From Candidatus Azambacteria bacterium (GTDB taxonomy: Bacteria > Patescibacteriota > Minisyncoccia > UBA10092): a DNA stretch of 36,779 nucleotides. The notes beneath the pieces were generated by a model. The model ran no database searches and was not told the origin of the DNA. It saw only the letters and a program-made list of their open reading frames with translations. Shown one piece after another: positions 1-36,779 of this stretch; position 1 is the stretch's first letter; each line of letters starts with the position of its first letter. Made by a program: the position numbers and the translations under genes. The stretch lies in the NCBI GenBank assembly GCA_016213445.1, contig JACRAJ010000002.1, positions 1-36,779 of the forward strand. Direction: 5' to 3'.

Positions 1-74
1 AAGCCTTCGTTTTGGAATTTTTCCTCAAGAACTTTGGCCAGCTCCATTTCGTCTTCTATAATCAACAGTTTCAT
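1..74 (-). CDS. Response regulator receiver domain, N-terminal fragment
   Basis: Reading leftward from an ATG at 74, the frame stays open to the window edge and gives 24 residues beginning MKLLIIEDEMELAKVLEEKF. This is the first beta strand plus acidic pocket (the paired acidic residues E-D after the hydrophobic strand) of a CheY-like receiver domain, as found in OmpR/PhoB-type two-component regulators. The rest of the protein, including the phosphorylated Asp and any DNA-binding domain, lies outside the window. It is divergent from the metal transporter at 198. The family call is good for so short a piece; the output domain is unknown. Confidence 0.75.
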   Translation of the reverse strand, partial: MKLLIIEDEMELAKVLEEKFQNEG

Positions 75-197
75 AATTTATTAAATAAAGATTATTAGTA
101 AACAATAACAGTTTATCATAATTATTGCTTGTTAATCCAATATTTGCGGCATCTGGAATTATTTTAAAAAAAAATCTATAATGCACATATACATCAA
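75..197. promoter_or_regulatory. Divergent intergenic region with a TATAAT box for the NRAMP-like gene
   Basis: This AT-rich gap separates the response regulator from the transporter. A perfect TATAAT lies at 177-182, placing the likely transcription start near 189 and leaving fewer than ten bases before the GTG at 198. No convincing -35 box is seen at 16-18 bp spacing. No Shine-Dalgarno sequence precedes the GTG, which fits a very short leader. No other gene is visible in the gap. Confidence 0.5.
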
Positions 198-1469
198 GTG
201 AAACTGAATCGGAAAATCAAAAAATTTTTTAAGCGTTTGGGCCCGGGATTTATTACCGGCGCTTCCGATAACGATCCGTCCGGCATTGCCACCTATTCGC
301 AGGCCGGCGCCCAGTTTGGCTACCGCCAGCTTTGGACCGCGCTTTTTTCATTTCCATTTATGGCCGTTATCCAAGAAATGAGCGGCCGCATCGGCGTGGT
401 AACCGGCAAGGGACTTTCTGCCGTTATCGGGCGCCATTACTCCAAAAAAATCCTTTATTTCGCCATTACCCTGCTTCTTGTGTCAAATACCGTTAATATC
501 GGGGCGGATTTGGGCGCGATGGCTTCTTCTATGCGCCTTTTAATTGATCTGCCTTTTGCGGTATTGCTTTTAGCGATGACCGCGCTTATTCTTATCCTTG
601 AGATTTTTTTAAGTTATAAAACTTACGTTAAATTTTTAAAATATCTTGTATTATCGCTTCTTGCTTATATTGTCACCGCTTTCGCTATCAAACAAAATTG
701 GAGCGAGGTTTTAATATCCACGATACGCCCGACGGTTTTATGGAATAAAGCGTATTTGCTGAATATCGTCGCGATTTTAGGGACGACAATTTCTCCATAT
801 CTTTTTTTCTGGCAATCGGATGAAGAAGTCGAAGAAGAAGTTGCCAAACATAAATTGAAAGAAATGGGAGTCGGCACTCCGGAAATCGGCAAAAAAGACA
901 TTCGCGATATGCGAATCGACACGGTATTCGGAATGTTTTTTTCAAATTTTATAACTTTTTTCATAATTTTAACCGCGGCGGCAACCCTGGCGCTTTCCGG
1001 CATAACGGACGTAGATACGGCCGACAAGGCGGCTACGGCCTTGCGGCCGATCGCCGGCGATTTTGCTTATCTTCTCTTTGCCGTCGGCATTATAGGCACG
1101 GCACTTTTATCGGTGCCGATTTTAGCCGGTTCGGCTTCATACGCGGTTAGCGAGGCTTTTAATTGGAAAGAAGGATTGTATAAAAAATTTTCCAAAGCTC
1201 ATGGGTTTTACGGTGTAATCACCGTTGCCACGGCGATCGGACTGATAATTAATTTTACTCCGATTCCGCCGTTTAAAGTTCTTTATTACGCGGCGGCGTT
1301 AAACGGCATTCTCGCTCCCCCGCTTATGGCTTTAATGTTGATTATCGGCAATGACAAAAAAATTATGGGCAAATACACCAACTCTCGATTTTCCAATATT
1401 TTCGGCTGGTTCATCACCGCCGTTATGGCAATTGCGGCAATAGCGCTCATCTGGAGTTATTTTGTTTAA
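198..1469 (+). CDS. NRAMP (SLC11)-related divalent metal transporter
   Basis: A 423-residue membrane protein with about eleven hydrophobic segments and the NRAMP fold signatures. The TM1 metal-site motif, normally DPGN, reads DPSG at residues 26-29 within GASDNDPSGIATYSQAG. The TM6 motif, normally containing the transition-metal-selecting Met (MPH), reads SPY at residues 199-201. In classical NRAMPs the Asp, the Asn and the Met coordinate Mn2+/Fe2+. Loss of both the Asn and the Met is a feature of the NRAMP-related clade that includes Mg2+ transporters (NRMT), so substrate may be Mg2+ or a broader range of ions; this is inference. An acidic stretch (DEEVEEEV) follows TM6. The start is GTG at 198; the ATG at 181 is out of frame and lies inside the -10 box. 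Confidence 0.88.
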   Translation: MKLNRKIKKFFKRLGPGFITGASDNDPSGIATYSQAGAQFGYRQLWTALFSFPFMAVIQEMSGRIGVVTGKGLSAVIGRHYSKKILYFAITLLLVSNTVNIGADLGAMASSMRLLIDLPFAVLLLAMTALILILEIFLSYKTYVKFLKYLVLSLLAYIVTAFAIKQNWSEVLISTIRPTVLWNKAYLLNIVAILGTTISPYLFFWQSDEEVEEEVAKHKLKEMGVGTPEIGKKDIRDMRIDTVFGMFFSNFITFFIILTAAATLALSGITDVDTADKAATALRPIAGDFAYLLFAVGIIGTALLSVPILAGSASYAVSEAFNWKEGLYKKFSKAHGFYGVITVATAIGLIINFTPIPPFKVLYYAAALNGILAPPLMALMLIIGNDKKIMGKYTNSRFSNIFGWFITAVMAIAAIALIWSYFV

Positions 1470-1499
1470 ACGTTAAAATGAAAAATTCAGAATAAAAAA

Positions 1500-1528
1500 T
1501 TGTACAATAAATCATTAAATCATATAAT
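1500..1528 (+). promoter_or_regulatory. Probable sigma70-type promoter of the cupin gene
   Basis: TTGTAC (1500-1505) is followed after 17 bp by a perfect TATAAT (1523-1528), giving a transcription start near 1535 and a leader of roughly 19 nt without a Shine-Dalgarno motif. The -35 matches only at its first three bases; the spacing and the -10 are ideal. Confidence 0.6.
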
Positions 1529-1553
1529 AAGTTATCATCATTAAATTAAAAAC

Positions 1554-1952
1554 ATGAATGGATATATTGATAATATAGAAAAAGCGGCGTTGGAAAACGA
1601 TAATTTTCGCAAAGTCCTCTATACCGCCAAAAACAGCCAGTTGGTGCTTATGGCTTTAAAGCCGGGCGAGGAAATTGGCGAAGAGATTCACGCATTGGAC
1701 CAGTTTTTAAGGGTTGAAAAAGGGATTGGCAAGGCGTTTTTAGACGGAGTTGAACATTCTGTCGAAGATGGGAGCGCCGTTGTGATTCCCGCCGGAACAA
1801 GGCACAATGTAGTCAATGTTTCTGCCGATGCGGAGCTCAAGCTTTACACTATTTATTCTCCTCCCGAACACCGGGACGGCGTAATTCATGCGACTAAAGC
1901 CGATGCCATGGCTGACACCGCTGACCATTTTGACGGCAAAACTACGGAGTAA
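1554..1952 (+). CDS. Small cupin-fold protein
   Basis: A 132-residue single-domain cupin. Cupin motif 2 is clear at GSAVVIPAGTRHNVVN (Gly, Pro-Ala-Gly, His, Asn in the expected spacing). Motif 1 is present as a Gly-rich acidic strand with EEIH..DQFLRVEKGIG, where the usual HxH pair is reduced to one His plus Asp/Gln, so metal binding may be altered. Such stand-alone cupins are often annotated as sugar isomerases or mannose-6-phosphate isomerase-like, but nothing here fixes a substrate. It has its own promoter and is followed by a hairpin terminator, so it is probably monocistronic. Confidence 0.82.
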   Translation: MNGYIDNIEKAALENDNFRKVLYTAKNSQLVLMALKPGEEIGEEIHALDQFLRVEKGIGKAFLDGVEHSVEDGSAVVIPAGTRHNVVNVSADAELKLYTIYSPPEHRDGVIHATKADAMADTADHFDGKTTE

Positions 1953-1990
1953 TTAAGATGAAGAATTTGAAATAGCGGCAAGATAAAATA

Positions 1991-2014
1991 AAAAACGGGC
2001 TTTAGCCCGTTTTT
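1991..2014. terminator. Bidirectional Rho-independent terminator
   Basis: A 10-bp stem, AAAAACGGGC against GCCCGTTTTT, with a TTTA loop, is followed by a T-run on the plus strand and, by symmetry of the A-run, on the minus strand too. It lies between the convergent cupin (ends 1952) and GtrA-like (ends 2031) genes and can serve both. Confidence 0.85.
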
Positions 2015-2030
2015 TATTTTTACGCGTTTC

Positions 2031-2678
2031 TTATTTCTTAAATACGATGAATTTGTAGCCGAAAAAGTTTCCAAAGAAAGCGATGATAATGGCAAAAACC
2101 AACGCTATATTGGCCCAAATTTTCTGATCAATGCCGGCCGGCGCGCCGATAACATTAACAACAAGGTGCAAAACCCCGGTGTTTATAATGGCGACAATGC
2201 CGGAAACAAAGAAAAATTGAAAAGCTTCTCCGGTAATTTTTTTTATTCCCAATTCTTCAAAAGTCCAATATCGGTTCCAGAAAAAACTGTTTGTGACGGT
2301 TATGATAAAAGCGATTATATAAAATAAATCAACGGTGAAACCGGAGGCGATGTCGGTAATAAAAATTAAAAGATTGTAAATTCCGGCGCTAAGAAGCGTG
2401 TTTAAAACTCCTATAACTCCATATTTGCCCAGTTGAAAAAAACCGATTCGATTTTTGTATTTGGCCGCAAGATAAAATATATAAAGAGAAAAGATGGCGC
2501 CGATTGGAATAAAAAACGACCAGAACAATATAAATGGTTTTAATCCGATATTCCATTTTTCCAATAAATCCAGTATTTTTAAATTTTTCAGCGTCGGCAA
2601 TGAAAGCCAGGCAACAATTTCGCCGGCCAAAATTGCCAGCCAAAAATCTTTTTTAGCGTATTTTATTTCAGTTTCCAT
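2031..2678 (-). CDS. GtrA-like polytopic membrane protein
   Basis: 215 residues. The C-terminal two thirds (about 75-213) is a GtrA-type domain of four membrane helices: KYGVIGVLNTLLSAGIYNLL, a helix ending in the typical NSFFWNRYWTF segment, FVSGIVAIINTGVLHLVV, and a final helix ending FFGYKFIVFKK. GtrA proteins are thought to flip polyprenyl-linked sugars or assist surface-glycan synthesis. The N-terminal 75 residues add about two further helices and are not part of the core domain. It is divergent from two GT-C glycosyltransferases, which fits a role in lipid-linked sugar handling. Confidence 0.85.
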   Translation of the reverse strand: METEIKYAKKDFWLAILAGEIVAWLSLPTLKNLKILDLLEKWNIGLKPFILFWSFFIPIGAIFSLYIFYLAAKYKNRIGFFQLGKYGVIGVLNTLLSAGIYNLLIFITDIASGFTVDLFYIIAFIITVTNSFFWNRYWTFEELGIKKITGEAFQFFFVSGIVAIINTGVLHLVVNVIGAPAGIDQKIWANIALVFAIIIAFFGNFFGYKFIVFKK

Positions 2679-2690
2679 AAACTTATCGAC

Positions 2691-2719
2691 ATTTTAACAT
2701 GGATAATCTTTATGGTAAA
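2691..2719 (-). promoter_or_regulatory. Candidate promoter of the GtrA-like gene
   Basis: On the minus strand, TTTACC (2719-2714) and TAAAAT (2696-2691) are separated by 17 bp. The -10 ends 12 nt before the GtrA ATG at 2678. It overlaps the opposing promoter of the glycosyltransferase, so the two divergent transcripts may compete. Confidence 0.45.
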
Positions 2720-2721
2720 AT
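2694..2721 (+). promoter_or_regulatory. Candidate promoter of the glycosyltransferase gene
   Basis: TTAACA (2694-2699, five of six consensus bases) and TAAAAT (2716-2721) are 16 bp apart. The expected transcription start, about 2728, coincides with the second in-frame ATG of the gene, which suggests a leaderless message starting at 2728 and not 2722. Confidence 0.5.
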
Positions 2722-4353
2722 ATGGCAATGAGCAGGAAATATATTTTTGTTTTAATATTAATTATTGTTTTGGCGGTTTTTTTTAGATTCCGGCAGTTTA
2801 CGTCAATTCCGGCCGGCTTGTATCAGGACGAAGCGATGAACGGCTCCGATGCTTTGACTTCATTAAAATCCGGCGATTTTTCCGCTCAAGGCGGACCAGC
2901 CTCGGGCTGGAAGATTTTTTATCAAAATAATAACGGCCGGGAAGGAATGATGGTCTGGCTTGACGCGCTGGCCGTAAAATTATTCGGAACGGAACCATGG
3001 GTTTTAAGATTGTTTCCGGCAACAGCGGGAGTTTTGGCGGTTTTAGGCCTCTATTTTTTGGCATTGGAATTATTTGGCGCGGAAATCGCTTTAATTTCAA
3101 GTTTTTTTATGGCGACAAGTTTTTGGGCGGTGAATTTCAGCCGTACGGGATTTCGAGCCGGTTTAATGCCGCTTTTTTTGATTTGGTCATTTTATTTTTT
3201 GCTACGCGGCTTTAATATACGGATGTCCGACGCTCACAATAACGGGCATCGGACATTCGTATTTATGTTCGTTTTGGCGGGAATTCTGTTCGGTTTGGGA
3301 TTCTATACTTATATTTCGTTCAGGTTTGCGCCGGTGTTGGCGCTTTTAGTTTTTGGACCGGCGCTTTTAAAAAAATATAATGGCCGATTTAATCGGCAGT
3401 TATTAATCGGATTTTTATTTTTTATTTTGACGGTTTTTATCATTGCCCTTCCGATTGGATTGTATTTTCTAAAAAATCCGACAGACTTTTTTGGCCGAGC
3501 TTCCGGAGTTTCCGTATTTTCTTCGTCGTCTCCGCTTAAAGCGGCGGCTGCCAGCGTCATTAAAACCGTCGGCATGTTTAACATTGCCGGAGATTTTAAC
3601 TGGCGCCATAATTACGCCGGTTCGCCGGAATTGTTCTTTCCGGTCGGGTTGTTTTTTCTTTTGGGAATTTGGTTGAGCATTAGGCGGTTTGAGTTTAAAG
3701 ACAAGTTTTTGCTTCTTTGGCTTGGAGTTTTTTTACTGCCCAATGTTTTAACAAGCGAAGGCAACCCCCATTCTTTAAGGGCTTTGGGCGCCATGCCGGC
3801 GGCAATGATATTCGCCGGAATCGGCCTGTTTTGGCTTTATCAAAAAATTCAGGCGTATTTTGACGGCAAAATTAAAAATCCGGATTTTTTCAAATACAAA
3901 AGCCAGCTTTTAAGGTTAAAAAAAGAAACATTTTTGCTTTTAATGGTATTTTTGGTTTTTATCGGAGCTTATAATTTTAACGGATATTTCAATCTTTGGG
4001 CTTTTAATCCAAACGTTCTTTCGGCTTTTTCTCGCGACCAAGTTGAAATTGCGAATTATCTGAACAGTTTGCCGGAACAAACGGAAAAGTACGCCATTTG
4101 GGATGCAAGCGACAGAGCGACGGATAACGGGCTTCCGGTATCGGCTCAAACGGTTTATTTTTTAACGGCGAAAAAAATTAAAGTAAATTATTTAAAATCC
4201 GACGAACTTGATAAAATAAATCCCGGTGCAAATGGTTTGGTTATCGCTCCGTTATATTATAATTTGGATTTATTGCGCGATCTGAACAAACGATTTCCGC
4301 AAAGCAAAATTAATTTTATTTACATAAACACCGCCGTTGTATCGATTCAGTAA
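2722..4353 (+). CDS. GT-C superfamily (ArnT/PMT-like) membrane glycosyltransferase
   Basis: 543 residues with an N-terminal membrane helix, a first extracytoplasmic loop containing the acidic YQDEAMNGSDA motif expected of GT-C catalytic loops, and a chain of about ten further helices. These enzymes transfer a sugar from a polyprenyl-phosphate donor on the outer face of the membrane. Two palindromic repeats are embedded in frame: residues 54-63 (SAQGGPASGW) and about 166-181 (a hydrophilic patch with MSDAHNNGH). Removing the first leaves a smooth KSGDF-KIFYQNNNGREG junction. The start at 2722 is conventional, but the -10 box ends at 2721, so ATG 2728 may be the real start. It is followed after 20 nt by a second GT-C enzyme. 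Confidence 0.82.
   Translation: MAMSRKYIFVLILIIVLAVFFRFRQFTSIPAGLYQDEAMNGSDALTSLKSGDFSAQGGPASGWKIFYQNNNGREGMMVWLDALAVKLFGTEPWVLRLFPATAGVLAVLGLYFLALELFGAEIALISSFFMATSFWAVNFSRTGFRAGLMPLFLIWSFYFLLRGFNIRMSDAHNNGHRTFVFMFVLAGILFGLGFYTYISFRFAPVLALLVFGPALLKKYNGRFNRQLLIGFLFFILTVFIIALPIGLYFLKNPTDFFGRASGVSVFSSSSPLKAAAASVIKTVGMFNIAGDFNWRHNYAGSPELFFPVGLFFLLGIWLSIRRFEFKDKFLLLWLGVFLLPNVLTSEGNPHSLRALGAMPAAMIFAGIGLFWLYQKIQAYFDGKIKNPDFFKYKSQLLRLKKETFLLLMVFLVFIGAYNFNGYFNLWAFNPNVLSAFSRDQVEIANYLNSLPEQTEKYAIWDASDRATDNGLPVSAQTVYFLTAKKIKVNYLKSDELDKINPGANGLVIAPLYYNLDLLRDLNKRFPQSKINFIYINTAVVSIQ
2881..2910 (+). repeat. Family A 30-nt twin-hairpin element inside the glycosyltransferase
   Basis: Two adjacent 15-nt hairpins: TCCGCT-CAA-GGCGGA (one G-T wobble) and CCAGCC-TCG-GGCTGG. 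It is read in frame as SAQGGPASGW. Other copies are at 10060, 14875, 22114 and 31490. Confidence 0.85.
3217..3262 (+). repeat. Family B palindrome inside the glycosyltransferase
   Basis: A 17-bp inverted repeat (3217-3233 against 3246-3262, 15 Watson-Crick pairs) with a 12-nt loop. It contains the core GATGTCCGAC that is also present at 18466-18475. It encodes a hydrophilic stretch between hydrophobic segments of the host protein. Confidence 0.75.
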
Positions 4354-4373
4354 ATAAAAATTTATAAATTATT

Positions 4374-6230
4374 ATGAAAAAAATTAATCTTTTGGCCGCG
4401 GCATTTTTAACAATTTTCGGCTTGCTGGCTTTTACCAGCATGTGGAATGACAATGCCAATTATGATGAAAGAATTCACTTGCCGGCCGGCTATTCGTATA
4501 TCACCCAGCAGGATATGCGGCTAAATCCGGAGCATCCGCCGCTAGTTAAAGATTTAGCCGCTTTGCCGCTTTTTTTTATAAAAATAAATTTTCCGTATAA
4601 AAGCTGGGGTTGGAATACGCCTTTATCGGTTGATTCATCGCGAACTCCGGCTTGGCAAACCGATGTCGGTTTCGGAAATGATTTGCTTTATTTTTCCGGA
4701 AACGACGCTCAAAATATGATGCGGCTCGCGAGAATTCCGATGATTTTGATAGGGCTTCTTTTGGGTTTTTATATCTTCAAATTCAGCAAAGAATTGTGGG
4801 GCGATTGGGCCGGACTTATCGCTTTAGCTCTTTATTCTTTCTCCCCCACTTTTTTGGCGCATACCAGATTGGTGACGACCGATGTGGCCGCCGCCGCCGC
4901 TTTTTTTATAAGTTTTTATTATTTATATAAGTGGCTCAAATTGCCGACCCTCCGCCCTTCAAAAAATGGCGGGGGGCGTAATCTGTGGATTTTTGGAATT
5001 GTTTTGGGTCTTAGTTTATTAACTAAATTTTCAACGATTCTTTTGATTCCGATTTTTGGGTTTATCGTTTTAGTTTGGATTTTACTGCAAGAATCCGGCG
5101 AAAAATTACGGGCTTTAAAAAAATATCTTGGCGGATTTGTTTTGGTTCTAATGATCGCATTTTTGGTAATCGGCGCGGTATACGCTTTTCACGTTCGGAA
5201 TTATCCGGCCCAAAAACAAGCGATTGACACAGATTTTATTTTATCCACTTTTGGTTTCAAGCCGCTGGCTGATTTAAGTGTCTGGATTTCTTCGCAACCG
5301 ATACTTCGCGCTTGGGGTCAATACTTTTTAGGATTTTTAATGGTGCTCCAGCGATCCGGCGGCGGCAATACGACCTATTATCTCGGTTCGATTTCAGCCG
5401 ACGGTTCGCATTCTTATTTTCCGACGGTGTATATGCTCAAAGAGCCGCTCACTTATATTTTATTGGAATTTTTCGCCTTATTTTTAGCTTTGAAAAAATT
5501 TATCGCTTATAAAAAATCGGGCGGCGCGTTGTTTGGACGGGATTTTTCAAATTTGTTAAAAAATAATTTCGCCGAGTTTGGAATGCTGGCTGTGATTTTT
5601 GTATATTGGGCTTTATCCATTAAATCCAATCTCAACATCGGCGTTCGCCATATTTTGCCCTCTTTGCCCTTTATTTACGCCTTAACGGCTCGCCAGATAA
5701 GTTTTTGGATAAAGGGCAGCATTACGGAACGAATTGCGGATTATCGCGGATTTTGGCAGCTTTTTAGTTTGCACTGGCGCCGCATTAAAAAGGGGTTTGT
5801 TGTTGCCGTTTTGTTGATTTGGGCGGTTATTTCCGTTGTTTCCGTGTGGCCGTCGTTTCTGGCTTATTTCAATGAAATTGCCGGCGGCCCCGATGGCGGC
5901 TACAAATTTGTCGTAGATTCAAATCTTGATTGGGGCCAAGATATTTTGCGATTGTCGCGGTTTATAGAAAAAAATAACATTAAAGAAATTAAGATGGATT
6001 ATTTTTCCGGCGCGCCGGCGGAGTATTACATTAAAACCGCGAAAATCGATTCTTACAATCGGGAAATTCCGCAAAAGGGCTGGCTGGCGGTATCGGCGAC
6101 GATTTACATGGGCGCTTGCAAGGGCGATAAAATCCCCTGCTCTTACAACGAACGCGCTTACACCTGGCTTGATGCGTATAAGCCGGTTGCAAAAATCGGC
6201 TACTCGATTTTTGTTTATAAGATAGATTAA
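4374..6230 (+). CDS. GT-C superfamily (PMT/GT39-like) membrane glycosyltransferase
   Basis: 618 residues, a second integral membrane glycosyltransferase. The first extracytoplasmic loop carries the typical acidic catalytic motif in NANYDERIHLPAGYSYI and the RLNPEHPPLVKDLA segment common in this group. About ten hydrophobic helices follow, and the C-terminal soluble part includes DSNLDWGQDILRL, a motif often seen at the periplasmic end of these enzymes. It probably mannosylates or glycosylates surface proteins or lipids with a polyprenyl donor. It follows the previous GT-C gene by 20 nt on the same strand, so the two are likely co-transcribed. Residues 192-201 (TLRPSKNGGG region) derive from a palindromic insertion. 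Confidence 0.85.
   Translation: MKKINLLAAAFLTIFGLLAFTSMWNDNANYDERIHLPAGYSYITQQDMRLNPEHPPLVKDLAALPLFFIKINFPYKSWGWNTPLSVDSSRTPAWQTDVGFGNDLLYFSGNDAQNMMRLARIPMILIGLLLGFYIFKFSKELWGDWAGLIALALYSFSPTFLAHTRLVTTDVAAAAAFFISFYYLYKWLKLPTLRPSKNGGGRNLWIFGIVLGLSLLTKFSTILLIPIFGFIVLVWILLQESGEKLRALKKYLGGFVLVLMIAFLVIGAVYAFHVRNYPAQKQAIDTDFILSTFGFKPLADLSVWISSQPILRAWGQYFLGFLMVLQRSGGGNTTYYLGSISADGSHSYFPTVYMLKEPLTYILLEFFALFLALKKFIAYKKSGGALFGRDFSNLLKNNFAEFGMLAVIFVYWALSIKSNLNIGVRHILPSLPFIYALTARQISFWIKGSITERIADYRGFWQLFSLHWRRIKKGFVVAVLLIWAVISVVSVWPSFLAYFNEIAGGPDGGYKFVVDSNLDWGQDILRLSRFIEKNNIKEIKMDYFSGAPAEYYIKTAKIDSYNREIPQKGWLAVSATIYMGACKGDKIPCSYNERAYTWLDAYKPVAKIGYSIFVYKID
4948..4976 (+). repeat. Palindrome inside the second glycosyltransferase
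   Basis: A 9-bp stem, CCCTCCGCC against GGCGGGGGG (one T-G wobble), with an 11-nt A-rich loop. It is read as a Pro/Lys/Gly-rich insert between two membrane segments. It does not match families A or B and may be a further repeat type. Confidence 0.6.
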
Positions 6231-6362
6231 TTGAAAAACAAGCTGCGTTCTAGCTGTCGCTGGACAGCTGAGCGCGCGAGGAAAATTATTTATATTGGTT
6301 TTAAAGATGAAAAAGATTGAAGTGAATGCGGGTTTTGTTTTAAAAAACTAAAAAATAAAAAT
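6231..6362. other. Convergent intergenic region with a small hairpin and a repeat remnant
   Basis: Between the glycosyltransferase and FtsQ ends. A perfect 7-bp hairpin AGCTGTC-GCTG-GACAGCT lies at 6252-6269 with no T-run behind it. Bases 6320-6340 resemble, with one indel, the arm of the family C repeat at 7331-7350 (AAGTGAATGCGGG...TTGTTT). No gene or clear terminator is seen. Confidence 0.5.
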
Positions 6363-7154
6363 TTATTTCATTTTGTAAAAAACGCGGGTGGGGATGCGCA
6401 AGTCGATATATGCCAGATTTTTTTCGCCGTTTTTTACGGCTTCGTTCAAAGTGGTGAATAAACTATTCGCTTCCGATTTCGGGTCCTGATTCTGATCCAA
6501 ATAAATCTGCCAGCCGCGATCGGTGACGGCTTTAAAGTTGATATTCGGCGCAGGATCGACTTCAAATTCGGTTATTTTTATTTTATTGCGGGCGATTATT
6601 TCATTATTAAATTGGATTATGAAATTTAAAATGCCGTCGTTTAAAACTTTATCGCCCGGCGCGGCATTGTTTTTTCCAAAGTCTTTTATTTTCAATATCA
6701 AAGCTCCTTCCGTTTGCGGCGCTTCTTTAAAAATAATTCCTTCTTTGTCCAAGTAATAACTGCCGGTATTGTTTTGCCAGATTCCGATCTGCGTTCTTTT
6801 TTCGAAATCAATCGCCAAACCGTGAAGCGGTTTTTTTGAAATGCTGATATTGGTCAATTCGGGAAAGGCCGCCGCCAACTTAACGTTTAACCGATTTTTT
6901 GAAAGAATGAATAAATTTTCGCCGAGATGCAAAGGCGCTGACGCGGCCGTTAATTTATAAATATCATCGGCGGCGATTATGTCGTTTTTAGGCAGTTTTA
7001 CCTCCGTTATTTTGAAAAATGACGAAAAAAACAGCGCCCAAATCGCGATTATTAATATTGCGGAGGAAGCAAAATAAAAAAGTCTGAATTTCCAGTTTCT
7101 TTTTCTCTCTTCTTTTTTTATGGTTTTGAATCTCCAATATTTGCTCGACGGCAT
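6363..7154 (-). CDS. ftsQ: FtsQ/DivIB-like cell division protein
   Basis: 263 residues. A basic cytoplasmic tail of about 25 residues is followed by one membrane helix (about 26-47), then a POTRA-like segment (KITEVKLPKNDIIAADDIYKL to about 100) and the FtsQ core with a beta-rich stretch ISISKKPLHGLAIDFEKR and the YYLDKEGIIF motif typical of FtsQ. FtsQ bridges early and late divisome proteins. It lies on the same strand as the mre/aminoacyl-tRNA synthetase operon but is separated from serS by 249 nt of repeats. Sequence similarity in FtsQ is generally low, so the call rests on architecture plus the DKEG motif. Confidence 0.75.
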   Translation of the reverse strand: MPSSKYWRFKTIKKEERKRNWKFRLFYFASSAILIIAIWALFFSSFFKITEVKLPKNDIIAADDIYKLTAASAPLHLGENLFILSKNRLNVKLAAAFPELTNISISKKPLHGLAIDFEKRTQIGIWQNNTGSYYLDKEGIIFKEAPQTEGALILKIKDFGKNNAAPGDKVLNDGILNFIIQFNNEIIARNKIKITEFEVDPAPNINFKAVTDRGWQIYLDQNQDPKSEANSLFTTLNEAVKNGEKNLAYIDLRIPTRVFYKMK

Positions 7155-7403
7155 AATATAAAGATAACAAAAAAACGGCCGCTTTCAAAACAACACAAAT
7201 AATTTTCCTCTAAAAACAATCCCGCATTCGTTTTCTCGCGGGTTGTGAGCCCGAGCGGGCATGGTTTGCGAAGCAAGAGCGAGGGCGAACCCTTTCATTT
7301 CCCGCGCTGGGGGAAATGAAAAAAGCGAGAAAGTGAATGCGGGGTTGTTTATAGAGCGAAGAAAAAGCAATGAGATTGGGGTTAGGAAAGGAAAGCGGCG
7401 CAA
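7155..7403. repeat. Repeat-filled gap with a large inverted repeat (family C)
   Basis: Two 26-nt arms, 7214-7239 and 7325-7350, pair at 24 of 26 positions and enclose about 85 nt. Bases 7214-7250 are the reverse complement of 34660-34696 with 35 of 37 identical. Inside the big hairpin is a smaller 8-bp stem CATTTCCC/GGGAAATG. The right end (7374-7386) carries GATTGGGGTTAGG, close to the end sequence found at 28436-28450 and 34641-34655. No coding gene is credible here. It may be a miniature mobile element or a structured RNA. Confidence 0.7.
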
Positions 7404-8615
7404 TTACATATACTTTTCCAGAACCTTTGGGATTTTTATTGTGCCGTCTTTTTGCTGGCAGTTTTCCATTATGGCGATAATCATTCTGCCGATGGCGAAA
7501 GCGGTGCCGTTCAAAGTGTGCGCGTACATATTTTTTCCGGTTTTTTCGTTTTTATATTTTATGTTGAGCCGGCGCGATTGAAAATCCGTGTCATTCGATG
7601 TTGAATGGGTTTCGCGATACTGATTTTGCCCGGGAAGCCACACTTCTATGTCGTATTTATTGGCGGCTTGCACGCCCAAATCGCCGGTGCAAATTTGAAG
7701 GACGCGATAGGGCAATTCCAAAGCTTTCATTAATTTTTCTTCCATTGAAAGCAAAAATTCGTGTTCTTTTTTGGCGTCTTCCGGCCGCGCAAAACTAAAC
7801 ATTTCCACTTTATCAAACTGGTGAACTCGCAAAATTCCTTTGGTGTCTTTGCCGTAAGAACCGGCTTCGCGCCTGAAACAGGAAGAAAATCCGGCATAGC
7901 GAAGCGGTAATTGCTTTTCGCTAAATATTTCATTCATACGCATTGCGCCTATCGCCTGCTCCGAGGTGCCTATCAAATATAAATCGTCTTTTTCAAGATG
8001 GTAAACTTCATCTTCGTTATAATCCAAATAACCCATGCCGCGCATTGCCTCCGGTTTTAAAAAAACGGGCGGAACAATCGGAATAAAGCCTTCTTTTTCC
8101 AACATATCAAAAGCAAAACGAACAAGGGCGAATTCCAAGCGGACAGCGCCGTTTAACAGGTATCCAAATCGGCTGCCGACGGCTTTTCCGGCGCGTTCGG
8201 CATCTATCCATCCGAGAGACTCGGCAAGAGCCATATAATCTTTAGCCGGAAAATCAAATTTTGGCTTGTTCCCCGCTTCGCGTAAAACTATATTTTCGGT
8301 TTCATCTTTTCCAATCGGCACTTCCGCCAGCGGCAAGTTCGGCAATTTTCTCATAAGTAAATCCAATTTTTCCGAAATAATCTTTTTTTCCGATTCCAAT
8401 TCGCTTAGTTTAACTTTAATTTCTTTGCCCTTTTCCACGTCTTTTTTGTCAGCCGCTTTTTTACGTTCGGCGTTCAAATCTTCGATTTCCTTTTCCAATT
8501 TTCGGTTTTGCTCGTCTAAATTTAAAATCAAATCGACGTCAATATCGAAACCCTTGGCTTTCACGCCTTTTTCAGTATCATTTTTATTTTCTCTTATATA
8601 TTTTATGTCTAACAT
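7404..8615 (-). CDS. serS: Seryl-tRNA synthetase
   Basis: 403 residues, slightly short for the family. The N-terminal 100 residues form the long antiparallel coiled coil that grips tRNA-Ser (LEKEIEDLNAERKKAADKK...). The class II catalytic core follows: motif 2 in FRREAGSYGKDTKGILRVHQF and motif 3 in LNGTAFAIGRMIIAIMEN with the ATP-binding Arg. TSNDTDFQSRRLNIKY is the usual serine-site region. It charges tRNA-Ser. It is 20 nt downstream of lysS and probably in the same operon. Confidence 0.97.
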   Translation of the reverse strand: MLDIKYIRENKNDTEKGVKAKGFDIDVDLILNLDEQNRKLEKEIEDLNAERKKAADKKDVEKGKEIKVKLSELESEKKIISEKLDLLMRKLPNLPLAEVPIGKDETENIVLREAGNKPKFDFPAKDYMALAESLGWIDAERAGKAVGSRFGYLLNGAVRLEFALVRFAFDMLEKEGFIPIVPPVFLKPEAMRGMGYLDYNEDEVYHLEKDDLYLIGTSEQAIGAMRMNEIFSEKQLPLRYAGFSSCFRREAGSYGKDTKGILRVHQFDKVEMFSFARPEDAKKEHEFLLSMEEKLMKALELPYRVLQICTGDLGVQAANKYDIEVWLPGQNQYRETHSTSNDTDFQSRRLNIKYKNEKTGKNMYAHTLNGTAFAIGRMIIAIMENCQQKDGTIKIPKVLEKYM

Positions 8616-8635
8616 TTTTTATTTTATTGAATTAT

Positions 8636-10048
8636 TTAAAAAGGTTTGGTTCGGTTTTGCATGTCTTGATTTTCGGTTTTCGGCCTCATTGTCGGAAAGA
8701 ATATAATTTCTCTTAGGGTATGAGAATCGGTTAAAAGCGCCGATAAACGGTCTATGCCGATGCCGAATCCGGCGCATGGAGGCATGCCGTATTCCAAAGC
8801 TTCCAAAAAATCTTCGTCAAACCGATGCGCCTCTTCATCGCCTTTTCCTCTAAGTTTTTCTTGGTTTTCGAATTTTTCGCGCTGTTCTATCGGATCATTT
8901 AATTCCGTGAACGCCTTGACCAGTTCAAATCCGCCTATAAAAATTTGAAAAGCGTCGGCTTTTGAAGGATTTTTTTCGGAGGATTTGGAAAGCGGTAAAA
9001 GCTCGGCCGGAAAACCGCTTACAAAAGTCGGTTGAATAAGCTTGTGTTTGGCGGCGTCTAAGTCGCCGAACTCTTTTATTAGGTCGTCGTAATTTTTTTC
9101 TTCAAACGGCCGCGAAAAATCAATCGAATTTCCGGCGTAAGTTATGGTTAAGCTGCCGTTGTTTAGTTTTCGCGCCAAAGATCGCAAAAGATTTTCCAAA
9201 AAAATTTTCAAATATGAAGAATTTTTGTATGCAATATAAGCTTCAAGCATCGTGAATTCCGGATTGTGGTGGGAATCCATTCCTTCGTTTCTGAAACAGC
9301 GCCCGATTTCATAAATTTTTTCAAAACCGCCGACGAGAAGCCGTTTGAGATAAAGTTCGGGCGCCACGCGCAAGTATAAGTCCATATCCAAAGCGTTCAG
9401 ATGGGTTTTAAACGGTTTGGCCGCGGCGCCGCCCGGAATCGGCTGAAGCATCGGTGTTTCAAATTCAACAAATCCATTGTTTTCAAGAAAATTTCTCAAT
9501 TCACTTATCAGCCGCGATCGCGTCAAAAAATTTTCTTTTATTTTGGGATTCATTAAAAGATCAAGATATCTTTTGCGATATCTTTCCTCCACATCTTTAA
9601 GGCCGTGCCATTTTTCCGGCAGAGGCCTCAAGGTTTTGGCGGCCATCGCCAATTTTTCAACACGGACGGTTTTTTCTCCTTTTTTGGTTTTAAAAACCAA
9701 GCCTTTGATTTCCGCAAAGTCGCCGATGTCAAAATTAGCCAAAAATTCACTATATGAATTTTTTATTTTTTCATTTTCGGACAAGCTTTTAGGGCTTAGA
9801 AAACACTGGATTTTTCCGCTTTCGTCTTCCAAATCAAAAAATGCCGCTTGGCCGTGGATTCTCATCGATTTTATTCTGCCGGCCAAATTAAATTTTCTTC
9901 CGGCCAGTCGCCAAAGCCAAAATTTATCAAGAACTTCCTTGATGCGGCAATCGCGTTTTACATCGTTTGGATAAGGATTTTTTTTCTCGGCTTTTAGCGA
10001 TTCTAATTTTTTTATTCTGATTTCGCGAAGCTCTTCAATGGTGGGCAT
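8636..10048 (-). CDS. lysS: Lysyl-tRNA synthetase, class II
   Basis: 470 residues. An N-terminal OB-fold anticodon-binding domain (about 50-140, RKFNLAGRIKSMRIHGQAAFFDLEDESG) is followed by the class II core: motif 2 in YEIGRCFRNEGMDSHHNPEF and motif 3 in GFGIGIDRLSALL. The usual C-terminus FPTMRPK is extended by 13 residues (TENQDMQNRTKPF) that are not part of the family and look like read-through into intergenic sequence. The ATG at 10048 lies 11 nt beyond a family A element, which therefore sits in the gap between greA and lysS. Confidence 0.97.
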   Translation of the reverse strand: MPTIEELREIRIKKLESLKAEKKNPYPNDVKRDCRIKEVLDKFWLWRLAGRKFNLAGRIKSMRIHGQAAFFDLEDESGKIQCFLSPKSLSENEKIKNSYSEFLANFDIGDFAEIKGLVFKTKKGEKTVRVEKLAMAAKTLRPLPEKWHGLKDVEERYRKRYLDLLMNPKIKENFLTRSRLISELRNFLENNGFVEFETPMLQPIPGGAAAKPFKTHLNALDMDLYLRVAPELYLKRLLVGGFEKIYEIGRCFRNEGMDSHHNPEFTMLEAYIAYKNSSYLKIFLENLLRSLARKLNNGSLTITYAGNSIDFSRPFEEKNYDDLIKEFGDLDAAKHKLIQPTFVSGFPAELLPLSKSSEKNPSKADAFQIFIGGFELVKAFTELNDPIEQREKFENQEKLRGKGDEEAHRFDEDFLEALEYGMPPCAGFGIGIDRLSALLTDSHTLREIIFFPTMRPKTENQDMQNRTKPF

Positions 10049-10059
10049 GGTTCAAATTA

Positions 10060-10089
10060 TCGGCCATAGGCTGATCCGCCTTTGGCGGA
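10060..10089 (-). repeat. Family A twin-hairpin element upstream of lysS
   Basis: On the minus strand the first half is TCCGCC-AAA-GGCGGA and the second TCAGCC-TAT-GGCCGA, a 6-bp stem kept by one wobble pair. It ends 11 nt before the lysS start codon and would fold in the mRNA just ahead of the ribosome binding region. This is the only copy that is fully intergenic. Confidence 0.8.
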
Positions 10090-10130
10090 AAAAATTAAAT
10101 TTTAATCTTAAAAATTAAAATTGTGATTTC

Positions 10131-10595
10131 TTATTTTTCTATTTTGATGATTTTATATTTTACGGCGCCGCCCGGAGTTTTTATTTCGATTTCATTTCCT
10201 ATTTTTTGGCCTAAAAACGCCCGGCCCAAAGGAGATTCATTTGAAATTTTGCCTTCTTGAGGTTTAGCTTCGGCCGAGCCGACGATGCTAAACGCTTCTA
10301 CGCCGCGGTTGGATTTAACTTCGATTGTGGAGCCTATCCTAACAATATTTTCCTCATTTGAAGCTTCGATTACCACCGCGTTTTTCAAAAGATCTTCGAG
10401 TTCGGCGATGCGATTATCGTTGAGTGATTGCGCTTCTTTCGCTTCAAAATATTCGGCGTTTTCGGAAAGATCGCCCAAATCTTTGGCCTCTTGAAGCCGC
10501 TTGGCGATTTCCTGCCGTTTTGTCGTTTTCAATTCATGAAGCTCTTTTTTAAGGGCTTCAATGCCCTCTCGGCTCAAATATGTTTGTTTTGCCAT
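10131..10595 (-). CDS. greA: Transcription elongation factor GreA
   Basis: 154 residues, close to the usual 158. The N-terminal antiparallel coiled coil contains the signature GDLSENAEYFEAKEAQ with the acidic tip that reaches the RNA polymerase active site. The C-terminal FKBP-like domain includes ESPLGRAFLGQKIGNEIEI. GreA rescues backtracked polymerase by stimulating transcript cleavage. It lies 9 nt after the PBP2 gene and leads into lysS, so it is inside the mre-tRNA synthetase operon. Confidence 0.96.
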   Translation of the reverse strand: MAKQTYLSREGIEALKKELHELKTTKRQEIAKRLQEAKDLGDLSENAEYFEAKEAQSLNDNRIAELEDLLKNAVVIEASNEENIVRIGSTIEVKSNRGVEAFSIVGSAEAKPQEGKISNESPLGRAFLGQKIGNEIEIKTPGGAVKYKIIKIEK

Positions 10596-10604
10596 AGATA
10601 AAGT

Positions 10605-12512
10605 TTAGTTTTTACTTTTATGCTCATTAGCATACCAGAGAAAAACTTCTTTGGCAATGGGAACGGCGGCGGCCGAACCTTCGCCCGCGCCTTCAAGCAC
10701 TACGGCAACCGCGATTTTCGGATCTTCATAGGGCGCAAAGCCCGTGAACCAAGCGTTGGTTTTTTTAAAGTTTGAATAAACCTGGGCCGTGCCTGTTTTG
10801 CCGGCGGCTTTTATCGGCAAATCATTTAGAAGACGCACCGAACCTTCGGTAACCGCGTCGCGCAATCCTTCGCGGACTATTTGCAATTTATCATTGCTCA
10901 CCATATTCGTTCTTATCGCTTCCGGTTTAAATTCTTCAATTGTATTATTGTTCGGATCCGTGATTTTGGAAACAAGTTTCGGTTTCCAAAGGGTGCCCCC
11001 GTTGGCTATGGCGGCTATTGCCGATGCCAGCTGAAGCGGCGTGATAATGACATCTCCTTGTCCGATGGAGACATTATAAGTATCGCCGGTGTACCAGTTT
11101 TCTTTTTTTGTCGATTTTTTCCAAGCCGGATCGGGCACCAAACCGTTTGTTTCTCCCGGCAAATCAATGCCCAAAGTCGATCCGAAACCGAAAAGATCCA
11201 GATATTTTTTGATGCGATCAATGCCCAGTCCTTTGATGTTTTTGTAGCCGCCGCCTATTTCATAAAAATAAACGTTTGCCGAAACGGCCAAAGCCCGGCG
11301 CATATCAACGAACCCTTGCGGCCGCCAATCGCGAAAAGTGTATGTTACTTTCGGATTGTATTCATTGGGAACGGAGATATAGCCCAGAGTGTCGTCGATT
11401 TCATAATTCGGGTCGATTGTATTTTCGGCTAAAGCCGCCGCGGCCACGAACGGCTTAATCGTGGATCCCGCCGGATAAAAACCGCCGATAACCCTGTTGA
11501 AAAGCGGCCGATTTTTATTGTTAATCAATTCTTGATAAATATTTTTCGGCATGCCGCCGGTAAAAATATTGTTATCGAAATTCGGCAAACTGATCAGAGA
11601 CAAAATTTTTCCCGACGAAACATCCAAAACAACAGCCGCCGCTCCCGGCGAATTGGTTTGGGCCATTTTGGTTTTTAAAGCGTCGGTTAATAGTTTTTGA
11701 AGATCGCCGTCAATATTCAAAACAAGATTATTTCCCGGCCGGGCTTCTTGCGCCGTTAAAGTTTTTAAAACGCTGTTATCGGATTTCACCGATACGGCTA
11801 TTTTTCCGGGCGTTCCCCTAAGATCTTTTTCATATTGTATTTCAAGCTCATCTTTCCCGATGGAGCTAAGCGATGAATAATACGGGTCGGCTTTAAGATC
11901 GTCGGGAGACACCTTTCCGATATGGCCGATTAAGTGCGAAAAATACGGCCCTTCGGGGTAATCGCGTTTAGCTTCTTGATTGATGAAAAGTCCGGGTAAA
12001 TTCGGCAAATTAGCTTCAAGCGCGACGAGCGTTGCCTCGTCGGGGTCAAAGTCAAATAAAACCGGCATTGTGGAATTTTTGTTTAAACCTTCGGTAAAAT
12101 CGGCGATTTCAGCCGTGTTTTTATTGAGAATTTTGGCTATTTTCCGAATCCAGCCGTCTAAATCTTCTTGTTTTTTCGGCAAGTCGGCCGGAACGATTAA
12201 TAAAGTGAAGTTCGGCGCGTTGGAAGCAAGAACTTTATTGTTGCGGTCATAAATTATGCCGCGCGGCGCCTGGCTGTCGTAAAGTCGCACATTATTTCGG
12301 CTTGCTTTCAGGGCATAGTAATCCCCTTTCCAAATTTGAAGCCAGAATGCCCTTGTTAAAAATCCGGCCAAAATTATTATAGCGGCGACAAAAACAATGA
12401 AAGCCCCCTTTTCTTTGAGCGGAATTTCCAATTGAGCGGTTGCTTTTTTATCCAAAAGAATTTCTTCCAGTTCTATTTCGACGCGGTTTTTTTTGAAAAA
12501 TTTTTTAAACAT
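10605..12512 (-). CDS. mrdA: Penicillin-binding protein 2 (elongation transpeptidase)
   Basis: 635 residues. One N-terminal membrane helix (about 35-57), a dimerisation/pedestal domain with SRNNVRLYDSQAPRGIIYDRN, then the transpeptidase domain. Catalytic motifs are all present: SxxK as STIK with Ser near residue 350, SxN as SAN in AVSANVYFYEIG, and KTG in AAGKTGTAQVY near residue 572. It cross-links peptidoglycan during side-wall growth together with MreBCD, which are immediately upstream (1-nt gap to mreD). An intact mre operon with a class B PBP indicates a rod-type elongation machinery. Confidence 0.96.
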   Translation of the reverse strand: MFKKFFKKNRVEIELEEILLDKKATAQLEIPLKEKGAFIVFVAAIIILAGFLTRAFWLQIWKGDYYALKASRNNVRLYDSQAPRGIIYDRNNKVLASNAPNFTLLIVPADLPKKQEDLDGWIRKIAKILNKNTAEIADFTEGLNKNSTMPVLFDFDPDEATLVALEANLPNLPGLFINQEAKRDYPEGPYFSHLIGHIGKVSPDDLKADPYYSSLSSIGKDELEIQYEKDLRGTPGKIAVSVKSDNSVLKTLTAQEARPGNNLVLNIDGDLQKLLTDALKTKMAQTNSPGAAAVVLDVSSGKILSLISLPNFDNNIFTGGMPKNIYQELINNKNRPLFNRVIGGFYPAGSTIKPFVAAAALAENTIDPNYEIDDTLGYISVPNEYNPKVTYTFRDWRPQGFVDMRRALAVSANVYFYEIGGGYKNIKGLGIDRIKKYLDLFGFGSTLGIDLPGETNGLVPDPAWKKSTKKENWYTGDTYNVSIGQGDVIITPLQLASAIAAIANGGTLWKPKLVSKITDPNNNTIEEFKPEAIRTNMVSNDKLQIVREGLRDAVTEGSVRLLNDLPIKAAGKTGTAQVYSNFKKTNAWFTGFAPYEDPKIAVAVVLEGAGEGSAAAVPIAKEVFLWYANEHKSKN

Positions 12513-12513
12513 T

Positions 12514-13017
12514 TTAGATTTTATTTTTGATTTTAAAAATCGCCAGCATTAACAGAGCGGTAAATATCAGTTCCGATAAAAATCCGAGGTTGGCGAAATA
12601 AAATCCGAAATTTTCAAAAACTCCTATTTTAAAAAATGCGAAAATATTTATGGTCGCCCAATTGGTAAAATGATAAAGCGTTACGCCGATTGCGCTTGCG
12701 AAAAGAATAGTTCCTGTTTTCAAATTTAAAAATACGGTTTCGCAAAGAACAATAAAAACGGCGGTGAAAATCAAAAAAACCGCGCCGCTGATTCCAAAAA
12801 TTGAAAAAGAACTTGCGCCGGTTAAAATTCCTCCCAGCCAAGCAAAAAAAAGAGCTTTCGAGTTATTTTTAGTCAGCGCCAAGTACATTGCCGATATTAA
12901 AAAAAGATTCAATTTCAACCATGATGGATTTAAGAAAGAAATTTGAAAACCGGCCAAAAGAATTAAAAAAAACGCGCTGCCGGCAATTAAAAAAAACTTT
13001 TTATGGCTTTTGTTCAT
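12514..13017 (-). CDS. mreD: Rod shape-determining protein MreD
   Basis: 167 residues, nearly all hydrophobic, with about five membrane helices beginning FFLIAGSAFFLILLAGFQISF. MreD sequences are poorly conserved. The call rests on size, topology and its position exactly between mreC and the PBP2 gene, with gaps of 2 nt and 1 nt. It is an inner membrane part of the elongasome. Confidence 0.85.
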   Translation of the reverse strand: MNKSHKKFFLIAGSAFFLILLAGFQISFLNPSWLKLNLFLISAMYLALTKNNSKALFFAWLGGILTGASSFSIFGISGAVFLIFTAVFIVLCETVFLNLKTGTILFASAIGVTLYHFTNWATINIFAFFKIGVFENFGFYFANLGFLSELIFTALLMLAIFKIKNKI

Positions 13018-13019
13018 TT

Positions 13020-13811
13020 TTATTGAGAGTTCAAGATAACAAATACGCTGTCGAAATCTCGGGGATCGGCCGATAACTCTATATCGGCCGTATTAAAAAC
13101 TTGATTATCTTTTGATTTGGCCTCTTTTATCTTTCCGATCACAAAACCTCGCGGCCAAATGCCGTCAGTTCCCGAAGAAATTATCAATTCCCCCGCTTCG
13201 GGATTTTTATCTTTTGCTATCAAATCGAAAATCGCGTCGGATCCCAATCCGCGAACTAGGCCGGAAATTTTGCTTTTTTCGGCAATGGCGGCTATGCGGC
13301 TTTGAGCGTCCAATATTGTTTGCACTTTGGCGGTATTTGCGCTCGCGTCAATGACGCGGCCGACAATCGTTTCTCCTTTGGAAATTACCGTCATTCCGGC
13401 ATTGATGCCGTCATTTGTTCCTTTGTCGATTAAAAAAGACCGATTATTTTGAAAATCGCGCCCGATGACGCGAGCAAGGCTTGTATTGATGGATTTTTGG
13501 GACAAATTTAATTTCTCCCTAAGAAGGGAATTTTCTTCTTCAAGCTGGGACAGTTTTGCCAATTTTTCGTTAAGATTTAAATTTTCTAAAATCAAGCGGT
13601 TGTTTGATTCCTTGATATTTTTTATGTTAAAGAAAGCGCTCTGCCAAAAGGACAGCCAACTTTTAGGTTTGGCGAAAGCGATCTCAATTGGTTTTAAAAT
13701 TTCATTTACGGATTGTTTTAAAAGTAAAACTGCGCGGCTTTGATTAAAAAAAATAAAAACCAAGCTTGTCAAAAGCAAAATAAAAAATATTGCCAAACTA
13801 TTATTTCTCAT
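13020..13811 (-). CDS. mreC: Rod shape-determining protein MreC
   Basis: 263 residues. One N-terminal membrane helix (about 7-27) is followed by a coiled coil (about 65-105, LILENLNLNEKLAKLSQLEEENSLL split over several heptads) and a beta-rich extracytoplasmic domain with ARVIGRDFQNNRSFLIDKGTNDGI and the GxxVxxxGxxVGRV pattern characteristic of MreC. It scaffolds MreB, MreD and PBP2 outside the membrane. It starts 9 nt after mreB stops. Confidence 0.95.
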   Translation of the reverse strand: MRNNSLAIFFILLLTSLVFIFFNQSRAVLLLKQSVNEILKPIEIAFAKPKSWLSFWQSAFFNIKNIKESNNRLILENLNLNEKLAKLSQLEEENSLLREKLNLSQKSINTSLARVIGRDFQNNRSFLIDKGTNDGINAGMTVISKGETIVGRVIDASANTAKVQTILDAQSRIAAIAEKSKISGLVRGLGSDAIFDLIAKDKNPEAGELIISSGTDGIWPRGFVIGKIKEAKSKDNQVFNTADIELSADPRDFDSVFVILNSQ

Positions 13812-13820
13812 ATTCCAAGG

Positions 13821-14855
13821 TTAATTGTTGCTTACCAGAATTTCTTTCAGCGATTCAACATCTTCAAGTATGAGTCCGCAGCCGCGCACTACGGCCGTCA
13901 GCGGATCCTCGGCTAATTTAGCGGGGATATCGGTGGCTTTCGCAACCATTTCGGGAAGGCCTCGGAGCAGGCTTCCGCCGCCGGCTAAAACGATGCCTCT
14001 AACCATCAAGTCGCTGATAAGTTCGGGAGGAGTTTCTTCGACGACGGAACGGATTTCCGAAATTATGGCGTCAACCGAAGGCGCTATCGCTTCGCTTATT
14101 TCCAGGTCGCTTATTAAAACTTCTTTCGGCAAGCCGCTTATGAGATCGCGGCCTTTTATCGTTGCGGCCAGCCTTTCCTGTAAAGGCGCCACCGCGCCGA
14201 TGGAAATTTTTATTTCTTCCGCGGTTTTTTCGCCTATTAAAAGCTTAAATTCATCATGAACGTATTGAATAATATCTTCGTTCATTTTTTCTCCGGCAAT
14301 CCGCAAATTGCGAGACACAACGATGCCGCCCAAAGAAACCACTATGATGTCGGTGGTGCCGCCGCCGATATCGACAACCATATTGCCGACAGCTTCGGAA
14401 ATCGGCAATCGGGCTCCGATGGCGGCCGCCATCGGTTCTTCAACAAGATATACTTCTCTCGCGCCGGCATTGCGCACCGCGTCCTCAACGGCGCGCCGTT
14501 CCACTTCGGTTACGCCGGAAGGAATGCCGATAACGACGCGCGGCCTTGTTAAAAAGCGATAAGGGCTCTGATGGACCTTGTTGAAAAAATATCTCAACAT
14601 CTGTTCGGTAATTTCAAAATCGGAAATCACGCCTTCAATAAGCGGCCGAACGGCGATAATATGACCGGGCGTGCGTCCGATCATTTTTTTAGCGGCGTCG
14701 CCGACGCTCAAAACTTGATTGGTTTTTTTGTTAATGGCGACGATTGACGGCTCATTGATGATGATCCCCCGCCCTCTCACATACACCAAAGTATTGGCCG
14801 TGCCAAGGTCGATGCCAATATCTTTTGAAAAAAATTTAAACAAACGCCCCAACAT
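13821..14855 (-). CDS. mreB: Actin-like rod shape protein MreB
   Basis: 344 residues from ATG 14855. The frame also extends upstream to a TTG at 14882, but that codon lies inside a family A repeat, and the ATG gives the usual amphipathic membrane-binding start MLGRLFKFFSKD before GIDLGTANTLVYV (phosphate 1). Phosphate 2 is intact as VVDIGGGTTDIIV with the Mg-binding Asp; the catalytic EEPMAAAIGA loop and the adenosine motif LAGGGSLLRGL are standard. MreB polymers direct side-wall growth. It heads mreBCD-PBP2 and follows proS by 10 nt. Confidence 0.97.
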   Translation of the reverse strand: MLGRLFKFFSKDIGIDLGTANTLVYVRGRGIIINEPSIVAINKKTNQVLSVGDAAKKMIGRTPGHIIAVRPLIEGVISDFEITEQMLRYFFNKVHQSPYRFLTRPRVVIGIPSGVTEVERRAVEDAVRNAGAREVYLVEEPMAAAIGARLPISEAVGNMVVDIGGGTTDIIVVSLGGIVVSRNLRIAGEKMNEDIIQYVHDEFKLLIGEKTAEEIKISIGAVAPLQERLAATIKGRDLISGLPKEVLISDLEISEAIAPSVDAIISEIRSVVEETPPELISDLMVRGIVLAGGGSLLRGLPEMVAKATDIPAKLAEDPLTAVVRGCGLILEDVESLKEILVSNN

Positions 14856-14865
14856 AAATAGAATT

Positions 14866-16158
14866 TTAGATTTTTCCGCCAAAGGCGGATCCGCCTTTGG
14901 CGGAAAATTTTAAATTTAATAATTCCGAAATTTTTACCAGCTTCGTCTCTTTTTTATTTCTTTGTTTCAATTCAACCGAATCTTTTTCAAGAGTCTTTTG
15001 GCTAACCACCGCGCGCCAAGGAATTCCCAGCAAGTCGGCGTCGGCGAATTTCTCGCCGGCGGTTTTATCGTCGCGGTCATCGTATAATACTTCCATTCCT
15101 TTATCAATGAGTTCTTCGTGGATTTTTTCCGCTTGTTCTTTAACGGAATTTTCTTCCGCTTGCTTGGCGGCGATTTCAACGAGGTGAATCTTGAAAGGCG
15201 CTATTTCTTCCGGCCAGATTATTCCTTTGTCGTCATTATGGATTTCCACGGCGGTTCCCATCAAGCGGCCCAATCCGATGCCGTAAGAACCCATTATCAC
15301 GTATTCTTTTTTACCCTCTGAATTTATAAATTGCAAATTGAAAGCGGAAGAATATTTGGTGTCCAAAGGAAAAAGATTTCCAACTTCGATAGCTTTTTCC
15401 ATTTTAATTTCTCCCCGACATTCGGGGCATTTATCGCCTTCTTCAAGCTTGGAAATTTCCTTGTTTTCCGCGTATCCGCATTTTAAACAAACAAAAATTG
15501 TGTCTTCTCCGACTGGAGTTATCACTTGAAATTCATGGGTATGGCTTGCGGTGAAAACTCCGCCGGCCGCTATGGTGTAAACGGCCTTTAAGCCGCAGCG
15601 GTTGAAAATTTTAAAATAAGCCGCCTTTACTTTTTCATAAAAGTTTTTCAAATCTTCTTCCGAAGAATGGAAGCTGTATAAATCTTTCATTATGAATTCG
15701 CGGCCGCGCAACAGGCCCGATTTTGCCCTCGGCTCATTTCGAAATTTGGTTTGGATTTGATAAGCGGCAAACGGCAAATCTTTATATGAGTTTACGTATC
15801 GGGTGGCAATAGCCGTCAGCACTTCCTCGTGCGTCCAACCCATGACGAAGTTGGCGGTTTTTTCGTTTTTTTCCTTCGCTTCAAAACCAATAGGCACATC
15901 CCAGCGTTTGGTGGCATCCAAATATTTTTTTTCCACAAGCGCCGGCATAAACATTTCTTGTCCGCCGATGGCATTCATTTCTTCGCGGATAATATTGGCG
16001 ATTTTTTCAAGCGTTCTCCAGCCTGAAGGCAGATAAGAATAAACGCCGGCGGAATTTTTATAAACAAAACCGCCCCGTTCCAAAAGCCGGGCGTTGACGC
16101 TCGTTTCATCTTTTGGATTTTCCCGCAAAGTATGTCCGAAAAGTTGTGATTGCTTCAT
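14866..16158 (-). CDS. proS: Prolyl-tRNA synthetase (short bacterial form)
   Basis: 430 residues from ATG 16158 (MKQSQLFGHTLRENPKDE), the normal ProRS start; an in-frame extension to 16236 adds 26 unlikely hydrophobic residues. Class II core with LLERGGFVYKNSAGVYSYLPSGWR (motif 1 region), FRNEPRAKSGLLRGREFIMKDLYSF (motif 2) and YGIGLGRLMGTAVE (motif 3), then an anticodon-binding domain. The large editing insertion of bacterial ProRS is replaced by a short Cys-rich segment with CLKCGYAEN...CPECRG, which could bind zinc. The last 12 residues (NLKF followed by SAKGGSAFGG-KI) come from a repeat, so the C-terminus has been rebuilt. Confidence 0.94.
   Translation of the reverse strand: MKQSQLFGHTLRENPKDETSVNARLLERGGFVYKNSAGVYSYLPSGWRTLEKIANIIREEMNAIGGQEMFMPALVEKKYLDATKRWDVPIGFEAKEKNEKTANFVMGWTHEEVLTAIATRYVNSYKDLPFAAYQIQTKFRNEPRAKSGLLRGREFIMKDLYSFHSSEEDLKNFYEKVKAAYFKIFNRCGLKAVYTIAAGGVFTASHTHEFQVITPVGEDTIFVCLKCGYAENKEISKLEEGDKCPECRGEIKMEKAIEVGNLFPLDTKYSSAFNLQFINSEGKKEYVIMGSYGIGLGRLMGTAVEIHNDDKGIIWPEEIAPFKIHLVEIAAKQAEENSVKEQAEKIHEELIDKGMEVLYDDRDDKTAGEKFADADLLGIPWRAVVSQKTLEKDSVELKQRNKKETKLVKISELLNLKFSAKGGSAFGGKI
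14875..14904 (-). repeat. Family A twin-hairpin element forming the ProS C-terminus
   Basis: TCCGCC-AAA-GGCGGA followed by TCCGCC-TTT-GGCGGA; the whole 30 nt is its own reverse complement. It encodes ProS residues 419-428 and lies 19 nt before the mreB ATG, so the same hairpins occupy the mreB leader. Confidence 0.9.
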
Positions 16159-16235
16159 AAAATGTATTAAAATTAAAATGCCCTTTATTCTGAAATATAT
16201 TCTACAACAGATTTTATCATTAGAAAATATTGACA

Positions 16236-16271
16236 AATAAAATAAAAAGCGGCGCGGCTTAAAGCCGCGCC
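16236..16271 (-). terminator. Rho-independent terminator after the 103-residue gene
   Basis: Read on the minus strand, a 9-bp GC-rich stem GGCGCGGCT/AGCCGCGCC (16271-16251, 3-nt loop) is followed by GCTTTTTATTTTATTT. This is a strong intrinsic terminator separating the small gene from proS. Confidence 0.9.
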
Positions 16272-16276
16272 TCTTC

Positions 16277-16313
16277 GCGTTTAATAATCTCTCGAGATTG
16301 ATTATTAAAACGC
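16277..16313. repeat. Long AT-rich hairpin over the stop codon of the small gene
   Basis: GCG-TTTAATAATC (16277-16289) pairs with GATTATTAAA-A-CGC (16300-16313) with a single bulge. The loop contains TCTCGAGA. It overlaps the TAA at 16305 and sits directly ahead of the terminator hairpin; it may protect the 3' end of the message. Confidence 0.65.
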
Positions 16314-16616
16314 CAGATTGACCGGAATTGTGGTCGCATCGACCGACAATCCTAATCCCATCTCGCCCAAACTGAGGGCGATTTCACTCGCAATGCGAGG
16401 ATCATAATTTTTTAGAGGAGTAATGCTTACCCCTCCGTTAGAATTCCGGATCTTGGCGGAGCCAAGTGTTTTTACTTTGCGCAGTTCCCTCATTACACCC
16501 GGAGGGACTTCCGGGAAAACGATTTTAAAAATGTTTTTGTTTCCTTTTTTAAAGGAAACAACTTCTCCGAAATAAACCGTTTTTTCCTTTGTTGAACTTC
16601 TGCGCTTCTTACTCAT
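16305..16616 (-). CDS. Conserved-looking small protein of unknown function
   Basis: 103 residues, basic N-terminus (MSKKRRSSTKEK) then a mixed alpha/beta body with GEVVSFKKGNKNIFKIVFPEVPPGVMRELRKV and a C-terminal hydrophobic stretch. No membrane segment or signal peptide. I do not recognise the family. It has the strongest expression signals in the window: a near-consensus promoter at 16743-16770, the Shine-Dalgarno AAGGGGG about 7 nt before the ATG, a 120-nt leader and a strong terminator. This suggests an abundant, separately controlled, possibly nucleic-acid-binding protein, which is inference only. Confidence 0.7.
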   Translation of the reverse strand: MSKKRRSSTKEKTVYFGEVVSFKKGNKNIFKIVFPEVPPGVMRELRKVKTLGSAKIRNSNGGVSITPLKNYDPRIASEIALSLGEMGLGLSVDATTIPVNLAF

Positions 16617-16802
16617 AAAAAACCCCCTTATTTTTAAGAAGTTTTTACAATAAAAAAGGAATTATTCCCGCCAATTTAAAAACCAAACCTCCTTTCCTTT
16701 GTTTTTTAACCGCTTAAGCGATTTTGTCAAACAACCGAATGAATAATAGCACTATCTGGCAAAATGTCAAACGCAATTTAGAAATCAAATTTTCTTTCAG
16801 AA
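16617..16802 (-). promoter_or_regulatory. Promoter and 120-nt leader of the 103-residue gene
   Basis: On the minus strand TTGACA (16770-16765) and TATTAT (16748-16743) are 16 bp apart, predicting a start near 16736. The leader contains a perfect palindrome CGCTTAAGCG (16711-16720) and ends in a strong Shine-Dalgarno. The rest of the gap up to the rseP stop at 16803 is AT-rich and without a clear terminator for rseP. Confidence 0.75.
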
Positions 16803-17882
16803 TTATTTTAGTCTTAAAATATCCCGATAAGTTATCAGAGCAACAAGAATCAGAAGCAAAATCATCCCGATCGAGTGAATCGCATTTTCGATTTTGGGAT
16901 TTACTTTGCTTCCTTTAATCTTTTCTATGGCTAAAAATAACAGTCGGCCGCCGTCAAGGGCCGGAAAAGGAATAAGGTTTAAAACCGTTAAATTAAGGGA
17001 GATGACGGCCACCAATTGAAGAAGATATATGAAGCCCAATTGGGCGGCCTGGTTGGTTAAGACGGCAATTCCCACGGGGCCGGCCAAACCTTGAGGCGTT
17101 TTTCCCGCGGTAATCAGATTTTTCAATAAATCCCAGAATCCGGCGATTATTTCCCAAGTTAAAATGAAAGTTGATTTTATTCCGAGCCAAAAACTTTGAT
17201 GCCACGGATAAGAAATGAAACCGGTTTTTGCCAAGCCGATTCCCAAAGCGCCTTCTCCTTCGGGAGGATTGATTCTCGGTGTCGCCTTGATTTCAAAATA
17301 GTCTTTGCCGCGCTGAATATTAAATAATATTTCTTTTCCTTTATTGGCGTTAATTGCGTCTTGAAGAACGGATATTTCATTAACGGCAACGGTTTTATCG
17401 CCGATTTTAACGGATTTTATCGCGTCGCCCATTTTTATGCCGGCTTTTTCCGCCGGCGAATTGCCGCTTACGGCTACAATTTGAATCGCCGTATTTTTGG
17501 CTATCGCCTCGTTGTTTTGATCGATAATTTGGGGAAGGCCGATAAAATATCCCGCTATCAGCAAGGACATGGCCAATAAAAAATTCATGGCAACGCCGCT
17601 TACGGTGATTAAGCCGCGGGTTCCGGTTGACTTAGACGAAAAACTTTTGGGATTGCTGGTATCATTGCCGTCTTCGCCTAAAATTTTAACGAAACCTCCC
17701 AACGGCAAAAGATTAACTGAATAAACGGTTTCGCCTTTTTTTATGCCGAAAATTCGCGGCGGAAAACCGAAGCCGAATTCTTCCACCGTCAATCCGCTTT
17801 TTTTGGCGGCGATGAAGTGGCCGAATTCATGGGCTAAAATCAAAACCGCCAAAACTAAAATGAAAATTATTGCCGTTATCAT
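16803..17882 (-). CDS. rseP: Site-2 type (M50) membrane metalloprotease with PDZ domain
   Basis: 359 residues. Zinc motif HEFGH at residues 18-22 in the first helix, a PDZ-like domain at about 125-200 (IVAVSGNSPAEKAGIKMGDAIKSV), and the second active-site motif LIPFPALDGGRLLF near the C-terminus, whose Asp is the third zinc ligand. Four membrane helices in all. It cleaves membrane-bound proteins within the bilayer, in other bacteria anti-sigma factors or signal peptide remnants. Its ATG overlaps the frr stop by four bases (ATGA), so the two are translationally coupled, as is common in bacteria. Confidence 0.96.
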   Translation of the reverse strand: MITAIIFILVLAVLILAHEFGHFIAAKKSGLTVEEFGFGFPPRIFGIKKGETVYSVNLLPLGGFVKILGEDGNDTSNPKSFSSKSTGTRGLITVSGVAMNFLLAMSLLIAGYFIGLPQIIDQNNEAIAKNTAIQIVAVSGNSPAEKAGIKMGDAIKSVKIGDKTVAVNEISVLQDAINANKGKEILFNIQRGKDYFEIKATPRINPPEGEGALGIGLAKTGFISYPWHQSFWLGIKSTFILTWEIIAGFWDLLKNLITAGKTPQGLAGPVGIAVLTNQAAQLGFIYLLQLVAVISLNLTVLNLIPFPALDGGRLLFLAIEKIKGSKVNPKIENAIHSIGMILLLILVALITYRDILRLK

Positions 17883-18430
17883 CCCTCTTTAATTTCTTTT
17901 TCTTTTAATTTGGCTATGTTTTCCAAACTGCTATTCGCCGCATTTATCAATTCCTGGATTTTTTCTTTAAGTTTGAATTTTTCGTCCTCGGTAATTTTTT
18001 TGCCGTCAAATAAAGCGCTAGTTTCTTTTACGGCTTCGTCGCGCGCCGCGCGGCATTTTACTTTGGCTTCTTCAAGTTTGGCGTTTACGATTTTAACGAG
18101 AGAATTTCGCCGTTCTTCGGTTAACGGCGGAATGCTTATTCTGATAAGATTTTTATCAACAATCGGATTCAAACCGAGATTAGACGCATGTATGGCTTTT
18201 TCAATTTCGGCAATTGCGCTTCTATCCCAAGGTTCGATGACCAATAATCTGGGTTCCGGCGCCGAAATTGAAGCCAGTTGTTTCAACGGAGTTTTGGCGC
18301 CGTAGTAATCAACCGAAATGTTTTCCACGAGCGCCGGCGTGGCGCGGCCGACTCTTAAGGCTGAAAATTCTTCCTTTAAAAATTTCTCGATATTTTTTAA
18401 TTTGTTTTTTAAATTTTCCAATGTTTCCAT
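17879..18430 (-). CDS. frr: Ribosome recycling factor
   Basis: 183 residues, the family's usual length. Signature segments include FSALRVGRATPALVENISVDYYGAKTPLKQLASIS (head-domain hinge), EPWDRSAIAEIEKAI and LTEERRNSLVKIVNAKLEEAK. The protein mimics a tRNA shape and, with EF-G, splits post-termination ribosomes. It is preceded by a 47-nt gap with a perfect palindrome and overlaps rseP downstream. Confidence 0.98.
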   Translation of the reverse strand: METLENLKNKLKNIEKFLKEEFSALRVGRATPALVENISVDYYGAKTPLKQLASISAPEPRLLVIEPWDRSAIAEIEKAIHASNLGLNPIVDKNLIRISIPPLTEERRNSLVKIVNAKLEEAKVKCRAARDEAVKETSALFDGKKITEDEKFKLKEKIQELINAANSSLENIAKLKEKEIKEG

Positions 18431-18456
18431 ATGTTAAACGCAAAAAATCACAAACG

Positions 18457-18487
18457 GAAATTATAGATGTCCGACATCTATAATTTC
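18457..18487. repeat. Family B perfect palindrome at the end of holB
   Basis: A 15-bp perfect stem (18457-18471 against 18473-18487) around a single central base, with the core GATGTCCGACATC. It contains the holB stop codon (18480-18478) and lies 27 nt upstream of frr. A T6 stretch follows some 8 nt further on the minus strand, so weak termination is possible. Confidence 0.85.
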
Positions 18488-19221
18488 TTTATCTCCGTGT
18501 TTAATAATAATTCATCATATGCGAATTTTGGATTAATATTGGTTTCATTCAGTTTAAAATAAATGTTTTGGCTTTTCGCTAAAAGATCGGTGATTTTTTT
18601 TGTCGGGTTGGTTTTGAATTTTTCTCTCAAAAAATAAAGCCAAGTTTTGAAAATTTTCGGAGCTTTTTGAGAATTGAGTTTTTCAATATAATTATATTTG
18701 CTTGAAAAATTAGCGCCAAGCAGAGCTTCGAAAATGTCGGAGGTTTTTTTATCCGGTTCCGAAACCGCCGGCTTTATCCGCCAGAAAGGCAATCTCACGG
18801 CGCGCGATATGATGGTGTCCGCGATAGAATCGAGCGTATTAACGCAAAGTATCACAATTGCGTGCTTTGGCGCCTCTTCGAAAATTTTCAACAGAGCGTT
18901 TTGCGCGAAATTGTTTAATTTTTCCGCCGTTTCTATTATCGCTATTTTATATTCGTTTGAATAGGGCCTTAACGTTAAAAAATTTTTGAGCTGACGAATA
19001 AGATCGATGGATAGCTCATCATTCATTTCGGGTTTTATCGAAAGCAAATCGGGATGGAATTTTCGGTTGTCATTTTTTAAAATTTTATCGGCAAACCAAA
19101 AAGCCGTTTTATGTTTGGAATCTTCGTCCGGCCCGTAGAAAATATAAGCATGAGATAAATAATCGCGTCCAATGCATTTGGTCAGATAATTTGCAATTTT
19201 TTTATATCCCGTTTCATTCAT
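18478..19221 (-). CDS. holB: DNA polymerase III delta' subunit-like clamp-loader protein
   Basis: 247 residues. The AAA+ type core keeps SHAYIFYGPD, NDELSIDLIRQLKNFL, the helix EKLNNFAQNALLKIFEEAP (as in DnaX/HolB) and the sensor SRAVRLPF. The P-loop is degenerate (YGPDEDSKHKTA lacks GxxGxGK) and the four zinc-binding Cys of the usual delta' are absent, so it should be a non-ATPase stator-type subunit. It would load the sliding clamp together with DnaX. It lies between mreB2 and frr; its stop codon is inside a palindrome. A short DnaX-like protein is the main alternative, less likely without a P-loop. Confidence 0.82.
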   Translation of the reverse strand: MNETGYKKIANYLTKCIGRDYLSHAYIFYGPDEDSKHKTAFWFADKILKNDNRKFHPDLLSIKPEMNDELSIDLIRQLKNFLTLRPYSNEYKIAIIETAEKLNNFAQNALLKIFEEAPKHAIVILCVNTLDSIADTIISRAVRLPFWRIKPAVSEPDKKTSDIFEALLGANFSSKYNYIEKLNSQKAPKIFKTWLYFLREKFKTNPTKKITDLLAKSQNIYFKLNETNINPKFAYDELLLNTEIKKL

Positions 19222-19252
19222 CAGATTTTAATTAAAAATTGAAAATTGCGCG

Positions 19253-20266
19253 TTAGCGGCGCGCCATAACGCTTCGTTTGTAAATTTCCAGATTTTCCAG
19301 AACCAAGCCGGCGCCTTTGGCGACGCACAAAAGCGGCTCTTCAGCGATATAAGCCGGCACGCCCGTGGCTTTAACTATCAATTCGTCAAAGTTTCTTAAA
19401 AGCGCTGTGCCTCCGGATAAAATTATACCCTTGTCCATAATATCGGCCGATAACTCCGGCGGAGTTTGGGATAAAACTGTTTTTAACGCCTGGATTATCT
19501 CCTTAAGGCGTTCGGAAATGGCATCAACGATTTCATTGGTGCCCACGGTTATGTTGCGCGGCAAGCCCGTTAGAATATCTCGGCCCCTGACGCCGATATG
19601 CAACTCGTCTTTTACCGGCAAAGCCGAACCGACTTCAAGTTTTATTCTTTCGGCCGTTCTTTCGCCTATTGCGAGATTATGTTTTCGTTTAAGATGCTCG
19701 ATAATCGCTTGGTCTATTTTATTGCCCCCCACTCTTTTCGAATAAGACGTTACGATGCCGCCCAAAGAAATTACCGCGACCTCGGTTGTTCCGCCGCCGA
19801 CGCCCACAATTAAATTGCCGGAAGCGGAATTAATCGGCACATCGGCGCCGATGGCGGCCAAAACCGGTTCTTTAACGATATACGCGGATCGGGCGCCGGC
19901 ATTGATGGCGGCATCGATAACGGCTCTTCTTTCCGTTGAGCTTGATCCGGACGGCACCGTTATCAAAACATCCGGTTTTATCAGCTGAAATTTTCCGAGG
20001 CTTTTTTGTATGAAGTACCTAAGCATGGCCTCGGTGATTTTGTAATCGGCGATCACGCCGTCGCGCATCGGCCTTTTGGCGATAATATTTTCCGGGGTCC
20101 GGCCGAGCATCATCTGGGCTTCGGATCCAACGGCTAAAACGGCATTATTATCGGCGGAAATAGCCACTACCGTCGGTTCGTTTAAAATAATTCCCCGGCC
20201 GGGAACAAAAACCAAAGTATTGACCGTCCCCAAATCTATTCCTATTTTTCTGGTAAATAAACTCAT
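19253..20266 (-). CDS. mreB: Second, divergent MreB/Mbl-like actin homologue
   Basis: 337 residues. Phosphate 1 is normal (GIDLGTVNTLVFVPGRG), and KEPVLAAIGA keeps the catalytic-loop Glu. The phosphate 2 motif is altered: the invariant Asp of VDIGGGTT is Gly at residue 155 (VGVGGGTTEVAV). The adenosine motif is also changed, LSGGTALLRNF where GGG is expected. The N-terminal amphipathic helix is short (MSLFTRK). It is 6 nt downstream of murA, outside the mreBCD cluster. It may co-polymerise with MreB or act as a nucleotide-binding regulator with poor hydrolysis; this is inference. Confidence 0.9.
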   Translation of the reverse strand: MSLFTRKIGIDLGTVNTLVFVPGRGIILNEPTVVAISADNNAVLAVGSEAQMMLGRTPENIIAKRPMRDGVIADYKITEAMLRYFIQKSLGKFQLIKPDVLITVPSGSSSTERRAVIDAAINAGARSAYIVKEPVLAAIGADVPINSASGNLIVGVGGGTTEVAVISLGGIVTSYSKRVGGNKIDQAIIEHLKRKHNLAIGERTAERIKLEVGSALPVKDELHIGVRGRDILTGLPRNITVGTNEIVDAISERLKEIIQALKTVLSQTPPELSADIMDKGIILSGGTALLRNFDELIVKATGVPAYIAEEPLLCVAKGAGLVLENLEIYKRSVMARR

Positions 20267-20272
20267 GTGATT

Positions 20273-21526
20273 TTATTCTTTAATTCTTTTGATGTCCGCT
20301 CCCAAGGCTCGCAAGCGTTCGTCAATTTTACAGTATCCCCTGTCTATTTGGTAAATATTATTGATTACGCTTTGGCCTTTTGCTAGGAGTGCCGCGATTA
20401 AAAGAGCCATGCCAGCGCGGATATCCGGACTGATTATTTTCTTGCCATAAAGAGGGCTCGGGCCCCTGACAATAACCCGATGGGGATCGGCCATCACGAT
20501 ATCGGCTCCCATTTGATTTAAAATATCCGTGTAAAATAACCGACCGTCGTAAATTGTTTCGTGTATTAAGGAAATACCTTCGGTTTGAGTCATTAAAACG
20601 GTAAATGGCGCTTGAAGATCGGTGGTAAATCCGGGATATTCCCTGGTTGTGATATTAACCGACTTCAACTTCTTGGCGGGTTTCACTATAACATAGTCTT
20701 TTCCGATTTCAAGATTGGCGCCAGTTTTTTGGAGCATCGCAAGTAGAACGTCTAGATGGTCGGTGTCGCAATTTTTGATTTTAATATTGCCATTTACGGC
20801 GACTCCCAAAATTACAAAAGTGCCGGCTTCAATTCTGTCGGGCATTCCATCCCACTCGCCTCCTCGCAAGGATTTCACCCCTTCGATTTTAATTGTCGAC
20901 GTTCCAGCGCCGGAAATTTTGGCGCCGAGAGAATTCAAAAAACTGGCGAGATTTTCCACCTCGGGTTCGCAAGCCGCGTTTTTCAATATTGTTTTTCCTT
21001 CCGCCAGCGCGCCTGCCATCATTAATGTTTCGGTGCCGGTGACGCTAACCATCGGAAAAACAAATTTTCCGCCTGTCAGTTTTTTGTTTTTTGAGATTGC
21101 GGTAAAAAACGATCCGTTTTTTTTAACGGAAGCGCCGAGCGCTTTAAATCCTTCTGTAAAAAAATCAATCGATCTTTTACCCAAAGTGCAGCCGCCGGGA
21201 TGGGGAAAAGAAACCCTGCCCGCGCGCGCCAGCAAAGGCCCCGTTAAAACAATCGAAGCCCTAAAACGTTCGGCGATTTCATAGTTTAAATCCGTTTTTT
21301 TGACGCGCGACGCGTCGAAAATATCGGAATTGAATTTAACTCCCAAATCGATTATAAGTTCTTTCATTCGGTTCACATCCTCAATTTGAGGCAAGTTGCT
21401 TATTTTTACTGGTTTTGACGTGAGAATGGAAGCGGCTAAAATTTTCAAAGCCGCGTTTTTGGCGTTGCCGATGGCAATTTCGCCTTCCAATTTTTTTCCG
21501 CCGTTTATAATAAAATATTCCGCCAT
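20273..21526 (-). CDS. murA: UDP-N-acetylglucosamine 1-carboxyvinyltransferase
   Basis: 417 residues, the family's length. Inverse alpha/beta barrel of the EPSP synthase type. The substrate Lys/Asn pair is in GNAKNAALKILAAS and the catalytic Cys is residue 113 in PGGCTLGKRSIDFF; a Cys here predicts fosfomycin sensitivity. Late motif DRIEAGTFVILG and EYPGFTTDLQAPF are also typical. It performs the first committed step of peptidoglycan synthesis. A TAAAAT box (21541-21536) ends 9 nt before the ATG, so the message may be nearly leaderless. It starts the operon murA-mreB2-holB-frr-rseP. Confidence 0.98.
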   Translation of the reverse strand: MAEYFIINGGKKLEGEIAIGNAKNAALKILAASILTSKPVKISNLPQIEDVNRMKELIIDLGVKFNSDIFDASRVKKTDLNYEIAERFRASIVLTGPLLARAGRVSFPHPGGCTLGKRSIDFFTEGFKALGASVKKNGSFFTAISKNKKLTGGKFVFPMVSVTGTETLMMAGALAEGKTILKNAACEPEVENLASFLNSLGAKISGAGTSTIKIEGVKSLRGGEWDGMPDRIEAGTFVILGVAVNGNIKIKNCDTDHLDVLLAMLQKTGANLEIGKDYVIVKPAKKLKSVNITTREYPGFTTDLQAPFTVLMTQTEGISLIHETIYDGRLFYTDILNQMGADIVMADPHRVIVRGPSPLYGKKIISPDIRAGMALLIAALLAKGQSVINNIYQIDRGYCKIDERLRALGADIKRIKE

Positions 21527-21603
21527 AGTGCACTTATTTTACATTGAATTTTTCAATTCGAAAACATTGACAAAATAAACTCGAAGTGGCAATAATTGCA
21601 ATC
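21527..21603. promoter_or_regulatory. Divergent promoter region between murA and the PEGA gene
   Basis: Plus strand: perfect TTGACA (21567-21572), 18 bp, AATAAT (21591-21596), giving a start at about 21603, i.e. at the ATG 21604. Minus strand: TAAAAT (21541-21536) ahead of murA, with no good -35. A small inverted repeat TTGAA-TTT-TTCAA (21545-21557) lies between the two. Confidence 0.65.
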
Positions 21604-22530
21604 ATGACCAGAAGATTCAGAAGGTTTATTTTTTTGATATTTACCGCGCTTTTTATAATGTGCAGTTTTGCCGCGGTTCTTTTTGCCGAAGGTTATCGGT
21701 TTGATTTCAGCGACTTTAAACTGGTAAAAACCGGCGGAATTTTCATTAAAACATCCACTGATGGGGCCAAAATATACATTAACGACAAATACATAGAATC
21801 AACCAATGGAATTTTAACCCACAGCGTTTTAATAAGCGGTCTTGCGCCAAAAAACTACAATGTTTTTGTTTATAAAGAAAATTATTATCCATGGAATAAA
21901 GTTGTTAAAGTTGAAAATGGAATGGTGTCCGAGTTGGATAGCATACTTTTATTTCCTCTGGAATTAAAGAAAAATAAAATTGCCGAATTGTCCGATCAGA
22001 CAATTTCCGAATTTGAAATAATCGACAGCGCGGTGAAAATTAAAAATAACAAAGCCAAAACGCTCAATACCTATAATTTAAATGACGGCAAGTTGCTAAC
22101 GAGCGAGAAATTCTCCGCCAAAGGCGGACCAGCCTCTGGCTGGAAAACCACCACGTCATCTCCTCAAGAAATAATTTCTCCCGATAAGAATAAAAAACTT
22201 TATGTTTTAAATAATCGGATTTGGGTTGAATATTTAAAAAATATAACGAAAGATCCCATTAAAAATGCCGGAGAAAAAGAATTGCTTGCCATTTACGAGC
22301 CGCCAATTGATTTTTTTGAATGGTTCGGGGATTCCAAACACGTAATGTGGTTTGCCGACAACGAATTAAATGTGGCCGAATTGGATAATAGAGGCGGAAA
22401 GAGAAACAGTATTAATTTTTATCTCGGCATCAATCCCCCGTTTTTTTGGGATCGCGAAAATTCCGAACTTTATTTTTTTGAAAAAAGCGCGGGAAAAAGT
22501 GTTTTATACAAAATAAGTTTCAAATCTTAA
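21604..22530 (+). CDS. PEGA-domain membrane-anchored protein
   Basis: 308 residues from ATG 21604. A GTG at 21586 is in frame but lies in the promoter spacer and is rejected. An N-terminal membrane anchor (about 9-28) is followed by a PEGA-type beta domain (about 45-105: IKTSTDGAKIYINDKYIESTNG...GLAPKNYNVFVYKENYYPW), then a C-terminal beta-rich region that resembles propeller-like repeats (VMWFADNELNVAEL). PEGA domains occur on cell-surface proteins. Residues 171-180 (SAKGGPASGW) come from a family A repeat. Its stop codon overlaps that of rpsI on the other strand by four bases. Function unknown. Confidence 0.8.
   Translation: MTRRFRRFIFLIFTALFIMCSFAAVLFAEGYRFDFSDFKLVKTGGIFIKTSTDGAKIYINDKYIESTNGILTHSVLISGLAPKNYNVFVYKENYYPWNKVVKVENGMVSELDSILLFPLELKKNKIAELSDQTISEFEIIDSAVKIKNNKAKTLNTYNLNDGKLLTSEKFSAKGGPASGWKTTTSSPQEIISPDKNKKLYVLNNRIWVEYLKNITKDPIKNAGEKELLAIYEPPIDFFEWFGDSKHVMWFADNELNVAELDNRGGKRNSINFYLGINPPFFWDRENSELYFFEKSAGKSVLYKISFKS
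22114..22143 (+). repeat. Family A twin-hairpin element inside the PEGA gene
   Basis: TCCGCC-AAA-GGCGGA followed by CCAGCC-TCT-GGCTGG; both stems are perfect. It is read as SAKGGPASGW, the same frame as the other coding copies. The second half matches the copy at 2896-2910 except for one loop base. Confidence 0.92.
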
Positions 22531-22958
22531 CGCTTACTCCACTGCGGAGCGCGTCGGGCTCCTTTGAGGCCAGGTTTTTTCCTTTCTTTCATTCTCGGAT
22601 CGCGGGTTAAAAATCCCAATGTCTTTAATGCGGGTTTTGATTCCGGTTGGGCCAAAGCCAAAGCGCGGCTTAAACCATGGCGCGAAGCGAAAGCTTGGGC
22701 GCGCAAACCGCCGCCGGTAATTTTTATTGAAGCGGCAAATCCGTCGATGCCAACTTTTACAAATGGATTTATCACAATATCCCGCATTTCTTTTTCTTTG
22801 AAATAATCGGTAAAATTTTTGCCGTTTACGGTAATTTCAGGATTTTTTGCGTTAAGCCAAAGACGCGCTCTGGCTGTAGCCGTTTTCCTTCTGCCGACGG
22901 CTTCCGTGTATTTTTCAATTTCAGCCGCTTTTTCCTTTTTTTGCTTTTTTATCGCCAT
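22527..22958 (-). CDS. rpsI: Ribosomal protein S9
   Basis: 143 residues from ATG 22958; a TTG four codons earlier is less likely because it overlaps rplM. The body has EAVGRRKTATARARLW, GGGLRAQAFASRHGLSRAL and the C-terminal DPRMKERKKPGLKGARRAPQWSKR, whose terminal Lys-Arg reaches the P-site tRNA. An N-terminal Lys/Glu-rich extension of about 20 residues precedes the core. It follows rplM with a one-base gap. Confidence 0.98.
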   Translation of the reverse strand: MAIKKQKKEKAAEIEKYTEAVGRRKTATARARLWLNAKNPEITVNGKNFTDYFKEKEMRDIVINPFVKVGIDGFAASIKITGGGLRAQAFASRHGLSRALALAQPESKPALKTLGFLTRDPRMKERKKPGLKGARRAPQWSKR

Positions 22959-22959
22959 A

Positions 22960-23328
22960 TTATTTTTCAATAGTTAATCTTTTCATTAATTTGGCCCGCA
23001 ATCGGTTTTTGTTGAGCATTCTTAAAACCGCCAATTTCAAAGCCCGGCCGAAATCTTTTTTGGTTACTTCGGGATATTTTAATTTTTTCAATCCGCCATG
23101 GTATCCGGTGTAATGGTAGTATATTTTTTGAGAAGCTTTTCTGCCTGTTAAAACAACTTTTCCGAAATTAAAAACCCGAACCGTCACCATCGGATCCAAA
23201 TGAGGCAAATAATCAACTTGTCTTTTGCCTCTTAGCAGAGTCGCGATTTCCGACGCCAAACGTCCCAACGACCTGCCGGCGGCGTCGATATCGTAATGTT
23301 TTGTTTTTCTGGTTGATTTGATAGTCAT
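22960..23328 (-). CDS. rplM: Ribosomal protein L13
   Basis: 122 residues, about 20 fewer than the E. coli protein, mostly missing from the C-terminus. Motifs: HYDIDAAGRSLGRLASEIATLLRGK, YYHYTGYHGGLKK and AVLRMLNKNRLRAKLMKRL. It is an early-assembling large-subunit protein and is paired with rpsI as in most bacteria. Confidence 0.97.
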   Translation of the reverse strand: MTIKSTRKTKHYDIDAAGRSLGRLASEIATLLRGKRQVDYLPHLDPMVTVRVFNFGKVVLTGRKASQKIYYHYTGYHGGLKKLKYPEVTKKDFGRALKLAVLRMLNKNRLRAKLMKRLTIEK

Positions 23329-23338
23329 ACTTAATATA

Positions 23339-23689
23339 TCACTTGATAAATTCTATTATAGCCATTTTTGCGCCGTCATTTTTTCTGGCGCCCATTTTAA
23401 AAATTCTCAAATAACCGCCCTTTCTTTCTTTGAAGCGCGGCCCTAATTCTTTAAAAAGTTTACTAACCGCTTTGGCGTTCATTTTTTTCAGTAAAAGCCG
23501 CCGATTGCTTAGAGTGTCTTTTTTTGCCGCGGTTACGGCTTTTTCAACAATTGATCTGATTTCTTTAGCTCGCGCTTCCGTGGTTTTTATTCTTTCTTTC
23601 AAAATCAAGCTGTTTCCCAAATTGAACACAAAGGCTTTTCTATAATCAGCCAATCTGCCGAATTTTCGATTTTTTTTGAGATGTTTCAT
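23339..23689 (-). CDS. rplQ: Ribosomal protein L17
   Basis: 116 residues. Signature segments HLKKNRKFGRLADYRKAFVFNLGNSLI, TTEARAKEIRSIVEKAVT and GGYLRIFKMGARKNDGAKMAIIEF. It lies 9 nt after rpoA, the standard end of the alpha operon. Confidence 0.98.
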   Translation of the reverse strand: MKHLKKNRKFGRLADYRKAFVFNLGNSLILKERIKTTEARAKEIRSIVEKAVTAAKKDTLSNRRLLLKKMNAKAVSKLFKELGPRFKERKGGYLRIFKMGARKNDGAKMAIIEFIK

Positions 23690-23698
23690 TAAAATTAA

Positions 23699-24670
23699 TT
23701 AATCCTTCTGTTTGAGAGTATAGCCCAATTTGCCCAAAACCTTTTTAATTTCTTTTAACGCTTTTTCCCCTATGTCTTCAATATCCAATAATTCTTTTTC
23801 GCCGAGCCGCAGTAATCCGGCTACGGTTTTTATGTGATTTTCCAAAAGGGCATTTTGGGTCCGGCTCGATAATTTCAAATCTTCTATTTTTATTTTGGTA
23901 GCGCCCGCTTCTTCTTTGGAAATTGCTTTTTCCGGAATTTTTTTCTCTTTTTCTTCTTCTCTTTTTTTAATTTTTTCCGTTACCGGAGATGCAATGATTT
24001 TAAAATGATCATTAAGCAAATTAGCCGCGCTTGTAAGCGCCTCAATCGGAGTTATCGTGCCGTCAGTTTCTATGTCGAATCTTAAGCGATTGTAATTTGT
24101 TTTGTCGCCGACTCTCATATCGTCAACTTCGAAATTAATTATTTTAATCGGAGTAAAAATAGCATCGACGGCTATAACGCCAACCTCTTGTTTGTCCCGC
24201 TTGCGCGATTCGATTGCCGAGTAGCCAAGTCCTTTTTCAACTTTGATTTCCATTTCAAGCGAAGCGTTTTTTGAAGTAAGCGTGGCAATGCGCACATCCG
24301 GACTGGCGATTTCCACTTGAGAAACGGTTTTTATGTTTTTGGCGAAAACTTCTCCTTCGCCTTTGGCTTTTAAAATTACTATTTGCGGTTCATCGCCATG
24401 CAATTTAAATCTCACCTGTTTCAAATTCAGAATTATCTCAACCACATCTTCCAAAATGCCGGGCAAAGTTGAAAATTCGTGGGCGACATTGTTTATTTTT
24501 ATCGAGGTAATAGCTGCGCCGGGAAGAGACGAGAGCATTACGCGCCGCAAAGCGTTTCCCAAAGTAAGCCCGTAACCGGGGTAAAGGTCTTCAATTTCCA
24601 AAATCGCTCGGCTTTGCGATACCTGTTCGATCAATTTTGGCGCTTTAGGCAAAGAAATGTTTGTTTCCAT
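23699..24670 (-). CDS. rpoA: RNA polymerase alpha subunit
   Basis: 323 residues. N-terminal assembly domain (about 1-230) with YPGYGLTLGNALRRVMLSSLPG, SIKINNVAHEFSTLPG and VGDKTNYNRLRFDIETDG. A charged linker (KKREEEKEKKIPEK) leads to the C-terminal helix-hairpin-helix domain (about 255-320, LKLSSRTQNALLENHIKTV...DIGEKALKEIKKVLGKLG), which contacts UP elements and activators. Both domains are intact. Confidence 0.99.
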   Translation of the reverse strand: METNISLPKAPKLIEQVSQSRAILEIEDLYPGYGLTLGNALRRVMLSSLPGAAITSIKINNVAHEFSTLPGILEDVVEIILNLKQVRFKLHGDEPQIVILKAKGEGEVFAKNIKTVSQVEIASPDVRIATLTSKNASLEMEIKVEKGLGYSAIESRKRDKQEVGVIAVDAIFTPIKIINFEVDDMRVGDKTNYNRLRFDIETDGTITPIEALTSAANLLNDHFKIIASPVTEKIKKREEEKEKKIPEKAISKEEAGATKIKIEDLKLSSRTQNALLENHIKTVAGLLRLGEKELLDIEDIGEKALKEIKKVLGKLGYTLKQKD

Positions 24671-24696
24671 AATTTTTCTATAATATTAAAATAATT

Positions 24697-25323
24697 TTAT
24701 TTTGAATAATAAGAAATGATAGTGTTCATATTGAAATTCTTCGGCAAATCGTCGATTTTCGGTTCCGATTTTATTTTCACTTCAAGATTTTTTTTATCAA
24801 CCGCGAGCCAAGCCGGCGCTTCGTGTTTTTTTAATTTATTGTCGATATTGGCGAAAATCGCTTTGTTGCGGCTTTTAGGCTTAACGGTTACGGTTTCTCC
24901 AATTTTTACCGAATAAGAAGGAATGGTAATCTTCTTGCCATTCAGCAAAAAATGGCCATGGCTTGCCATCTGGCGCGCTATTGCCCGCGAAGCCGCAAAT
25001 CCGCTTCTATATATTACATTGTCGACGCGTTTTTCAAGAGCGGCCAACAAAAGATCGCCGGCGACTCCTTTTTTATTTTTCGCTTCTTTAAAATATCTTT
25101 CCAATTGTTTTTCGGTTATGCCGTAAGTGAATTTCACTTTTTGTTTTTCCATAAGCTGCGTTCCGAATTCCGACGCGGCCCTTCGGCGCATTTTTCCGTG
25201 CGCGCCAGGCCTGTACGGCTTTTTAAGAAAAGCCGATTTCGGCGAAAATGATCTCTCGGCTTTCAATCCGAGATTTTCGCCTACTTTTCTGGATATTTTT
25301 TCTTTTGGTCCGGTGTATCTCAT
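24697..25323 (-). CDS. rpsD: Ribosomal protein S4
   Basis: 208 residues. N-terminal RPGAHGKMRRRAASEFGTQLMEKQKVKFTYGI is split across helices as usual; the S4 RNA-binding domain (about 97-160) contains LEKRVDNVIYRSGFA and SHGHFLLNGKKITIPSYSVKIG. The N-terminal Cys zinc site is absent (C-minus form). S4 nucleates 30S assembly and in some bacteria represses its own operon. Confidence 0.98.
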   Translation of the reverse strand: MRYTGPKEKISRKVGENLGLKAERSFSPKSAFLKKPYRPGAHGKMRRRAASEFGTQLMEKQKVKFTYGITEKQLERYFKEAKNKKGVAGDLLLAALEKRVDNVIYRSGFAASRAIARQMASHGHFLLNGKKITIPSYSVKIGETVTVKPKSRNKAIFANIDNKLKKHEAPAWLAVDKKNLEVKIKSEPKIDDLPKNFNMNTIISYYSK

Positions 25324-25338
25324 AAATATGTTGGAATA

Positions 25339-25794
25339 TTAAACTCTCCTCACTTTTTTCGGCCGCGGCCCGTTGTGCGGGATCGGCGTAACGTCTTTTA
25401 TGGAAACAATATTCAAGCCGTGGCTGGCAAAAGACCTCACCGCGGATTCTCGACCGGAACCGATTCCTCTGACAAAAATTTCAACTTCTCCAAATCCGGT
25501 TTTTTTGGTTTTTTCGAGCACCGCTTCGGCTACTTTTGAAGCGGCGTACGGCGTGGCTTTTTTCGGTCCTTTGAATCCCAGCGAACCGGCGGAAGACCAT
25601 GCCAGAACATTACCTTTTTCGTCGCTAACGGTGATAAAAGTGTTGTTATAACTTACTTGTATATAAATTCGCCCTCTGGCTATTTGATGGCCAACTTTAA
25701 CAGTTGCGGATTCAGGCGCTTTGATTTTTCCCGCCTTCTCGCTTTCTTTGAGAAGCTCTTCTTCAGTTTCTTTTTTTATTTTCTTTTTACCCAT
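25339..25794 (-). CDS. rpsK: Ribosomal protein S11
   Basis: 151 residues, about 20 longer than usual because of an N-terminal Lys/Glu-rich extension. Core motifs GRIYIQVSYNNTFITVSDEKGNVLAWSS, GPKKATPYAASKVAEAV and IKDVTPIPHNGPRPKKVRRV. The ATG shares one base with the rpsM stop (TAATG), so translation is coupled. Confidence 0.98.
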   Translation of the reverse strand: MGKKKIKKETEEELLKESEKAGKIKAPESATVKVGHQIARGRIYIQVSYNNTFITVSDEKGNVLAWSSAGSLGFKGPKKATPYAASKVAEAVLEKTKKTGFGEVEIFVRGIGSGRESAVRSFASHGLNIVSIKDVTPIPHNGPRPKKVRRV

Positions 25795-26183
25795 TATGTT
25801 TTCTCCGCTGATTTTTTACGACCGGAACCAACTGTTTTTCTCACATTGCCTCTTCTGGTTCTTGAATTGGTCTTGGTTCTCTGGCCTCTTACCGGCAAAC
25901 CCCGACTATGGCGATAGCCGCGATAAGCGCCTATTTCTTTCAATCTTTTAATATTGCTTTGGATTACTCTTTTAAGTTCGCCTTCTATTTTATATTGTTT
26001 TTCAACATAATCTTTAAGCCGATTAAGCTCTTCGGCGCTCAAATCCGACGCCTTTTTTAAAGGATCGATTTTTAAGCTGGCGATGATTTTCTTCGCTTCA
26101 CCTTGACCCAAACCGTAAATGTAAGACAAAGAAATGATTATTTTTTTGTTTTCCGGGATATTAACTCCCGCTATTCTTGGCAT
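25794..26183 (-). CDS. rpsM: Ribosomal protein S13
   Basis: 129 residues. RIAGVNIPENKKIIISLSYIYGLG at the start, a central helical region, and the C-terminal YRGYRHSRGLPVRGQRTKTNSRTRRG tail that contacts tRNA. It is separated from rpmJ by 84 nt holding strong hairpins, an unusual gap within an otherwise packed operon. Confidence 0.98.
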   Translation of the reverse strand: MPRIAGVNIPENKKIIISLSYIYGLGQGEAKKIIASLKIDPLKKASDLSAEELNRLKDYVEKQYKIEGELKRVIQSNIKRLKEIGAYRGYRHSRGLPVRGQRTKTNSRTRRGNVRKTVGSGRKKSAEKT

Positions 26184-26267
26184 ATGTTTTTATCTAATGA
26201 ATCCTGGGAATTTTTGACGTCCCGCGAAGCGGGACTAAAATTCCCGTGAAAGCCGCACCGCGGCTTT
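26184..26267 (-). promoter_or_regulatory. Structured rpsM leader with two hairpins
   Basis: Hairpin 1: GTCCCGC-GAA-GCGGGAC (26219-26235), enclosed by an outer stem GGGAATTTT/AAAATTCCC (about 26206-26214 and 26237-26245). Hairpin 2: AAAGCCGC/GCGGCTTT around ACC, extended by GTGA/TCAC past a bulge (about 26247-26270), reaching the rpmJ stop. There is no T-run, so these are not intrinsic terminators. The position matches the S4-binding translational operator of the E. coli alpha operon, but the sequence does not identify it. Confidence 0.6.
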
Positions 26268-26381
26268 TCACCCTTGTCTCTGTTTATGTTTGGGGTTTGA
26301 ACAGGTTATATAAAGCCGTCTTTGGCGACGGACAATTTTGCATTTCGCGCAAATTTTTTTAACACTGGCTCGAACCTTCAT
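26268..26381 (-). CDS. rpmJ: Ribosomal protein L36
   Basis: 37 residues from ATG 26381: [20 protein letters not shown] with zinc ligands C11, C14, C27 and H32 all present (zinc-binding form). A longer in-frame extension to 26456 overlaps infA and is rejected. It is 7 nt downstream of infA. Confidence 0.96.
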
Positions 26382-26388
26382 TATATTT

Positions 26389-26601
26389 TTACAGCCTTTT
26401 AATAATTCGACCCCGTTTTTTATCAACCGAAAGCTCAACTTCAACTCTGTCGCCAACCAGAACTCTAATAAAATTCAGCCTCATTTTTCCTGATAAATGG
26501 GCTAAAATTTCCGAGTTGTCATCAATTTTTACCCTAAAGGTTGTGTTGGGCAAAGCCTCAACAACGGTGCCGCTTAATATGGACCTTTTATTATCTATCA
26601 C
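26389..26601 (-). CDS. infA: Translation initiation factor IF-1
   Basis: 70 residues, an S1/OB-fold protein: [32 protein letters not shown] is split over the barrel and GDRVEVELS precedes the basic end. Start is GTG at 26601, five bases after the stop of the upstream 597-residue gene, with no visible Shine-Dalgarno. It occupies the A site during initiation. The infA-rpmJ-rpsM order is classical. Confidence 0.97.
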
Positions 26602-26606
26602 GGCAA

Positions 26607-28400
26607 TTATTGGTTGTCAAGAGTAATGTTTATTTTGTCCGGGCTATTCGGCGCTTGCCTAACCCAAAACGGCCATAAAGAAATGGAGGCGCTGTTAACA
26701 AAATTTTTTCCGGCAATTACATTTCTCATTCCATTCTCATCAAGCCCGGCGAGATTTTTTTTCAATCCGGCCAAATCAACAACAAAAGCGTTGTCTTTGT
26801 TAAGATCGAAAGTAAAAAATATTTCGCCCTTTTTAAAATCTGCTTTAAAGGCTTGAGGATAAGATATTGTATCCCTAAAATCAAAATTTTGCAAGACGGG
26901 GTATTTATTAACCGCCGTGTAATTCACCAGCGACCTAAAATCTTTTTCATTGAAAAACACGGCTTGCCAGGTAATTTTCATGCTTACAATTTGAGAATCA
27001 ACTTTAACTTCATCTGCTTTAACGGTTGAAGCGCCGTCAATCAATACAAAATTCGAATTTTTATAAGCGTTTAAAGTGTCGTTTTTAAGCTCATTTGCCA
27101 ATTCGTTTTTCAAATTTTCTTTCGTTATTTCAATCGCTTGCGTTTGGCCGGCAGGCGCCAGACCGCCGGACACGGCCGCCATCGGCTCCGCGCTTTCCGC
27201 ATAAAATCCCGCGTATTTTGGAGAACCTTTAAATCCCGGAATGGTGAAATAAGACGGGCCGATTAAGTATTCTTTTCCGGCCGCATCGCTTACAACTTCG
27301 GTTTTGATTGAGCTGGGGATCAATTTGGAACCCGACATTTTTGCTCCCGGAACGGTTATCGATTTTTGTATCCTGAATACTTTTCCGTCTTTTGTTTCAA
27401 ATCTGGTTTGAGCTATCAATTTTTGAGGAGCCGCGCTGTAAGCGTTGTAAACGGTTATTAAGCCTCCGGCTTTAACCGGCAAATTAGCGCTGTCGTCGGC
27501 GCCGATTATTTCAATCGCTTTCGATCCGGATTTGGTCAGCAGAAAATATTGGCCGGGAAGAATTCCGTTCGCCAAATCGGGCGCGGTTATGTTTTTACTG
27601 ACGGCAGTTTGAATGGACAGCTTTATCGGAACTTCTTTCAGCGAGAGCTTCACATTGGCTTTTGGCAATATTAAATACATTGCCGCCGCCAAAAGTAAAA
27701 TCCCGACGCCGATAAAAGACGCAATTAACTGTTTTAAAGAAAAAGATTTTTTGAAACCGATTTTTGACTGTTTGATTTCGGCTTTGTTTTTCGGTTCGTT
27801 ATAGAAAGCTTCAAGGTCTTTTTCCAATTCCGAATTATCATTCGCGCCAAGTCCGACAATCGTGTTTTTACGCGCAATTTCATCTGCAATTGCGTTTTCG
27901 CCAACGAGATTTTCGCCTTCCTCATTAAAAGAAACGCCGGTTTCTTGTTGAGGAATAAAATCAATTTTCGGTTCCGAATCGGTGTTTATTTCCAAATCCG
28001 GTTCCAATTCCAATTCCGGCTCCGGCTTTGATTCCACTGACAAACGTTCCGCTTTTGCGAGATGAAAAGCCGGCGGCGTAATATCAAGCATTTTCCTTGT
28101 TTCTCTTTTAGGCTCTTTTATTTCTTTTTCTTTCGCAGGCGCGCAATTGGCGTCATAAATCGGCAGCTGTATTTTTTCCGCGAATTTTTTAATATCTTTA
28201 CTTTCGGTATCTATATATAAATTTTTATTTACGCTCTCGGCTTCTTCTTTTAAAATTTTAAGCGAATTCAAATCTGCGGCGAGCATGGAGTTTTTCGGCA
28301 AAATCAAAATTATCTCGCTATGTTTCGACTTCATCAAGCGGCCGATTAAAATCGCCGCATCGTCTTTTGTTCTGGCGCGAATTATTTCAACGTTTTCCAT
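26607..28400 (-). CDS. Large single-pass membrane protein of unknown function next to infA
   Basis: 597 residues. N-terminal alpha/beta segment (1-80, [37 protein letters not shown] split by helices), a charged low-complexity linker (about 85-215, rich in Pro/Glu), one membrane helix (about 222-246, ending YLILPKANV), then a 350-residue beta-rich extracytoplasmic region. In other CPR genomes such proteins are sometimes labelled baseplate J-like, but nothing here proves that. The layout suggests a cytoplasmic sensor domain tethered to an outer domain. It ends five bases before infA, so it is probably the first gene of the ribosomal operon. Confidence 0.75.
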
Positions 28401-28428
28401 TTAAAATTTATAATTTTTTAACTTTTAA

Positions 28429-28450
28429 AAACAATGGGATTGGGTTTAGG
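28429..28450. repeat. Short family C copy upstream of the 597-residue gene
   Basis: AAACAAT (28429-28435) joined to GGGATTGGGTTTAGG (28436-28450). The latter is the exact reverse complement of 34641-34655, and the former matches the opposite end of that element, so this looks like an internally deleted copy. Confidence 0.65.
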
Positions 28451-28492
28451 ATATTTCGGTAATTAGTAATAATTATACAACAAAATATTTTT

Positions 28493-30274
28493 TTATTCCA
28501 CAACGGCTCTTATCCGGCGTATGCCGGCCGACGAACTTTCTTCTTTTATTATTTTAAATTCGCCTATCTCGCCCGTTCTCGCGACATGCGGCCCTCCGCA
28601 AAGCTCTTTGGAATAAGCTTTGGACGGATCGGGGTCGCCGATGGAATAAACGTTAACTTCATTCGGATATTTATCTTTTAAAAAAGCGCGCGCGCCCATT
28701 CTAATGGCGCCTTCTTTGGACATCTTCGCGGAAAAAACCGGCAAATCAAGCTTGATTTTCTTGTTAACAATGTTTTCGATTTTTTTTAATTCTTCCGGCG
28801 TCAGTTTGCGGGGAAACGCAAAATCAAATCTCAATCGCTCCGGAGTAATGTCAGAACCTCTCTGTTGGACTTCCGCCTCGTTTCCCAAAACATCGTGAAT
28901 CGCCTGATGAAGCAAATGTGTCGCCGTGTGCAATCTTGTGATTTTATCGATTTCTTTAAAACTTGTCGCCTGTCGCCTGTCGCCTGTCGCTATCCCGTGT
29001 CCTCCGAATTTTTTTTCCGCTCCGGCACGGGAAATTTCCCGGTGTTTTTTAAAAGACGTTTCCCATCCGGATTCATCTATATTAAATCCCCTTTCTTCGG
29101 CAAGTTCTCGCGTCAGTTCCGTCGGAAAACCGTAGCTTTCATAAAGATGAAAAGCGTCTTCCCCGGAAATAATTTTTTCTTTTTTGGCGGCAAGCGTTTT
29201 TTCAAGCTCCTTCAGCCCCTTTTCAAGAGTCTTGTAAAATTTTTCTTCCTCTTTTTGGATTACCGTTAATATATCTTCGCGTTTTATTGAAATTTCCGGA
29301 TAAAATTCCTTATACATTTTAATAACTTTCTCCGCTAAAGAAATCAGGAAATTTTTATCAAAGTCTAAAACTTTGCCATAGCGAATGGCGCGCCGCAAAA
29401 GCCGGCGCAAAATATATCCGGCGCCAATGTTTGAAGGTAAAATGCCATCGGCGATAAGAAACACCGATCCGCGAATATGGTCGACGACAATTCTTACCGC
29501 TCGCGCTTCATTTTCTATGTCTTTGTGCGGAATTGATTGAATCAGCGGTTCGAATAAGTCGGTTTCAAAAATTGTCGGAGCGTCTTGAGAAATCATGGCA
29601 AGGCGTTCCAATCCCATGCCGGTGTCTATTCCGTTTTGTTTAAGCGGCTCCAAATTTTTATCGGCGCGGCAATAATATTGGTTGAAAACCAAATTCCAAA
29701 TTTCAACGCCGTCAACATAAATTTCCGAGGTCGGGCCGCAAGGGCCTTCATCGCCGGTCGGGCCCCAAAAATTATCCTCGCGCCCGCATTTTTTTATTTT
29801 ATCATCGCCAAGCCCCAAGCTTTTCCAAATCGCTATTGATTCAGTATCTTCCGGCACAACTTGCCCCGAGTTTGTCGAGGGGTCGCCTTTAAAAACCGAA
29901 ACATGGCAACGCTCGGGAGAAATGCCTAATTCTTTGGTGATGAATTCCCAGCTCCATTTAATCGCGTCTTCTTTGAAATAATCGCCAAAGCCGAAATTGC
30001 CGAGCATTTCAAAAAAAGTGAGATGCGACTCGTCGCCCACTTCGTCGATATCCGAAGTGCGTAATGACTTTTGTATCGAAACGGTTCGCCGCGCGCCGAA
30101 ATCTTTCACCGGATCTTTCGCGCCGGTGTAATAAAGCTTGAATTGCTGCATTCCGGCCGTCGTTAAAAGCACGGACGAATCATCTTCAGGTAAAAGCGAA
30201 GAAGAAGGCACAATTTTATGCCCCCTCTTCTCAAAAAATTCCAAAAATCTTTTTCTTAATTCTCCGGATGTCAT
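28493..30274 (-). CDS. alaS: Alanyl-tRNA synthetase, truncated form
   Basis: 593 residues against about 875 in E. coli. Catalytic domain (1-240) with SSSLLPEDDSSVLLTTAGMQQF, WGPTGDEGPCGPTSEIYVD and the tRNA-recognition region (240-400). The editing domain keeps HTATHLLHQAIH and the C-terminal CGGPH zinc site. The C-Ala domain that dimerises the enzyme and helps hold tRNA is missing. Two repeat-derived insertions are visible: PSTNSGQ at about 131-138 and a 7-bp tandem repeat at about 429-437 (GDRRQAT). A weak promoter (TTGTGT, 17 bp, TAAACT at 30286-30281) ends 6 nt before the ATG. Confidence 0.95.
   Translation of the reverse strand: MTSGELRKRFLEFFEKRGHKIVPSSSLLPEDDSSVLLTTAGMQQFKLYYTGAKDPVKDFGARRTVSIQKSLRTSDIDEVGDESHLTFFEMLGNFGFGDYFKEDAIKWSWEFITKELGISPERCHVSVFKGDPSTNSGQVVPEDTESIAIWKSLGLGDDKIKKCGREDNFWGPTGDEGPCGPTSEIYVDGVEIWNLVFNQYYCRADKNLEPLKQNGIDTGMGLERLAMISQDAPTIFETDLFEPLIQSIPHKDIENEARAVRIVVDHIRGSVFLIADGILPSNIGAGYILRRLLRRAIRYGKVLDFDKNFLISLAEKVIKMYKEFYPEISIKREDILTVIQKEEEKFYKTLEKGLKELEKTLAAKKEKIISGEDAFHLYESYGFPTELTRELAEERGFNIDESGWETSFKKHREISRAGAEKKFGGHGIATGDRRQATSFKEIDKITRLHTATHLLHQAIHDVLGNEAEVQQRGSDITPERLRFDFAFPRKLTPEELKKIENIVNKKIKLDLPVFSAKMSKEGAIRMGARAFLKDKYPNEVNVYSIGDPDPSKAYSKELCGGPHVARTGEIGEFKIIKEESSSAGIRRIRAVVE
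28964..28990 (-). repeat. 7-bp tandem repeat inside alaS
   Basis: TGTCGCC on the plus strand, three full copies and a partial fourth (GCGACAG on the coding strand). It is read through successive frames as ATGDRRQAT. Gain or loss of one unit would shift the frame of an essential gene. Related 7-mers occur three times in mnmA. Confidence 0.85.
29863..29884 (-). repeat. Palindromic insert in alaS read as PSTNSGQ
   Basis: On the coding strand CCCCTCGA-CAAAC-TCGGGG forms a 6-7 bp stem with one bulge. It inserts a Ser/Thr/Gly linker between VFKGD and the VPEDTE helix of the catalytic domain. Similar STSSG-type linkers are familiar from metagenome-derived proteins. Confidence 0.65.
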
Positions 30275-30280
30275 TAATTC

Positions 30281-30309
30281 AGTTTAACAGAGCATCCTGC
30301 TAAACACAA
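30281..30309 (-). promoter_or_regulatory. Candidate promoter of alaS
   Basis: TTGTGT (30309-30304) and TAAACT (30286-30281) with 17 bp between. The -35 lies in the stem of the palindrome 30305-30341. The match is partial (three and four of six bases). Confidence 0.35.
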
Positions 30310-30403
30310 ATCAATAGGTTTCCGACACCTATTGATTTGTGCGGGGTTTACGATAAAAATTTTAATTTAAATGAGAATTCAATAGGTGTCGGAAACCTAT
30401 TGA
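30305..30403. repeat. Two inverted family B hairpins between mnmA and alaS
   Basis: Copy 1 (30305-30341): a 15-bp perfect stem, CACAAATCAATAGGT and its complement, with loop TTCCGAC. Copy 2 (30379-30403): a 9-bp stem TCAATAGGT/ACCTATTGA with loop GTCGGAA, the reverse complement of the first loop. The pair is arranged head to head, like a two-REP intergenic unit. They fill most of the 135-nt gap. Confidence 0.85.
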
Positions 30404-30409
30404 TGTATT

Positions 30410-31609
30410 TTAAATTATAATTCCGCCGCCGAGCATTGCGCCGTTTTTATCGTAAAACACCGCGCTTTGGCCGGGCGTAATTGCTCGTTGAGGAACATCA
30501 AAAATCAGCGACATGCAACTAGCGACACGCAACATGCTTTCATTGCTTTTCTTTGTATCTTGTAGCTTGTTACTTGTCGCTATTATTGCTTGTTGCAGCG
30601 GCTGGCGATATCTGATGCGCGCTAAGCATTTCAAAGGCAATTTCGGCGCGCTTCCGGAAATCCAATTAATATCTTTTACGGTTAATTCTTTGGCAAAAAG
30701 TTTTTCATTTTCACTTTCGGCCACCCAAAGCGTGTTTGTCTTCATGTCTTTTCCGGCAACATAATAAACTTTTCCCTGTTCGCCGGGCAAACTGCCTTTT
30801 ATTCCGATTCCCTTTCTCTGCCCGATGGTATAGAAAATCACGCCGTCGTGCGCGCCGATTGTTTTTCCATCAAGCGTTTTTATCGGCCCAGAATTCTTTC
30901 CGAGCCTTTCTTTAAGAAAACCCGCGACATCTATTTCTCCGACAAAACACACGCCCTGCGAGTCAGGCTTTTCCGCCGTCGGCAAGCCGTATTTTTTTGC
31001 CAATGCCCGCACCTGCGGCTTGGTATAATCGCCTATTGGAAAAAGGCAATGTTTCAATTGCTCCTGCGTCAAAGTCCATAAAAAATACGACTGATCTTTT
31101 GCGCTATCGTGCGCGGTGACAAGCGACAAGCGACAAGCGACATGTTTTTTAATTTTATTTCTTGTCACATGTTTTTTGTCACATGTCGCCCGCACATAAT
31201 GTCCCGTGGCGATGTAATCCGCGCCGAGCGTCAATGCTTTTTTTAGAAACAAGCCGAACTTAATTTCGCGATTGCACATTACATCGGGATTCGGCGTTTC
31301 GCCTTTGGCGTATCCGGAAACCATATAGTCAACCACGGTTTTTTTATATTCGTCTTCAAAATCAAAAACGTAAAACGGGATTTTTAAAACACCGGCGGCT
31401 CTCCGGGCATCCGCCGCATCTTGTTCGGCGCAACCGGTTAAAGACCAGCCTTTCATATAAACTCCGACAACGTCGTATCCCTTGTTTTTTCCGCCAGAGG
31501 CGGATCCGCCTTTGGCGGACAACAATAAAGCGGCGACGGAACTATCCACTCCGCCCGACATTGCCATAAATATTTTTGGTTTTTTTCGGTTTATTTTTGA
31601 CATACGCAT
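30410..31609 (-). CDS. mnmA: tRNA-specific 2-thiouridylase MnmA
   Basis: 399 residues against about 368 in E. coli. PP-loop SGGVDSS at 18-24, first catalytic Cys in NPDVMCNREIKF, second in DSQGVCFVGEID, and the C-terminal barrel ending TPGQSAVFYDKNGAMLGGG. It thiolates U34 of tRNA-Lys, Glu and Gln. The extra length is explained by three repeat-derived insertions: residues 31-40 (SAKGGSASGG) just after the PP-loop helix, about 142-164 (heptamer repeats), and about 344-368 (heptamer repeats in the barrel). Start is ATG 31609 or 31603. TATAAT (31629-31624) ends 14 nt upstream. Confidence 0.95.
   Translation of the reverse strand: MRMSKINRKKPKIFMAMSGGVDSSVAALLLSAKGGSASGGKNKGYDVVGVYMKGWSLTGCAEQDAADARRAAGVLKIPFYVFDFEDEYKKTVVDYMVSGYAKGETPNPDVMCNREIKFGLFLKKALTLGADYIATGHYVRATCDKKHVTRNKIKKHVACRLSLVTAHDSAKDQSYFLWTLTQEQLKHCLFPIGDYTKPQVRALAKKYGLPTAEKPDSQGVCFVGEIDVAGFLKERLGKNSGPIKTLDGKTIGAHDGVIFYTIGQRKGIGIKGSLPGEQGKVYYVAGKDMKTNTLWVAESENEKLFAKELTVKDINWISGSAPKLPLKCLARIRYRQPLQQAIIATSNKLQDTKKSNESMLRVASCMSLIFDVPQRAITPGQSAVFYDKNGAMLGGGIII
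30508..30580 (-). repeat. Degenerate 7-bp repeat arrays in the 3' part of mnmA
   Basis: Plus strand 30508-30535: GCGACAT, GCAACTA, GCGACAC, GCAACAT. Plus strand 30553-30580: TTGTATC, TTGTAGC, TTGTTAC, TTGTCGC, the complementary form of the same motif. They encode a Ser/Lys/Asn-rich insert between the RIRYRQ strand and the IFDVP strand. Confidence 0.8.
31118..31185 (-). repeat. 7-bp and 14-bp repeats in the middle of mnmA
   Basis: GACAAGC three times plus GACATG (31118-31144), then TTGTCACATG twice at a 14-nt period (31162-31171 and 31176-31185). They lengthen the loop between ATGHYV and KDQSYFLW compared with E. coli. Confidence 0.8.
31490..31519 (-). repeat. Family A twin-hairpin element inside mnmA
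   Basis: Coding strand TCCGCC-AAA-GGCGGA then TCCGCC-TCT-GGCGGA; both stems perfect. It is read as SAKGGSASGG, residues 31-40, between the PP-loop helix and the GYDVVGVYMK strand. Confidence 0.93.
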
Positions 31610-31623
31610 AAAAATGTGTCCGC

Positions 31624-31629
31624 ATTATA
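31624..31629 (-). promoter_or_regulatory. Candidate -10 box of mnmA
   Basis: A perfect TATAAT on the minus strand, 14 nt before ATG 31609. The -35 position falls in the nrdJ terminator T-run and is not recognisable, so this is either a weak or an extended promoter. Confidence 0.4.
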
Positions 31630-31639
31630 TACCATATTC

Positions 31640-31674
31640 AAAAAAATTAAAACCGGGCTTTAATAAGCCCGGTT
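31640..31674 (-). terminator. Rho-independent terminator of nrdJ
   Basis: A 10-bp stem AACCGGGCTT/AAGCCCGGTT with a 4-nt loop (31674-31651), followed on the minus strand by TTTTAATTTTTTTG. It separates nrdJ from mnmA. Confidence 0.9.
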
Positions 31675-31688
31675 AATCGCAAGTTACA

Positions 31689-33947
31689 TTATAATTCGCA
31701 TTTTCCGGCAGTACATGCCAATTCATGTGCGCCTTTTTCATCAAAAGACTCATATGCCAGAATTTGCGAGTAGTCAATTACCGGAAATTCTTCCAGTTTT
31801 TGTTTATATTCTTCGGCGGTAATTTCCTCATACGGAGCTTGAGGATAAATACTGTCATCGCGGGGCAAGAAAGAAAGTCCGCCTATAATGTTCCAATTTT
31901 CCCAAATCCAATTTCCCACTTTCAGCCATTCGTCTTCGTTGGCGTAAACCGTTATTGATGGGTTGTGTTCGGTATAATTGATTTTGACTTTTTTCCAATA
32001 CTCGAGCTGCTCGAGAGCGCTTAAGTCATGCCGAGTAATGGCATTTTCGGGAGATTTAACCGGGAATTCCAAAACATAATTTGTAGCATGACCGTCTGGC
32101 TGTCCGTATTTGGGACGATGCGGCACTTTTTGGTCCCGCAACATTTTAAACAAAGGATCGGCCGCGTCAATTTCAACGCGCCTTATGTAATATTTGGCAT
32201 AACGCGGATGCATACCGGATGAGGCATTAACCAGTTGCGAAACCGTGCCTGATGGCTTAACGCATGTTGCGCAAGTGGAGGGATTTATGCCAAATCGTTC
32301 GGCAAAAATGCGATTTACTCTTATTACTTCCTCTTTCAATTTCTGTAAAACCGCCGCATCGCGAACAATCGGCGAATCCCATTGTCCGGTTATGGATACG
32401 CCCAAAAGCCTTTCTTCTTCGCAATTTCTTTTCCACGTTGGAGATAAAAAAGGAAAATCGGTCAAAGTAGCTTGATAAGTTCCAAGCAAAGTTGCGTAGA
32501 AGATTTTTTCCATCAGATCTTCCAAACTGTCAGAGGGTCGAGCGACTATTTCCGTCAAATTACAAAATTGTTTCGATCGCAAAAATATCTCACCGCAGGG
32601 ATTTATACCGCTTTCGTTAAAATAAGGGCCAAAAGTCAGTAAACGCCTGTGCGGCAATTGATATTTTAATCCCTCACGATTAAATATACCTCGTTCACCG
32701 GAACCGCTTTTCATTAAAGATAACCATTCCTCAAGAAATTCCGGTAAATTGGGTTTTCCATTGTAAGCGACCGAATTATTGGCCATTTGCCGTTCGGGAT
32801 GAAGCTCAAAAAAACGACCAACTTTTGCCTGTCGCATATCCGAATCATCCAGATCAGACAAAGAAAGCTCAGCGCTGCGTCTGACGCCTCCCATTATAAC
32901 AGCATCGCCAATTTTACAATTTATATCATGAACATCAATAGGTTTGAGCCGGCGACCCTGCCTGTTTAAAATTCTTGCGCGTGTAAATTTCAACAATCCC
33001 TTTAATGGCTCGGGACCGGAAGCCCACCCTCCCATAGTATTTAATCGAGTGCCTCGAGGGCGAATTTCAGAAAAATCAAAATCAATTTCTCCTCCCTTCA
33101 TCCAGGTTTCTATTCCCAAATTCAGGGCCTCAGCCCACCCCTCCTTACTATCAGGCACTTTAAAAGTTGGAAGAATTGTGCCATTTTGCTTTACAACCTT
33201 GGGCAATTCCTGAATGAAATTTTCCTCAACCGAAAAACTAATTCCGGCTCCGCACATTAATGCGTACAACTGCTCGCCAAAGTCTCTTATGTTTTTTATG
33301 GCTTGATACGCGCAGTTATAAGCGGCGACATTGGTAGCGCGCGCCGCTTTGCCCGCACTCCACATTAAGCGCATTGATGGTATCGTTTTTTGCCATAAAA
33401 TCATTTGTTGAATTTTTTCATATTCTTTAGAAGCCAGACGATCGCCAAGTTTTTCGAACATAAAAGCCATATAGCGATCAACCGTTTCAACCCATGTTTC
33501 CCGACGATTTTCGCCTGACATCCATCGGGAATAATGACCAAAATAAATAAATTCTTCATACGGTCCCTGAAAATAATTACTACTTTCATCGGCAATCTTT
33601 TTTACATCCGGCGACACCTCTTTTTTTGAAGAACGGATTTTCGCGCGTTCATGCCGATAAACGATATATGCTTTTGCAGTCTTTGGATAATCGCTAAGAA
33701 TAAGTTTTTCTTCAACGATATCCTGAATGTTCTCAATTGTAGGAACACCCCCATTACAGTAAATTCTTCCCAGTTCTTCAACAACATAATTAGCGACGAT
33801 TACGGCATCGCTAAAAACCAAAGTTTTGCCAAGATCAATACCAGTCACCTGCATAGCTTTCCAGACGGCATTTGTAATCTTTGTTTGATCAAACGATACA
33901 ATTCGTCCGTCACGTTTCCTGATTTCCAACAATACATTATTTTCCAT
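31689..33947 (-). CDS. nrdJ: Class II (adenosylcobalamin-dependent) ribonucleotide reductase
   Basis: 752 residues. An ATP-cone (about 5-95, IRKRDGRIVSFDQTKITNAV) gives allosteric control. The barrel contains AAYNCAYQ with one redox Cys and the active-site NPCGEIFL with the thiyl Cys at 451 and Glu at 453. C-terminal Cys 745 and 750 in ACTAGKCEL would pass electrons from thioredoxin-type partners. The size and layout match the monomeric Lactobacillus-type enzyme. It makes deoxynucleotides with or without oxygen but needs adenosylcobalamin. A clear GGAGG lies 8-13 nt before the ATG, unlike most genes here. It appears monocistronic, with its own terminator. Confidence 0.95.
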   Translation of the reverse strand: MENNVLLEIRKRDGRIVSFDQTKITNAVWKAMQVTGIDLGKTLVFSDAVIVANYVVEELGRIYCNGGVPTIENIQDIVEEKLILSDYPKTAKAYIVYRHERAKIRSSKKEVSPDVKKIADESSNYFQGPYEEFIYFGHYSRWMSGENRRETWVETVDRYMAFMFEKLGDRLASKEYEKIQQMILWQKTIPSMRLMWSAGKAARATNVAAYNCAYQAIKNIRDFGEQLYALMCGAGISFSVEENFIQELPKVVKQNGTILPTFKVPDSKEGWAEALNLGIETWMKGGEIDFDFSEIRPRGTRLNTMGGWASGPEPLKGLLKFTRARILNRQGRRLKPIDVHDINCKIGDAVIMGGVRRSAELSLSDLDDSDMRQAKVGRFFELHPERQMANNSVAYNGKPNLPEFLEEWLSLMKSGSGERGIFNREGLKYQLPHRRLLTFGPYFNESGINPCGEIFLRSKQFCNLTEIVARPSDSLEDLMEKIFYATLLGTYQATLTDFPFLSPTWKRNCEEERLLGVSITGQWDSPIVRDAAVLQKLKEEVIRVNRIFAERFGINPSTCATCVKPSGTVSQLVNASSGMHPRYAKYYIRRVEIDAADPLFKMLRDQKVPHRPKYGQPDGHATNYVLEFPVKSPENAITRHDLSALEQLEYWKKVKINYTEHNPSITVYANEDEWLKVGNWIWENWNIIGGLSFLPRDDSIYPQAPYEEITAEEYKQKLEEFPVIDYSQILAYESFDEKGAHELACTAGKCEL

Positions 33948-34010
33948 TTTTTCTTCCTCCTCTTTCTTTTTTATTTAATTTTCAAAAAACAATCTTTTTT
34001 GAGTAATAAA

Positions 34011-34040
34011 AAGATATCATTGGCCCTTGTTTTTTGTCAA
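34011..34040 (-). promoter_or_regulatory. Candidate promoter of nrdJ
   Basis: Perfect TTGACA (34040-34035), 18 bp, TATCTT (34016-34011). The leader is about 60 nt and ends in a strong Shine-Dalgarno. I see no recognisable cobalamin riboswitch; the leader is too short for one. Confidence 0.5.
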
Positions 34041-34055
34041 AAAAACTTATACAAT
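34027..34055 (+). promoter_or_regulatory. Candidate promoter of efp
   Basis: TTGTTT (34027-34032), 17 bp, TACAAT (34050-34055). The predicted start near 34062 is at or within two bases of the efp ATG, so the message is likely leaderless. It overlaps the opposing nrdJ promoter. Confidence 0.5.
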
Positions 34056-34063
34056 AGCGCGGT

Positions 34064-34636
34064 ATGATAAATTACAATGAACTGAAACCGGGAGTGGTTT
34101 TCATTTTAGACGGCGAGCCGTATGAAGTGCTGGAATTTAATTTTATGAGAATGCAGCAAAGAAAGCCCGTTGCTCAAACGAAAATCAGAAATCTGATTTC
34201 TGGCAAAATATTAAGCCGTAATTTTGCTCACACGGAAAGTTTTGAAGAAGCGGAAATCGATTTTAAAAAAGTAAAATTTCTTTATTCGCACCGCGACAGA
34301 TTTGTTTTTTGCGACATTCAAAATCCATCGGGGCGTTTTGAATTGCCCGTTGAAGTCGTCGGCGACAAAGCGAAATTTTTCAAGCCTAATTCGGAGGTGG
34401 AAGTGATAAGCTTTAAAGATAAAATTATCAATATCAAATTACCCATTAAAATGGATTTTAAAGTCGTTGAAGCGCCGCCGGCCATTCGCGGCAATACGGC
34501 GCAAGGCGGCAACAAAATCGTCACCATAGAAACCGGCGCTCAAGTCGCCGTTCCCCTTTTCATCAACGAAGGCGATATTATAAAAATCAACACCCAAACC
34601 GGCGAATACACGGAAAGAATCGAAAAAGGAAAGTAA
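34064..34636 (+). CDS. efp: Translation elongation factor P
   Basis: 190 residues in three beta-barrel domains. Domain I starts NYNELKPGVVFILDGEPYEVLEF; the modified-residue loop reads MRMQQRKPVAQTKIRN, so the tip residue that carries beta-lysine (Lys) or rhamnose (Arg) in other bacteria lies in this QQRKP segment. The KOW-like start and the C-terminal GAQVAVPLFINEGDIIKINTQTGEYTERI are typical. EF-P rescues ribosomes stalled at polyproline. The unusual tip means any modification cannot be predicted from sequence. Confidence 0.96.
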   Translation: MINYNELKPGVVFILDGEPYEVLEFNFMRMQQRKPVAQTKIRNLISGKILSRNFAHTESFEEAEIDFKKVKFLYSHRDRFVFCDIQNPSGRFELPVEVVGDKAKFFKPNSEVEVISFKDKIINIKLPIKMDFKVVEAPPAIRGNTAQGGNKIVTIETGAQVAVPLFINEGDIIKINTQTGEYTERIEKGK

Positions 34637-34640
34637 ATTC

Positions 34641-34696
34641 CCTAAACCCAATCCCTCGTGCTCACAACCCGCGAGAAAACGAATACGGGGTTGTTT
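34641..34696. repeat. Full-length family C repeat between efp and the ATPase gene
   Basis: CCTAAACCCAATCCC (34641-34655) is joined to a 37-nt segment (34660-34696) nearly identical to the complement of 7214-7250. ACAACCC (34664-34670) pairs with GGGTTGT (34688-34694), and TTGTTT follows. It lies in the convergent gap 34637-34731, where it may serve as a weak terminator. Confidence 0.7.
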
Positions 34697-34731
34697 AAAA
34701 GCCTTGCTGGTTTGGAATTAAAAAAGATTTA

Positions 34732-36360
34732 TTATTTTGGAACAGAATCTCCCAGAATTTTTTTCGATTCTTCCATATCGACGCTTTTTCGCGGCTTTTT
34801 ATTTTCCGCGATTTTAGCCGATGCGGGCAATGTTTTTTCTGCCGGTTTTCGATCGGAAAAAGATTTGGTCTTTGTTTTTACGAAGCAATCTTTGCAATAA
34901 ACCGGACGGTTCGGATCGGGCTTGAACGGAACTTTAATTTCCTTTTTGCAATCGGAGCAAATCGCGTCAAACATTTGTTTGCCCTCCGGGACTTTAGCAA
35001 AGGGGAGTTTTTCCATTGAAGTTTTAGCGTGGGGAGGCTTGATTTCCGATTCAATTTGCATCGCCGTTTCTCCAACACCCGCGGCCTCCGCAATGGCTTT
35101 TTCCACCTCGGCTCTTGGCACGCCGTAGGTTTTTCTTGAATACCCTATTAATTCATCGGCGTGGGAAATTTCCGGTCTTGCCGCCGGCGGCAAAGTATTC
35201 GCCGAAAAAGGCCTTGAAGGAACGCCGTCAACCATTAAGCGCAAATAAATATTGTAATTCGGCAAATTCAGCAAATCTTCGGCGACAATATTGGGCCCGA
35301 ATTGTTTTTCCTCGAGAAAAGCCACATCTTCGCCGCCGGTTCTAAAAGCGACAAACGTGCCGACATTGCCGAAAACCGCGTCTTTAACTTTTGTATTTTG
35401 ATCGTGAACCAGCTGTCCGATGTATTGGTTGGTAATTATAAGATTCAGCCGGTATTTTCGGGCTTCCGACAATATCGTGGCGAAACTGTCGGTGACAAAA
35501 TTTTGGAATTCATCGACGTAGAGATAAAAATCTTTTCGTTCTTCTTCCGGAATATCAACGCGGCTCATCGCGGCCAACTGGATTTTGGTTATCAGCATTC
35601 CTCCCAAAAGTTTTGAATTGTCTTCGCCGACGCGCCCTTTTGAAAGGTTCATTATGATAATTTTCCTTTCATCCATCGCTTTGCGAAAATCAAAAGAAGA
35701 ATGCGACTGGCCGATGATATTCCTGATAACTGCCGCCGAACTGAACTGCCCGATTTTATTTTGAATCGCCGCGGTGGCTTCCTGTTCGTATTTTTGCTGG
35801 TATTTGGCGTATTCCTGCGTCCAAAAAGCCTTGATAATCGGATCTTCTAATTTATCAACAACCGATTTTCTGAAAATTTTGTCGGAAAACATTCGATTAA
35901 TGCCCAGAAGCGTCGAACCGGGTATTTCCAAAAGCGCCAACACGGTGTTGTTTAAAATGTATTCCATGCGCGCCGACCAAACATCGGGCCAGATTTTCTT
36001 AAAAACTCCCATTAAGCCGGATGCCACCAAATGCCTCGTTTCCGAATCAACTTTTTCAATGGCATTAAAAGCTATCGGATAATCCATATCCGCCGGATTG
36101 AAATAAATAACGTCTTTGATTCTTTCTTCGGGAATATAATTAAGCAGGCTTTCCGCCAAATCGCCGTGAGGATCGATAAAACCGATGCCGTGGCCGGCCC
36201 TGATATCGGAAATAAGCATATTCATCAAAAGTGTGGTTTTGCCGGTGCCGGTTTGGCCGATAATATACATATGCCGCCGCCGGTCATCGAGTCTGATGCC
36301 GAACTTTTTCCGTTGGTTCCGGAAATTTGTTTCCGCAAAAAATGTTATTTCATCTTTCAT
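34732..36360 (-). CDS. VirD4/TraG/HerA-like DNA-transfer ATPase with C-terminal zinc ribbon
   Basis: 542 residues from ATG 36360; an ATT four codons earlier is not a credible start. Walker A GQTGTGKTT at 35-43, Walker B in FYLYVDEFQNFV, and the helical ARKYRLNLIITNQYIGQL region place it with VirD4/TraD-type coupling proteins. Unlike VirD4 it has no N-terminal membrane helices. A C-terminal pair of CxxC motifs (CSDC...CKDC, 17 residues apart) forms a zinc ribbon, followed by a Lys-rich tail. It could pump DNA for conjugation-like transfer or type IV pilus-linked uptake, recruited by the membrane protein encoded upstream. Confidence 0.85.
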   Translation of the reverse strand: MKDEITFFAETNFRNQRKKFGIRLDDRRRHMYIIGQTGTGKTTLLMNMLISDIRAGHGIGFIDPHGDLAESLLNYIPEERIKDVIYFNPADMDYPIAFNAIEKVDSETRHLVASGLMGVFKKIWPDVWSARMEYILNNTVLALLEIPGSTLLGINRMFSDKIFRKSVVDKLEDPIIKAFWTQEYAKYQQKYEQEATAAIQNKIGQFSSAAVIRNIIGQSHSSFDFRKAMDERKIIIMNLSKGRVGEDNSKLLGGMLITKIQLAAMSRVDIPEEERKDFYLYVDEFQNFVTDSFATILSEARKYRLNLIITNQYIGQLVHDQNTKVKDAVFGNVGTFVAFRTGGEDVAFLEEKQFGPNIVAEDLLNLPNYNIYLRLMVDGVPSRPFSANTLPPAARPEISHADELIGYSRKTYGVPRAEVEKAIAEAAGVGETAMQIESEIKPPHAKTSMEKLPFAKVPEGKQMFDAICSDCKKEIKVPFKPDPNRPVYCKDCFVKTKTKSFSDRKPAEKTLPASAKIAENKKPRKSVDMEESKKILGDSVPK

Positions 36361-36477
36361 AAAAATTTTCAATTTCTAATTTTCAATCAATGATTTAATT
36401 TTGTAATTTTCAAACGTTTGAGACATTGATTCATTGAAAATTCAATGAAAATTGTAAATTGATAATTGTAAATTTCT
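36361..36477. other. AT-rich spacer with repeated TTTTCAAT motifs
   Basis: The gap between the ATPase and its upstream neighbour contains several copies of ATTTTCAAT and its complement ATTGAAAAT, plus GTAAATT repeats, so many alternative AT hairpins can form. No promoter of good quality and no gene is seen. Confidence 0.5.
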
Positions 36478-36779
36478 TTACTCAACGGGTAAAGACGCCG
36501 GCGGTTCGGCTTTTTTCGCTTCGACGCGCCGCAAAGTCGGCGTTTCAACCGCTAAAATCGGATAATGGTAAACGGTTGCCAATTCTTCAATATTAAAAAT
36601 AAAATCTTTTTTGTTTTTTGAAAATTTGCGCTTAACGTACCTGTCGATAAAATCAATTTTTTTCAAAAATTCCCGCCGATTTTTTATAAAAGGAATCAAT
36701 CTCGGATGATCAACAGAAGTTCCCGCTTTGCTATTCGGTTTGAAAGCATTGAGATTTATGGTATTAAATTGTTTGAAAG
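36478..36779 (-). CDS. C-terminal fragment of a probable partner of the transfer ATPase
   Basis: The frame is open from the right edge of the window to a stop at 36478, about 100 residues; the TTG at 36699 is internal and not a start. The fragment contains FNIEELATVYHYPILAVETP followed by TLRRVEAKKAEPPASLP, a tail I associate with large membrane proteins encoded next to VirD4/HerA-like ATPases in CPR genomes. The identity of the full protein cannot be judged from this piece. It is co-directional with the ATPase. Confidence 0.65.
   Translation of the reverse strand, partial: FKQFNTINLNAFKPNSKAGTSVDHPRLIPFIKNRREFLKKIDFIDRYVKRKFSKNKKDFIFNIEELATVYHYPILAVETPTLRRVEAKKAEPPASLPVE

Follow-up and report, generated by a model that had tools for sequence, protein, structure and literature searches.

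Coding palindromes and 7-bp repeat arrays at recurrent sites in the mnmA gene of Patescibacteria

Repeats in essential genes are usually purged, and tandem-repeat units in open reading frames (ORFs) usually have lengths divisible by three. Dispersed 7-bp tandem units are known from cyanobacteria as heptanucleotide STRRs, which are intergenic and keep a fixed unit. Repeat DNA within genes has been described for the Rickettsia palindromic elements (RPEs), coding palindromes of 100-150 bp that lie in conserved ORFs (PMC3767692, PMC10969869) and for which possible insertion hotspots have been raised as well (PMC3767692). A second case is provided by the Borgs, where the unit of every tandem repeat within an ORF is a multiple of three in length (PMC9879509). 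Our search of the literature outside subscription journals turned up nothing on either heptamer arrays or coding palindromes from Patescibacteria. Here we describe both kinds of repeat in the mnmA gene of a Candidatus Azambacteria genome (G000, an assembly of 426 kb in two contigs), starting from a window of 36,779 nucleotides that is the whole stretch of contig JACRAJ010000002.1 under analysis. The same window holds two mreB-like genes about 5 kb apart (13,821-14,882 and 19,253-20,266, judged from their translations) in what is a small genome.

MnmA and its three inserted segments

The mnmA gene (30,410-31,609, minus strand) encodes a tRNA 2-thiouridine(34) synthase of 399 residues without internal stop. 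Its product scores 400.7 bits against the NCBIfam equivalog NF001138 (cut-off 284) and 346 bits against TIGR00420, and it matches all three Pfam MnmA domains. An AlphaFold model of the protein has a mean pLDDT of 88.8 and a pTM of 0.88, and the top Foldseek matches of this model are the solved MnmA structures 2hma and 2deu (TM 0.83/0.91). We assign the ORF to MnmA/TrmU by its family profile, motifs and predicted fold. The PP-loop SGGVDS (residues 18-23) is kept at invariant columns, as are the two conserved cysteines (C112 and C221), in agreement with the original prediction that all catalytic residues remain, and the enzyme with its inserts is probably active. The open ORF and its score also speak for an intact gene rather than the pseudogene that had been considered.

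When the protein was aligned by HMMER to the solved MnmA chains 2hma and 9hlv (2der is also listed), gaps appeared at exactly three places, of about 10, 12 and 16 residues. The original prediction had put some 31 extra residues at three points; the three points stand, while the size is revised to about 38 inserted residues. Its claim that each insert consists of repeat DNA holds too, one being a palindrome and two being heptamer-array elements. Insert 1 (31,490-31,519, minus strand; residues 31-40, SAKGGSASGG) is a 30-bp coding palindrome, henceforth family A. Insert 2 (31,115-31,189, minus strand; residues 141-165, in the loop before KDQSYFLW) is an inverted heptamer-array element in which GYGACAW heptamers are followed by an A/T spacer and then by inverse heptamers (arms GYGACAW / WTGTCRC), with TRF calls at 31,118-31,142 and 31,158-31,186. 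Insert 3 (30,508-30,580, minus strand; residues 344-367, in the C-terminal barrel) has a first arm of GCGACAA/GTAACAA/GCTACAA/GATACAA (NNNACAA x4) and, after an A/T-rich spacer, a second arm of GTTGCGT/GTCGCTA/GTTGCAT/GTCGCTG (GTYGCNN x4). These inverted arrays are degenerate and fall under the strict period-7 threshold, and their identification draws on the arm sequences, a TRF call of 14-bp period at 30,507-30,533 and RNA folding. In the folding analysis, the single strand of either element beat all 200 shuffles, with z scores of -6.4 for insert 2 and -3.8 for insert 3.

All three inserts are predicted to lie in low-confidence loops of an otherwise confident MnmA model. Insert 1 would form a loop (residues 32-45, pLDDT about 61) after the helix 21-31, insert 2 a loop (145-159, pLDDT 61-75) between the strands 139-144 and 160-165, and insert 3 a loop (346-365, pLDDT about 50) between the strands 339-345 and 366-375, with the lowest confidence, pLDDT below 50, at residues 356-362. 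The structure-prediction check suggested with the original prediction thus comes out positive as regards loop position. As all three sit within an intact ORF, the insertions are tolerated, as had been proposed. The inserts are likely translated into protein.

Comparison with close relatives showed that the three segments are not conserved there as normal protein sequence: these relatives lack insert 1, and their loops 2 and 3 contain either different heptamers or no repeat-like sequence, except that one relative (G004) shares TGTCGC-type heptamers at loop 3. The original prediction had also called the three insertions independent. This needs correction, as the three are not equally independent: insert 1 is recent and species-specific, and inserts 2 and 3 belong to one heptamer class (GCGACAA). 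With a common class of unit, and in loops that have been remodelled again and again over deep time, these two make full independence of the three insertions untenable.

Family A copies and the REP pair beside mnmA

The family A unit, TCCGCCAAAGGCGGATCCGCCTTTGGCGGA, is 30 bp long and its own reverse complement, and it has about 20 sites in the 426-kb genome, against none for a reversed control pattern. Within the window, further copies lie in the C-terminus of proS (SAKGGSAFGGKI; 14,875-14,904, minus strand), in an ORF of 543 residues (SAQGGPASGW; 2,881-2,910, plus strand), in an ORF of 314 residues (SAKGGPASGW; 22,114-22,143, plus strand) and between genes (10,060-10,089). By alignment, insert 1 is missing from the MnmA of all four congeners (4/4), and ten codons were gained relative to most congeners. 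Some copies, with an eroded palindrome, stand at the same place in two species: one is common to G000, FEVELLGI[SAKGGSASGG]K, and G007, FEVELLGI[SAEGGSAPGG]K, and another to G000 (LFINEEKV[...]KNVL) and G001 (LFVNEEKV[...]KNVL). Other copies, that of MnmA among them, are perfect or near-perfect palindromes found in one species only.

We then compared reading frames for the copies from five genomes (G000, G001, G003, G004 and G007). Frame 0 is used by 46 of the 49 genic copies, frame 2 by three and frame 1 by none, even though no frame of the perfect palindrome is closed by a stop. The frame-0 peptide reads SAKGG(S/P)A(S/F)G(G/W) or a close variant. A bias of this kind would follow from production of the peptide and selection on it, or from insertion that is itself frame-specific, and with 46 of 49 copies in one frame, family A can be regarded as a coding palindrome comparable to the Rickettsia RPEs. 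Short palindrome-like inserts of other sequence (SSAKASAGK, VASAKAG, LACRQAG and SARGGPAVG) occur in the MnmA of several relatives (L013, L018, L023, L015 and L004) and perhaps represent further coding-palindrome families. Family A palindromes and heptamer arrays occur together in the genes for an IscS-type cysteine desulfurase (L031:9099-10340), ArgRS (L035:7261-8919) and MnmA. A link between the two repeats within the same gene was considered and is not significant (0.97 genes with both expected, p 0.056).

A third repeat lies beside mnmA: the alaS/mnmA spacer holds a BIME-like pair of REP palindromes, CAATAGGTKTCSGAMACCTATTG, at 30,312-30,334 and 30,380-30,402 (30,312-30,402 as a whole), 68 bp apart. 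The genome has 10 copies of this palindrome, mostly in pairs about 68 bp apart, and the same palindromes, CAATAGGT..ACCTATTG, stand on either side of its single Y1 (RAYT-like) transposase gene (L138:1243-1923). Within the family, REPs of the CAATAGGT type are found only in members with a Y1 gene (G000, G001, G003 and G004). The pair and the Y1 gene are an ordinary REP/RAYT arrangement, which does not explain the coding repeats. The flanks of the Y1 gene hold neither family A nor heptamers, the presence of Y1 is not correlated with that of MnmA arrays (Fisher p 0.54), and in G007 family A is abundant although a Y1 gene is absent. With a different REP at its flanks, the Y1/RAYT gene was therefore rejected as the sole source of family A or of the heptamers, and no enzyme that would generate either repeat was found.

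Period-7 arrays across genes and relatives

To ask whether period 7 is special, we counted self-similar arrays at each period against shuffles. About 173 kb of stretches from the Azambacteria genome contained 14 arrays at period 7, with none in the shuffles and 0-2 at the other periods from 4 to 24. Around mnmA of 40 relatives (647 kb), there were 42 arrays at period 7 and at most five at any other period up to 30. Nearly all period-7 arrays of the Azambacteria genome lie inside conserved genes, encoding SecA, an IscS-type cysteine desulfurase, IleRS, ArgRS, PolX, AlaRS and MnmA; arrays occur in a glycosyltransferase gene as well. The unit class GCGRCAA recurs in MnmA, AlaRS, SecA, ArgRS, IleRS and PolX of this one genome. 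In the neighbouring alaS, whose product was identified as AlaRS at 649 bits, TRF reports a GCGACAG array of 3.9 units (28,964-28,990, minus strand), whose unit falls into the class seen in inserts 2 and 3. The adjacent ileS and argS genes (L035:4314-8919) carry six heptamer arrays, most of them of class GCGRCAA. Spreading of one unit inside each genome was considered as a general rule; it is clear in the Azambacteria genome, weak elsewhere, and partly inflated by doubly counted arrays.

As 7 equals 1 modulo 3, an array of at least three units passes through every reading frame and yields one 7-residue repeat per orientation. The hydrophilic orientation lies on the coding strand in 47 of 59 genic arrays, against a background of 59% (p 7e-4), which is consistent with selection on the peptide, and lysine makes up 17% of the array peptides. 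Inverted arms that could form a hairpin are present in both MnmA inserts and in several intergenic arrays, but were rejected as a general array feature, since no more than about 14 of 77 arrays have a clear inverted partner. Those from G006 and G005 folded no better than shuffles. Intergenic arrays often have an inverted partner nearby and most genic ones have none (L077:15074-15203, L051:439-470, L075:1634-1729).

Across the 40 relatives, mnmA makes up 7.5% of the coding bases and yet contains 25 of the 35 genic arrays, a concentration whose binomial p of 8e-21 is overstated, as arrays shared by descent are counted separately. Loop 2 carries an array in 17 of the 40, loop 3 and other places less often, and the units differ from relative to relative (AATTTCC, AAATCTC, AAATCCG, ACACAAC/ATGTTGC, AAAACAC, AAAATGC and more). 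In further genera and classes these two loops are again occupied by heptamers, of different sequence, and loop-2 arrays occur in records named Falkowbacteria, Howlettbacteria, Colwellbacteria and Yanofskybacteria. In a wider comparison, 22 of 66 Patescibacteria MnmAs had a loop-2 array, with 16 different units, versus none of six outgroup rows. On the tree, the presence of a loop-2 array changed at least 12 times, with seven changes forced by well-supported branches and gain and loss indistinguishable, and its unit changed 21 times. In 56 MnmA loci from outside the Patescibacteria no array was found, and their loop 2 was most often 19 residues long (a wrong ORF was taken at four loci). In the MnmA of Saccharibacteria and its tree neighbours (L182, L183, L164 and L175), loop 2 reaches up to 70 residues and has no detectable heptamers.

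The same detector was applied to other genes in about 30 relatives each (17 for nrdJ), with argS, ileS and secA chosen for their arrays in the Azambacteria genome and murA, nrdJ and serS chosen as controls without any there. Internal arrays per kb came to 0.50 for mnmA, 0.30 for argS, 0.15 for ileS and 0.05 for secA, and to zero for murA, nrdJ and serS. A choice of genes made from one genome thus predicts where arrays occur in others: the sites are recurrent. In the ArgRS of many genera, a single loop behind 'ARI.SIL.K' is where arrays reappear, with differing units. The original prediction of a preferred landing site stands insofar as MnmA is the hottest gene tested, and falls short insofar as ArgRS and IleRS are recurrently hit too. 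We conclude that repeat DNA has repeatedly turned into predicted protein sequence in the conserved mnmA gene. Of the several recurrent sites at which the 30-bp palindrome and the 7-bp arrays would give rise to protein loops, this gene is the strongest.

Origin of the inserts and comparison with known systems

Repeats are present in these conserved genes, are specific to period 7 in the case of the arrays, pass filters of frame and orientation, sit in loops and return to the same loops with different units. The account we favor, and hold to be probable, is that two kinds of repeat enter genes of reduced genomes and survive only where the peptide is harmless, mainly in loops. Family A, as a 30-bp self-complementary palindrome, would be copied as a miniature element that may be mobile; its length is divisible by three, and it would be retained almost exclusively in the frame for Ser-Ala-Lys-Gly-Gly-Ser-Ala-Ser-Gly-Gly, a putative flexible linker. 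The 7-bp arrays, sometimes built as two inverted arms around an A/T spacer, would arise or land in long loops and later be rewritten, with dispersed heptamers presumably acting as seeds from which slippage or fold-back synthesis extends them. As 7 equals 1 modulo 3, the frame of entry is irrelevant to such an array, and only its orientation, the absence of stops and its total length modulo 3 matter. The strongest sites found for arrays are two loops of MnmA, namely loop 2, ahead of KDQSYFL, and loop 3, in the C-terminal barrel, with others in loops of ArgRS and IleRS.

Repeats may simply land at random and be kept in the few loops able to take additional residues, with MnmA no target at all, a possible if less probable reading that fits the predicted loop position of all three inserts, the lack of arrays in MurA, NrdJ and SerRS, and the fact that some other Patescibacteria have a long loop 2 (up to 70 residues) that contains no heptamers. 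By contrast, intergenic DNA of the same stretches, presumably the most tolerant, has 0.31 arrays per kb, and at that density an ancestral 19-codon loop 2 should have collected 0.7 arrays across the 40 genomes, where 17 are observed. This excess of about 24-fold, which shared ancestry inflates and which a faster loss of intergenic arrays may also raise, argues against tolerance alone, while targeting of the MnmA loops by arrays is unproven. A dedicated Patescibacteria process that writes 7-bp arrays, for example by fold-back or templated repeat synthesis, and prefers particular gene loops strikes us as unlikely; if it existed, conserved enzymes would carry continually rewritten, frame-agnostic surface segments.

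Inheritance offers another route to the same distribution, in that a single ancestral loop-2 array may have been passed on vertically, with rapid turnover of units, losses and few or no new insertions. Arrays do cluster on the tree (12 changes versus 19 in shuffles), and the AATTTCC/TAAATTG type recurs in four relatives (G001, G002, G004 and G005). We nevertheless doubt this history, given the 16 different units at loop 2, the canonical loops of 15-19 residues interspersed among the arrays, the recurrence of this pattern in ArgRS and IleRS at sites of no relation to loop 2, and the plainly new insert 1. It is improbable that the loops are adaptive, that is, that lysine/asparagine-rich peptides aid tRNA-binding enzymes and are positively selected: MnmA, ArgRS, IleRS and AlaRS do all bind tRNA, and the lysine content of the array peptides fits, but SerRS has no arrays, SecA, IscS and a glycosyltransferase have them, and composition follows the A-rich units, with peptides differing between species. 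Finally, NCBIfam calls the same heptamer peptide a 'spurious translation', as if the inserts were an assembly artefact, part of a pseudogene or a spliced-out element. With stop-free ORFs in every matched MnmA relative, recurrence in independent assemblies, frame-keeping insert lengths and family A in one frame in nearly all its genic copies, we give this explanation very little credence.

In a phylum whose genomes are extremely reduced, tRNA enzymes retain 7-bp arrays in the same loops, with other units per species, and the relation of 7 to the codon gives a simple rule why such arrays can be coding. Named loops in MnmA and ArgRS tolerate large insertions, and protein-coding repeats, so far the province of Rickettsia and Wolbachia, become testable in a second and much larger group. 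There is also a warning for annotators, since 'spurious translation' models match real enzymes. The NCBIfam model NF041631 ('KRQAASG repeat spurious translation') scores 91-99 bits against ideal GCGRCAA peptides and 21-25 bits, below its cut-off of 30, against the real IleRS and ArgRS arrays, with no listed match for MnmA. The GCGRCAA DNA repeat is thus known to curators as an annotation nuisance; unlike what the label says, the arrays here lie inside intact conserved enzymes and have many other units.

The locus resembles REP/RAYT and REPIN systems (PMC2817692, PMC3116915) in the REP pair beside mnmA and the cognate Y1 gene in the genome; unlike those REPs, family A and the heptamers have other sequences, and the REPs here are intergenic. 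As in the Borgs, DNA repeats would give rise to hydrophilic, disordered protein segments with fast turnover, but the unit is 7 here rather than a length divisible by three. Family A peptides matched none of the NCBIfam models, and the RPE2 model gave one sub-threshold line (E 0.57) against a heptamer peptide. By analogy, the RPEs appear to be the nearest relatives in kind of family A: both are palindromic, lie in frame in conserved ORFs and occur in reduced genomes, and the empty site in the MnmA of congeners adds to the likeness, whereas family A is 30 bp long instead of 100-150 bp, encodes an unrelated peptide and belongs to a different phylum.
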